Origin: Medicago truncatula
Taxonomy: Eukaryota > Streptophyta > Magnoliopsida > Fabales > Fabaceae
Assembly (NCBI RefSeq): GCF_003473485.1
Contig: NC_053045.1
Coordinates: 51,316,494-51,380,493, forward strand
DNA: 64,000 bases
Reading direction: 5' to 3'
Part shown: positions 1 through 64,000 of the stretch, in pieces
How positions within the stretch are numbered: position 1 is the first letter of the stretch
How the letters are laid out: the number at the start of each line of letters is the position of its first letter
Made by a program: the position numbers and the translations under genes
Notes under the pieces: model-generated
The model's input: the letters and a program-made list of their open reading frames with translations, nothing else
Told to the model about the DNA's origin: nothing
Databases searched by the model: none

Positions 1-115
1 GTTTGATTAGAAGTCTCTTGCCTGCGTGCTTGAGCATTAGAAGTCTCTTGCTTAGTGCTTGAGCATTGGAAGACTCTTGCCTGTGTGCTTGAGCATTGTT
101 TTGTGAAGTCTCATA
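1..115. repeat. Tandem repeat, about 30 bp, three to four copies
   Basis: A unit close to gaagtctcttgcctgcgtg followed by cttgagcatt repeats at about 11, 40 and 70, with a decayed fourth copy near 105. The copies differ by a few bases and small gaps. It lies in the U3/R part of the LTR fragment, where short tandem repeats are common. Confidence 0.75.
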
Positions 116-390
116 CTTTGAAAGTATTGAGCAGTTGTAATCTTTGTGATTATAGTGAAATCTCCTTGGAAGTGCAAGGGGGACTGGACTACTTCCGTGT
201 TGTGGAAGGAACCAGGATAACTGCTTGTGTCTTTGTCTTTCTTTTCTCTGCTCTGTTCTTTTCCGCTGCAATCTGACTCTGATCATTTCATCAGAAGCAA
301 TCAAACTGCTTCTGAAGTTTTATCAGAAGAAGTATTTTTTAAGAGAAAAAGAAAACACAATTCAACCCCCCCCTTCTTGTGTTTTTCACC
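1..390 (+). mobile_element. LTR fragment, Ty1/copia-like, cut by window edge
   Basis: The segment reads like the R/U5 part of a plant copia-type LTR. It has a stretch at about 155-215 (ttatagtgaaatctccttgg and following) that recurs in reverse complement near 10820-10860, and it ends in a C-rich run followed by cttcttgtgtttttca at 365-388. The same C-run and tail recur in reverse complement near 10610. No primer-binding site or second LTR is visible to the right, so this is a 3' LTR or a solo LTR. The short ORFs here are not genes. Confidence 0.55.
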
Positions 391-2180
391 TTCAGAATAA
401 AGTGTCATTTGATTAATTTTTTTGAAAAGTTACGTGTAATGACCATTGACCCAAACAAACCCACCCATCATTGGGTTGACATAAAAAAAAAAAAAAAAAT
501 ACTAGTTTGTTACCCGATCCAAACCAATTGATCAATTTTGATTGAGTCAGTAATAAGTTTCCACAAAACTGTCCCAATCTGACTTATGAACACTACCGAT
601 AATTAGAATAGAATCGATCAATTATATCAGGAATCAGACTTACATCCGATCAATTTGATGGAGAAAACCAACTTATATTAATATGACTTATTATAACCAG
701 TCGAATAACAGTCTGATCTCAGTTCAACCTTTGAATCTTGAACTCTTTGCTACACCAATTCAAGGTCATGTCCATTTTTTATTACCTTGCTATCAACTAT
801 AACTAATTAGTACAACCAACTTTTTTTTTATATCTAATATAACAAATCAAAATAAGTTAAAACACAAATAAACATCAGTTAGACATTTCAACAACAATAA
901 TCAAATTGATTCTTTTTTCCATTTATGTGGGTGAATAACTTAGAAACTTTTACGAGTAATCTAATAATTTCATTTAATTATCTACCACTTATTTATAACA
1001 GATGTTTTGATGGAAAATGTTAACATGTGTTTTAAACACTTTTTTTTTTTTTTGAAACAGATGTTTTAGACACATGTTTGTCTATCATATGCAACACTGC
1101 ATGGTTAAAACAATTAAAAATAATTTTTTTTATCAATAAATAATAAGAAGTGCTATTTATCATGAAGGCTCTTATAGCGAATATCATCCTAAATTACTGT
1201 TCACCAATACAATCTCCCCTTGTCCGGAAAACACGACACTAGTGGGGTGTGATTTCTTGTCAAACTTTCATATATTTAGTGACAAAAAACCCTTTGTGAG
1301 CATTTCGTAATTTTTTTTGGTGAGCATTTCGTGAATTTGTTTTCACCATATGTGTTTATTCTATTTTCTTTTGTCACTTTTGGTTTGCTAACGTGAGAGA
1401 TGGTTGACTTTTTACATAAAGTTCAAATGATTATATATAACAATTCAAGTCTCATAAATTTATTAATATTGTGTTTACGATAATTGGTTTTATCATCCAA
1501 AAAAACTCTATTAGCACAACTAATTTGTTATCCATATGTCTTGTATTCACGTGTAATTAATTATTAATATATAATTAATTTATCATTTTTTGACAAAATA
1601 TAATTAATTCATTATTGTTTCGTAGAAGGATTAAACACTCAAATTCCATTCCTCCACATCCACCTGGTCAAAGCAACGACTTGCACTATTGGTGTTAGTA
1701 CTATCATATGCAGCTAGGTGCCTTTTTTGCGTAAGCTGTTTAGGTCAGGCATTCCATTTTAGGGTGAGTTTATTATATGTTTCTTCTTTGCTTGAAATTG
1801 CATTTTTATACTCGATTTAGAATGTGTAAGATTTTGTATGATTTTCTAGCTATATGTGTGGGTGGATGTCGGTTAATGGTTAGTGGCCAATTACTTTGGG
1901 TTGGGTTGAGTAGAGGATATTATAATGATAATTTCATTTAAAATAATAATCTGAATTTGACTTATTATGAGCAATAAGTGCGTCCCGACTATTTTATCAA
2001 AGAAACATAAGAAATTTGTGCAATCAATTCATAAGAAATTTGGTTGCTGTGAGTCGATAAAGAGAAGAGAGAAGATTACTCATATTGGATTTCTTAGTTA
2101 TTAGCCACAAAAGAATGTGGTTTTGAATGCCCTCAAAAACGATTTTTAAATACAATATGTAAAAAGAAGTATAAGAAATT
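391..2180. other. AT-rich intergenic stretch, no gene seen
   Basis: I see no coding segment, RNA gene or clear transposon end. There are poly-A and poly-T runs (486-499, 1041-1053). The sequence at 1620-1760 is slightly less AT-rich but has no open frame that resembles a protein. Confidence 0.5.
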
Positions 2181-2601
2181 GGGAACTTCTACGGTACACC
2201 TCACAAATTGAGGTGCACAAATTGAGGTGTACCGGTACTCCTGCTTCAAATATTTATAATTTAACGATTATTTTATGAAATAAAGAGTTATTTATCAATA
2301 TTTATATTTTATAAGACATCATTTTATAAGAATAAACATCATTTCATTGTTTATAAGAATCATATTAAATTTTTAACATTTTCTCATAAAAAATAATAAA
2401 TATTCTTTGTTATATGTAACAAAAATTCAAAAAATGTAAAATTTTATTTCGTCGACACTTTCGATAACTAAGATCTAATTATTATAATTGTTAATGATAG
2501 AAAACAATTCTTTTTCTTCGAAAAACAACCCGTTTCAATATGAATTTGATGATTTGGTGTACCGGTACACTCAAATTTTTAAGTGTACCATAGAATTTGC
2601 C
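2181..2601. mobile_element. MITE, family shared with 16411-16822
   Basis: The left end reads gggaacttctacggtacacc and the right end, in reverse complement, reads ggcaaattctatggtacact, so the ends are imperfect inverted repeats. The interior is AT-rich with no ORF. A second copy with the same ends and interior is at 16411-16822. I could not find a convincing target duplication for this copy. Confidence 0.6.
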
Positions 2602-3718
2602 TTGTTATTATCTATAAATCTACAAATTTTTGGATGTGTTTATTCTTTTATTTTACAAACGCGTCCCTCTTATTAATATTACCATTTTGTTTTAAAATAT
2701 CGAAATTAATAGTCACATATATTTAAAACATTTTTTCTTTAAAAAAACATTTTTTTTTTGCTTCAACGAATTTTCTTAACACTCTTGATTTTTGTTAGAC
2801 ATTCCAATAAAAAGGAACAGATAGAGTGTTTACTTCACCCGTTCCTAATTATAAGATCATTCTTTAGTTCCCCACATTAAAAATAACACCACCAATTTGT
2901 CTTGATTTTTTTTTTTAAAGATTTTGATTTGAAAAGTTAACATTTAATATTTCTATACACAAAAAGTAATTAATAATAATTACACACATTTGAAACAAAT
3001 TTATAACTCAAACGAGTTTTTTAACATTCTTATTATTTTATTACAATGTCATATAAAAAGGATTAGGTATGTTACATACCCCTATGCACACCCTCATACC
3101 ACAATTTATATCTCCATTCGAAAAGAACGCTTGCTTAATCACAATCACAAACAATTTTATTTATGCACAATCACACAAATTGAAAAGGACAAAATAAAAA
3201 AAATACTTATCTATATGTTATTTTAAAAGATTAAATGATAAGTATTTTTATGTATTTTTTTAGCAAGTATTTTTATGTATGTATCGAAATACATTTTATT
3301 TGTGGTTGTACTTGTATAAGTATTTCTCTCTATGTCTCTTATCATTTTCTTCTCTTTCAATACTGCCTCTTCATTTTTAATTTTTCGTTTCTCTCACTTC
3401 ACATAGAGAATCACCTTGCACTACTGCCGAACATAAGGTAATCATGTCCCTATAAAACGGGACGGATACATGATTTTTTTTAGCTCTATGGATGCGCTTG
3501 GTTTAGAAGAGAAGTTGGAAAGAGATAAATAATCAAGAGAGTTTGAGAAGAGAGAAATAGATAAAATTTGATGTATTATTTGGTATAATAGAAAGACATG
3601 TTATTATTTTTAAAAAGACAACATTATAATTTATGATTCGATAAAAAACTAATGGTATATCAGACTTTTATGTCTTCTTCTCACTTTTGAAGAGAAAACA
3701 AAATGATACGAATCCCAC
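2602..3718. other. AT-rich intergenic stretch, no gene seen
   Basis: The short ORFs here have no protein-like composition. The stretch contains poly-T and poly-A runs only. Confidence 0.5.
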
Positions 3719-3905
<187 letters not shown>

Positions 3906-3917
3906 CCAAACAATCTA

Positions 3918-4240
3918 AGATAATCCATATAATTTTTTTATAGGTCATTAAAGTACCCTTACATTTAATAACTCGATACAGAGGGATTTAACCCCTTACT
4001 TCTCTAACCAAGCAAAGGCCACATGATAATCCATATAATTTTTTAGAGGTCATTCAAGTACCCTTACATTTAATAACTCGATACAGAGGGATTTAGCCCC
4101 TTACCTCTCTCTCTCTCTCTCTCTCTCTCTATAACAAAGACTACATGATAATCCATATAATTTTTTAGAGGTCATTCAAGTACCCTTACATTTAATAACT
4201 CGATACAAAGAGATTTAACCCCTTACTTCCTTTTATTTTT
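3918..4240. repeat. Tandem repeat, about 105-120 bp, three copies
   Basis: A unit with the landmark gataatccatataatttttt, then taataactcgatacaga and ccccttac, occurs at about 3920, 4024 and 4146. The middle copy carries a (CT)14 run (4104-4131) where the first copy has only ttctct. The large CT tract at 3719 lies just before the first copy, so CT expansion seems to have started from the same short seed in the unit. Confidence 0.85.
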
Positions 4241-4384
4241 GGGGTACAATATAGGACCAGATGCCCAAGTCCCTTATTTCCATCACCTAAAAACAAATCA
4301 TAAAAAAATGATATAAGTATATCCTTAAGTGAAAATAATCATCAATATAATTGGAGGTACTACACACTCACTATTAGTGATAAT

Positions 4385-4984
4385 TAGACATGCAACAAAA
4401 TCTATATTCACGGGTACCCACTTGAATCAAATTCAATGTGATGGTTTTTTTCCGTTTTGATTGAGTTTGAGTTTTTTTCGATTTTAAAATACGAGTTTGG
4501 GACGAGTAACAGAGATATAGATACCTACCCCGAACCCATATCCAAATTCATCTCAAATGTGAAAAATCAATTTATTACCTCTTTTACATAAATAAAAACT
4601 CAAACCCTGAATCATTTCATTCATACGGTTAGAGTTTCTCATATGACACTCAATTCTCAGAGTTCTCTCTCTTCTCCTTCCTTATCTCACACTCTCGGTA
4701 TCTCTCTTCTCCATCACCATAACCATCGATCGCCATCATCTCTTTGCTAGATAATGCATTACCGCATTTCGTCAAGGTTGAAAAATACTTCTTTCTTTTA
4801 TTAAAAAAATTATCCACGGCGAGGATGGGGCTGAGAGCCTGAGATACCGAACCTGTCGAAGACGGGGATGAAATTCGATTTCTCATCTCCATTGGATATG
4901 AATAGGATAACATGTGTATATGGGAGTATGGTATGGGGACATGTAAGGTAGAACTCGTCCCCACCCCACCCCATTGTCATGCCT
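4385..4984. mobile_element. Non-autonomous Mutator-like MITE, 600 bp, 9-bp target duplication
   Basis: The left end is TAGACATGCAAC and the right end in reverse complement is AGGCATGACAAT, so the terminal inverted repeats are short and imperfect. The flanks carry a perfect 9-bp direct repeat, AGTGATAAT, at 4376-4384 and 4985-4993. Nine bases is the hallmark of Mutator-like insertion. The element at 19332-19869 has related ends (TAGACATGGCAAC). A 104-codon frame on the - strand inside it (4650-4964) is not protein-like. Confidence 0.85.
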
Positions 4985-5416
4985 AGTGATAATTTTTATA
5001 TTTATTTATTTGAAAACAAATTCTAATTTGCAATGAATTTTATCAACAATGTATCAATATCAACCAACTCCCAAATGCCTAATAATTTACCATATTTTAA
5101 TTTAATTGCACATAATTTGTAAAGTGATATGGGCATTAGACCATTGAACTTTTATGAAATTTCAAGCTTGTTGTTGGACAAATATCTCTATTAAAAATTT
5201 GACCTAATTACAGTTTTGATCCCTTATTTTCACTCATTTATAGAATTGATCCATCTATTTTAAAATACCTAATATTGGTCCCTTTTTCAAAAATATTTTT
5301 GAATTAAAATATGGTGATGTAACATATTTTAAATGACATTTCATATGATCCGATGATATGGAATTATAAGAAAACTCCTTAAAAGCTTCAATTCAAATAT
5401 GATATATGACTATTTT

Positions 5417-5605
5417 CTTGTTTGAAAACTCGGTATCTGATTCAAGAATCGATTAATCTGAGGAGACCAATCTCACCTCCCATTTAAAGTCAAAGCAAAA
5501 CTTTGTATGGACTTGCACTCCAAGATTGACACCAGAGAGAATCGAACCTGAGTTCTTGAGAGGAGCAAACTCCATGATCTCAAGCCAACCATTAGACCAA
5601 CCCCA
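5417..5605 (-). mobile_element. tRNA-derived SINE
   Basis: Read on the - strand it starts at the right with ttggtctaatggttggc, which fits a polymerase III A box, followed by ggttcgattc (RC of 5539-5548), a B box. A short direct repeat ACTATTTT flanks it at 5409-5416 and 5606-5613. It is not a tRNA gene because there is no pairing acceptor stem. Confidence 0.6.
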
Positions 5606-5613
5606 ACTATTTT

Positions 5614-7282
5614 TAATTAAAAAATATGCAAAAGGGAATCAAAATTGTGTGATTTTAAAATTGAAATACCAATTTCGTGAGTGAGTGAAAATAGAAAGAC
5701 AAAATTGTAATTAAATATACGACTATTTTGGTTCTTTTGAGGAAAAAGACTAATTTTATTATCAAATTAAGAAAAAAATGCTAATAAGTATCTTTAAGAC
5801 ATTTGTTTAAAAATTGAAAAGAAATTTTTATCTTAAGAACAAGAATAAGTGTATTCAACACATACAAAATTTAAAAGTAATTTTGATTTTACATAAAATT
5901 AATCAATTATTTTCTAACACCCAGTTGCGTTTTATTTTATTTTTATAGTAAGTCAAAATCTAATCACGAATCCCCGTTAGCTTAACTCAATTGATAAGAA
6001 CATTGTACAGTACATACATAAAAAAAATCTATCAACAAATCATTAATTAGCCCGCAACGGACAAGTTTAACATGGTCAACATTGAGCCACGAAAACAAAA
6101 TCTACAATGCAAGTGAACAAATACTTCTTCAACCGCTAAACAATTTATATCCTTTCTAGCAACGAATCTTTCTGGTGTGATATTTCAACTGCCACTCAAC
6201 TTCATGGTAACATAAGGTCAAAAACGTTGGAAGTATCTAATCTCCAACCCCAATCAACTTCTTGATAAGATTTTATTTTAGCACGTGTTCAAAACATATT
6301 AGATAAGAAGGGATTTTATTAGATAAGAAGGAACATCAATAGAGATAGCCCAGCAATGGAAAAGACAACATATATCATGTGATGGTGATGGATGTCACAA
6401 ACTAATGATTTTTTCCGATAAAAATAAAACGATATTCATTCATTTAAATTAAAAGAACACATCATCCAACATTGTTAAAAATGTAAAATATGAATCTATG
6501 AATAAACTTACAACATTCAAGTTATTAACATAAAACGATAAAATATCTAGATAATATGATAAAATTAAAGTGATTGAAATACTTATTCATCCGAATTTGC
6601 AACGTTGACGCTCAAATCATTGATTGAATAACCGATATTTTATTTCAATAGGAATCAAATGAACGACGTAACAAGATAAAAAATCAAACAACGACACACA
6701 AGACGACGAACAACATAAAGCCGCACCGAGACGACGAAATCACGAAGAAAAAAACCCATATCAATGTAAAAATTACTTATTTAAATTAAAATAGAGATAA
6801 AAAGATAAAAATAAATGATTTTGAGTCAAACATTAATCCAAAACCATCTCTTAATGATGAAAATGGAAAAGAAAAACTTAAGAGAGAAAAAAATTAAGAT
6901 CAACTTATAACAAACTATGAAGTTATCATCAATTCAAGTCTTGTGGACCCATTTGAATCCCATTAAATTGTTTTTTTAGAGGAGCCCCTTAAATTATAGA
7001 GTTACATTCCTTTTTTTTTTTTGAGTAAGTAATTATGAATGATTTTTTTCTTAAAAACCAAACCTTCGGAAGATAATTGCTATTTAGGCACATTCAATTC
7101 AATTTCTTGAGTTTCTTTTTTTTTTTGAATAAATTCTTATAAACGTTTACATATTTAAATATATTTTTATAAATATTTTATTAATAGAATTTTTTCCCTA
7201 AAATAATTAATACAATTTTTCAAAATATCAACTGAAAATGTTGATAGTAAGTCGGACTGAAGTTCGACGGGTAACCCAAATT
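5614..7282. other. Intergenic stretch with decayed repeats, no gene seen
   Basis: At 5977-6015 there is a tRNA-like head (gttagcttaactcaattgat) of the SINE family, with no B box left. At 5770-5850 there is a relic of the MITE family whose intact copy is at 14823-15020. A more GC-balanced block rich in acgacg lies at 6660-6750. It has no open frame and looks like old transposon sequence. Nothing else could be identified. Confidence 0.45.
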
Positions 7283-7297
7283 TTACATGGGTTGATT

Positions 7298-7390
7298 TTT
7301 TTTTTTTTTTTTGTGGTCGTCGGGGTTTGAACCTCAAATCTTGTATATAATATGCATTGTCTATACCAATTGAGTTAAACTCACGAAGAC
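7298..7390 (-). mobile_element. tRNA-derived SINE with target duplication
   Basis: On the - strand the head is gtgagtttaactcaattggt (A-box-like) and the B box is the reverse complement of ggggtttgaacct at 7324-7336. The tail is the poly-T run at 7294-7312, that is, poly-A on the - strand. A 15-bp direct repeat, ttacatg(g/t)gttgatt with one mismatch, flanks it at 7283-7297 and 7391-7405. Confidence 0.8.
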
Positions 7391-7405
7391 TTACATGTGT
7401 TGATT

Positions 7406-8891
7406 GACTAGGGTAAAAAAGGTCAATTGTTTTTTACAGCTTATTTCCCCGTTTCTCACACGCCCCTTTGTTTATCAAATTACTGCTATTTGGATTATAA
7501 AATACAGAGCGTGTTTTTGGGATTCAAATTCTAGAATCGGAACACACTAGGAAGATAGAGACCAAGAAATAACATGACTAACATTTCATTAAATCAAATC
7601 CCGCAACAACAACAACATGATTCTCCAACAACAATAACATAAATTAAACACAAACAAAATTTGAAAGAAACTAATTTCTCCATCGGATTAAACCATGTAG
7701 ATAACCTGTACTTTAACAAAATATCACCAATCAAACTTAACATGAGTACACAAAATATACCACCAATTTAACAAAATATAATCGCTTAAACATATCAAAA
7801 TTATCAAGAAATACACATGAAAACATCTACAAAATACACAGATTCAAAATCAAATCAACCATCCTATTGTGTCGCATGAATCCTTGTGTACCCTCCTCCT
7901 CCTCCTCCTCTGATACTAGAAGGCTTATCGATCCTCTCTGTATATATACCGCACAACATCATAAATTGGTGTGCTCTCCGATATATCCCTACCGGCTAGT
8001 ATCCCATGTGCTAGGGATCTAAGAGCATCCACATCCATGACATTCATATTGATGGTATAAATAGACTCCACTCAATATATTATATTACTTTACACCTTCA
8101 ATTATTTAAACCACTCAATTACATTTTTTAAATATTCATATCACTTTTTTAAAACTCTTAAAATGGTTCCACCAGACCACTATATAAACCACAATGTATT
8201 TATTTTATTTTATTAATATATAGCATCTTTTTCAGCTCATATATAATTTTATATTAGTTTATAACTTAGCGAAACTCAAAGACACCGTAGCTTTGCAGGG
8301 CAATGATTGCAACAATATGGCACTGCCAAAAAGCTAAATATATTTGCCACTATGACATAGTGTCTTTGGGATAAGTGAAAACACACCAGTAGTCATGTGA
8401 CCAAGTGTTGATCGAAATTTCACACCTCTTATGACATGATTTGTGCAAGTGCATACTCTTTATTTGACCTCGCATGGCAGCAATTAGGGGTGTGATATGA
8501 TATCGTCAAATACAACCTCATGTATGATGTATCTATGTTTTTGTTTCAAATGACATATATTTATATCCAATATTTCCACACTCACACATCTACTAATGTT
8601 TCTTTTTAATTGTTGTTTTTGGTTTTTTTTACACATACAAAGATAAACAATAAATAAATTTTGTTATTTTAGATACCATTATTAATCTTTTTACCATAAT
8701 ACCTTTAATAATTTATTTTCACATTATATCTATTTATGTCGCTCTTAATAAATAACTAAGTATATTATTGCTAATCTAATAATTAATGTCCCATCAAACT
8801 TTAAAAGTAACAACTACAGTATAAAAAGAATGGAGGGAGTATATAAATATGTTTCGTGTATCCATCACTCCAGGATGTGTCTGGAAAAGCA
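7406..8891. other. Intergenic stretch upstream of the P450 pseudogene
   Basis: It holds a short (CTC)n run at 7893-7911 and a MITE-like start at about 8021 (gagcatccacatcc) with no matching end found. A Stowaway-like end (ggagggagta) at 8832-8841 lies directly before a TATA-like tataaata (8842-8849) that would have served the dead P450. No coding sequence was seen. Confidence 0.45.
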
Positions 8892-10456
8892 ATGGCTCAC
8901 AAAATATAGCCAAAAATTAAAGGAGTTTTTTCTTCTCTATTTTCTCTATCTTTTAACTTTCTTGTAAGCATGGGCGGTTCCACCGTGTAGCGACCCCAGG
9001 CAGTCGCCCGGGCTCGGTCGATAATTTTTGCACATTAGACTCAACCCAAAAGCCCATTAACACATTTATAAAAAGAAAAATTTGGGCAATCTGAAAATTG
9101 TCACACGTAAATAGGTCTTGAAATTTTATTTGACACACTATTGACAGTTTCATCTCTCTTATTTTAACGGGTTAATTGTTCAAATTGACTCTTTAATATA
9201 CTTTATGTTTGAAAAATGACCCAATAAAATACAAAATATATACTCTAACATTGTAACTTGAATTTCTTCTTATTTAATTTTGACCACCCTATAATATACG
9301 TGTAGTCTAAACATGTGACCTAAATGTTGAATTTTTTCACTATTTTTTTCTTACATGTTTAGCACGTTAAAATATAGCTTTACATAAAATTAAATTTCTT
9401 CGAGCAGGGATAAATTAATTATGGATTTTTATTCCCTCATAATTATGAATTTCTTAAACAATTTATAATTAATTTGTATCTCGTTTAAAATTTACAAAAT
9501 TTCATTGTGAATGTTTCTTATCATGTTCTAGTCATGCCTACAAAATTAGGGAACTAAATTTGACTTGTGAGTATACGCTTACGCGGAACAAAATTTCAAT
9601 TTTGCACGTTTCAGTTGAAAAATCAAAATAAATTTAAACGATTTCGAAATGCTATGAAACTTTACAAATCCCTTTTATGTATTTTTATAGATGTCTTTGC
9701 AAATAATGAGCTCAAAATTTGATTTATAGATCGAGATTTCTGTTGTTTTGTTTTTTGAGCTTTTGACACTTTAAAAATTCATAATTAATTTGTCGTTTGT
9801 CGAAAATTTATAATTTTTTTGTTAAAGCCATATTTTAACGTTCTTAACTCGCCGCTGGAAAATCATGAAAAAATTCAATCTCTCAGTTGCTTTTTTGGAC
9901 TTCGCGTATATTACGGGTTATAAATAATAAAAATCTCGAATTACATGGTCAGAATACATGTTATTTAATTACAGGGTCAATTTTCAGACTTCACGTATAT
10001 TACGTGGTTAATTTAAATTAATAACCCTATTTTAAATTGTCCTTTTGTTGATAAAATGATAAACTTCATTTATTTTGATTTTTTTTAGGTAAAATAAAAA
10101 AAAAAATCGATTTATGACTGTTTATATATTATGTCACATGTGAATTTACGATTAATTTTTCGCCCAGGCTCCATAAATTTCCTGGCTCCGCCACTGCTTG
10201 TAAGTGTGTCGATTATGTTTAAGATTGCAATTAGAAAATCTAAAAATAATCTTAATTAGCTTCAATTTACACTAAAATTACAGATCATTGGTAATCTTCA
10301 TCCTCTAGGCACACTCCCACATTGTTCTCTTCGAGACGTATCAATCATATATGACGACATAATATTGTTGCAGTTTGGACAAAGACAAACACCAACTCTA
10401 GTGGTTTCATCAACAGATGTAATAATGGAAATCATGAGATCTCATGATCTAGCCTC
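8892..10456 (+). pseudogene. Cytochrome P450 pseudogene, exon 1 only, split by a hAT element
   Basis: Two blocks, 8892-8968 and 10205-10456, read together as the N-terminus of a CYP71-type P450 and align codon by codon with the intact gene at 12271-14473. The first block gives MAHKI, then a stop in place of Trp, then the signal-anchor codons. The hAT element interrupts the anchor at the Leu-Val-Ser codons. The second block resumes with the anchor, the basic linker and the hinge (IIGNLHPLG), then LLQFGQRQT and MEIMRSHDLA. It has a second in-frame stop before the hinge and loses homology at about 10456, where a transposon-like end (cactactccaaaaaatg) begins. No exon 2 was found. The 45 bases upstream also resemble the leader of the intact gene. 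It is dead: two stops, an insertion and a truncation. Confidence 0.9.
8969..10196. mobile_element. Non-autonomous hAT element, 1.23 kb, perfect 8-bp target duplication
   Basis: The left end is CATGGGCGGTTCCACC and the right end in reverse complement is CAGTGGCGGAGCCAGG, the typical hAT terminal form. The 8-bp repeat CTTGTAAG flanks it at 8961-8968 and 10197-10204. Removing one repeat plus the element restores the P450 reading across the site, which proves the insertion point. The interior has no transposase frame. It contains repeated cgtatattacg motifs near 9905 and 9993. Confidence 0.92.
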
Positions 10457-10600
10457 ACTACTCCAAAAAATGCTTTAATAGTTTATTTTAAAAAAGCACT
10501 ATTAAAGTGCAACATGAAGGCTCTATAACAGCGCTTTTAGGACAAAGTTCGTTTAAGGCTCGAATACATGACACTATAATAGCACTTTTAGGAAGAGCAT
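10456..10600 (+). mobile_element. Left end of a CACTA-like element (only one end seen)
   Basis: P450 homology stops at gcct and is followed by cactactccaaaaaatgc. Repeats of the form g(c/a)(a/g)cttttagga at 10531 and 10577 look like subterminal repeats of CACTA elements. I found no matching TAGTG end, so the class and the right boundary are uncertain. Confidence 0.4.
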
Positions 10601-11450
10601 GAAAATGAGAAAAACACAAGAAGGAGGGGTTGAAATGTGTTGGTTTTTTCAAAAAAAATTTAAGTGTTTATAAAAATAGTTCAAAGTCTCATCAAAAGCA
10701 GAGTTCTTACCAGAGTCTGAAATAGAGTTATACAATGAAATTAAATTAAACACATACAGATAGGAGAGAAAGAATTGACACAAGCAAATTATACTAGTTC
10801 CTCTCACAGATCGAGAGTAGTCCAATCAACTTGCACTTCCAAAGAATTTTCACTATAATCTCCCAAATTACAATTTTCTCAAACACACAAGTAAAAGACT
10901 TCCTTTTCTCATTCACACAAGGAAGATACTTGTACAATCAAAGTTTAACAAATAGAAGAGATCATGATTTACAATTGATATACAATCATAGTTGTAAGAA
11001 GTTTAAGTTCAAATGACTTCTGATACTTAAGAAATTCTAAAATATAAAAGTTTGTAAAAATTTATCTAAGTGTTTATGTGATATATACTTTGACAAAGTA
11101 ATGAAACTTGTTAAATGATAGAAGTCTAGTGTGTTTCTTCAGTTTCTCATGTCCTTATATAGGAGAGAACGAGAGAGCCATTGTTGAAGAAGTGCCAACA
11201 CATCAGTTTAGCTCTTAAGAAGCTTGATCAGAAATATTGAGATTTTGCCTCAAATGGATAATTTCGTCGAGTAGTTATTCGAAATTCTTTTGCTTCTAAT
11301 AGAATGATCCGTTACATTCTCTTTGTGCTTGAATTTTCTTTGTTCGTTTCTACACGTGATCACAAGAAGACAAATAATACTACTCTGGATCTGATAGTGA
11401 CGTGCTTCTATTGGAGACTCAATCATATTTTCCAATAAAAAATCATGAGA
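10600..11450 (-). mobile_element. Solo LTR or LTR relic, copia-like
   Basis: In reverse complement it carries a TATA-like ctatataaggacatgag (RC of 11147-11163), then a block like 155-215 of the window start, then a C-rich run and cttcttgtgtttttc near 10608-10625. No primer-binding site, internal region or second LTR was found. The 5' boundary is approximate. The ORFs at 10831 and 11250 fall inside it and are not genes. Confidence 0.6.
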
Positions 11451-11697
11451 AATTCCTAGACACCATCCATATCCTAATACAAAACAGATTGAAGAAGGCC
11501 TAGTTTTAATTCGTAATGATAGATGCTTCGGTGGAATTATCGTGTGGTTGATGATAGATGTTTTAGAGGACTTGTAAGCCGATCAAGTTTGAGAGAGATG
11601 AGAAACTAACTTGCAACTTGCAATTGACACGTTGACAACACGTCACTCCCGAAAAGTTTCCGGCACCCGTAATCACGATAACAAGCATTTCCTAAAA

Positions 11698-11880
11698 GAG
11701 AAATGATATTTGTACAACCAATTTCTAACAACTTTTGGACAACTTTCTCTCTCATACTCATATTACATTCTTATTATCTCTCTCCCTTTTTCTCTCTCTA
11801 TTGATTTTGACCAATCAAAATAGAGAAAAACAAAGTTGTCATAAAAATTGTTTAAAAAAGATGTACAAATATCACTACTC
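11698..11880. mobile_element. MITE, 183 bp, 9-bp target duplication
   Basis: The ends are GAGAAATGATATTTGTACA and, in reverse complement, GAGTAGTGATATTTGTACA. The flanks are TTCCTAAAA (11689-11697) and TTCCCAAAA (11881-11889), a 9-bp duplication with one mismatch. The interior has a CT-rich block and no ORF. Confidence 0.85.
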
Positions 11881-12270
11881 TTCCCAAAAAACATATAAGG
11901 TTTAAAGCCGGTTATTAATTACATAATCCCGATATACATTCTTGCGATACAAAGTGGTTTGTTAAATCAATGTTAAAAACAAATATTTACTTTCAACTGA
12001 ATTTAAAAATGTAATTCAAAACTGTCCAAAACCAGAATTGAAAATTGGTTTAAAATCCACTTTCTACACTAATGAAACCAATAACCACATACCTAAACAT
12101 ATGATATTTTTATTTTATAAATTTAAGAAGATGGAGAATAACACTTCATATAACTCTTATGCATCCAGCACACAAGAAAACTTTGACCTTACAAAGAGAA
12201 AATAATTAAAGTTACAACAATGTAGACAATCACTTTGACCACGAAACACTTGGAATTGAATTGAAGTAAA

Positions 12271-14473
12271 TTAAAATAAAAATGATATTGGTTTGAGTTG
12301 AAGTGGTTCTTTCTTTGTAAGAGCCATTCCAAATATCTCACTCATATCTATATCTTGTTCACCTTCATTTGTTTCAGGTAGTTTCCAATCGAACCAATAA
12401 AGAAGGTTAGCAATCACATATTCAACAACAGCTGTTGCAAAATTATATCCAGGACACCCCCTTCTCCCAAAACCAAATGGGATAAACTGAAAATGTTGAC
12501 CTTTAAAATCAACTTGGTTATGTTCAAACCTCTCTGGCTTGAACTCTTCAGGGTTTTCCCAATATTTAGGGTCTCTTTGTATTGTCCATGCATTAAAATA
12601 TACCGTTGTTTTTGCAGGAATGTCGTATCCTTTTAGTTTCACGCTAGATATTGTTTCTCGAGGAACCAAAAGAGGAAGAGATGGATGTAATCTCATAGTT
12701 TCTTTCACTACACACTTTAAATAATGCATTTGATTGATGTCATTTTCTTCTACTTTTGATTTATTGCCTACAACTCTTCTTACTTCTTCTTGTGCTTTCT
12801 TCATTATGGTAGGATGTTTCATGAGCTCTGAAACTGCCCATTCTAATGTTGTTGCGGTTGTGTCCGTTCCACCCACAAACATGTTCTAAAAATAGTGAAG
12901 AATTAATTTTTACTTTGATGAAACATTTTAATGCATGATTGAACCCCTTGCAAAGGGATGAAATAAAATTATTAAAGGTAGTAATAAATACATCTATAAT
13001 CTGCTAACCATGTAATATATCATTTGGAAAACTCAATAGACATATTATAGGATAACAAAGTTGCATAAGGATAAATATGATAGATAGAGTAGAGATTTAT
13101 GTAAGGTCTTGTCTTATCCTATATCACGTTTTTAATCTACACCTAATAATTAAAAAAATTAGATAGCATGTATTATTCTTCTTCTTTTAATAATATATAT
13201 ATTCTAACATATTCAAGAGATGTCAGTTTAATGGTAACAAAATACAGTGTAACCTCAAACAACAAAGTTTAAATTCCACACGATACAATTTTAATTAAAA
13301 ATGGTTTTTAGTGTCATAGTTTATTTTTGTAGATCGACAAAATAACAACAGTCATCGAAAATTGTCACACATAAATTAAGGAGTTGGGATTGATTCTTAC
13401 CCTGATCATGACGTTTGACGTAACAATTTCGATATATTTAAGACTTGTGAACTCGTTAGTCTCATAGTTATTATATATATATATATATATATGCGTGTGT
13501 GGAAAAAAAATTAAGAAGATAAAAGAGAGAAAAGTACCCCTAGAATCCCTTTGATATCATTATTGGAGAGCCGAAAGCCAAGCATGCCATCATCCTTTTG
13601 GAGTTGAAGGAGAATATCAATGAACCCTTTATTCTTGATTTCATCATTTCCTGTCTTTTTTATTTGCAAACGCTCTTCAATCACCTCATCAAACAAACCA
13701 TCAATTGCTCGAAAAGTGTCATTAATTTTTCCAATTTTTCCACTAAGAACATCAATCCAACCAAACAAAAGGAAGTAATCTCCAACAACAAATTCTGAAA
13801 GATGATGCATGACTTTCCTTGCTATTTCTTTTACCCTATTGTCACTATCTCCTCCATATTTCCTTCCAAGAGAGCATGCACAAATAATATTGTTTGTAGT
13901 TTCAGTAAGCAACTTACTTAAATTCACACATGCATCATTTGAGCTAGCTTCACGTAGTTTACTCACCAATTCCTCAACTACTTCTTTTCTAATTTGATGA
14001 AATGATTGTACACTTTTCATGCTCAAAAGTTCTAGGACACATATTTTTCTTTTTTGTCTCCAATTTTCTCCATAATGTGTAAAACCAACATCCGTTCCTC
14101 CATAAAATATGATTTTTGAAGCTATAGTTTGGGCTCGGTTCGAAAAAGCTAGATCATGGTTATTCATGATTTCCATGGCTATATCTGCTGATGAAATCAC
14201 TAAAGTTTGTCTTTGTCCTAATTGCAATAACATTATGTTTCCATATTTGTGTGATAGGTTTCGAAGAGAACGGTATGGAAGTGTGCCTAGCTGATGAAGA
14301 TTACCGATGATCGGAAGTTTCGGTGGAGACGGAGGCTGATTTATATTGGTTTTGGATTTTCTAATTGCAAACTTAAACACAATCAGCACACTTACTAGGA
14401 AGAAAAGAGATAGAGAAAAGGGTGAAGAAAGAGCTCCTTTAATTTGTTCATGTGACCATATTTTGAGAACCAT
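12271..14473 (-). CDS. Cytochrome P450 monooxygenase, CYP71 clan (A-type)
   Basis: A heme-thiolate monooxygenase that would act at the ER membrane and use NADPH-P450 reductase; the substrate cannot be told from sequence. Exon 1 is 14473-13538 and exon 2 is 12885-12271, with a 652-bp phase-0 intron (GT at 13537, AG at 12887-12886), giving 516 residues, normal for the family. Visible parts: signal anchor at about residues 15-36, the proline hinge PPSPPKLPIIGN at 47-58, I-helix GGTDTT at 317-322, K-helix ETMR at 374-377, PERF at 429-432 and heme loop FGFGRRGCPG with Cys456. The intron sits just before the I-helix motif, as in many A-type P450s. An upstream in-frame GTG is not the start; the ATG at 14473 aligns with the pseudogene start. 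The substrate-recognition regions are intact, so the gene looks functional. Confidence 0.93.
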
Positions 14474-14512
14474 TGTTTGTCCAAACACATCTTGGAGTGA
14501 GAGTCACACACT

Positions 14513-14523
14513 ACATATATATA
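14513..14523 (-). promoter_or_regulatory. TATA box of the P450 gene
   Basis: ctatatatatg on the - strand lies about 40 bases upstream of the P450 start codon, which implies a very short leader. The equivalent position in the pseudogene is also TATA-like. Confidence 0.5.
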
Positions 14524-14822
14524 GCATATGAGGTATAAGGGCGATAGAATGATATCATTTAATTCCTAAGGCATTACATAATTATCATTATTATTATTTT
14601 TTGGTAAAAACATGATTATCATTATTAAATCTTTTAACTATTGTTTCGTAATTATTCAATTTTATTTTTCAATATGGACGTCCATTACTCTAAATTAATT
14701 ATAAAAGTAATTTATTTCTTAAAAATAGTTCTTTGCTTTCGCTAAATCTCAAACAAATTCAACGTGAACCTTTCGCCCCCACTCTTTCCTCATCGTAAAT
14801 AACCACGTTGCAAAATAAAATA

Positions 14823-15020
14823 GGAAAATGCTAACAAGTGTTCTTAGATATTGTTTAAATTCAAAGTGAACCTTTTGCCCCCACTTTCCCTCATCATAAT
14901 TTTTACATAGAAATTTGTGTAAGTATTACTTTTAAACGTGTTTGACTTATGTTTTTAAGATAAAGTTTCTTTTAATGGATTCCTTAAACAATGTTCTTAG
15001 GACACTTGTTAGCATAACCC
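14823..15020. mobile_element. MITE, 198 bp, perfect 9-bp target duplication
   Basis: The inverted ends contain ATGCTAACAAGTGT(T/C)CTTAGA and its reverse complement (14828 and about 14993-15015). The direct repeat AATAAAATA flanks it at 14814-14822 and 15021-15029. Relics of the same family are visible near 5775, 18540 and 36030. Confidence 0.85.
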
Positions 15021-15247
15021 AATAAAATAAAACAAACAACATGTGCAACCATTTGAAAAGTTTGATTTGGAGTGATGTCTACCAACTTTGTTTGCGACAA
15101 TAATTACTTAAAAACTTACACACAAATGAGAAATTCTGGATTTGAACTTGACTCACGATATTTGTTAGTTAAGTTAAGATTTATGGATGTAATACACTTT
15201 CTGTAATGATGTGTTATATGCCATATCTTGTCTTGATTGTAAAAGAA

Positions 15248-15352
15248 GAAGAAATTCACCTTAAAGATGAATAAGTGGGGTGTCCGGGGTTCGAACCCCG
15301 ACCCCTGAATATATTGTGCATTATCCCTTAGCAAATGAGCTAAGCTCATGGG
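15248..15352 (-). mobile_element. tRNA-derived SINE
   Basis: On the - strand it starts with catgagcttagctcatttgc, an A-box-like head, and has a strong B box, ggggttcgaacccc, at 15287-15300. It belongs to the same family as the copies at 7298, 27239 and 54553. The ORF at 15116-15349 is an accident of this element. Confidence 0.65.
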
Positions 15353-15780
15353 AACTATGATTCCTTTTTTCTATCAGAGGCTTAACACAAGAAAAAAAAC
15401 AATGTGAAGGAGTGCCGATTAATGCTGACATGCTTGAAATTCTAAACGTTCGATCTATATTTTCTATTAATTTTAAATTAAATGGTCGTGTGTCTATGTA
15501 TGTGTGCAATTTCTACCTTCCCACAGTATGTCATTCTAGCCAAAATATATATTTTTTCTTTTTATTTTATACGTTACATTATCAATAAAGTATTAATGCA
15601 TTTTTTCGATATACCCTTTACTAATTATTACTCTTGTTTTTTTCAACTCTTTTAATTTAATTTTCATTTACTATTAATGGAATTTACTTTGTCCATTAAT
15701 AAAAGTTATTTTGTAAAATAACTCATAATTAATTAATAAAGCATATTTTCTTAGTAAATTTACTCGTCGAACAATTAATA
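15353..15780. other. AT-rich intergenic stretch, no gene seen
   Basis: No coding, RNA or transposon signal was recognised here. Confidence 0.45.
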
Positions 15781-15859
15781 TAACATGTAGTATGCAATTA
15801 GGCAGTCTTATTGATGGAGGAAGTTACCCAACATACACAACGATTCCTGCACTTGCAAG

Positions 15860-16165
15860 GTCAGTATTCAACAGTTCGGATTGAGTGGAAAGTACCAAAT
15901 AGAGGAAGTGTTAAATGTATGTAATACAGACGGGGATGTTATAGCTTGCAATCATAACATTCCATGTCGTGGAGTTTTTAGAGATGAATTAAGTGCATGG
16001 TTAGGTGGTTTTGGCCGGAATATCGGGTTTTATTTCGTGCTCATGTCAAGACTTCGGGATATATACTATGCTCTTCAACTTGCTTCGGATAAAGGATATC
16101 AAACGCTTTCTATTGAACGTGACTCAGGTACTACGGTATCCTTTTTCCAGCCCAAAAAGTAAAGA
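15860..16165 (+). pseudogene. LINE-type RNase H domain relic
   Basis: The frame 15881-16162 reads as the RNase H-like domain found at the C-terminus of plant LINE polyproteins (RVT_3 type): GVFRDELSAWLGGFGRNIG followed by a segment in which ALQLASDKGY and SIERDS match the usual A-x-x-LA-x-x-x-GY and E-x-DS pattern. The expected first catalytic strand (NTDGD at about 15930) is present, but the preceding Trp-rich start is out of frame (stop at about 15919). It is a short decayed fragment, with no reverse transcriptase nearby. Confidence 0.65.
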
Positions 16166-16410
16166 GCTTATGGCATACAACAAGAATTTATATTTATTTC
16201 CTTTGAAAAAGACTAACGAGGTTCGAATAAGCAAGATACAAATCAAATATTTTTTATTTTACCTATGTCAATCCCGTAGAATATAAATTATCATTCAAAA
16301 AGGAACATTTTAGTGTTTTATTGCATCAAAAGATGTTATTGTAGATGTCTCTCTAAGATAACGTTATGGTACGTAAAGGGCAATTGTATAGAATTGATCA
16401 ATTAATTATT

Positions 16411-16822
16411 AGGCAAATTTTATGGTACACCTAATATATTTGAGTGTATTGGTATATTCGCTCTTTAAATTAATAGTTAAATGAGTTGTTTTTTGAAGAA
16501 AAATATTATTTTTTATCATCTATAATTATAATAACTAAATCTTATTCATCAAAAATGTCAACGAAATAAAATTAATTTTATTTTGAATTTTTTTTCACTC
16601 ATAATTGAGAATATTGATTATTTTTTATGATAATATATAAAAAAATTATTATGATTCTTATAAATAATGAAATGATTTTTTTTCTTATGAATTGATGTTT
16701 TATAAAATATAAATATTAATAAATAACTATTTATTTCATAAAAATGATCGTTAATTTATAAAATTATGAAGTAGGAGTACAACTGATACACCTCACTTTA
16801 TGAGTGTACGGTAAAAATTCCC
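16411..16822. mobile_element. MITE, second copy of the 2181-2601 family
   Basis: The left end is aggcaaattttatggtacac and the right end is gtgtacggtaaaaattccc, imperfect inverted repeats. The flanks attaattat and attaatttat look like an approximate 9-10-bp target duplication. The interior is AT-rich with no ORF. Confidence 0.65.
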
Positions 16823-17107
16823 ATTAATTTATCCCTTACAATTTTGTACAAACTAGTTTGAGATAATATATTAAGGGATAAATTAATATTTTTCAGAGCA
16901 GGTGCTATTCACAACGAAGCATTGCTTCGTGAAATCCAACGAATGCCACGTGGTCAATTTTTAAAGGAAGAGAAGGCTTAAAGTTCCACTATTATAGGAA
17001 AACATGGAGTGTGGACAGTGGTTGAAGTTTGACTCACCAATAAAAATCATTCGCTAGGAATTCACGAGACTTCTTATCGGCAGAACAAGCATTTCTGTAT
17101 TTTTTAA

Positions 17108-17411
17108 CAGAGATGGACAAAAAATCAAGAATTGAACTGAACAAAAAAAAAAACTGAACCATTATTAACGGTTCTAAAACTGAATTGAAACAGTTCAGTT
17201 CGATTCAAAACAGTTCAGTTCGGTTTGGTAACTAAACTTCAATTTCATTTGTTCTTTTTCATATTTTTTCAAAGGTATCAATAATAACAGTTCAGTTCGG
17301 TTTAAAACAGTTCAGTTCGATTCGAAATGCAAACAGTTCAGTTCAGTTATTTTAAATTTAGCAAACAGTTCAGTTCCGTTTTCATTCCGAACTGAACCAT
17401 ACCCCACCTCT
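17108..17411. mobile_element. MITE made of gttcagttcgg repeats, perfect 9-bp target duplication
   Basis: Inverted ends AGAGATGG and, in reverse complement, AGAGGTGG. The direct repeat ATTTTTTAA flanks it at 17099-17107 and 17412-17420. The interior is built of many copies of acagttcagttcg(g/a)tt in one orientation and a few inverted copies near the ends. No ORF. Confidence 0.82.
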
Positions 17412-17420
17412 ATTTTTTAA

Positions 17421-18775
17421 TAGTTTTTTTACGAACCTCGCTATATGGTACGAGAGCTTTGTGCACACGAATTGCACCATATGTGAAATTATCTCCCAAT
17501 TGTGCTAGCTTACATTTTTTTTTTAAAATAAAAGACAAGCTAAGATAAAACAAACATTTTAAGAAGTGTACTTGTATCGGTGTGTGCCGCATGTATACAC
17601 TCACCGTTTGACACACTAGTGGAGATGCATCATGCAAGCCAAAGTGATTTGAAAAGGCACCCCCAAAAGATAAAAGTGTTTTTTATTTCTCAAATTCTCA
17701 TAAACAATCATCTAAGGGATACTATACTGGTTATTTAGGTTCAGTAAAAAATTCAAAGAGACTTATTTACAACAACAAAAAATACATTCGTGCCTTCCCC
17801 ACGAATTTGTTCTCGTGTACTTTAGCTTTTTCCTTTTTTTACGGACCCAACTTAATGATTTATTAATAATTTTGATGTTGGGTAGCAAGTCGCAAGTTAG
17901 GAACTACTCTTTTCAAAAGAAAAAACAATCAAAATGATCTAGTGGTATACGTTCTTATTTCGTCACATTATATTAAAACCTTTTCCAACTTAGTAGGTCT
18001 ACGATTCAAGCTAACAGCTAGCATTATTTGAAAAAGAAAGTAGGTTAGGTTGTTTGAAAACGAATGTTTCCTGCCCTTATTTGGGTCACGTTATACTCAA
18101 ACCTTTTTCAACTTAGTGTCTCTTTTGGATTTGTGTTTTGCAGCATCAAATACGAGTTTCAACCACAAAACGCGATTTGGGTCAAATCTTAGATGTTTGG
18201 ATAACTAGCAAAATAGAATCCCTAAAATGTGATTCTAGCCCCAGACAGCAGACGCGAGTTGATAAAAAGCTACAATTTCAAGATTTTGTGTTTGCTACTA
18301 TACGTTGCTGAGTGATTTTCAAACGGCAAACGTGATTCAGCTGCGTTTTCTTCATTGTTGCTTGCTACAATACGTTTGAGAGGTCAAGGAAGCAAGATCA
18401 GGCTTCTCATGTTGTTGCTTCAGAAAAGAAAGAGATCCGAACAAGCCCCATTCAAATTTTTATTTATTTTTTGTGACAAACCCATTTGATTATCTTTTAC
18501 TTGTACTTAAATTTGACAATATTTTTATTTTAGGAGAATGCTAACGAGTATCCTTAGGGCTTGTTCTTAAATAAAATATATTCTTTTTTTTATGGAGAGT
18601 GCAATATGTTTCTTTTTTTAATTAAAAGAGTAGTCCCTAACTTGTTCTACATTGTTGAAAGCTAGATCCACATGAGATGTGTAATGTATAGCTAAAAAAA
18701 CGCCAATCACTATCTGAATTACTAAACAAATACTAGCTAACGAACTGAAGCCCCACTAATAACTAAGATTGCTCG
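17421..18775. other. Intergenic stretch, no gene seen
   Basis: At 17930-18120 two diverged copies of a block (aatgatctagtggtatac, then ttatttcgtcac and a later ttatttgggtcac) form a loose direct repeat. A relic of the 14823 MITE family lies at about 18535. Nothing coding was recognised. Confidence 0.4.
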
Positions 18776-19113
18776 GGTTTAATTGCAGTTTTTATCCCTC
18801 TATTTTTACCATTTTGCAAAATTGGTCCTCATATTTTAAAATTCGACAGTTTTGGTTCCTCTATCTAATATTTTGTCTAAAATATGATGATGTAACATGT
18901 TTTAAATGAAGTTTTTAAGGGAATTTTCTTACGATTTCATCGATGTTTATATTTTCTCATATTCAGATCATATACCACAACATTTAAAACCTATCACATC
19001 ACCTTTTTTAGTTAAAAAAAATATGATGGAGGGACCATAACTGTCTAATTATAAAATAGGGGGATCAATTCCACAAAAGATGAAAATAGGGGGACCAGAG
19101 TTACAATTAAACC
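18776..19113. mobile_element. MITE with about 80-bp inverted ends
   Basis: The left arm (ggtttaattgcag and onward, with ccctctatttttacc) matches the reverse complement of the right arm (ggtttaattgtaac, with ccccctattttcatc). The interior is unrelated to any coding sequence. No clear target duplication was found. Confidence 0.65.
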
Positions 19114-19331
19114 AATATGAAAGTCCATACTCAAATTTCAATTCAAAAGGGATTAAAACTGCATTCTTCTAGGAGTTCACTATGAAGATTGAAAGTTGTT
19201 CATATTTTCACACAAGATGAAAGTGGTATTGTGTTCATTATGGTCCCTAACCAATATGGAAGTCCCACTTAATAATCCATATGTTGTGACAAACAACTCA
19301 AACACATCATCATCGTTAACACAAGTTTAAC

Positions 19332-19869
19332 TAGACATGGCAACAGGGTAGATCGGGGGCGGGTTTGAGTATCCCCGTCTCCTCCCTCGTTTACATGCAC
19401 CCGCCCCCGTCCCCAAACCATATTGGGGGTAAAATTTGAACACCCAACCCCGCCCCCACCCTTCACCTGCGAAAACTTTATTTTTTATAAAATATTTAAA
19501 AAATGCATATTTTACATTTTTCATAGCAACAAAAACACAATAATTATATTAATAATTATTTATCTAATAAATGTTTTTTAAAAGAGAAAAATAATTATAA
19601 TAAATATGTTTCTAAAGAGTAATAATATATTAAAATAGGTTGGTGCTTAAGAAAATAAGATTATAAAATTTAATAAAGAAAATTAAAAAAAGCGGTTGCG
19701 GGGCGGGGGTGGGAGCGGGGAGGGCGTAAGCATCCCCACATCCGGCCCCACCCCCATACTAAAACTCCAAATTTTCCCCACACCCGCACCCAGTTAAATT
19801 GGCTTTTCCCCGTTAAATTCGGGGCGGGGGCAGTCGGGTCTGACGGGGGTGGGGTTTGTTGCCATGTCT
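19332..19869. mobile_element. GC-rich Mutator-like MITE, perfect 9-bp target duplication
   Basis: The ends TAGACATGGCAACA and, in reverse complement, AGACATGGCAACAA are inverted repeats. AAGTTTAAC flanks it at 19323-19331 and 19870-19878. The arms are strikingly G/C-rich (gggggcggg, ccccgcccc) in an AT-rich region, and the centre (19490-19690) is very AT-rich. The ends resemble those of 4385-4984. The ORFs within are not genes. Confidence 0.9.
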
Positions 19870-19878
19870 AAGTTTAAC

Positions 19879-20310
19879 GGTGACATCTTTAGAGGAGTTT
19901 TTACAATTTTCATTAATCCAAGGATGTATCCGACACGAATGTCCCGAGTATACTCGAAGAAAACGAATTGTGACTATGTTAGGTCTTGGGTGCATTGCAA
20001 CTTTCCTATAAGAGTATAATGGTGGAACCTCTAAAAACGCAATAATAGATGGTGGGTATAGAAAAAGGGAAGGAAAAAAAGGTACACTTTGTGAGGTAAG
20101 TTTTCTCGTGATCCATCACCTTCCCCTTTTGGGCCTAACATTGATTCCATGACTTTTCAGCAAAAGTACTTTTTCTTATTCTCAACCCCACTCTTTAACA
20201 CTTATCATTATTTTGTTCCTATAATAATTAATAATAACAATATTTATTACAAGTCCTTCTTTCTCTATTTTCGCTCCATTTCAACTCATTTTTGCACCAG
20301 TTTTACCACC
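19879..20310. promoter_or_regulatory. Promoter and leader region of the quinolinate synthase gene
   Basis: This 430-bp gap between the MITE and the start codon must hold the promoter. An in-frame upstream ATG at 20149 exists, but the sequence after it is very AT-rich with no transit-peptide character. I see no clear TATA box. Confidence 0.35.
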
Positions 20311-23300
20311 ATGGCTACAACTACTCTATTTCCACTCTCCATCAACCCAAACCATGTTCTTAAACCAAAACGTTTCATTCTTCAACCAAACCAACCTCTA
20401 TTCAAATCTCTCAAATCCAAAACCTCCATTTCCTGCTCCGCTGTTGCTTTTCCAAAAACCACCAACCCTGTCGCTCCTTTGAAACTCCTCGGTCTTGCGG
20501 AGGAGTTTCGATCATTACAGGAGCCAGCAGACCGAATGAAGCGGCTACTACACTACGCAGAGCTAACACCACCGATGGAGGAGACAGCGCGTGTTGACAG
20601 GAACCGAGTCATGGGGTGTACGGCTAGAGTGTGGGTGGAGGTGAAGATCGACGGTGAAGGGAAGGTGAGATTAACGGCGGATAGTGATTCGGAGATCACG
20701 AAAGGTTTTTGTGCGTGTTTGGTTTGGGTGCTTGATGGGTTGGAACCGGAAGAGGTTGTGAAAGTGAGTACTGAGGATTTGGTTGGTCTTAATGTTGGTT
20801 TACCAGGAACTGGTCGTTCTAGGGTGAATACGTGGCATAATGTTCTTGTTACTATGCAAAAAAAGACGAAACAATTGGTTGCTGAGAGAGAAGGGAAGCT
20901 GAAGTTTGAGCCTTTTCCGTCTTTGATTGTTACTGATGATGGTGTTGTTCCTAAGGGTAGTTATGCTGAAGCCCAGGTTATTACTGTCTTTTATTCGGTG
21001 AAAGTTTCATAACGTTTGAAGCACATACAAAGGACACAAGACACGACATCGATGCACCGACACCGATAATAATTTAAGAAAATGACACAGTTTAATATGA
21101 TCATATGTGTTGGTGTCGTGTCGGTGTCAGACACAATATGTAACCGACACCGACATACGTCTAATCTAACAAATATATATATGCTTTATTGGTTATATCT
21201 AAGAATATCGACATTTACAAGTTAAACCTGACCTAATCGACTAGGAGAATCCTTTTGGTACTTAGAGTCTCTATTGGCAAAATTATTTTAAGATTTAAAT
21301 TCATTACAAAGTAATTAAATTTAAAAATTAAACATGTATTAGGTCACCAAAACTTCAAACTCTAGGATTCGGAAGTTTGGTGGTGTTCTATTATTGTTAT
21401 CATTTGGGAAAGTCTTACTAACAAGTGCACGATATATGTTAAAAGACTAAAATATGGTTTTAGTCCCTGCAAATATGTTTCGTTTTGGTTTTAGTCCCTG
21501 TAAAAAAAAAATTGTTTTTGGTCCCTGCAAATTTTTTTGTTTTTTAAAATAGTCGTTGACCCCATTTTTATGATGATTTGCATACGTGGCACATAATGAA
21601 TGAACCCATTTTTGTAGTTTTTGGTCTCTGCAAAATATTTTGTTTTTTAAAAAGGTTCCTAACAAAAAAAATTGCAGGGATCAAAAACAATTTTTTTTTT
21701 ACAGGAACTAAAACCAAAACGAAACATATTTGCCGGAATTAAAACCATATTTTAGCCATATTAAAATAACAAAATTAATTACAAGAATGTTTGTATCTCA
21801 AAAAAAATAAAATTACAAGAATGTTTTATTTATATTGTTGTTGGTCTAGTGATTAACACATACATGAAGGAGAGTGTGGAGGCCCGAGATCAAACAAGGG
21901 CCAAATACAGGAATGTTGTTTTGGAAAAAAAACAAATCTTTAATTGTCGATGAATACACCATTGTGAAGACCGAAGACTACTTTTATTTTTGTTTTATTC
22001 TTTAGCCTATGCTATGAGGTCACTTGTTAGCTTAGGATATTAGTGGTGGGTTGTTTGTTTGTGGCGGCTATAAGTCACTTTATATAGAATCTTTCTTAAA
22101 AAGGGAAATATTAGTGGTGTCCCTTTCTGTTACACCTTGCAAGAATTTGATGCTTATTTATTTAAATTAAAAAAAAAAAAAAAATCTGATGCTTATTTTT
22201 AACAATACTTTCCAGTGTTTTAACAAATTAAGACTTTGTCCTGTTATAGTAGAGATAGGTGATTTTTCTGTTTTTATCATGATTGTGAGTGCTTACTTTG
22301 TAGAGGCATATACTTGGCACATTCCTAATGGTCCTTTTACTTCAATATTTTGCACACACAAATTTTGTATTGAAAGTTCCACTATATCTAAAGCCAAGGC
22401 ATATTTGGTGGGATCCAGTTTGTTGAGAAGTGGCATATTGCATGAGTGGTCCTCACTTTACTTTTCAATTTTGTAGGATACTAGGATGAGTTAGACCAAA
22501 CTCAAAACTCAAACTTTCTAAGGTATTATTTGAGCCTATCTAAAATCTGTTGGGTTATCTGTTGTCTGTCACGCTCGAGGTGTCCACATAATTTGTGGGG
22601 AGTATGTTAAAAAATCTCTCATGATATGCATACATACATCTTGAAAAATGTGTTTATGGGTGGTGGCTAGTCTTATCTCCTCACCTTATAAGTCAATTTT
22701 GTACGATTGAGTTAGACTTCATCCAAATTCTAAGATAGTTTAAGCATTTCTTTTTTCCATACTTACACACAAAAGACAATGATCCCATTATATTAATCAA
22801 GGATGATAAAGAAATGGGTAGTAGTATTTATTAACGTTGCAGATAGTAGATTAGTAGTAACATTTTTCTGTATTTATATTTAGACGAACTTAAATTTAGA
22901 AAAATATGTCTGTGTTTTTTTATTTTACTTTATTTATGCAAGTAGTTTTTTTACTTCAAAACAAAGTTTACTTCACATCTTGATGAATGGAATGGATCAT
23001 GAACATGACAAGAAATCTCATAATTTCATGGAATCTGAACCTGAAAGTATTAAACTTCTAATTTCTGTCTAGCTTTCCTGTAGGCAAAATACTTGTTCCC
23101 TGATGAGTTAAAAGTTGGTGAACTAGTCAATGTGCTGAAGGAGAAGAAAATTGGTGTTGTTGCACATTTTTACATGGATCCTGAAGTCCAAGGCATTTTA
23201 ACAGCTGCTCAGAAGCAGTGGCCTCATATCCATATATCTGATTCACTGGTCATGGCAGATTCAGCAGTCGAAATGGCAAAAGCTGGATGCAAATTCATAA

Positions 23301-25533
23301 CAGTGCTGGGTGTGGACTTCATGTCGGAAAATGTGCGCGCCATCCTTGATCAAGCTGGTTTTAACGAGGTATGTCTTTCTCATACCTGTCCTTTCGCAAA
23401 AAATATGATGGCATGTGGAGGCCTGTCTTGAAGACACATGCTAATGTATCTTGTATGAAGCATGTCATACCTTCTGTAATACACTAGATTAGCAGAATTT
23501 GGTATTTGTGATATTTGTTAATCCTTGGTTGTTAATTTTCTTCTGATGATTATTTGCAGGTTGACGTGTATAGAATGTCGGATGAGCTTATTGGATGTTC
23601 TCTGGCTGATGCTGCAGCTACCTCTACTTATATGGAGTATCTTGAGCCAGCTTCTAAGTCTACTTCTTTGCATGTCATATACATTAACACTAAGTTAGAG
23701 ACAAAGGCATATGCACATGAGCTTGTGCCGACAATAACCTGTACTTCATCAAATGTTATCCAGACTATTCTACAAGTTAGTTAGATGCAAACTTTTCTGT
23801 ATTCCTCTTTGTCCTTGTATTTGTCGTATGAGTACATCACGCGATGACCGCAACAAAGCTAGTTTTAGTGCTTCTTTCTTAAAATGATATATTTATCTCC
23901 TTTTATGCAGGCATTTGCTCAAGTGCCTGATTTGAGCATATGGTATGGGCCTGATTCTTACATGGGGGCAAATATCGTAGAATTGTTCCAACAGATGACA
24001 GTAATGACCGACGAAGAGGTTGCTGCGATACATCCTGAGCACAATGTAGACTCTATTAAATCATTACTACCACGACTCCACTATTTTCAGGTAAGGTCTT
24101 TAAGATGTTTTAAAAAGCAAATGAAGAACTTAGAATTCACATTATTTGCAATCCGATGTGCTGCATTTATGTGGTTTTCTTGTATTCACCATTTTGGGAT
24201 GCTAGTTTGGTGTGAATCCATTTTTCCTATTATTTTTTCTACATGAAGACCATTTTATTCAATGCATAGTGTTTCAAGAGTTAGCTTCTCAATATGTCAT
24301 TGTTATATGCTCCTTTTGGTGCCAGGATGGATCATGCATTGTTCATCATCTTTTTGGCAATGAAGTTGTGGAGAAGATAAAAGAAATGTATTGTGATGCA
24401 TTCCTTACTGCCCATCTTGAGGTACCTGGAGAGATGTTTTCATTGGCAATGGAAGCAAAGAGAAGGGGGATGGGAGTAGTAGGCTCCACCTCGAATATTT
24501 TGGACTTCATAAAAGACAGGGTTCAAGAATCGTTGGACAGAAACATCGATGATCATCTCCAATTTGTTTTAGGAACAGAATCTGGGATGATTACTGCAAT
24601 TGTCGCAGCAGTTCGAAGTTTGTTAGAGCCTGCAAAGTCCTCTTCTCAAGGAGCAAAAGTTACTGTTGAAATAGTTTTTCCAGTTTCGTCAGAGTCAATT
24701 TCGACAACAACCCCGAGTCTAAATCCAGTTGAAGTCGGTGATATCATACTTCATGTTGTACCAGGAGTAGCTAGCGGGGAGGGTTGTTCCATTCATGGTG
24801 GCTGTGCTTCTTGTCCATACATGAAGGTAGGTTTTGACATTCGGTTTAGATATAGTTAGCTAAATTTATAATCAACTTAGGTCAGTTTGGATTCACTTAT
24901 TTGAACATATCTACTAGTAATTCACTTGTGAGACTATTTGAAAGAGCTTATAACATGTCCATACGATGTTTTCAACATATTTCCATAAGCTCTTGGATAG
25001 CTTATGAAATCAGTTTATAGCTTATATAAAAACAGTTTGACTGTATTTTATCTTTTGTTATAAAAATACCTTATGTTTAAACACTTATATGGTAAATGCT
25101 TATGCTATAATCGTTTACTTAAATTGTTTATCCAAATTCCAAACGGGCCTTTAATTTGCTCAGCAATAGAGCGGCAAGATCTTGATCTACCGTTGGACTA
25201 ATGTTGTTATCTGATTGTTTCTCTAACCTTTCTTTCAGATGAATTCTCTTAGCTCACTCCTAACAGTTTGCAGTCACCTACCCGACAAAGAAAATGTGAT
25301 ATCTGCATACAAAGCAGAGCGATTCAAGTTGCAGACTCCAAATGGCCAATCCGTGGCAGACGTAGGATGTGAACCAATTTTGCACATGAGGAACTTTCAG
25401 GTTAGTTTCTTGGTATAATTCTTTTGCATACTATTGACATGAGTCTATTGTACTTTTAATTAACCTTTTGGTACTTGCACAGGCTACTAAAAAGCTTCCT
25501 GAGAAGCTGGTTGATCAGATTCTTCACACCTAA
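20311..25533 (+). CDS. QS: Quinolinate synthase, plastid SufE-NadA fusion
   Basis: Makes quinolinate from iminoaspartate and dihydroxyacetone phosphate with a [4Fe-4S] cluster, for de novo NAD synthesis in plastids. Seven exons: 20311-20976, 23084-23368, 23560-23775, 23911-24090, 24326-24826, 25239-25400 and 25483-25533, all phase 0 with GT-AG borders, giving 686 residues. Residues 1-50 are Ser/Thr-rich and basic, a transit peptide. A SufE domain follows at about 57-190 with its active-site Cys103 (VMGCTARV), then NadA from about 225 to the end. NadA landmarks are VAHFYMDPEVQG, SDSLVMADSAV, GCSLADAA, TCTSSN, WYGPDSYMGAN, the cysteine group GCSIHGGCASCPY and GCEPILHM. I prefer the ATG at 20311 (ccaccATGG) over 20149. 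Exon 1 holds nearly all of the SufE part, so the fusion joint coincides with the 2.1-kb first intron. The family is known in plants as SUFE3/QS. Confidence 0.95.
21445..21757. mobile_element. MITE in quinolinate synthase intron 1, long inverted ends
   Basis: The left arm, g(a)ctaaaatatggtttta with tttcgttttggttttag, repeats in reverse complement at the right end over about 75 bases. The flanks ATGTTAAAA (21436-21444) and ATATTAAAA (21758-21766) are a 9-bp duplication with one mismatch. It has no coding capacity. Confidence 0.85.
22555..22745 (+). mobile_element. LTR/TRIM-like relic in quinolinate synthase intron 1
   Basis: The sequence cctcaccttataagtcaatt and the following gattgagttagac are typical of the end of a common legume LTR/TRIM repeat, and a relative lies at 61145-61250. 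Only a fragment is left and its limits are approximate. Confidence 0.4.
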
Positions 25534-25950
25534 GACAGTGGAAAATTGGTGTGATAAACTATTCTGGTTGATCAGATTCTTCATCCCAGAGAAGCTGGTT
25601 GTTTAGATTGTTTCAGAGAAATAATGTTATATATGCAGACAGAAATATATGCTGCTCTATTGTGAGTAATTCCAAGTTGCAACAAACGATAGGTAATAGT
25701 TACCACGATCAGATTTTGTTGTATGGTAGTTTTTCTTAGTATAGGAAACTTATAATATTGATTATTAATATCATAAAACATACTTAGTTCGGTATCAGAT
25801 ATAGAGAAATTAATGATATAGCAGCATTTTGGGATTATACCACACTTTGAAAAAATTGAAATAAAATGAAATTTACACAACTCTAGGCTTAGGGCTTTTT
25901 GTATTTTATTTGTAAGCTTAGGGCCTTTGTATTGTAGCGAGAAATGTTTG
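25534..25950. other. 3' region of the quinolinate synthase gene
   Basis: A near repeat of the last exon (gagaagctggttgatcagattcttc, 25501-25525) recurs in pieces at 25565-25603, just after the stop, so the terminal exon was partly duplicated into the 3' UTR. The antisense ORF at 25581-25970 is not protein-like. Confidence 0.5.
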
Positions 25951-26124
25951 GACAATTGCTCCTTAGGCACCCAAGAAAGCCGAACGGCCGTTTGAGAACA
26001 CTTTTTTAAATCCGATGAACTGATTTAAAAAGTGTCTCAACCAATCTCAAAAATGTCGAACGGTGGTTAACTAACGTTTGGAGGGTGCTTGAAAGCATCA
26101 CAAGGTGCCTAAAGAGTGATCGTC
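25951..26124. mobile_element. MITE, 174 bp, perfect 9-bp target duplication
   Basis: Ends GACAATTGCTCCTTAGGCACC and, in reverse complement, GACGATCACTCTTTAGGCACC. AAATGTTTG flanks it at 25942-25950 and 26125-26133. Inner inverted pairs (gccgaacggccg; tttaaatc/gatttaaa) suggest a stem. Confidence 0.9.
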
Positions 26125-26133
26125 AAATGTTTG

Positions 26134-27225
26134 TCACCCTTGTGTATAAGGCATGGGAGCAATAGTTTCTCACAATCTTTTATTTTTTTTTTAAGGATTA
26201 GTTTCTCACAATATCAGTCCCATCTTTTTTTCGTTCATTCATAAAACCTTAATTAAAAGTGTGTTTGAAATTTGAATGGGTAGTTGGCAATTCTAAAAAA
26301 AGTTAGCATTTTAGACATCTTCAATTGAATTCTCTTCAATTCTAGTTTTCTTTTTTATTTTTATTTGGATGAAGTGTATAATGAAAAGTGATCTAAAATG
26401 AGAAAGTTCAAAAGATTTGGGACAAAGTTGAAACGTGTAAATAAGGATCATTTGATAAATTTGCAATTTTCTAGATATCAATCTGTGAACTGATCAAGTT
26501 TAAAATTTTAGGGGGGAATGTACCTATCGAATAAGCTAATATGTTGAATGTAATGCAATTGAAAAATGTAAACTGAATTAATTGATACTCCTTCGGACTC
26601 CGTCTTATTATATGTCCCATTTAAGTATTACGCGGTTATTAATAAAATGATTAATAATGTTGATTTTAATGGTAAAAGAATGTATCATGTATTTCTTTTA
26701 ATTAGCAAAATTTTATCAAAAATCAGATCTCTGCACGCGGACGGAGACCGGTGATATAAAATGTACAAACTAAAGGCGTTGTATATAGGCGAAACACCCG
26801 AAAACAAAACCCAACAAAGACACCCATGTGATCAACACACATAAGGACAACACCCACCAAAATAAACATCACCCCCTAAAACTGACTCCTCCTATACTTA
26901 CCGACCATTGAAAAAAATGACATCTATAACTACTCACCTCAAAAGAACACCCTTGTAAAAGAGAAACAAGTCATCATCACCAACACCGAGTCACCTCTGA
27001 AGAACTCATTTTCTAAAGATCAATCAGCTTCCACCACCGCGCAACCTCCGATCCACTGAAAGAACACCAAAAAACCTCGAAATCAAACTTGAACCAAAGA
27101 ACCGAATTAGTAGATTGATTTTAGATGATTGAAATACAATAAATAATTGCATGTTGGTAAAAAAGAATTATAAATGTTGTATTAGTATTATAAAATTGAC
27201 AAATAACTTGAGAAAAAAAAAGACT
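26134..27225. other. Intergenic stretch, no gene seen
   Basis: At 26585-26640 there is a degenerate Stowaway-like end (ctccttcggactccgtc). The block 26740-27110 is rich in A and C on the + strand and lacks open frames; it looks like decayed transposon sequence. No feature could be named further. Confidence 0.4.
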
Positions 27226-27238
27226 AAGATAACATTTA

Positions 27239-27324
27239 TTTTTTGTGGTCGGGGTTTGAACTCCGAACCTTGCATATTTTATGCATTGTCCATATCAACT
27301 GAGCTAAGCTCACGAGGACGGACA
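27239..27324 (-). mobile_element. tRNA-derived SINE with target duplication
   Basis: On the - strand, the head gtgagcttagctcagttgat is A-box-like and gttcaaaccccg (RC of about 27249-27260) is the B box. The direct repeat aagataacat(t/c)ta flanks it at 27226-27238 and 27325-27337. Same family as 7298, 15248 and 54553. Confidence 0.8.
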
Positions 27325-27422
27325 AAGATAACATCTAATTTAAGAGGAAGGGAGTAATAAAATAATAATATAAAAGTAAAGTTATAATATTCGTCAATTA
27401 ACACAATAAGCATGTAAAAACG

Positions 27423-27881
27423 GGTGCGGTTATGGTGCATAAGGAAATCCTTATGTACCCTGCATAAATCCAGAAATGGTTTTGGAGTACAACTCACATA
27501 AACCATTTCCATAGCAAAATGGTTTTGGCATAATTGGGCTGGGATTTATGTAGAGTGCTGGAAACCATTAAGACTGTGTTTGGTAACACAAAAATGCTAG
27601 CTTATAGCTTGTTGGATTAGCTTATAAGCTCGTTAGATGAAAACGTGGCGTGTTTGGTAACAAGCTTTTTTCATGAGTTTATAGCGTTTTTTGAAAAGCT
27701 ATTTCAAGTAGTTTTTTAGCTTATAGCCGGTAGCTTTTTATATTTTCTTCCAACTTTAACCCTACTAATTTAAATTAATTATTTTTTTAATTAAACAACT
27801 ACTCATGTTCATCTTTATAACCGCCCCATTTTTTCCTTTTAAAAAAATGCCACGTTATTTTTTTTTTTTAACGAGCACTTT

Positions 27882-27929
<48 letters not shown>

Positions 27930-28550
27930 ATTTTTTAAGGAAATACTTTATATTTTGCTATAACTAACCTGCCGTACACCATACAGAAAATAACTAGCCT
28001 ATTTTTTTTTAAAGGAAAAAATAACTAGTCTTTTGTACGTTGTAAAATTTTATATATTCTAGCTCACATTTTGTTTCCACCTTTCTCTTATTTTTGGGAT
28101 TCATAAAGCAGAGATCAAAATTGTCGGTGAATTTTTTTTTTAGGATTAAAGGTCGAAGAATTTTTTTATGGAGACTAAGACCAAAAGTTTGAATATTTAT
28201 AGGGACCAAAAACATATTAACTATAATTAAAAATATTAAAAAATAAATACATTACAAAAAAATGTGTGTGTCCATATGTATATTAAAAAAAAAAACATGT
28301 CCTTTTATGTCATTTTATACCTATCAGCCACTTCAACAACTAATTTTACCAAACACATTATTTTTAATAAGCAAGTTTTTCAGCTAATAAGCTATCAGCT
28401 ATCAGTCACCAGCTATCAGCTAGCTTATAGCTTATTTTTACCAAACAGAGTCTAAGTACATCTAATGGTTTTAGAGTACAACTCAAAAAAATCATTTCTG
28501 AATTTATGCAGGGTGCATAAGGATTTCCGTATGCACCATAACCGCAGCCT
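27423..28550. mobile_element. Mutator-like MITE, 1.1 kb, with a second MITE nested inside
   Basis: The outer ends are GGTGCGGTTATGGTGCATA and, in reverse complement, GGCTGCGGTTATGGTGCATA, and the arms match over about 80 bases. The flanks GTAAAAACG (27414-27422) and ATAAAAACG (28551-28559) are a 9-bp duplication with one mismatch. Nested at about 27573-28453 is another inverted-repeat element. Confidence 0.82.
27573..28453. mobile_element. Nested hAT-like MITE
   Basis: The left end gactgtgtttggtaacac and the reverse complement of the right end, gactctgtttggtaaaaat, match, and both are followed by gctta-rich subterminal repeats (gcttatagctt; agctatcagct). A (CA)n(TA)n(TG)n palindrome lies inside at about 27883-27928. 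The target duplication could not be resolved. Confidence 0.6.
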
Positions 28551-28559
28551 ATAAAAACG

Positions 28560-29170
28560 AGAAGGAAAAAAAAATTATAAGTTCTTTTTTCACAAGAGAA
28601 ATGCTTGTTGTCACGAGAAGATGCCCTTGAAACAAAAATTCATTGGTTAGTCTAAGAATGAGAAAACTTCCTAAGCTCGTGACAAAAAAAATCATCTGAA
28701 ATTCTTTAACAACAAAATAAAAAATAATGTGAAAAAACTCCAATTAATTTAAATAGAGTTGGGTTCACTTGAGATAAAACTCTCAATATCTTCTAGAAAA
28801 ATTTCTGCTGCACAAAATCAGTTACCTTTTTTTCTGACTGAACTGTAGCCTATGTTTGTTCTAACTTCCAACGGCCTATATTAATTCAAATTCCAGTTGT
28901 AATATACTTTTTCTTCGTAAAAAAATAACAGACCAAATATAGGGTATATTTTTAGTTAAAACATCGAAACCAGAAGGTGTAGTGCAGTAACAGAAAACAA
29001 AAGATATCTGATCTGGTAGGGTGAGTTCGAAGGTCAATTGTCAACGTGGTTACCTTAGAACACGTGGCGTTAAGTTAAAGAAAAGGTAAACAGTGTCATT
29101 CCCGTGTTTTTGACAACTAGAAAAAAAAAAAAAAAAAAACAAATTTTATTCGTTTCGATTTTGCATTACA
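28560..29170. other. Intergenic stretch upstream of the diphosphatase-like gene
   Basis: No coding sequence was seen. It ends in a poly-A run (29120-29140) and should include the promoter of the gene at 30031. Confidence 0.4.
29059..29069 (+). promoter_or_regulatory. ABRE/G-box-like site upstream of the diphosphatase-like gene
   Basis: aacacgtggcg contains the ACGTGGC core bound by bZIP factors in abscisic-acid responses. It is about 100-250 bases upstream of the probable leader exon. One site alone is weak evidence. Confidence 0.35.
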
Positions 29171-29347
29171 TTAACGTAGAGAATTCTCAAAAACACATTT
29201 GAGTCTATTTCTTGTTTTGTTTCCCACAGAGTTAGGAGTTCCCGATCTACCTTAATTCCCACTAATCAATCCCTGCATTCTACGTAATCATTCTTTTTTA
29301 ATAATTTCAACCATTGCTGTTACAATTTTACATTCTTATCATCACAA

Positions 29348-29997
29348 GTAAGACCCTCCATCTCCCTCTCTCTTATTCATGTTTGTAACAAAATCATTAT
29401 TTATTTTTTGTTTGTGTCTTTCAATTCCATAATAACTATTGATATTTGAATATAACTGTTGTAACAAATAAATTTTTATAGGTTATTAAGGTTATTTGTT
29501 CTTGTTATCCCCTGTTTTGAAAAATTCAATTTTGTGATTCAAAATAATTTGCTTGAAATAAAGTGATCTTCAAAACCTGTTACATTTCCAAGTCTCATGA
29601 TGTGTAACTTGTGTTACATCTATGTAGCACCCATTGTTGATCTAATCACGTTTGTATCGACATGATACTGATATGCATCTAATAACTATCAATTAATTTA
29701 TTTTCTCAAATTATCATCCGTGTCAGTGTTCATATCCGTGTTTCACAGGGTTAGCCCTATGCATGTGTAGTTAGTTAGTGCTATTGCAACACATGGCCTC
29801 AGATTTAGTAGTGGGGCTTCAAATTTCATAATATGACTTTTTACCTTACTTACAAGGATGACTATTTTTTAGAAAAGGCCATCAAATTTGATTGGGACAA
29901 CCCTAATGTTTCATAGTGTTACATTGATGTATATTTTTTTGCATTGAATGTACATGGAAAAGTCCTATTTTGATGACGTTTGTTACATTTCCAATAG
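29348..29997 (+). other. Probable 5' UTR intron of the diphosphatase-like gene
   Basis: A good donor (acaa|gtaaga) at 29348 follows a leader-like segment from about 29170, and ccaatag|g at 29996-29997 is an acceptor 33 bases before the start codon. No ORF crosses this interval. Inferred from splice signals only. Confidence 0.5.
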
Positions 29998-30030
29998 GTG
30001 ATCTGCTTGTGGAAATTAGGTACAAACACC

Positions 30031-31017
30031 ATGGGTTCAGAAAGTTGTTTAGAAAATGCACATGATGATCACAAACAACCTCTCTTTTCATTTGGATTAA
30101 TATCTGATGTTCAATATAGTGATATTCCTGATGGACGTTCATTCCTTGGTGTTCCTCGTTACTATAGGCATAGCATTGATGTGTTACAAAGAGCAGTTCA
30201 AAATTGGAACAATCATCAAAAACACAAATTTGTGATAAATTTAGGAGATATTGTTGATGGGTTTTGTCCAAAAGACCAATCTTTTAACACTGTAAAAAAG
30301 ATTGTCGATGAATTTGACAAATTCGATGGACAAGTATATCATTTAATTGGAAATCACTGTCTATACAATCTACCTCGCGAAAAGTTACTTCCGTTGTTGA
30401 AGATTCATAGCCTTGAAGGTTATGCTTACTACGAATTTTCTCCCGTCCCGGAATATAGATTTGTAGTTCTTGATGGATATGATATAAGTGCAATTGGTTG
30501 GCCAAAAGATCATCATAAAACATCGGAGGCAATGAAATTTCTCAAAGAGAAGAATCCAAATGAAGATAAGAATAGTCCAACAGGTTTAGTTGGACTTGAA
30601 AGAAGGTTTCTCATGTTCAATGGAGGTATTGGAAAGAAACAAATAGAATGGTTGAATAATATTCTTCAAGAAGCAACAAAATTGAAACAAAAAGTTGTGG
30701 TTTGTTGTCATTTGTCTCTATATCCTGGTGCATCATCTAAGGAAGCATTGTTGTGGAATTATGATGAAGTGATAAATTTGATACATAGATATGATTGTGT
30801 GAAGGTTTGTTTCTCTGGTCATGATCATAAAGGTGGATATGCTATTGATTCTCATGGTATACATCATAGAGTTCTTGAAGCTGCATTGGAATGTCCTCCT
30901 GGTAGGGATGCATTTGGATATGTTGATGTTTATGATGACAGAATGTTACTTTATGGTACGGACAGAATGCTGAGTACAGACATGTATTTTAATAACCCTA
31001 AAGGGAATTTATTGTGA
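30031..31017 (+). CDS. Mn-dependent ADP-ribose/CDP-alcohol diphosphatase-like metallophosphoesterase
   Basis: A 328-residue single-exon protein of the calcineurin-like metallophosphoesterase fold, ADPRM type. In studied members it hydrolyses ADP-ribose and CDP-alcohols in the cytosol with Mn2+. The metal-binding series is complete: D26-V-Q28 in GLISDVQY, D73 in GDIVDG, N108-H109 in GNH, H227 in CCHLSLYPG and H264/H266 in SGHDHKGGY. The Asp-x-Gln in the first motif is typical of the ADPRM group, where most relatives have Asp-x-His. No signal peptide or membrane segment is visible. The start at 30031 (ccATGG) is preferred over an upstream in-frame non-ATG codon. The downstream sequence is AT-rich with possible poly-A signals. 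Confidence 0.9.
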   Translation: MGSESCLENAHDDHKQPLFSFGLISDVQYSDIPDGRSFLGVPRYYRHSIDVLQRAVQNWNNHQKHKFVINLGDIVDGFCPKDQSFNTVKKIVDEFDKFDGQVYHLIGNHCLYNLPREKLLPLLKIHSLEGYAYYEFSPVPEYRFVVLDGYDISAIGWPKDHHKTSEAMKFLKEKNPNEDKNSPTGLVGLERRFLMFNGGIGKKQIEWLNNILQEATKLKQKVVVCCHLSLYPGASSKEALLWNYDEVINLIHRYDCVKVCFSGHDHKGGYAIDSHGIHHRVLEAALECPPGRDAFGYVDVYDDRMLLYGTDRMLSTDMYFNNPKGNLL

Positions 31018-31840
31018 TTATATATGTTTTATTTTGTCGGATACCTGTTATGTAAATCAATTTTTTCCCTTGCCTTTTGGACAGGATCAAGAGAGATAAA
31101 TATGCAACAAGCATTTACATTGTCAAGAGAATTTTCCTCATAGTATGATTTTTCTTTGGATGCTTTATAGTATGATTTTTGCTTGTGAAAATTTTGATTG
31201 CTCATGTAAAACTAGTAGGATTCTACTTGAGATATTTTTAATAATAATATATAAATGAAATTGAATATTTGATTGCTTTCTACTTGATCTCTCAAGTTCA
31301 ACCTACTTGGCAGGGTGATTCAGCTCTTTGCAAGCTAAAACTTGATCCTGAAACAAATTCTTTGACATTTTTATTATTTTTTTAGTTTTAATTTTAATAC
31401 GTAGAAGTTATCTTAAACGTAGAAGAAACATTTTCCATTTTTAATTTAAGTCTATTGTACATTGTATTATACAAGTAAGAGTAACACTTTTTTAATAGTG
31501 TTCATTACACCTAATAAAATGAGGTGCCGGGCCCTAACCTATAAGTCCATGCTCCCACTCATACTACCCATATATATTGAATTATTTTATCATTCAATAT
31601 ATATCCAATTTCCTCATGTTATAAGTTTTGGTGGAGATCATGCTTCAAATGATGTGAAATTTGATTAACTAATTAATCAACACGGATTTGAAACTTACTT
31701 TGAAAGGTGAAAAACATGATCCTCGAGATTTATTCATGGTTATGAAATAAAGCATAAAACATTAAAAGTTATCTGCAATGAAGTTTCATTTTTTTTTTTT
31801 TGTTACAAGCCACGAAGTTTCCTATGTCACTCAAATTCAA
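31018..31840. other. Intergenic stretch between convergent genes
   Basis: It separates the 3' ends of the diphosphatase-like gene (+) and the first NAR2 gene (-). AT-rich, with a self-complementary stretch at 31563-31610 (catatatattgaatt / attcaatatatat). No gene seen. Confidence 0.45.
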
Positions 31841-32584
31841 TCACTGCTTTGGTGACTTTCCCTTCCTCTTTTCAATATAGAAGAACACACCTAGGGACAC
31901 AACCGAGAAAGCACTGAAGACAACGGAGCAGATATCAAGTGTCGCGTGGCGGCCACTGATTGCATTGATCTCAAACAAGTTGGTACTCTTACCCGCGTTC
32001 GTGGTTTGGCCATAAGCCACTTCCTTATCGTTGGAATCAAATGCATAGGCGCGTACAAAGTACGTTGCCTGAGGCACGTCGCGCTGAATCAACCACTCGA
32101 AGGTTTGGACCGTTTTGTTGGAAGCATTGTATGGCATGGCTAACATTTTGTGTTGGCAAGTTTTGTCCCTAGAGAGTTCATCCTCTGTCTTTCTCCAAGC
32201 GCGGTCTTTTTGGCTTATGGCCGCGTAGCACAACTTCAGCTTTATGGTTTTGTATGAAGAGTCTGTTCCAGCTGGGAAGGTCTTGTTTAGAGCCCATGTC
32301 CCACTGATTTTGTCTACTCCAGATAACAGAACTGCATAGATATTTCATAGCAAAATTGAGTTTATATTTAAGGAGTATTTAACATCATGACTTATATAAA
32401 ATTATAATTAAATACGCCAATACAAAAGGTGCAAAATCTTATTGTTACAATTACCTTGTCCATGCTTAGGGGAAGCTGTGACATCAAGGGTTCTTTTCAA
32501 GGAAGAAAAGAGATCCTTTCCATAACAAAGTTCAGATAAACAGCATAGAAGAAGTGATGCTACCACAAGCTTGTGTGCTGCCAT
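31841..32584 (-). CDS. NAR2: High-affinity nitrate transporter accessory protein, copy 1
   Basis: NAR2/NRT3 proteins pair with NRT2 carriers at the plasma membrane and are needed for high-affinity nitrate uptake. Exon 1 is 32584-32455, exon 2 is 32331-31841, and the intron is 123 bp, phase 1. The product has 206 residues: a signal peptide (about 1-22, ending LCYGKD), an extracellular domain with YPNASNKT-like glycosylation sites (here NKT and NAS), conserved Cys residues in LKLCY and KTCQHKM, a C-terminal membrane helix at about 174-196 and a basic tail KRKGKSPKQ. Gene and protein length match the family. It is one of two tandem copies (the other at 36924-38034). The proteins differ at about five sites: S17A, L19I and L33I, H41Q in exon 1 and Ala to Pro in CYAAISQ. 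Confidence 0.93.
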
Positions 32585-32697
32585 AGTTACTTATAAAGAA
32601 AAGTCAACTTGGTGAAAAGGAGTAGACTTGAGAGAAAAGCCAAAATTGGAATGATATTATGAGAAGAATCTGAATGGAGATGCACTCATTCTAAAGC

Positions 32698-32710
32698 ATT
32701 ATATATAAGG
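32698..32710 (-). promoter_or_regulatory. TATA box of NAR2 copy 1
   Basis: cttatatataatg on the - strand lies about 115 bases upstream of the start codon. A matching site (tgtatataatatg, about 38153-38165) precedes copy 2 at the same distance. Confidence 0.55.
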
Positions 32711-33899
32711 CAAAATCCAAATAAAATAGTATAAATCTATATAAGTCAAAAGGCCCAAATGCCCAAAATATAGTCTAAAAAATAATGGACGGAAGAAGCA
32801 AGTTGTAGACAGTATAGCCCTTGAACATATAGAAGGGTCATCCTATTCAAATCCAACGCAAGCTTATTGGACTGATGGATATAGTTTAGTTTAATTTATG
32901 GATTAGTACAGGTTAATTTGGCAACTGTTTATTTTAATATTCCTTTAATTGTGACACTAAGGTCCGTATGATAATTTTTTGTCGAGAAAGAAAAATAAAG
33001 TTCCCCTAAAAAAAAGAATAAAATTAAAACTGTTATTGTGTTTGTATTTTCTTCTTCTGCTCAATAGCTTGAAGTTTTTCTTTTTGAAATGAAAGGTTCG
33101 GGTGAGATGTTGTATGTCCCCCATGTTCTCTACATGATTAAGTTCATTTTTTCATTCTTCAAAAAAATATATTCATTTTTTCATATAAAGCATTTTTTTT
33201 CATGTTTATCAAAGAGAGTCTACAGCATTATTTATGATAAGTTGATACTAAAATATTAAAAAAAAAAAAAAAAAAAAAAAGGTCTCATGCTCATCACAGT
33301 TCAAGTATAAATGTCAATAATTTAATGGGTTCTAATTCCTTGATTCCCATTTGATCTTATATTGTTATCTTAGTTTTGTCCTCGTATGTCCTGGAAAGGA
33401 CAAGCAAGCAAACTGTGTTCTTAAAGTTTGGCTTTCCGTACTCCATGTCTCAGATCAACCTTTTTATCCAAAAAAAAAAATTTCTCCGATCAACCTTTAT
33501 GTAATGAAAAGCCACATTTTCTCTATGTAATTTTGTTATTAAATCCGGTTAGGATGGACTGTTGACTTAAGACCTTGCAGTATATTCTTAACAAGATTTT
33601 AAATTTGATTCTCTTCATGTCGATTTTGATGGACTAACATATGTTCTTAAAAAAAATTACTTTTGTTAATGTTTTTTTACAAATTTAAAATAACCTACTA
33701 TAAATCATGTTTTTTAGACAATATAACAGTGTTGTGAATTGCCTTATTTGCATGTATATTAACATAAATAATGTTGCTTGAGAGTGTTAATAGAAAGAAA
33801 TAATTTTATATTTATAAATTATTTTCATAGGCTCTCCAAGATAACTTATAAAAATAATGTATAATTTTTTACTTTATTTTATCTTTTGTCATAGAATGA
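32711..33899. other. Upstream region of NAR2 copy 1, partly shared with copy 2
   Basis: About 32640-32990 is alignable with the region upstream of copy 2 (38100-38870), interrupted there by a MITE. Further upstream I see poly-A runs (33258-33281) and no gene. Confidence 0.5.
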
Positions 33900-35040
33900 A
33901 TGAAATGCGTAAATTATTGTTGCTATGTCCATTGTCGATGAGGTGTAAGAGGACAAACATGTATGAAATTTTACGCCTCATGGCGTTAGCTTCGCGTGTC
34001 AACACATCATGAAAAATTTAGTCGATAACGCGGACTTACGTGTAGAGGGCAATTGGACGAAATTATGGCATCTCAAAGTACCACTAAAAAAATGAAGGTT
34101 TCCCTATGGAAGGTGGCACGCGGTTACCTACCAACAGGATACCGCCTTCAAACACAGAGTATTCAGTGTAATGATCATTGTGTGATGCGGGATAGGTTGT
34201 ATAAAAATGATTGACATGTTTACTTTGGTTGCGACAAGTTAGAAGTCGTGTGGGAAGTGGCGCGGCTGTGTCATATCATCAAAGAGAATCTAGTAGTAGC
34301 AAATGGATTTGCAACTCTCTTCTTTCAACTATTCGAACAACTTCCTCATCAACAACTCCTTATTTTTGTAATGACTTTGTGATGCATATGGAAAAGAAGA
34401 AATGAGAAGCTTTCGAGTGATATAAATACGAATCCACGTATGTTGGTGTACATGGCACATGAATCTTTGATGAAATGGCAGCAAGCCCACGAACATGCAT
34501 ACAACAAGGAGGAATGATAAAGCAATTCTAACAAAACAATAAGTCATAATCATGACAACTTGAGCTAAATGGAGGTAGGAGAGGTCAAGTTCACATCGAT
34601 GCAGCAATCTTCAAGGAACAAGAGTGTTTATGGAATATGCATGTGCGTTAGAGGAAGTCTAGGAGAGTTCATAAAGGCAAAAATAACTTGGTTCTTTGGA
34701 TTACAGCAACCACACGAAGCGGAGGCAAGGGACTTAAAGGAAGCGATAAAGTGACTTGACAATATAGGTCTATCTAAAGTGTCTATCGAACTTGATTGCA
34801 AGCAAGTGGTTGACGGTATAATTAAGAGACTCAACACCAATTCCATGTTTGACGCTATTATTGATATTTGAACAACTTCACTTAAAACCTATCAAAACTA
34901 GGAGACAAACAAATAGTGTTGCTCATTTGTTAACAAGGACGTCATTATCTTATGCTAGTTTCCACATTCATGATCATATTCTATCTTGTACTGAGACTGT
35001 AATTATTGATGAAATGAGTTAAGTTTGCTTTCGTCAAAAA
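33900..35040 (+). pseudogene. LINE 3' end relic: zf-RVT and RNase H pieces
   Basis: At 34045-34192 the frame reads NWTKLWHLKVPLKKMKVSLW, then GYLPTGYRL and a C-x3-C pair, the zinc-binding module behind the reverse transcriptase of plant LINEs. After frame breaks, 34360-34410 resembles the C-IWKRRNEK segment, and 34560-34960 carries an RNase H-like end (SIELDCKQVVDGI). Stops and frameshifts are many. It ends with a short A-run after ttcgtc at about 35035. It lies between the two NAR2 copies. Confidence 0.75.
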
Positions 35041-35365
35041 AATAATCTTTTATTATAGAATTAAATTGTATATTATATACGATAAATGTTTATTTTTTTT
35101 TTTTGGCAAAATAAATGCTTATGTTTAAAACGCTTAATTGAATTGTTTATACAAGCACGACATATATAATTGAGTAATTTTATCTCATAGTCGTTACAAA
35201 AAAATATTAGAAGTTTATATAACATCACAAATCTTAATAAATTTAATAATGTTATAATATTAACAAAAAGATGTAGGTTTCGTATCCAACAAAAAAAAAG
35301 ATGTATATAGAAGATAGAAGTATAGATATAATAAGAGAAAAAAAGAACAAGAGAAAACATATCAA

Positions 35366-35448
35366 GCAGGCTTGCCCGAGTGGTCTAAGGGGGTAGACTT
35401 AAGACCTACTGCACTGAGTGCGCGTGGGTTCAAACCCCACAGCCTGCA
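35366..35448 (+). tRNA. tRNA-Leu (anticodon UAA)
   Basis: The acceptor arms GCAGGCT (35366-35372) and AGCCTGC (35441-35447) pair fully, with discriminator A at 35448. The D arm has the Leu form GCCCGAGTGGTCTAAGG (A box), there is a long variable arm, and the T arm is GTGGGTTCAAACCCCAC (B box). The anticodon loop CTTAAGA gives UAA, reading UUA. The anticodon stem has one A-C mismatch next to the loop. A TTTT run follows within 20 bases. CCA is not encoded, as expected for nuclear genes. Confidence 0.95.
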
Positions 35449-36230
35449 AAATTCTTTTGCTTATTTTTTTTTTTTTAATTATTTGTATTTTTGCTCTAGA
35501 GCTTTTTTGGTCCTATTTGACTCATAAGAAAAATGCATCTCTATGATTACAAAGTATATGTTTGACACCATTTCAACATATTTCGACTGACAATAAATAA
35601 TATATCAAAATTTGTTCAATTAGAAAGTTACATCATTATCTCAACTGAACTAAAATATGGTTGCTTTCACACCAATTACTACTACTGTCCCGATTGCACA
35701 GGATATGATATTTTAGAATCAATTAAATTTTTATCATTTTCTCAAGTTATAAATAGATTTTTTAGAGGTAATAAATTATTTTTGTATACGTATAAAATAT
35801 ATAATGACCTTAAAATCATTTGGAGTGCACGGCATATATATATGTAATTTGTTCATATAGAACTTGCTTTGGCACTTTGCTATAAGCTTAATTAATTATT
35901 TACAAAAATTTCATTCTGCAAATGCTTAATTTATCATCTCAGACAATTATTTCCCTACTAAGGAACCTTCATTGAGCTTCAAAATTTAGTGTTAGCTAAC
36001 CCACGTCGATTCAGTAATGAAAAAAAATACTAATAAATATCTTTAGAACACTTGATAAAAAGTTTAAAATAAGACTTCCATTGGCCTATCCAACACTAAA
36101 GCTTAAATAAATTAAAGGATCAATTTTATCTTTTTATTAAATACAATCGCATAGTTAGCATTAAAATTTGTCGGTTATATAAATGTGAATTATCACGTTA
36201 ACAGTACAAGTTTGCCACCAGCAATTAATA
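35449..36230. other. Intergenic stretch, no gene seen
   Basis: Contains the poly-T terminator region of the tRNA and a relic (36025-36075) of the MITE family of 14823. Otherwise nothing was recognised. Confidence 0.45.
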
Positions 36231-36246
36231 ACAAATAAGGAATGTG

Positions 36247-36371
36247 GTTTTGTAAATATACATTGTGACTGGTTGTTTTTTTAGGTTGGTCCCTCTGGTA
36301 CACCTTGTACCGAGGGGTCTCCAACGTCGTAGCTAATATATTTCATTTTGATTTTTTCTAAAAAAAAAAAA
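36247..36371 (+). mobile_element. 5'-truncated LINE tail with 16-bp target duplication
   Basis: The segment ggttggtccctctggtacac, then accttgtaccgag and a final poly-A (about 36358-36371), looks like the very 3' end of a plant LINE. The repeat acaaataaggaatgtg is found on both sides, at 36231-36246 and 36372-36387. This is a textbook retroposition scar, only 125 bp long. Confidence 0.85.
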
Positions 36372-36387
36372 ACAAATAAGGAATGTG

Positions 36388-36923
36388 AGTTCGCTAATGA
36401 GATTTCCAAGTCAAACTAAGGAGTACAGATAAATATTTAAGAGGAAATTGGCATCCACAAATATATATTCATAACAAACAAATATATATATATATATATA
36501 TTTTTTTATACCAAAATAAGAAATAACTATTATAAATACCTATACCTGTTATGAAATTAACATAAACTATAGCAAGATATTGCAAACTATAGAAGAATGG
36601 AGATAAGAGAGAAAGGGAAAATATAGAATAGAGAATAAAAGAGTATTGCATTATGCTCTTCAAAGATTGTAATTCTTGCAATGTCACCTGACTCCTATTT
36701 ATATGACATAAATGAAGTTAAGAGCAATACCAATGAGTGAAAACCATATAGTCATAGGACCTATAGACTATCCATGAAATATGAAAAACTTAGGGAGCTG
36801 CACATCCACCAAATATTCATAACATTATTGATAATATTATTTAATTAGGCCTGCAGCATATATAAGGCATAATAAAGCATTCAAAACAATCTGCCATGAA
36901 GTTTCCTATGTCACTTAATTCAA
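36388..36923. other. 3' flank of NAR2 copy 2
   Basis: AT-rich, with a (TA)n run at 36482-36500. No gene seen. Sequence next to the stop codon is shared with copy 1. Confidence 0.45.
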
Positions 36924-38034
36924 TCACTGCTTTGGTGACTTTCCCTTCCTTTTTTCAATATAGAAGAACACACCTAGGGACACAACCGAGAAGGCGCTGA
37001 AGACAACGGAGCAGATATCAAGAGTCGCGTGGCGGCCACTGATTGCGTTGATCTCAAACAAGTTGGTACTCTTACCCGCGTTCGTGGTTTGGCCATAAGC
37101 CACTTCCTTATCGTTGGAATCAAATGCATAGGCGCGTACAAAGTACGTTGCCTGAGGTACGTCGCGCTGAATCAACCACTCGAAGGTTTGGACCGTTTTG
37201 TTGGAAGCATTGTATGGCATGGCTAACATTTTGTGTTGGCAAGTTTTGTCCCTAGAGAGTTCATCCTCGGTCTTTCTCCAAGCACGGTCTTTTTGGCTTA
37301 TGGGCGCGTAGCACAATTTCAGCTTTATGGTTTTGTAGGATGAGTCTGTTCCAGCTGGGAAGGTCTTGTTTAGAGCCCATGTTCCACTGATTTTGTCAAC
37401 TCCGGATAACAGAACTGCATAGGTATTTCATACCAAAATTGAGTTTAATCAGCTTGAAGGAGTATTTAACATCATGTAAAAACAAGTATGCAATCACAAT
37501 ATAGGATAAGACATTCATTTATTAAGGTTTTTGATGCGTATTAACTTTGCAAAAATTAAGGTTGCATCAGTCATATTCCTTTGTGATCATTTGTATTATC
37601 AAAAATTGCAACGCGACTGCAGTTTAAAAACCTTATTAAATAACACACTGGACTCTATTAAACTTGGCCAAATTTTCTTGAAAAATGTTCATAGTGGTAT
37701 ATGAGATTATTCAAATTCAAGAAAAGAGGAAGGAACATAATCACATACAAATCAAAATTAAATCAAGTATCTTTTTAAAGAAGAAAAAAAGTGACTTTGT
37801 CTTCAAATTAATTCATCAAAATTAAACATGATCTATGTGATTCATCATATTCTATTTTAACTAGCATAAGTCAATACAAGGTGCAAATTCTTCTTGTTAC
37901 TTACCTTGTCCCTGCTTAGGGGAAGCTGTGACATCAATGGTTCTTTTCAAGGAAGAAAAGAGATCCTTTCCATAACAAATTTCAGCTAAACAGCATAGAA
38001 GAAGTGATGCCACCACAAGCTTGTGTGCTGCCAT
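36924..38034 (-). CDS. NAR2: High-affinity nitrate transporter accessory protein, copy 2
   Basis: Same family and role as copy 1. Exon 1 is 38034-37905 and exon 2 is 37414-36924, 206 residues. The intron is 490 bp, against 123 bp in copy 1, because of extra sequence between about 37480 and 37860. Exon 2 differs from copy 1 at about 15 of 491 bases by eye and only one residue (CYAPISQ in place of CYAAISQ), so selection or gene conversion has kept the coding part close. The signal peptide, conserved Cys residues, C-terminal membrane helix and basic tail are all intact. Both copies have intact splice sites and TATA boxes, so both are likely expressed. Confidence 0.93.
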
Positions 38035-38269
38035 AGTTACTTATAAAGAAAAGTCAACTTGTGAGAAGTAGAAGACTTTAGAGAAAAGCCAATTGGAATT
38101 GGAATGATATTATGATGAGAAGAATCTGAATGGAGATACACTCATTCTAAACCATATTATATACAAAGCCCAATCCAAATAAAATAGCATAAAACTGATA
38201 CAAATTGAGTTTTGACTTTGGGTAATGACAACTACTGTTATAAGTCAGAAGGCCCAAAATATTGTCGAA

Positions 38270-38582
38270 GCGTGTTTGATTGTACGGTGAGGAGAATTAA
38301 TTTTGATAAAATTGATTATATAGAATTGATTTTGATTAAAAGTGATTTGTGTTTGGATATTTTTATGTAAAAGTGAGTTTTGCTATTAACATGTGTGTGA
38401 AAATCAATTCTAAAATCAAAAGCTATAAATATTGTAGAATCAATTCTGGAGGTAGAATCAATTTTAGCGACATGAGTCAAACATGTCAGCATCAATTTTA
38501 TACCTCTCCCTTCAAAAAAAAAAAAAATTTATACCTCTAAAATCAATTATGATTTCTCTAGATGTTGAACCAAATATACACT
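38270..38582. mobile_element. MITE inserted upstream of NAR2 copy 2
   Basis: It interrupts the upstream region shared with copy 1. The interior is dominated by (a)gaattgattttg-type motifs in both orientations, and the ends (gtgtttgattgtacggtgag; RC of right end gtgtatatttggttcaac) are weakly inverted. Boundaries are approximate. Confidence 0.55.
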
Positions 38583-39504
38583 AAAAAAAAAAATTGGAAG
38601 AGGAGAAAAGTAATAGACGGAGCAAACAAGTGCCAAGTGGTATAGATGGCCCTTAAACTTGTTGAAGGGACATCCTATTCAAAACCAACTAACTTATTGT
38701 ACCGATGGAAATAGTTTAGTTTAGGACAGGTTAAAAAAAAACAGTTTTGTTTTAAAAAAAAAAATTTGAAAACAGTTTGTTTTAATTTTAATATTACTTT
38801 AATTATGACACTAAGGTATATGTATGATGATTTTCGTCTTTGAATTTTGTCGACAAAGAAATATTAAGTCATTGATTTTGAAATTGTTATTGTGTTTACT
38901 TTGTTATTGTTGTGTTTCTATTTTCTTCATGTCCTCAAGTGCTTTGAATTTTTTATGGACAGACGGTTATACATAATCCATTAGATATTAAAATTCTTTG
39001 GACGAGTTGTTTGTCTGCAGGTTCCTAACGTGAGATTTATTTTTTTTGACAAACCTAATGTGAGATTAATTAAGTTCTTTTTTTAACATATAAAAAATAT
39101 ATTAGCCTAAAATGACCAGTAGAGCTGCCAATTATAGAAGGAAGAACAATTCAATTTAGTTTTTTTAGAATAAATCAATTTTATGTCGTTAAATATCAAA
39201 CTTTATCATGCCACGATATGATTTTATATAGAGTGTACTTATCCTTTTATATAGAGTGTACTTATCCTTTTATTTATATAACATAAAGTCTAATTAGTGT
39301 ATAGGGAGGTAGCATACCTAGTTCTTCGTTTTTATAGATGGTGTCTGTGTTCGTTGGAGTGCTTGAAATTGCTCTAAAAATTATTTGTATTGTAATGAGT
39401 TTGAGTATCCTTGTACTCTCTGTCAATATATTGTTTATCTAAAACAAGAATCATTCTATGTAAATGGACTTAGACATCTTAAATGGTCGGACTTAATTTT
39501 TACT
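38583..39504. other. Distal upstream region of NAR2 copy 2
   Basis: 38585-38880 continues the homology with copy 1 upstream sequence. A 24-bp unit (ttttatatagagtgtacttatcc) is tandemly doubled at 39224-39272. No gene seen. Confidence 0.45.
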
Positions 39505-39513
39505 CTTGACTAT

Positions 39514-40376
39514 AGGGCTGGAAATGAGTCGAGTCGAACTGAACCTGTCTGAGCTCGACTCGACTCGATAAGAATTTGCTCGGCTTGAAACTCGACTCGA
39601 GTTCGACACGAACTCTTTTTTCAGCTCGAATTCGACTCGTTTAAAGTTCACGAACAGTTCGGTTCGACTCGTTAGGTTCAATTTGTTGCTTGAGTAATAT
39701 AATTCAAAAGTTTTTTTTTTTTTTTTCAAAAATTTATATTTTGACCTCTTAATTTATTTAAAAAAAGTATACTAAAATTGAACTAAAACAAAAAACTATA
39801 GACCATGTTTGTCTCAAGACTACTAAGTAAAAAAGTAGTAGTAACAACTGCACTGCAATCCATATAGATTCTCAAATGCACTTCTCTTTTATAACTACTC
39901 TTATGCTATGTTGTTACTAAACTCCCCGATATGGGACAAAGTTTAGCACAAGTGTGTTATTTGCTTCTTATTGTTTCTTTTGTTCTTTTTTTTGGGTGAT
40001 ATTCTTTCTCTCTTTTATTAAATTGTTGATTAAATTAGAAATAATTCTTCCTCCTCTCTTTGATAAAAAAAAAATAATTCCTCTAAAAACAAGTACATAA
40101 ATATCATAGAAAGTTTGTAATAAATTACATGTGTTGTATTTTAATATTAGTGCCTGTACTTTATAAATTTTTACTAAACTTATATATATATATATATAAT
40201 ATTATCGAGCCAACTCATGAACCAACCGAGTCGAACTATATAAAGTTCAAGTTCAGCTCATTTGTTTAACGGATTTAATTTTCAGCTTGTTTGGTTCATG
40301 AACCAAATTCAACGAGTTAATTGTCGAATCAAGTCCTAAACTATTGTCGAGTTGGTTCGGTTCATTGCCAGCCCTA
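39514..40376. mobile_element. Mutator-like MITE, 863 bp, perfect 9-bp target duplication
   Basis: Ends AGGGCTGGAAATGA and, in reverse complement, TAGGGCTGGCAATGA. CTTGACTAT flanks it at 39505-39513 and 40377-40385. The arms contain repeated gactcg/cgagtc and gttcgg motifs. The interior is AT-rich with no transposase. Confidence 0.92.
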
Positions 40377-40596
40377 CTTGACTATGAAAAAAATATTGTT
40401 AATTTAGGATAGCCAATTTCATATATCTATCAAGTTTGTCAAATTATATTAGCCAATAATAAATGATGGTGGATATTATAATTAGTCAAAGAGTTAAAGA
40501 GGGCCATGTAGAAAATAGGAACGTGGACTCTTATAAATAAGAGAAACTCAAAAAAATGAGGTATGAAATGTGTGATGTAACTTCTTTTTCTCTCTT

Positions 40597-40661
40597 TGAT
40601 TCCAGTCTCTCTGTTCTATTCTTCTTATTTGATTCCAGTCTCTCTGTTCTATTCTTCTTAT
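40597..40661. repeat. 33-bp tandem duplication
   Basis: tttgattccagtctctctgt and the following tctattcttctta occur twice in a row. Pyrimidine-rich; no coding meaning seen. Confidence 0.85.
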
Positions 40662-40712
40662 TGCTACTACATCTTCTTATTTACCTATTGTGTTCTATCA
40701 AAAACGATTATA

Positions 40713-41007
40713 CTCCCTCCGTCCCTATATATAAGACCCTTTTATCAAAATCACGGGAATTAAGATAGTGGATATTTGTATTAAAGTTGTTTGTAATCAC
40801 TATTGTTTTTACAATTTTATCCTTTAAGAAAGAAGGTTAGTTTATGTTTTCAACATGTTATTTATTGTTGATTGAAGAAAAAGATGTATAATAAATAGGG
40901 GCATGTATGTAAAGAAATAATTAATGTAGTTGGAAGTAACAAAGGGGTCTTATAAAAAGGGACAAAAGAAATTCTCAAAAGGGTCTTATAATTAGGGACG
41001 GAGGAAG
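40713..41007. mobile_element. Stowaway-like MITE, 295 bp, TA target
   Basis: Ends CTCCCTCCGTCCCTATA and, in reverse complement, CTTCCTCCGTCCCTAAT, flanked by TA on both sides (40711-40712 and 41008-41009). This is the standard mariner-derived Stowaway form. The arms share ataagaccctttt and its reverse complement. Confidence 0.9.
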
Positions 41008-41009
41008 TA

Positions 41010-41670
41010 ATTACCAAATTATAATGCTTCTTTGGATGAATCAATAGGATATTGTTTGCATTTCCATTCCAATTGAGGAGAACCATTACAGATATTCAAA
41101 CCTATAATATGATTATAAAAAATATTTATCAATAATTAATTTGGTAGCTAATTTCATCTGATGGTTTAATTTTAATCAACTAGTTTCTTAGTTATAAATA
41201 AATTGTCATTACTTTTCAACTATATATACAAACTATATAATAAAAAAAAAAGGTGTATATAAACTAATAAGTTTCTCTCAAAAAAAACAAAAAACTAATA
41301 AGTTGATTCAACCCTGTATAATTTTCAAAAACATTATTTACTCATACTTGATCTTATATAACTCAGATATTTATGGAAAAGAAATATTTTTAAATAAAAT
41401 TTGGAGTTCATCCAAATACAAGTACAATAGTCAATCAATATCAATAACTCCTTATATAATTGGATTATTATATTATTCTTCCCTTCCCATTTGAGCCTAT
41501 GGTGTTCTCTTTGTTTTGTCCATTATGTCTCGGAAAGGGCAAGCAGACAAAGGTGTGTGTGTGTATACGTAGACGTCAGCCATAGCCGTACAGTTACAGA
41601 AAAGGCAACGGAAAGGGGTTAGGAGGATCCCATATTCTGTTGTTATTTGCTACGTTTCCTTCATTTCCTA
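41010..41670. other. Intergenic stretch, no gene seen
   Basis: At 41505-41560 a segment (ttgttttgtcc then ggaaagggcaagca) resembles 33372-33412 upstream of NAR2 copy 1, a possible far edge of the tandem duplication. Nothing else was recognised. Confidence 0.4.
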
Positions 41671-41679
41671 TAATATTAT

Positions 41680-44600
41680 GGTGAAGTCTAACATGAGGGA
41701 GCCAATAGGTCCCTCATGACATGTGGGAGCAAAAGATGCTTTTTTTTTACCTTAGGATTAAAACAATGAATTGATCTACTCCACCTCAGCAAGAGAGCAC
41801 ATGCACCTCTCCACACTCAATCAAAATAGACCACACACTTTCTCTATATGATTTTCTCTCACCTCTATCACTTGCTTATCTTGTCTTCTATTTCTCTCTC
41901 TTAAGTTTCTTCCTCATTTTACAACCCAGCAATCATATGCACACACAGACTGTTATCTCGCCCTCATTCTCACCTCCTTTCCTCAAGATACTTCACTGTT
42001 GCAATTTAGGCATGGGAAGCATTAAACTGGGAACATACATACATTCCTTTGGTTGCTGCAAAAGAATAATGTATCACATCTAAGCGAATAATTATGTATG
42101 AAAATAACTATTTAAGTACAACAATTACCAAAGCAGCTAGGCTGACATTTCTGCACGCTCCACATACAATCCGAGGTTTCTGGAAAAGTGTTATTTTTAA
42201 AGAACCCTAAAAAATAAAACATGTGATTAGCTTGTGGATTTGAAAAATAAGCTTGTGCTTTCTTCGTGCCATTCAATTCCGATCAAAACTCCATAAAAAT
42301 CGTTGAATTTCATTGTGTACCGAGGGAGATATGACCGGGTCGATTAACGGGTCAAAAAACCCGTTTGAGTGTCTACGGGCGAAGAAGATGAGATTAAAAA
42401 AAGATAAAAAAAAAAACAAAAATTTGCCTTGGCAGGAGTTGAACCGACGCCATACAACACATAAATCCCTAAACACTACCAACTGTACTGTGATTACAAT
42501 TGCTAATTTTATAGATTTTTAGTTTATTTATTTACTGTTACTTGTTTTGAATTAGATTTCTTTATCAAGCAAATCTTATATAGATACAAGTCTAAATAAA
42601 ATTTATATGAACACACATACATCAATAATAAAATTTAAAAATGAGACGATATTAAGTGATGTGACTAAACTATTATTTTTTTTAAAAATTTATCATCGCT
42701 GTGTGTGTCCGGATTTGATTATATAAAGCAAATCTTACATGAATTGGGAGGGATATGAAACATCAATGATAAAATTTAAATAGGAGACTATATTAAGTGA
42801 TGTAATCGAATTATCATTTTTTTAAAATTTTATCATTGTTGTGTGTGTCCGGATTTGATTATATAAAGCAAATCTTACATGAATTGGGAGGATATGAAAT
42901 TTGATTATTTTAGCATTAGAGGGAAAGTGAAATTGAGTAATATGATTCTGCTAAAAAAATAATTAAAGTGAAATTAAGTTTTTTTAGTTAATATTCAATT
43001 CATTACATTTATTCAAAAAATAAATGAAAATTCCTTAGGAAGTCTAGTCAACTAGGAAGGACAACTCCCCGGTGACTGAAACGTTTCTAACATTTGAACG
43101 GAAGCATGTTTAGTCGATCCCACCGTTGGATGTGACCTTCACAAAGTTAGAAGGAAGCAGAAACTGAGATTTCTCATATCAGAATCTCGAACACGTGTCT
43201 ACCGGACAAACTATCTCTTCAGAAGCCTAGTAAACTAGGAAGGACAACTCCCCGGTGACTGAAACGTTTCTAACATTTGAACGGAAGCATATTTAGTCGA
43301 TCCCACCGTTGGATGTGACCCTTGCATAGTTACAAGGAAGCCGAAACTGAGATTTCTCATATCAAAATCCCAGACACGTGTCTATCGGACAAACTATCCC
43401 TTCAGAAGCCTAGTAAACTAGGAATGGCAACTCCCCGGTGACTGAAATGTTTCTAACATTTGAACAGAAGCATGTTTAGTCGATCCCACTGTTGGATGTG
43501 ACCTTCACAAAGTTAGAAGGAAGCAGAAACTGAGATTTCTCATATCAGAATCTCAGACACGTGTCTACCGGACAAACTATCCCTTCAGAAGCCTAGTAAA
43601 CTAGGAAGAACACCTCCCCGGTGACTGAAACGTTTCTAACATTTGAACGTAAGCATGTTTAGTCGATCCCACCGTTGGATGTGACCCTCGCGTAGTTAGA
43701 AGGAAGCAGAAACTGAGATTTCTCATATCAGAATCTCAGACACGTGTCTACCGGACAAACTATCCCTTCAGAAGCCTAGTAAACTAAGAAGGACAACTCC
43801 TCGGTGACTGAAACGTTTCTAACATTTGAACGGAAGCATGTTTAGCCGATCCCACCGTTGGATGTGACCCTCGCGTAGTTAGAAGGAAGCAGAAACTGGA
43901 ATTTCTCAGATCAGAATCCCGGACACGTGTCAACCGGACAAACTATCCCTTCAGAAGCCTAGTAAACTAGGAAGGACAACTCCCCGGTGACTGAAACGTT
44001 TCTAACATTTGAACGGAAGCATGTTTAGTCGATCCCACCGTTGGATGTGATCTTCACAAAGTTATAAAGAAGCAGAAACTGGAATTTCTCAGATCGGAAT
44101 CTCGGAGACGTGTCTACCGAACAAACTATCCCTTCAGAAGCATAGTCAACTAGGAAGGACACCTCCCCGATGACCGAAACTCGTCTAACTCTAGAACCAG
44201 AGCATGTTTATTCGATCCCACCGTTGGATGTGACCCTCACAAAGTTAGAAGGAAGCAGAAACTGGAATTTCATATCCCTCTCAATTCATGTAAGATTTGC
44301 TTTATATAATCAAATCCTGACACACACAACAGTGATAAAATTAAAAAATATAATAATAATTTAGTCACCTAAATTTTAATGTACGTGTGTTCATATAAAT
44401 TTTATTTAGACTTGTATCTATCTAAGATTTGCTTTATATAGAAACCTAAAATAAAATGAATTAAACAATTCAAAACTGGTAATAGTAAATAAATAGACTA
44501 AAAATCTAAAATATTAATAATTGTAAGTGCAGTGCAATTGGTTGTGTTTTGGATTTAAGGGTCATAGGGTGCCTGTTCGATTTCTGCAAAGGGATTTTTT

Positions 44601-45414
44601 TTTTTATAATTTTTTTTAATGTCATCTTCTTTAGGTAGTATACTGTAAAACGGGTTTTTTGACCCGCGAATCGACCCGGCTGGATCTCCCATTGTACACA
44701 ATCAAATTCAACGATTTTTATGCACTTTTGATCGGAATTGAATGGCATGAAGAATGCACAGGCTTGTTTTTCAAATCCACAAACTAATCGCATATTTTTG
44801 TTTTTTGTTCTAAAAAAAAAACGCCTTTGAATCATTCTATATCACCGAATTGACAACTTTTCGCTGTAACATCGAATAGTTTCGATTCAGCAACCATGAA
44901 ACCCATATCAATTTGAGAACTAATTTTCTTCAGAAAGAGGATAAGATAAAGATGCAAGTGATATGAGTTTTTGCCATTTTTGCTATAACTCTTTCTGAAA
45001 GATGCAAGTGATAATTTTTTTTGCTATAACTCATGTATCTATGTAAACTAGTTAGTTTGATTTTTGCCATTTTTTTCAATTCACATAAATTGCAACAGTG
45101 AAGTATCTTGAGGAAAGGAGGTGAGAACGAGGGCAAGAGAACAGTCTCTGTATTCATATGATTTATGGGTTGTAAAATGGGAAAGAAACTTAAAGAGAGA
45201 AATAGCAAAGAAGATAAGCAAGTGATAGAGGGGAGAGAAAATCATATGCAGAAAATGTGTGGTCTATTTTGATTGAGTGTGGAGAAGTACATGTGTTCTC
45301 TTGTTGAGGTGGAGCAGATCCAATCCATTTATTTAATCCTAAGGTAAAAAAAAAAGCATCTTTACTTCCTCATGACATGAGGGACCTATTGACTCCCTCA
45401 TGTTAGACTTCACC
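41680..45414. mobile_element. Long-arm Mutator-like element, 3.7 kb, perfect 9-bp target duplication
   Basis: Ends GGTGAAGTCTAACATGAGGG on both sides in inverted orientation; TAATATTAT flanks it at 41671-41679 and 45415-45423. The inverted arms run about 41680-42901 and 44268-45414. The arms include a diverged tRNA-like SINE segment in each (about 42425-42500 and 44520-44595). The left arm has an internal duplication of about 120 bp (cggatttgattatataaagc at about 42710 and 42850). The centre is a 182-bp tandem array. No transposase was seen, so it is non-autonomous. Confidence 0.92.
43035..44268. repeat. Tandem array, seven units of about 182 bp
   Basis: Units start at about 43042, 43224, 43406, 43590, 43772, 43956 and 44138, the last cut to about 130 bp. 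Landmarks in each are ctagt(c/a)aactaggaagg, ccccggtgactgaaacg, cgatcccaccgttggatgtg and cacgtgtctaccgg. Units differ by a few bases. The array is more GC-rich than its surroundings and fills the core of the long-arm element. Confidence 0.95.
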
Positions 45415-45423
45415 TAATATTAT

Positions 45424-45930
45424 AGCCCTTTTACAATTTGGTTCATCGTGTAACAAAAATAATACAAAAAGAAGTCCCAATCAATCATACTATAATATAA
45501 CTAAGCCAATTTTCAATCTAAATGAAACCAAGGTTCATAGTTACACTACACATTTGAAAAAACCCATGAATGTTAAAATAAGAAACGTATGAAGATCATT
45601 TATTTGTTTTTTTTGAAAGAAAATATCATTTATTTGTTAAATCCCTTAAGAAAAAAAGATCAATCCAAATGTTTTGTCTTTATGACGGGAAGAGTAAAGG
45701 AACAAAATGGGGTATTGTTGATTTGACATTCTGTATTTTGGTTGATTAGGAAAGTAAGTAATGAAAAGATTTTTGAATCTAAATCATCAAGTGTAGGTAG
45801 ATGAAGTGGTAAATTACTTTATCTTGGCAATGGTTGTTAGGGAAGAAAAGAGGGTCTTATTATTTGTATTATGAGTAGTATCTTCACCCTCTTGATTGTA
45901 TTTTGAGATAGGTGTTAAAAGAATAATTTT
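45424..45930. other. Intergenic stretch, no gene seen
   Basis: AT-rich. No coding, RNA or repeat signal recognised. Confidence 0.4.
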
Positions 45931-46096
45931 TAGATGGACATAAGAATTTGGACCCTCTATTCGGTCACACACACACAAAAATGGACATGCTATAATCATT
46001 TAAAAATTAATGATTATTTAATTGTTATTTTTTCTACTTTTTTCTTTTTATATTTGTGTGATCAAATAGAGGATCCAAATCTTTATGTTCATCCAA
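45931..46096. mobile_element. Small MITE, about 166 bp
   Basis: Left arm tagatggacataagaatttg and reverse complement of the right arm ttggatgaacataaagattt match, followed by gga(c/t)cctctatt on both. No clear target duplication. Confidence 0.65.
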
Positions 46097-48721
46097 AAGT
46101 TTCTCGATGTTAAATTGATTTGGGGTTGGCTTTGACTATTATTTTTTTTTTGTAAGAGTTTGGAGCGACTCGAGTACTACTTATATTGTATCTTATTGAT
46201 GGATTTAATACCATTTGTACTAGTTGTCGTTTTATCAATAAAAATCATTAGTTTTATGTTAAAAAAGAAGGAAATTTTTTTTATCTTATTTGTTAGTGGT
46301 TATTCTATGAAATTAAGTTGAAATAACATAATTAAAGAGAAAAAATGTGAGCTATTCAGCAGCATAAGTTACCTGTTAGAGTTATCAACCACTTAAATAT
46401 TTAAATTTTAGTACAAAAGAATAAACTTTTTTATTTTATTTAAGGAAGTACAAAGAATAAACTTGTCATTTTTTATTTTTAGTTAATTTTTTCTACCCAT
46501 TCAACTAAGTGAAGAGAAGTTTTAGTTTTTCTTTATTTTCTATATATATTTTTCTTTTGGGTGATAACGATGGTAAAATGTTGAGACTGGACTAAGTTAA
46601 ATTAGTTTGGTTCATGGGTTTATTAGATTTTCGAAATTGAAAACCAAAAATCAAACAAGCGTGGTTTGGTTTCTTTCTATTCGATTTGGTTTTTTATCGA
46701 GTCAAAAAAGGTCGGGTAATTTTTCAGTTTTGTTTAGTTTTTTTGGATTAATCGATTTTGTTTGAACCGTTTACACTCATATAAATGAGTCTCGCTAATA
46801 ACTTTATATAATCTATTAATAACGTTGGAGAGAGAGAGTTTATAAAATGACTTTTATTTATCAAATCTACTTTTGTTTTCTCTCGGGTGTTGGTACCGGA
46901 TTTCAAAAATCTACTTTTGTTTTCTCCTGGGTGTTGTTACTAGGTTATAAAATTACTCTCATTTTTTCACCTCATAACAAAAGAAAAACTCATTTTGGAT
47001 TTTAAAATCCAAAAATCTTAAGGACATTTTTAGAAGGAAAAAAAAAAGGACGTACAGGTAGTAGGGTGGAAAAAGTAATAGTCTTCATAAAATTTGCTAA
47101 TTGTATTAACAAAAAGGCCTAAGCCCATATATTAATCTAAGTTGTTAAACAAAAAGGCCTCAGGTGCTTCCAAAAAACATCAAGAATAATTTTGGAAAAT
47201 ATTTACAATATACCCTTACATTTATACTCTCACCCCTACATTTCTATAAACTACTCATTTTACCCTCGCATGTAAATTAAAACCCTCCAGTGTTTTCCAT
47301 TTGTTCCACAAGTTTTTTGAGAGATTTCCTGTTTCAAAGAGGGAAAGAGAGAATAAATTCGGAAACACATACCAGGAAATATGTTTCTAGTTTTCCTGTT
47401 TGTTTTGTTTCCCAAAACCCAGTTTTAAACATTTTGGTTTTGCTTATGGGTTTTTTTTTTCCTTCTTTGGAAAAATATTTAGATACATTACTGGTTTATG
47501 TTTGGTTCTCAAATAACTTGATTAATGTTTTACAATATACCTGGAAAATATAAAGAAAATTTTCCAATTTTGTTTATTTTTTGTTTCATATTTAAATCCA
47601 TGTTCAGGTCCAACAACCATTTGATGAATCGGCAATGCCACCGTCGATTCCATTTACGACCAACGAGAGAGCTTCGTAACAACAAATTTTTCGGCGTCAT
47701 CTTAGTTTGGGTGGATAAAGGCTCCATACCGTTGCAGTTCATTTGCAGCAAGTTCCAACAGTAGTAATAGAAAATATAACAAACCCATTTGCAATTCCAT
47801 CATATTATTACTTGGGTGATGGCTGAAGAAAAAATGCAAGAAAAGAACAAATCAAAGAAAGGAAAAGAATCATAAATAATTATCTCATTTCATTTCATGG
47901 GTTATTGAATAGAAACTATCATATTTGTTTGAAAAATAATTTTTATATTTTTCGAAATCTTAGAAGGAGTCACTAAATAATCTTAGAAAGCGTCATTGAA
48001 GAATATAGTATTAATCGTTATAGCATATTGGAAGGGGCCATCAAAAGTAAATTTGTTGATAAAACAAACATAAACCGAAAAAAGAATATTTTCAAAATGT
48101 TTAAAGATGTCCATATTTTCAAGTTACAACTACACTGTAATGTTTTAAGATACACAAAAATGTTAGAGCTAACACATAATTGTGTGTTGACGACATTGTA
48201 GTATAGTTGTAACTTGTAAGCCTGGTGTGGTTTAACTCTACATCATTTTACATTGTTCACTTCTTTGTGTTTGTCTCATACCATCATACTTCACATTTTC
48301 TGTTTTTTCCCTTGTTTCTTTCACAACCATATATAAAGGGTGAAAGAAATCTCTAATACACTAAAACAATGAAAAAAATGTAACCTTGAGTTCGATGTAA
48401 TTCTTTAAAAATGTATCAAAAATTCCATTCCTCTCTTCTATCTATGTCACCATTCGTGACTAAGTATATTTTCCACAAGATAAAACAAAGTATATTTAAT
48501 AATATCCATAATTAACATTCTACGTTAGTTAGATACAAAGACAAACCTATCGAGAACAAGACAAATGCCGGCAAAATTCTTACAGACAGAGTCATACTGA
48601 TATCTTCAATGTTATCAACCTTCTATGTTTTCTACTTCTACCATTCTTACATTTTAATAACACAAAACTCATCCCTTTTATCCACCTCATAGAGAAATCA
48701 GCAATAGTGTATCTCTCATCA
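46097..48721. other. Intergenic stretch before the Prune-like gene
   Basis: A 52-bp unit (aaatctacttttgttttctc, then gggtgttg) is doubled at 46863-46960. The ORFs around 47290-47764 show no protein-like composition. The last few hundred bases should hold the promoter and leader of the gene at 48722. Nothing else was recognised. Confidence 0.4.
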
Positions 48722-51700
48722 ATGGAGCGAAGGTTAGGAAGAGAGAACAAAGGGTCACTAAACCTACAAAAAAAGATGGCAGAGACACTACGTAGGGAAG
48801 AACCACCACCTGACCTAACAGATTTCATGAATGACATGTTTTTTGGGACAGTAGACACTCACCAGAAAACCTATGACCTCACTGGTGGGGTTGGTATGAA
48901 CATGGATGATGATGAGGAAGATGATGGTTTCGATGATAGTACTAGAAGTAACAGTGCAAGGTTAACACAAGAATGGTTGCAAGAAGCAAGACTCGTCGTT
49001 GCTTCTTCTCCTTCACGTTGTGAATCTCCCGGACGGCTATTAGGTTCACCTCGCTTTGCATCCCCGTCGAAGTCTTCCCTTCCATCTTCTGATCGAACAG
49101 ATGCTCTTTCTAGGACTAGGTCCGCCAGAAGGTAACATTTTAATTTATTTCATACTACTACTACATAAGGAACATAAACTTCATCAAAACATAAGAAAAT
49201 AAAATTTAATTATTAGTAAATGTTTAGTTTCATGCATAAAGAATCTGGTCGAAATACATATTAGAATCTAGATATTAACCTCTAATATCATTATTTTGCG
49301 AATGTAAGGGTCTTTTTACTAGTTAAAATTAGAAATCAGCTTAATTGTTCATGTCAATATTTCAGTGCACAATTAACTTTTTGTAACCAAGATCAAAGTG
49401 AAAAACCCTTAAACAAGTTTCATTGTATAATCTGATGCAGATACAGAACAGCAGAAGGAATCAGTGATGAGATACTATCAAAAACAGCAAAACACACCCG
49501 CAACAAATCAGACACATTTGCACAACCTTCATCAGATGGGGATGGATCTCCTGCAACTGCAGTACACAAATGGTTTTCCAACATCCTCAAACCCAACAAT
49601 AACAATAACAATAACAATAACAATAGCCCAAGTAACACGCCACCACCTTCTCCAGATTCTCTCCCTCCGCGTCAGCCACATCCTCGAAAATCCCGCTTCC
49701 AATCTTCACCCTCTCCTGCACCTCAGCCACAGGGAATCCAAGCTCCTAATTATAACTCCAGAAGAACTTTCAAGCCTTCTGCACTGTCTGAACCGTTGCC
49801 GGAGAATACAAGCCGGCGAACACCACATAGTGAGGATTCTTTACCTCTGTCACCACCGAGGAACCTCGTGGAATCTGCTCACCGGAGAACGATATCTTCT
49901 TCCACGTGTTCGTGGGAGAAGATAGCTCCGGTGAAGAATTTTGTGAAGGAAGAAGAAGAAACTACGGAGGAGTATAGTCTTAATGGGTTTTTGAAAGAGC
50001 AGAGGAATTTGTTTCAGAGATTCTCGAAGGGAGAGCTTCATACAAATGTCGAAATCAAAATTGTGCTTTCTGGGCATTTAAACAGTTAGTGAAAAACTTG
50101 AATGCATGTTTTCTATCATGCTAAATTTGTCGGAATCACTGTGAGCATTATAATTTTCAAAAGCTACGGTAGCTCACTGTGATTTTGATAAACTCACGTG
50201 AGACCAAACATGGACTGAATTTGTTTTGTTGATTTGATTTTGGGAGTGTTGGAAAGTGTGGAATTTATTTGTATGTGGTGCAGGTACGGCGTCGATGGTG
50301 GCTGCTATTTGCCATGCATGGCTATTGGGTTATAGACAGAAAGAGAATGATGGTGGTGGAAAAGAGAGGACAGTGGTGGTGCCTGTGATGAATGTGAAGA
50401 GAAGTGATATGTGTAAGCTTAAGCAAGCTGCATGGTTGTTTCATCATGCTGGTCTTGATGCTACTTCATTGCTCTTCACTGATGAGGTCACATTTCTTCT
50501 ATTCTTTTCCTTTTTATAGTCAAATGTTAGTTTTTAGAGTAAAGTTTTAATTTGTTCTATAAATAAAATTTGGCGGACCAATTTAGTCTCCGAGAAGAAA
50601 TAATACCAAACTAGTCATTGACATTTTCAAATTGAAGATAAATAAGTCCTCTTGTATAATGAGTTCAGGACTAATTTATCCCCAGTTTGAAAATATCAAG
50701 GACTACTTTAATGTTTTTTTAAGTAATGGATTAAACTAGGCCGTGATAAAATTGTGAGAGACTAAATTGTGTCTTTACTCTAGTTTTTTTGACACACAAT
50801 GACACATAAACATTAGTAATCAATTTAAGAAAATAGCAGTAATTGAATGTAATCACATGTGTTGTTGTACACCAATTCCGTCGGACACGAACATATTTTC
50901 AATCTGAAGTGGACCATATAGGATTTTAGTATGTTATGTTAATAGTCGGAATTTGAATCATATATCTCTTTATCGAACTATTTCAAACTTCTTAGTTCAT
51001 CTCCTTGAGCTTTGCCTTGATGACTTTTTTTGTGTCCATTTGTTATTGCCTTCAAACATGGTTTTGTAATTTGTTGGAATAAAAACAGAAATTATTAACT
51101 CATGATCACTTGAAAAAAATTTATGGACATTGTAAATAATTTAGCAGGCTTATACTTAGTTTGCTGATATAGTGTTGAAGATTGCTTTACAGGTGGACAT
51201 GGAAAGCCTTTTGGTGACTGGTAAACTGAGCGTCCTCATGGTTGGACAAGACGTCTTAAGCGCGACTAACGAGGTTGGTTCAAATGAATAATTGATGAAT
51301 GTGAACATTGGTTTTAAAAATAAGTTTGATGCCAAGGCAATGTGCTACGTGCATTATGATTAATTTTATTGCCCAATTTATTCTCAGGTTGGATCTCAAT
51401 GCACCGTTCTCACAGATAATTACTGTGAGGATGCATATGATCTACTTCAGAACTCTGTGCTGAAGAAACTATTGGTAAATTCATCGCATTCTTAGATAAT
51501 TTCTCGATAAGTACTTTTGGTATAATTCTTAGGATATTACTCTATGCTTATATGTTATTTTTCAGCTTGCTGGTATTCTGCTAGATACACAGAATCTAAA
51601 AGCTTCGGCTGCAGTATCGATGACAAGAGATGCAGAGGCAGTCCAGCTGCTTTTGGTTGGCTTAGCCCCAAACTACAGATATGCTTTATTTGATCAGTGT

Positions 51701-53772
51701 AAGATTTATGTTTCCCCACACATTGAAATTGAGAAGTTATTGATAATATTCAAGTTCAATGTATTAACTTGTTGTGTTTCTTGAAGTGATGCAAGACCAA
51801 CAATCTTCTTCTTTTGTCGAAGCTTTGAACCATAACTATTGGAAGATCCCTGATGAAAGTAAGTATCTATGCCTATAATCTATGCCAATTTCTCCATATA
51901 CATGTTGCGACATAATCCAGTTCATGCTAAGTATAGAATAACAAGTGTCTATTCGGTTTGTGACGGTTAGTGAAGTCTGTCACTTCTGTTATAAATACTC
52001 GATGAAATCATTTCCAATTACAACAATTAGTGTGAGTGGTTTCATTATACTTGGAGATAACTCCAATCTCTAGCAATGCATACTATTAGCTACTTTTATA
52101 AATTGCAAAGGAAAATGATAAAAGGCACGACAAAATTTTCGTGCCTAATTGCACGAATTATTCCTCTCAGTAATTAATCTTGTCAAACAGTAATGCTTTG
52201 GCATTTGGCACTTGATCTCATGATGATTTATGTTTAACTAAGCAGATTCACCAAATAAAACATGAATTCGGAGCATCTTAAGGGTTGTAATGCTTTTATC
52301 GGTGCAACATTGACAGGGAAGATGATGGTGCTACTACCGACAACAATTTTATATTATCTTAGTTTATTATATTATATTTTATATATCTTAGTTCATCTTT
52401 ATCTTATAAATCCATAAACCAACTAGAAGAAGGTCATTCACCAAACAAAGTGTGTGTTTTGAGCATGTCGTGCATGAGTCGCGCATTAAATCTCTCGTAC
52501 CATATAGCAACGTTCAATTGCAAAAATGCAAGAACCATGACCTTGTCTTCAACCACGTTCCTTTAAATCTTTTCTGGTGAAGTTGTTACTGAAATTGCAA
52601 AAGGAAACTTTTTCTGATAAGCTCTGTGTCCTAAAATCTCTTGTGATCCTATACATTTTTGTGTGTTCTGATAGGCTGAGTGGATTAAGGCGAGACTCTT
52701 TCATTTGAAGGAATTTATATGGAAAGTATAAAAAGGTGGATGTGTTCTTATTAATCTTTAAGAACCCTCCGCTGATTAAATTTCTTCGTGGATAACTATT
52801 TCGAGAAGTCAGTCCCCTCAAAGGTAGATTAGTCTATTAGATGGGAAACTCATTTTCTAATAAGCCTCACTTTTTAGGAGTCTCCCCAATGTTGAACTCC
52901 TAACAATGTTTTTTTCTTCCTGATTAGCGAACTCCTAACAATGTACTACTCTACGAGAGCTGATTTCCTTAGGGGCTTTCATTCCGCGACACTTCACTCA
53001 ACATTATCCGCTCAAAATCCTTCATGAGTAGCCATTTTTGAGAAGTCAATCTTCTTAACGAAAACATCAAATGTTACAAGCATAAGCTTAAACAAAGAAT
53101 CAAATCCAAAAGACTAATCTATTAGATAGAATGACTCAATACTCATTGCACATTGGCTTATAAGCCTCCTTTTTTATGTGAGACTGTCCAACGTTGAACT
53201 CCTAACAACCTCCTAGTTTTCAATTGGGAAAACATTAAATCGAACACAGCATTTCATTACCAAGGATTTGTAACTTTATTTTGTTAAAGGAACCAAAGGT
53301 AAATGCATCAAGAACACTACAGAATGTTACTCTATATTATCAAGAAAACAATTTTATGTAGAATTGAACATTATGACATGGTCACAATTTCTTTCCTTTA
53401 TTCTTTGTACTCGCAGGTGACCAAAATAGTGAAGGAAATATGGAGCATAAAGTTCGCGACAGAAAGTCAAGCTCTACATCTGACCGAGAAACTACCAATG
53501 CAAGTTCAAAAACAAATTCCACGGACGCAAAAGGTATGTTTTGAACTTATGATTTGGTTAATAGGTTCCATTTAAAATATTCTTTGTAAGTCTTTGTTAC
53601 CTTGTTTTGCAATTATAAATGTGGTAACACAACACTTATCCTTGCAGTAAAACTTGCTACGCCAATTTTGCAATCTCCTAGTCCAGGAGTATCATCAAAT
53701 GCAGAAAAGGAAGCCTCTCGTGGGAAAAACAAGTTCTTCTTGGCAAGGTGGTTTGGATTTGGTTCAAAATGA
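48722..53772 (+). CDS. Prune-like (DHH/DHHA2-type) protein with degenerate catalytic motifs
   Basis: Nine exons: 48722-49131, 49441-50084, 50284-50486, 51193-51273, 51388-51474, 51566-51698, 51787-51858, 53417-53533 and 53648-53772, all GT-AG and frame-consistent, 623 residues. The N-terminal 330 residues are acidic, then Ser/Pro-rich with a poly-Asn run. The domain at about 335-520 follows the order of animal Prune: VVPVMNVKRSD, LLFTDEVDMESL, then VGS-T, then ILLDTQNL. Prune proteins are exopolyphosphatase/nucleotide phosphodiesterase relatives. Here the DHH triad is V436-GQD-V and the first Asp motif is replaced by HLNSTAS (about 349-355), while D418-E419 and D482 remain. I infer a non-catalytic or altered-activity protein. 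The C-terminus is RWFGFGSK. The start is the ATG at 48722; an upstream GTG is not used. Confidence 0.85.
50536..50780. mobile_element. MITE in intron 3 of the Prune-like gene
   Basis: Ends AGAGTAAAG in inverted orientation, with matching a/taaattt(g/a) arms. The direct repeat TAGTTTTT flanks it at 50528-50535 and 50781-50788. It has no ORF. Confidence 0.8.
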
Positions 53773-53867
53773 CAACTTATTTTTGCAAAATTCAAAGAAA
53801 AAAATAATAACAATTCATACCAGAACCCGTTTGAAATGTCGCTTCTTTCCCGTTGATGATTGTTCTT

Positions 53868-53975
53868 GAAGATATACGAGTCTCAATAGGATTTGGATTC
53901 CACGCAATAACTGTGTTACGCAATGAGTCTCAATAGGATTTGGACTCTACACAATAACAATGTGACGCAGTTATT
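53868..53975. repeat. 52-bp tandem duplication in the 3' UTR region
   Basis: gagtctcaataggatttgga recurs at about 53877 and 53925 with similar following sequence (cacgcaataactgtg / cacaataacaatgtg). It is about 100 bases after the stop of the Prune-like gene. Confidence 0.8.
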
Positions 53976-54537
53976 GATTTTGACCGCCCGATACCGATTG
54001 TATATGTAAGTTTACATGGCCATTGTCACTTTTCTGGTTAATTATTAAATTAAATTATTATTATGATATTGGTGATGAAGAATGCATATGGGCCTACCAA
54101 CTATTTTTCTTTGAGAAATCAGCCTCTGTCGCATTTTTCTGGATCTTTCAAGCTGCCTCATTAATATTGTTTTTGACGTTGATGTAGATCAATTATCTCC
54201 CTATGCTCAAAATTGCTTCAACTGCTACAAAAAAAAAAAAAAAAGATAAATTTTGTTGTTTATGTCTTACTTATTTCTTATGAGTTTGACCTCCCATCTA
54301 CAAAATCTGATATTATTAATTATGTGCGGCAAATGCTGCTGTCACTCTAATGTACAGTTTATGGTTGGTGCATGCATCGTTTTGTATCTAAAAAAATTCA
54401 CTTTTGCATGTAGCATTCAATTGTACAGCATGAAATGTTAGAAGATAAGAATATTGTTTTTAAGCTGGCCTATCACATGAACTGAATACTATAACCTTGG
54501 ACCAAAAACAGTGTCATATATTTGGGCTTAACTAACT
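53976..54537. other. Downstream flank of the Prune-like gene
   Basis: Includes a poly-A run at 54228-54244. No gene recognised. Confidence 0.4.
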
Positions 54538-54552
54538 GGTGTCCATCTAATG

Positions 54553-54694
54553 CGCATTTTTTTTTTTTATCAAGTGACAAGTAGTTTAGTGGCTAGAAAT
54601 TTAACTTTTAAAATAAATAAGTGGGAAGTCCGGAGTTCGAACCTCGATTCCTACATATATAATGCAATGCTCTTACTAATTGAGTTAAGTTCAC
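54553..54694 (-). mobile_element. tRNA-derived SINE with tail and target duplication
   Basis: On the - strand the head is gtgaacttaactcaattagt (A-box-like), the B box is gaggttcgaactcc, and the tail is poly-A (poly-T at 54557-54568 on +). ggtgt(c/t)catctaatg flanks it at 54538-54552 and 54695-54709, a 15-bp duplication with one mismatch. It is the best preserved SINE in the window. Confidence 0.9.
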
Positions 54695-54709
54695 GGTGTT
54701 CATCTAATG

Positions 54710-56172
54710 GATCCACTCTATCAAAACTCAAAAAAGGAGTTTCTTTTCTAGTATTTGTTCAATCTGAAATATACTCCCAGATACTAGTGTGATTTTTTAA
54801 ATATTAAGGGAAGCTCCCGCGAAAATGATTTCCCCTACTAGCTAGTTGGTGGAATTTAGATTGTGAGTATATTGGTGACCGTTGAATCGAAATTTGACGG
54901 TTTAGATTTCATGTTCCGTATTTTGATTTTAAAAATTTTGCATTGAAATATAAACTATCTGATTTTTGATTCAATGACCATAAATATGTTGACCTCATCA
55001 ACGAGGGGACCGTCAAGAGAAGGCAATCCGGATTCTAGTTGGTGAGGCTTAACAAAAAATTTCATACCTAATGTATTTTAGATAATTAAATTTGGATCGG
55101 TTCGATTAGATAACTTAAAAAAATGAAATTTACTTATTTTAAAATTTAGTTTGTTAAAATTTTCAATCGAAAATAGGTTTCACGTAAATCAACTCTTTTT
55201 TTCCTTGACCAGATTAAAATATTGTTGTCAGTCCATCTTATGGATTTGGTAGTATTTTTATTTATATATCTCTAAAACTATATTATTTTCTTAATTTTTT
55301 GGACAAAGTTCAAGTGTGGATGAAATGTGAGAAATCAATCTAATAGTGATGACATGGATGACTACAGTGATTCCATGAAGTCACTGAATGCACCCAATCC
55401 AAGTCCCCATGCTACCTTGGACCATTCTTACATTTTTTAAGTTTGGAGCATTTTAAACTTTCTAATGTGTCAAAAGAAGAAAAAAAAACTATAGCTTTAA
55501 GTTTGGAGCATTATAAACTATAACTTTTTAACATTATGGACCTAGGCAGCTAAGCAATAATGTTGACAACTATATAGATAATCCAACTACTAGTAGAAAG
55601 AAATTATTAATATGCATTGAGGTGCACATACATGTATTGTTGCATTTTTATTTCTACATCATCACCAAACACCATTCCTCTCTTCCCGGGCAATACAATT
55701 TTCCGCCACATGCATCAACATTTTACACGCAAATACAGACATTCACATCACAATAATACTAATCTACTGTCTATATTTCTGTGATGATTCAAAATTTAAT
55801 TTACACTATACCTCGGTTTGAAGAAATTAAAGTACATTTATAGCTCAATTACCAAGATTAGATCAACATAGAACATTTCCAATTTGTGCAAAGTGTAGGT
55901 GTGGACTTAGAATAGATAGCTCCATATGGAGAATTATTAAGCATGTGATACTATCTATCTTGTTGTGCAATTATGCGTATTTGCTCAATACCAGCTGTAA
56001 CTAACTCCCAAACCCATTTTGGCCCCACTTGCTATCAGTCAATGCTTCCTCACTCACCATTCCATTATTTCTCCATCATTTGGTGTCCCATTTCATTTTC
56101 CAACTTTATTTTGCCGGCTTTGATAGTGAGTATTGAGTACTTCAAATCGGGTTTGGATCGGGTGCGGTGCGA
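54710..56172. other. Intergenic stretch, no gene seen
   Basis: A short direct repeat (aagtttggagcatt) lies at 55440 and 55499. The ORF at 55973-56266 has no protein-like support. Confidence 0.4.
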
Positions 56173-56281
56173 CTACATGCAGTTACATGCATTTCAGTCG
56201 TTTAATCATTGGACGGTTTATATTATAAGCCGTTCAATCTTCATTAGACTATTGAAATACATGTGACTGCATGCACATGTC
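56173..56281. mobile_element. Hairpin MITE, about 109 bp
   Basis: The two halves, ctacatgcagttacatgcat and onward, and the reverse complement of the right half, catgtgcatgcagtcacatg, pair over most of their length (also tttcag/tttcaa and gaacggcttataat). It ends 35 bases from the stop of the DUF868 gene, so it may lie in its 3' UTR. Confidence 0.65.
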
Positions 56282-56315
56282 TTCTGACTGCATACGATCC
56301 TTGAAATGACTTTTT

Positions 56316-57254
56316 TCATTCAACCTTCCAAGCATAAAGAAACAAGCAAAACTCTGATGAACCACTTACACTAAATCCCTCCACTGATTCACAATTCCTT
56401 GCTTGAATTGATAATGGAGAAGATGAAGAAGATGAAATAGTAGATGACAAAATTGGCTTAAAAATAAACAAAGCATGTTTCAAACCAGGACTAAATAACC
56501 AATCATGAACATCCCAATAAACTTCAATTCTCATTTTACTAAGATGAACTGATTCATTACCTCTAAACTTCCATTGCAAATGCTTCACATGAATCACCAA
56601 ATGTCCATCAATTCTTATCTCCATCTCTGGCTGAACTGATCCAACAATAACAGAATCGCCACCACCATTTCCTCTATTCTTGCATTCAATAGAAATCTCA
56701 TGCCATTTACCCTTCTCATGAAACTTAGCTCTGGTTGAGAATTTCTTCTTACCAAATATATGCTCTTTCTTTGAAACCAATATAGGATCAATAAGAGCTG
56801 GTCTACAACCTGTTCTTCTATAAGCATCTTTTTTAAGATCACCAAGAAGAAGAACAACCTCTTCATCACAAACAACAGCTACATAGTATTCTGAAGTTGG
56901 TTCTGTTTCTCCGTTGAATTTAGCAGCTTTAAGGTCCCAGAAAATGTCAACAGCTTTGTTTCCATCAACTATAAACCGTTTTGAACCTTGTTTTCTCCAA
57001 AAATACCATGGCTTTAGTTCAACTTTGCAGGTATATTGGGCTTCTCCTTCTGGACCTTCTACTGATATTGATAGTCCATGAAGCAACAAGTTTTTGCACC
57101 ATGTGATGGTTATCAAACGGCAATGATCAGCTACCTTTGTTCTGTATACTGACATGTATACACTCTGACCGGAACGTGTCACACCGCCTCCATGATCATC
57201 GGTTAGCTTATCTGCTGGTGAAAAGCATGTAGGAATACCAATTGAGTCTTGCAT
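56316..57254 (-). CDS. DUF868 family protein
   Basis: A single-exon protein of 312 residues, the usual length for this plant-specific family (PF05910). No biochemical function is established. Family landmarks: an N-terminal Cys/Pro segment, VYRTKVADHCRLITITWCKN, PWYFWRKQGSKRF, VDIFWDLKAAKF, SEYYVAVVCDEEVVLLLGD and a late EVYWDVHDWLFS. The C-terminal third has a Ser run (SSTISSSSSSPLS) before a conserved-looking FCLFLYAWKVE end. No signal peptide or membrane helix. The start at 57254 fits the family. The 250 bases upstream are A-rich and look like leader. Confidence 0.9.
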   Translation of the reverse strand: MQDSIGIPTCFSPADKLTDDHGGGVTRSGQSVYMSVYRTKVADHCRLITITWCKNLLLHGLSISVEGPEGEAQYTCKVELKPWYFWRKQGSKRFIVDGNKAVDIFWDLKAAKFNGETEPTSEYYVAVVCDEEVVLLLGDLKKDAYRRTGCRPALIDPILVSKKEHIFGKKKFSTRAKFHEKGKWHEISIECKNRGNGGGDSVIVGSVQPEMEIRIDGHLVIHVKHLQWKFRGNESVHLSKMRIEVYWDVHDWLFSPGLKHALFIFKPILSSTISSSSSSPLSIQARNCESVEGFSVSGSSEFCLFLYAWKVE

Positions 57255-58187
57255 CGTCGTGATCTTTGATATTGCAGAGAATTACAATCAATATATAATA
57301 AAAAATAAAAAAAAATAAAAAATAAAAATTGATGGAGCGACTCAGGTTGCGAAAACAGCCTAATTTTTTAAAAATTAGGTAAAGATACTGTAGAGAATTG
57401 CGATCAAGTGTGACTGATATCTTAATCGCGGTTGAATATACACGGAGATATCAAAAACCTTGATGTCGCGACTCTGGTTGCCATAGAGGCTAGAGTTGAA
57501 TAGGGCAATATAGTAGAGATGAGAAGTGGAAAATGAGAGAGGAGAATAGACTTGTTGGGAATTTTAACAAGTACTTGTGAAGAGGGTGAGAGGGTGAGAG
57601 ATCTTAGTCACAAGGTGAATGAATGATAGATGGTGCCAGATGTGATTTTGGAAGCATTATTAAGTAAATAATTAATTGGAATTAAAAACAATAATTTTCC
57701 AAACTGGCATATGGATGGCAGTGAGTGAGAGTGAGTGATAGAACAAATCTTTTTATAATACTACTATGCATTTCTTTATCTAATATCACTCATTTAGTTG
57801 AGACCTATTTTAATATTTTTTTTGTTGGGGGTTAAAATTTACCTTTTTAAGTTGAAACTTTAATCTGTACTAACTTTTTGGAATCCAAGGTTGCTTTATT
57901 TATGTATACTATATTCAAAAGTGGTTACTTCCAGGCAGTTTGATGCAGAGAAGCCATTTTTCATCAGATTTGGTGTATAGATTTTCACAAATTTAGGAAT
58001 CATATTTATTCATAACATCACATGATATGGTCAAAAATAACCGGTCAAAACTGTTAGGGAAAAAATATCAACTGTAGTTGTGAGGGTTAGCTTTCCAATG
58101 CTAGGTGCCATCATATTTTCCTCCTTGTTTGAAAGTATCTTGTTAATTCATTGCATGTGACTTTTCAATTAATGATAACTTCTAATC
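57255..58187. other. Upstream region of the DUF868 gene
   Basis: Contains an A-rich block (57297-57325) and a short near repeat (gagaattgcgatca / gagaattacaatca). No other gene seen. Confidence 0.4.
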
Positions 58188-58377
58188 GCACTTTGGTAAC
58201 ATTGAAGTGTCAATGTCATGTGACATTAGTCAATCACAATGTCACAGGTGTGTAAAAAGATAAAAAAATGCTTGTTAATAAGAGAAGAAAGTCATGATTT
58301 TTTATCATTTTTCACACTTGTGACATTGTGGTTGATCAATGTCAGATGACATTGGCACCCTAATGTCACTAAAGTGC
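58188..58377. mobile_element. Hairpin MITE, 190 bp
   Basis: The left arm gcactttggtaacattgaag and onward, and the reverse complement of the right arm, gcactttagtgacattaggg, pair over about 72 bases, including caatgtca(t/g) and acaatgtcacaa. The centre is AT-rich. Confidence 0.8.
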
Positions 58378-59169
58378 TACTCTAAAGAAAGTCTTAAAAT
58401 TAAAAAAATGTGCAACGAGTTTTATCTAGGAGGAGAATGATGTGACATAAGAATCATAAATTACTTTTTTTTTTTAAGGAGAACCATAAGTTACTTAATG
58501 AAGCTATCCATCCTAAACAATATCTTATATAAATTGTGGAATCCATCATAGATTCTTAAAAGATTGAACTAATAGAGTACAATTATAATGAATTGCTTTA
58601 AAGTGATGTAACATTGTGAGCTCTACGTTATCGACAATGGGTAGCAACAGTTGCACTATTTGAGGCGTTTCAAGTACCAAATTTCGATTTTTGTTATCAT
58701 TTTATAAATTGACAGAAATTAGAGTTGCACTAGCAAAGTGGGACGACAAAGCACTTCAGGTGATCAATCTTCAAGTGAAGTACTTAACTTGAATATAGGG
58801 TTGGTTGGAGCGTTGAATGGCCAAGGATAGTAAGAATAGCCCATTTGTAAATTGATACATCAATTCTTTATTGTTTATCTTACTTTTTAGGGCAAATTCT
58901 ATTGTGCAGAATTGAGATGTGATGTAATTTATTGATCTAATGGTGAAAAGGATACTTGTGCATGATGCAAGATCATTTTACTTGTGTATGTTAGACAAAA
59001 CCTATCTTTAAATTAAAGTTTGCAAATTTCTTTCAACATTCCCTTTTTTCATTTTTATCTAATATTTAGTTTATGAAGTTAAATCATATAATTTTTGGAA
59101 GTTTTTATCCCACATTTTCACTTCAAAGGAAGATATATGAATCCATTAGTCTATCGACTTTTGAAGTTA

Positions 59170-59545
59170 GCAATGATTACCCGTCGCCACATCAACCGTT
59201 GAACAAACATTTTCTGCTATGAATAAGTAAAGACTAGATTGCGTAATAAAATGGGAGATGATTGCATGAATGATTGTCCCGTAACTTATATTGAGAGAGA
59301 TATGGCCGACAAAATTGATGATGAGTTGATTATTCAACGATTTCAGAACATGACACCCCGTCGGGGACATTTGCAAAGAATAGATGGAGTTTTTTTAGTA
59401 CATTGTAAAAAAAAAATTGATCAAGCGAGTACATTGCAAATTGAATATAATGTAATTTTTTTAATATATATTATTATAATTATTATAAATTGAAGTTTAA
59501 AAATTTGAACCCCCTGACCCAAGATTCTGGCAACGCCACTGGATT
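59170..59545 (+). pseudogene. hAT transposase C-terminal relic with element end
   Basis: 59184-59228 reads PVATSTVEQTFSAMN, the start of the hAT dimerisation region, then a frameshift; from 59239 the frame continues with MGDDCMNDCPVTYIERDM and IIQRFQNMTPRRG, as in the TTF-type zinc finger hAT proteins of plants. The relic is followed at 59525-59541 by ctggcaacgccactg, a hAT terminal repeat. The upstream part of the transposase is missing or too decayed to see. Confidence 0.8.
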
Positions 59546-60748
59546 TGGATCCCTTATAATTGGATCTTTTAACTTTATGTAACTTTAAGATTAGAGAGAA
59601 GAGAGCGTTAGATAAATATGGAGTGAAAAATATGAGATGAAAGAGATAGGAAAAAAGTCGTTTAACTTTTGAAGTTAGAGAACTCTCACCCATGAGTTGC
59701 AGAAAGCGACTCGCAAACTATATAGTTGCAATTTTAAATCTGGTATTATAGTTGAATAGTTGATTAGAAAGACAAATTTTGACTCCATAGATTCGTGGTT
59801 CAAGTCTCACTAGTATTTTTGGAGGGAGATGATTATAAATATATTGTAAATGTTGTTTAAATCTTAAAATCTTATGTGTCTTTGGTTGGAGCATCATCCT
59901 CTTGCACTAAATTATTTTTATCAAAAATTATAATAGTAACTGCATTTGACCTTTGTGATTTAATTAGGTAATGTAGCTACCTGAATTGGGTGTCCACATA
60001 CTTTTGTTAAAAAATACGTCCACATATAATTGGATAGCATTCCAACTGTCTGATACCATACCTAACTAAGCTCACACTCGATTCTCACCCAAAAGTTGAA
60101 ACAAGACATAATCTTATATAAATTCTTGTTTAGTATTTCTCTAAAATAACATTAATCAAAAGAAATAAAGAAAAAATATAACGGTGTAGTTGTGTCAGGA
60201 TTGAGGGCGTCATTGATGGTCAACATTTTTTCATGTGAATGGAAATAAACCTCTTAAAAATATTACTTTTTTTTCTGAAATCAAAAGCTTGAAAATCTTT
60301 TTTATTATGAATTGATGAAAATGTTTTTTATTTGATACAAATCAAGTGGGAAAATTGCCTCAAAAGAAGTTCAAGAACGAAAATGAAAATGAAAAACAAA
60401 AGTAATAAAATGCGAGTCACGGGAAGCTTGGCTTGGTACACTAATTCTAAAACTAAACTAGCTAGTACATACCTATCATCAGTGCCAGTGGTCTATGAAT
60501 AGACCTTAGAACGTGTTTAATCACAAACCGTTGTGTTAGATTTTGTCAAAAAAAGAAAACGTTGTATGAGATAGGAATAATTAAGATTCTCCGTTGTCTT
60601 GGTTTTTTTGGTGTTACTGTTGCAATAATATTAATAGTGCTTACCTGTACCATTAAGGGTGATTTGCTAGTTTTAACTTCTAGCCTTAATTATTGCTACC
60701 GCCTCCGTCTCATTTGAGACATGTTTAGCATGCTTATGGGACAATTAG
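59546..60748. other. Intergenic stretch with SINE-like relic
   Basis: 59755-59820 has a tRNA-like look (gttgattagaaagac, then gtggttcaagtctca as a B box), probably an old SINE in + orientation. No gene seen. Confidence 0.4.
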
Positions 60749-61092
60749 ACCATCTACAACATAGCATTTTATTTTAGGTGTTTAAGTGAATCATGTATAT
60801 ACACATATCTATTTTATGATTTTCAATGATATTACTTAATAAGCAATCAATCTCTCTAACCCAGCACCTTAGCAAAAGTTACTGAATTTGATCTGTTAAT
60901 AACTCAATGTCATTGTATTTTAAAAAAGTTTATTGATTTATGTACATTTTATTACGCATGATCCACAAAGATTAAAGAGAGGGTGCTTACATGGCCACCC
61001 TTCTCTATAAACACCAAACATTTCTCTCCACAACGGGATGCTTATTTATTCAGGTGCTAAATAGGTGAAGCACCCACCATTGTGGATGCTCT
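60749..61092. mobile_element. MITE with gagcatc-type ends
   Basis: The left end agaccatctacaacatagca and the reverse complement of the right end, agagcatccacaatggtggg, are imperfect inverted repeats. The interior contains gggtgctt / aagcaccc pairs. No target duplication was resolved. Confidence 0.55.
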
Positions 61093-61144
61093 TATAATAA
61101 AATAGTGTATCAATTTTTTTTCCGCGATGAATAATTCTCTATTG

Positions 61145-61250
61145 GGAAAAACCTAAGTCCCACATCGGTAGATAAGAGTTTATAAATAAGAGACACTCCT
61201 TAACTTATGAACCGATTTTGTAAGGATGAGTTAAACCTCAATTTGAACGT
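61145..61250 (+). mobile_element. LTR/TRIM-like relic
   Basis: Reads cctaagtcccacatcggtag, then ctccttaacttatgaaccga and gatgagttaaac, the same kind of fragment as in intron 1 of quinolinate synthase (22555-22745). Confidence 0.45.
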
Positions 61251-62048
61251 AGTTATCTTTTGCACTACAATCAAACTAAATGATCATTTTGTTTTTATGA
61301 AATTGTAACAGTTTAGCATTTCAGTCATCTAAATTTGCATAATAGAAATTTAATTTCTTTATACTAAGTAGATAAGAAATTCAAATTGTTATATAAGTAT
61401 AACTCAATAGGAAGAAGTGGTACAATTGCTCACTTCTTTACATATTATATGTGAGTTTCTTGATTTCATTGTTAGGCTCTTAAAACTAAAAAAATATTCA
61501 AAGCAAAATGGATAAGAAAAGACATAAAAGCTAAGTAGCTATTATATGGCCAATATCTGTACTTCTTATGATTCATGACTCATGAGTAGGGAATGATAGA
61601 CATTTTCATCTTACAAAAAAGTCTTGCTCTAGCATCTGCAAACCACATGCTAACCAAATATGCAACATTATAAACTGTAAAGTAAAAGTGAACAGCAATG
61701 TGTTCCATAATGTTATGGGCCACGCTATACGTCTTGAATTTGCATGTCCAGCCTGGTTTGTTAAGGGCTCAGGCTATTCTTTGACACAAGTAAGAAAAAA
61801 GACACACATGCTTGGCCACACACACTATCTTCATTGTCTCTACTCTAGACACACACTGCGTGCTTCTTCTACCAAATTTCTATAATATAGTAGCTAATCA
61901 GTCTCTTTCTTTTCTGGCAAGCTTAGTTAAAGATGACATGATCAAAAGCTAGACATCAAAGATATATGACACTAGTTAAATATAATATTGTAGTGCAATG
62001 TAATCTTGTGTTTGGATTATCTATAATGGGTCGTCTTTTTGCTAGTAA
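61251..62048. other. Intergenic stretch, no gene seen
   Basis: The ORF at 61688-61885 is short, with no family resemblance that I can name. Confidence 0.4.
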
Positions 62049-62058
62049 GTATAATGTT

Positions 62059-62187
62059 TTTATTTTATTTTTAAGAAGTTAAATTAGTCCACTTAAATTG
62101 ATATCGAGGTGAATCGAACCTGAGACCTTGAGAATGAGCACACTTCAAGTTCTCAAGTCAACACCACCAGACCAACTTAAGTGGGTC
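62059..62187 (-). mobile_element. tRNA-derived SINE with target duplication
   Basis: On the - strand the head has ttggtctggtggtgttg (A box) and ggttcgattcacc (B box); the tail is the T-rich run at 62057-62072. gtataatgtt flanks it at 62049-62058 and 62188-62197. It is related to the SINE at 5417. Confidence 0.75.
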
Positions 62188-62197
62188 GTATAATGTT

Positions 62198-63729
62198 ATT
62201 TTTAAAATTCAATTTTGATGATTCTAGATATAAAATATAGAACTATTTAGTTTATAAATACGTAGATATTAATTCTAATTTTAACAAACATGAATCTCAT
62301 CTTCGACCATGATACATTAAGATGAATCCCAAATGATTACCTAAACTTAGTCTAATGAGCCCCGTCGTCAATTTTTTATAGTCAAGCACATTTTGTCATT
62401 TGATTTATAACTAAAATCTTATTATTTTAAGGTTAGTTGGTGATATATTAAATTGGAATTTTGTATTGTCGAATAGTTTCTCTTATAGGGGAAGACCTTA
62501 AAAACTATAAGAGAAACAGCTAATAAGGATCTAGATATTAGTGTTTTTAATAAAATATTATGGCGTTGTTTGATTCATGTTGTTGCTTCTTTTTCCTTAA
62601 AAAGAATCAGAATCATAAGATTTTATAATGACTGAAAACCAATTTGGTATACAAAAACACTCTCATTTGGATCATTTTACAAATATCACATTAAAAAGCA
62701 ATACAATCCTTTCCTTAAAAAAGAATAAAGAAACAGGTTTTTTTTTTTACTAGAATAACACATCTTATTTGAAAGCAATACAATACCCTAAAGAAAGAAG
62801 TATTCCTACATATTACTGCAGCAAAATCTGAACCGATACCTACAAGTTTTTCTGGTAATAAATTCTATAAAGCATGTCAGTAGTTTATGTTATATTGTTC
62901 CAATAAAATCAATAAAGTCATTCAATTGTTCTCTCGTGGTTGAAAATGTATCGAGCTCGATGATGATTTTTTCCAACCACATATGATGCATGATGCTAAA
63001 ATTTTAAAGATATTGCACCATGCATCATATTCTATTCATTCATGACTTATGTGACTGTAAATTAATCATCATCGAGCGGAATACATTTCATACACCATAA
63101 TTGTTGCCGCATTCGGAGTGGTTTTCCTGAATTCTATGATACTTATCATCAACCGTTTTATCATATTCAAATTTTACATGTTTTAAACCTAACTCTATTG
63201 GCCACTTTATAGCCAATAATAGACCTAAATCTTCTCCTTTATGTACCAGAACCTTGAGCAACTGTCATAGTGCACTAGCTCTGAAAAAATGTCCAAATAC
63301 AAATTGCATTGCCCATAGTACTACTGGGATTAAATCTTGGTTGTTTTAGAAACTTTAAGAATGGATAGAACCAAATGAATATGACACAGTAGTGCTAAAT
63401 TGATATGAATTCGATCGGTATAACCTTTTCTCTATAATTTGTCTCCAGATAAAGGAGAAACGCCTTACTAGTGAAGTAGATATTAAAAAATTCTATGAAG
63501 TTATCTGAAAGATCAACTTTAATTAATAGAATGGTCTGAAATACATGTGAAATACATATGGCATCAACATAACTATTGCTTATACTAATCAGTAATCACA
63601 CCCTACACCGATGCACCGCAATAAAACCCAGTGCCTCTTGGACCAGCATCATAATACATGGGCTATCTGAATATGTAAGAAGCTGCTACTAATTCATTCA
63701 TGACTTATGTGACTAAATTAAATTCTATT
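62198..63729. other. Intergenic stretch with palindromic pair
   Basis: 62941-63090 holds nested inverted repeats (gaaaatgtatcgagctcgatgatgatt against aatcatcatcgagcggaatacatttc; and atgatgcatgatgc against gcaccatgcatcat). attcatgacttatgtgact occurs at 63040 and 63695. No gene seen. Confidence 0.5.
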
Positions 63730-63835
63730 CTAAGAATAGTTTTCCTCGAATATGGTTGATAACATCAACTTTTGAACAAAAGTTGCTCTCAACCATTGTT
63801 CTTGTTCGTCCTGCTCAACACCATCAGTCCCAGAC
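63730..63835 (-). CDS. Possible last exon of an unidentified gene running in from the right
   Basis: On the - strand, a tctctgcag acceptor at 63836 is followed by an open frame of 34 codons (SGTDGVEQDEQEQWLRATFV, then QKLMLSTIFEENYS) and a stop at 63730. The composition is protein-like and acidic, and the pyrimidine-rich acceptor is good. The upstream exons would lie beyond the window. I do not recognise the product. It could be a chance frame. Confidence 0.35.
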
Positions 63836-64000
63836 CTGCAGAGACAAAACCAGCATACAAGATTACATCTTAATATCGGAAAATGAGAATCTGAAAAACT
63901 TAAACACAGGCTAGAAATTTTTAATCGTGACGACGTCAGGATTGGAGTTTGATTCAAACTGTTAAGAGTCTAAAACTTCTTAATTGGTGGTTCAACACTC

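Follow-up and report, generated by a model that had tools for sequence, protein, structure and literature searches.

A Prune-like gene of Medicago truncatula that probably encodes a pseudoenzyme related to DHH phosphoesterases

Does a plant protein that resembles animal Prune, a DHH-family phosphoesterase that acts as an exopolyphosphatase on short chains, still have the means to act as an enzyme, or does it serve in another role? This question is raised by a gene of Medicago truncatula whose predicted product combines a Prune-like domain with long plant-specific flanks. Human Prune has been portrayed as an adaptor protein with multiple domains (PMC8569853). In print, the yeast exopolyphosphatase PPX1 is counted as a family member alongside human Prune (PMC6973038), and its kinship to the Medicago protein follows from this published grouping. 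In its table of Arabidopsis homologues, that 2019 review has a dash where sequence homologues of yeast PPX1 and human Prune would stand; the proteins it names are only those with DHH or DHHA1 domains in common (PMC6973038). A sunflower gene is listed as 'exopolyphosphatase PRUNE1-like' (PMC11305583), which suggests that automatic annotation already ties plants to Prune; this entry, known by its label alone, is presumably orthologous to the Medicago gene, but the label implies an activity that the residues of the Medicago gene do not support. The open-access literature, represented mostly by titles and the beginnings of abstracts, yielded no account of a plant Prune pseudoenzyme or of its degeneration.

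The gene lies on the + strand of the window, i.e., the 64,000-nucleotide stretch of contig NC_053045.1 that was analysed, and is complete, running from an ATG at 48722 to a TGA that ends at 53772, exactly the interval given by the initial annotation. Splicing of the window joins nine exons in frame into 1872 nt that encode 623 aa with no internal stop, which rules out a frameshifted or broken gene. All eight introns are GT-AG; intron 3 has a donor (GTCACA) that falls short of a strong consensus, but both frame and homology run on across this junction. Exon 1 (48722..49131), with the start codon and the donor AAG/GTAACA, encodes an acidic, Ser/Arg-rich N-terminus (aa 1-137), and exon 2 (49441..50084), recognised by splice sites and composition, encodes a Ser/Pro/Asn-rich linker and the first strand of the DHH-like domain. 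On the basis of splicing and the alignment to Prune, exon 3 (50284..50486) carries a degenerate motif I (HLNSTAS, split over the exon 2/3 junction) and VPVMNVKRS, exon 4 (51193..51273) carries VDMESL and, at motif II, VGQD where Prune has VDHH, exon 5 (51388..51474) carries VGSQCTVL, and recognisable similarity to Prune stops in exon 7 (51787..51858), at about residue 522. Exon 6 (51566..51698), supported by splicing and by the alignments to 2EB0 and Prune, holds motif IV (ILLDTQNL) including the surviving D482. Beyond intron 7 (51859-53416, 1.56 kb), exon 8 (53417..53533) encodes a polar tail in which the profile test described below found no DHHA2 similarity, and exon 9 (53648..53772) encodes a basic, aromatic C-terminus (KNKFFLARWFGFGSK) and the stop codon. 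In the spliced protein HLNSTAS starts at residue 349, VPVMNVKRS at 384, FTDEVDMESL at 416, VGQDV at 436, and ILLDTQNL at 479, and the motifs and residue numbers reported initially (D418, E419, D482) are thus exact.

Compared with Prune, the plant protein has a 334-residue N-terminal extension. Its linker (aa 138-334) consists of 14.7% S, 12.7% P, and 10.2% N and includes 10 Asn in a row; on a simple residue scale (TOP-IDP, with hand-entered values), the N-terminus is on average disorder-prone, with the exception of residues 31-60.

Several other features were recognised in the window, whose Pfam matches to cytochrome P450, SufE, NAR2, and the plant family DUF868 mark it as nuclear DNA of a plant. 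The nearest recognised gene downstream of the Prune-like gene encodes a DUF868 plant protein (56316-57281, - strand, Pfam E 3e-110). Upstream, an element at 41680-45414 has long inverted ends (41668-42008 versus 45425-45086, 90% identical), and contains a 183-bp tandem repeat in 6.8 copies (43039-44276). Its ends, GGTGAAGTC...GACTTCACC when read by eye, lie between the copies of a 9-bp direct repeat (TAATATTAT), an arrangement known from Mutator-like elements. A NAR2-type gene, for a nitrate transporter accessory protein, is present in two copies on the - strand (31809-32389 and 36893-37476) that are 95.7% identical in DNA, with open frames of 167 aa that differ at two positions (Pfam E 7.9e-53 for the first copy). 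A single-exon calcineurin-like phosphoesterase gene is found at 29998-31017 (+ strand, Pfam E 5.2e-13), and two long ORFs at 12271-14503 (- strand) encode a cytochrome P450 (Pfam p450 E 2.9e-70 for the second-exon ORF). Finally, a SufE domain (E 2.9e-28) at 20095-21012 is followed on the + strand by a weak NadA match under the cut-off (E 0.2) at 24206-24859; plant quinolinate synthase is a SufE-NadA fusion, and these two ORFs may be exons of one gene.

The relationship of the central domain to the DHH superfamily was examined by several routes. When residues 335-545 were searched against NCBIfam, all eight matches were family II pyrophosphatases (best E 3.7e-6), while one reversed and two shuffled copies of the same residues, used as controls, gave no match (0/3); the whole protein gave five matches, again to family II pyrophosphatases only (best E 3.2e-5). 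The best score (25.7 bits) is far under the curated cut-offs of these models (335 to 746 bits; 283 for one model) and hence indicates distant homology rather than membership. Pfam-A gave no match for either the whole protein or its domain, and among solved structures the sole match, a weak one, was 2EB0 (E 2.3 with the full-length query, 0.31 with the domain), with no PPX1 chain matched. We also built a profile from seven plasmid-borne pyrophosphatases. A fragment of 2EB0 had matched 23 plasmid records, of which 20 were listed, eight were retrieved, and seven entered the profile; the seven hold at most two near-identical pairs, and the five short ones count as about four, as two of them (L005 and L006) are nearly identical. 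In a two-sequence database, the profile of all seven matched the plant domain with E 5.7e-8 and the reversed domain with 0.18, and a profile of the five short sequences plus a hand-entered human PRUNE1 sequence matched them with E 1.5e-8 and 0.16, respectively. With the plant domain as a single-sequence query, hhalign probabilities against these two profiles were 78 and 81 percent. We conclude from these sequence comparisons that residues 335-545 belong, by homology, to the DHH superfamily, and a DHH-type fold would be expected for them. The distant homology to family II (Mn-dependent) pyrophosphatases extends over aa 390-503 and places D482 opposite the motif IV Asp, but the strings GHxPDxD, VDHN, and DHH that are seen in the seven plasmid pyrophosphatases (L004 has VDFT) are all absent from the plant protein.

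Within this superfamily, the initial annotation had identified the protein as a relative of Prune, and our comparisons bear this out. The human PRUNE1 sequence used was entered by hand rather than fetched from a database; its 453-residue length and all 16 residue numbers compared match those in print (PMC5382943, PMC8569853). Against this hand-entered sequence, blastp aligned residues 342-445, where the plant protein comes closer to Prune, with E 1e-9 (26/104 identical), phmmer added a second collinear stretch (residues 446-522), and the local alignment score was 124, as compared to a mean of 32 (SD 5, maximum 55) for 500 shuffles of the plant domain. Collinearity between the two proteins spans Prune residues 8 to 220 or so, with the VPV-N-KRS, F-DE-D, VGS, and ILLD strings in common, and after the alignment gap the match resumes in the right order (VGS, ILLD). 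By contrast, motifs I to III have been lost from the plant protein, which as predicted also has no DHHA2. The proposal that the domain order follows Prune therefore holds through the DHH half and fails beyond it, since the segment with motif III falls in an alignment gap and no DHHA2 domain is present in the predicted protein.

At motif I, the Prune alignment places N24 opposite G348, D28 opposite S352, and D30 opposite A354; with a shifted gap, D28 and D30 stand opposite H349 and N351 and no Asp is regained, so that the first Asp pair is gone in either placement, as had been suggested. Motif II of Prune (D106-H107-H108) lies opposite G437-Q438-D439, in agreement with the proposed replacement of VDHH by VGQD, while alignment to the pyrophosphatase profile places F404-H405-H406-A407 at this motif, with H405-H406 opposite Asp-His; neither alignment positions an Asp opposite the motif Asp. 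Motif III (D126-H127-R128) is lost in both cases: in the Prune alignment its segment is absent, leaving a gap that falls between exons 4 and 5, and in the pyrophosphatase profile V427-T428-G429 stand in its place. Profiles made of pyrophosphatases only align residues 400-447 without a deletion, and what became of motifs II and III thus depends in detail on the alignment; a global MAFFT alignment put the VGQD region elsewhere than the pairwise alignment did, and pairwise and profile alignments were used. At motif IV, D179 of Prune is opposite D482, the sole surviving ligand position. D418 and E419, which had been listed with D482 as remaining acidic positions, are opposite Prune D87 and E88 (E88 being a conserved Glu); neither is known to us to bind metal, and of these residues only D482 is counted as a ligand position. 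The five short pyrophosphatases and the hand-entered Prune share 27 invariant columns, 21 of them at Prune positions up to 230. With the start Met excluded, the plant protein keeps one of the six columns that we take to be catalytic from family knowledge and published mutants, as compared to 8 of the 14 others. Judged from the alignments, degeneration therefore exceeds the initial account, in that motif III and DHHA2 are missing as well.

Published mutants of human Prune indicate how these losses can be read. In the data reported in PMC8569853, N24H, D28A, D179A, and R348A abolished exopolyphosphatase activity, while D106A, H107N, and H108N reduced it to a level that was still measurable; D106N and R128Q abolished activity in another study cited there. 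In addition, D30N and R297W exceeded wild-type activity with tetraphosphate as substrate, and tubulin binding was retained in D30N (PMC5382943). Loss of VDHH alone is thus no proof of inactivity, and, as D30N illustrates, loss of a single ligand need not kill activity; the missing equivalents of D28 and R348 are a stronger argument. As equivalents of D28 and R348 and motif III are all lost, the plant protein is very likely inactive, i.e., predicted to be unable to hydrolyse polyphosphate or cyclic nucleotides.

The lack of a DHHA2 domain, or of one of the motifs, could also reflect an incomplete gene model with exons that were not joined, and intron 7 in particular is long. A DHHA2-half profile gave no match to the spliced protein, which the DHH-half profile matched at 1.3e-7, and found nothing in the six frames of the window (best E 1.1); this six-frame search is weak evidence, since the DHH-half profile likewise missed the gene's own, known DHH exons (best E 0.55). 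tblastn with residues 205-453 of the hand-entered Prune found nothing below E 0.43 in the whole window and nothing in the gene at E 10, whereas the full-length Prune sequence reached exon 3 at E 0.011. A hidden DHHA2 in intron 7 was thus found neither by tblastn nor by the insensitive six-frame profile, and we consider an incomplete model unlikely.

Other explanations accept the gene model and read the domain differently. The protein could still be an enzyme if a new metal site had formed from migrated residues among the Asp and His still present in the domain (H349, H405, H406, D418, D421, D439, and D482); H405 and H406 face the motif II Asp and His in the pyrophosphatase-profile alignment, H349 is within GHLN, which resembles the pyrophosphatase GHxNP string, and D482 is retained. 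Such a site is nevertheless decidedly unlikely given that motif III is without Asp or His in both alignments, motif I is without an aligned Asp, and the protein is without DHHA2 or an equivalent of R348. It is also very unlikely that the gene is a decaying pseudogene of one genome rather than a maintained pseudoenzyme: its 623 codons are open over nine exons with GT-AG in all eight introns, 8 of 14 non-catalytic invariant columns are retained, and a sunflower gene, known by its label alone, is called PRUNE1-like. Decay would fit the many changes at family-invariant positions, and two collections yielded no orthologue that could show selection; searches for relatives of the plant domain matched its pattern in 39 stretches of genome contigs and two of viral contigs, none of which was confirmed, and a search of viral contigs with the 2EB0 fragment gave 36 stretches, again with none confirmed. 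The resemblance to DHH proteins could even be spurious and the fold unrelated, as the empty Pfam-A result and the weak PDB match might suggest, but the NCBIfam profiles and the pairwise test against Prune with 500 shuffles are two independent routes that agree, and the Prune match continues in order past the gap; we regard this explanation as extremely improbable.

The explanation that we favour, and that is probably correct, is that the product of this gene is a non-catalytic pseudoenzyme that descends from the Prune/PPX1 branch of DHH phosphoesterases and acts as a binding module. Gene structure, homology, and residue losses are well supported, as read from the DNA, for this one gene in one genome. 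In the proposed pseudoenzyme, residues about 340-522 keep the sequence pattern of the DHH half although motifs I to III, which bind metal in the family, are lost, and the protein as predicted lacks DHHA2, the domain that carries the substrate-binding arginine. A partner could then dock on the surface of the degenerate domain or in its emptied pocket, and regulated docking sites may lie in the polar N-terminus (334 residues) and C-terminus (78 residues). As nearly all catalytic residues are gone, function is probably exerted via partner binding, and a role as binder or regulator appears most likely by analogy with human Prune, which also works as an adaptor (PMC8569853) and thus makes a binding role plausible for the plant protein.

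More tentatively, and with somewhat less than even confidence, we propose that Prune survives in land plants, or in a large clade of them, solely as a pseudoenzyme; the catalytic motifs and DHHA2 would have been lost in a common ancestor, and selection would have retained the DHH shell as an adaptor in signalling, with disordered arms newly added. If this plant-wide reading is true, the Arabidopsis table with a dash for PPX1 and Prune homologues (PMC6973038) missed a real but dead orthologue. If orthologues share the losses described here, 'exopolyphosphatase PRUNE1-like' labels mislead, and such genes ought to be left out when hydrolases are counted in work on polyphosphate and phosphate turnover in plants; these genes would also constitute a natural test of whether the adaptor role of Prune separates from catalysis.
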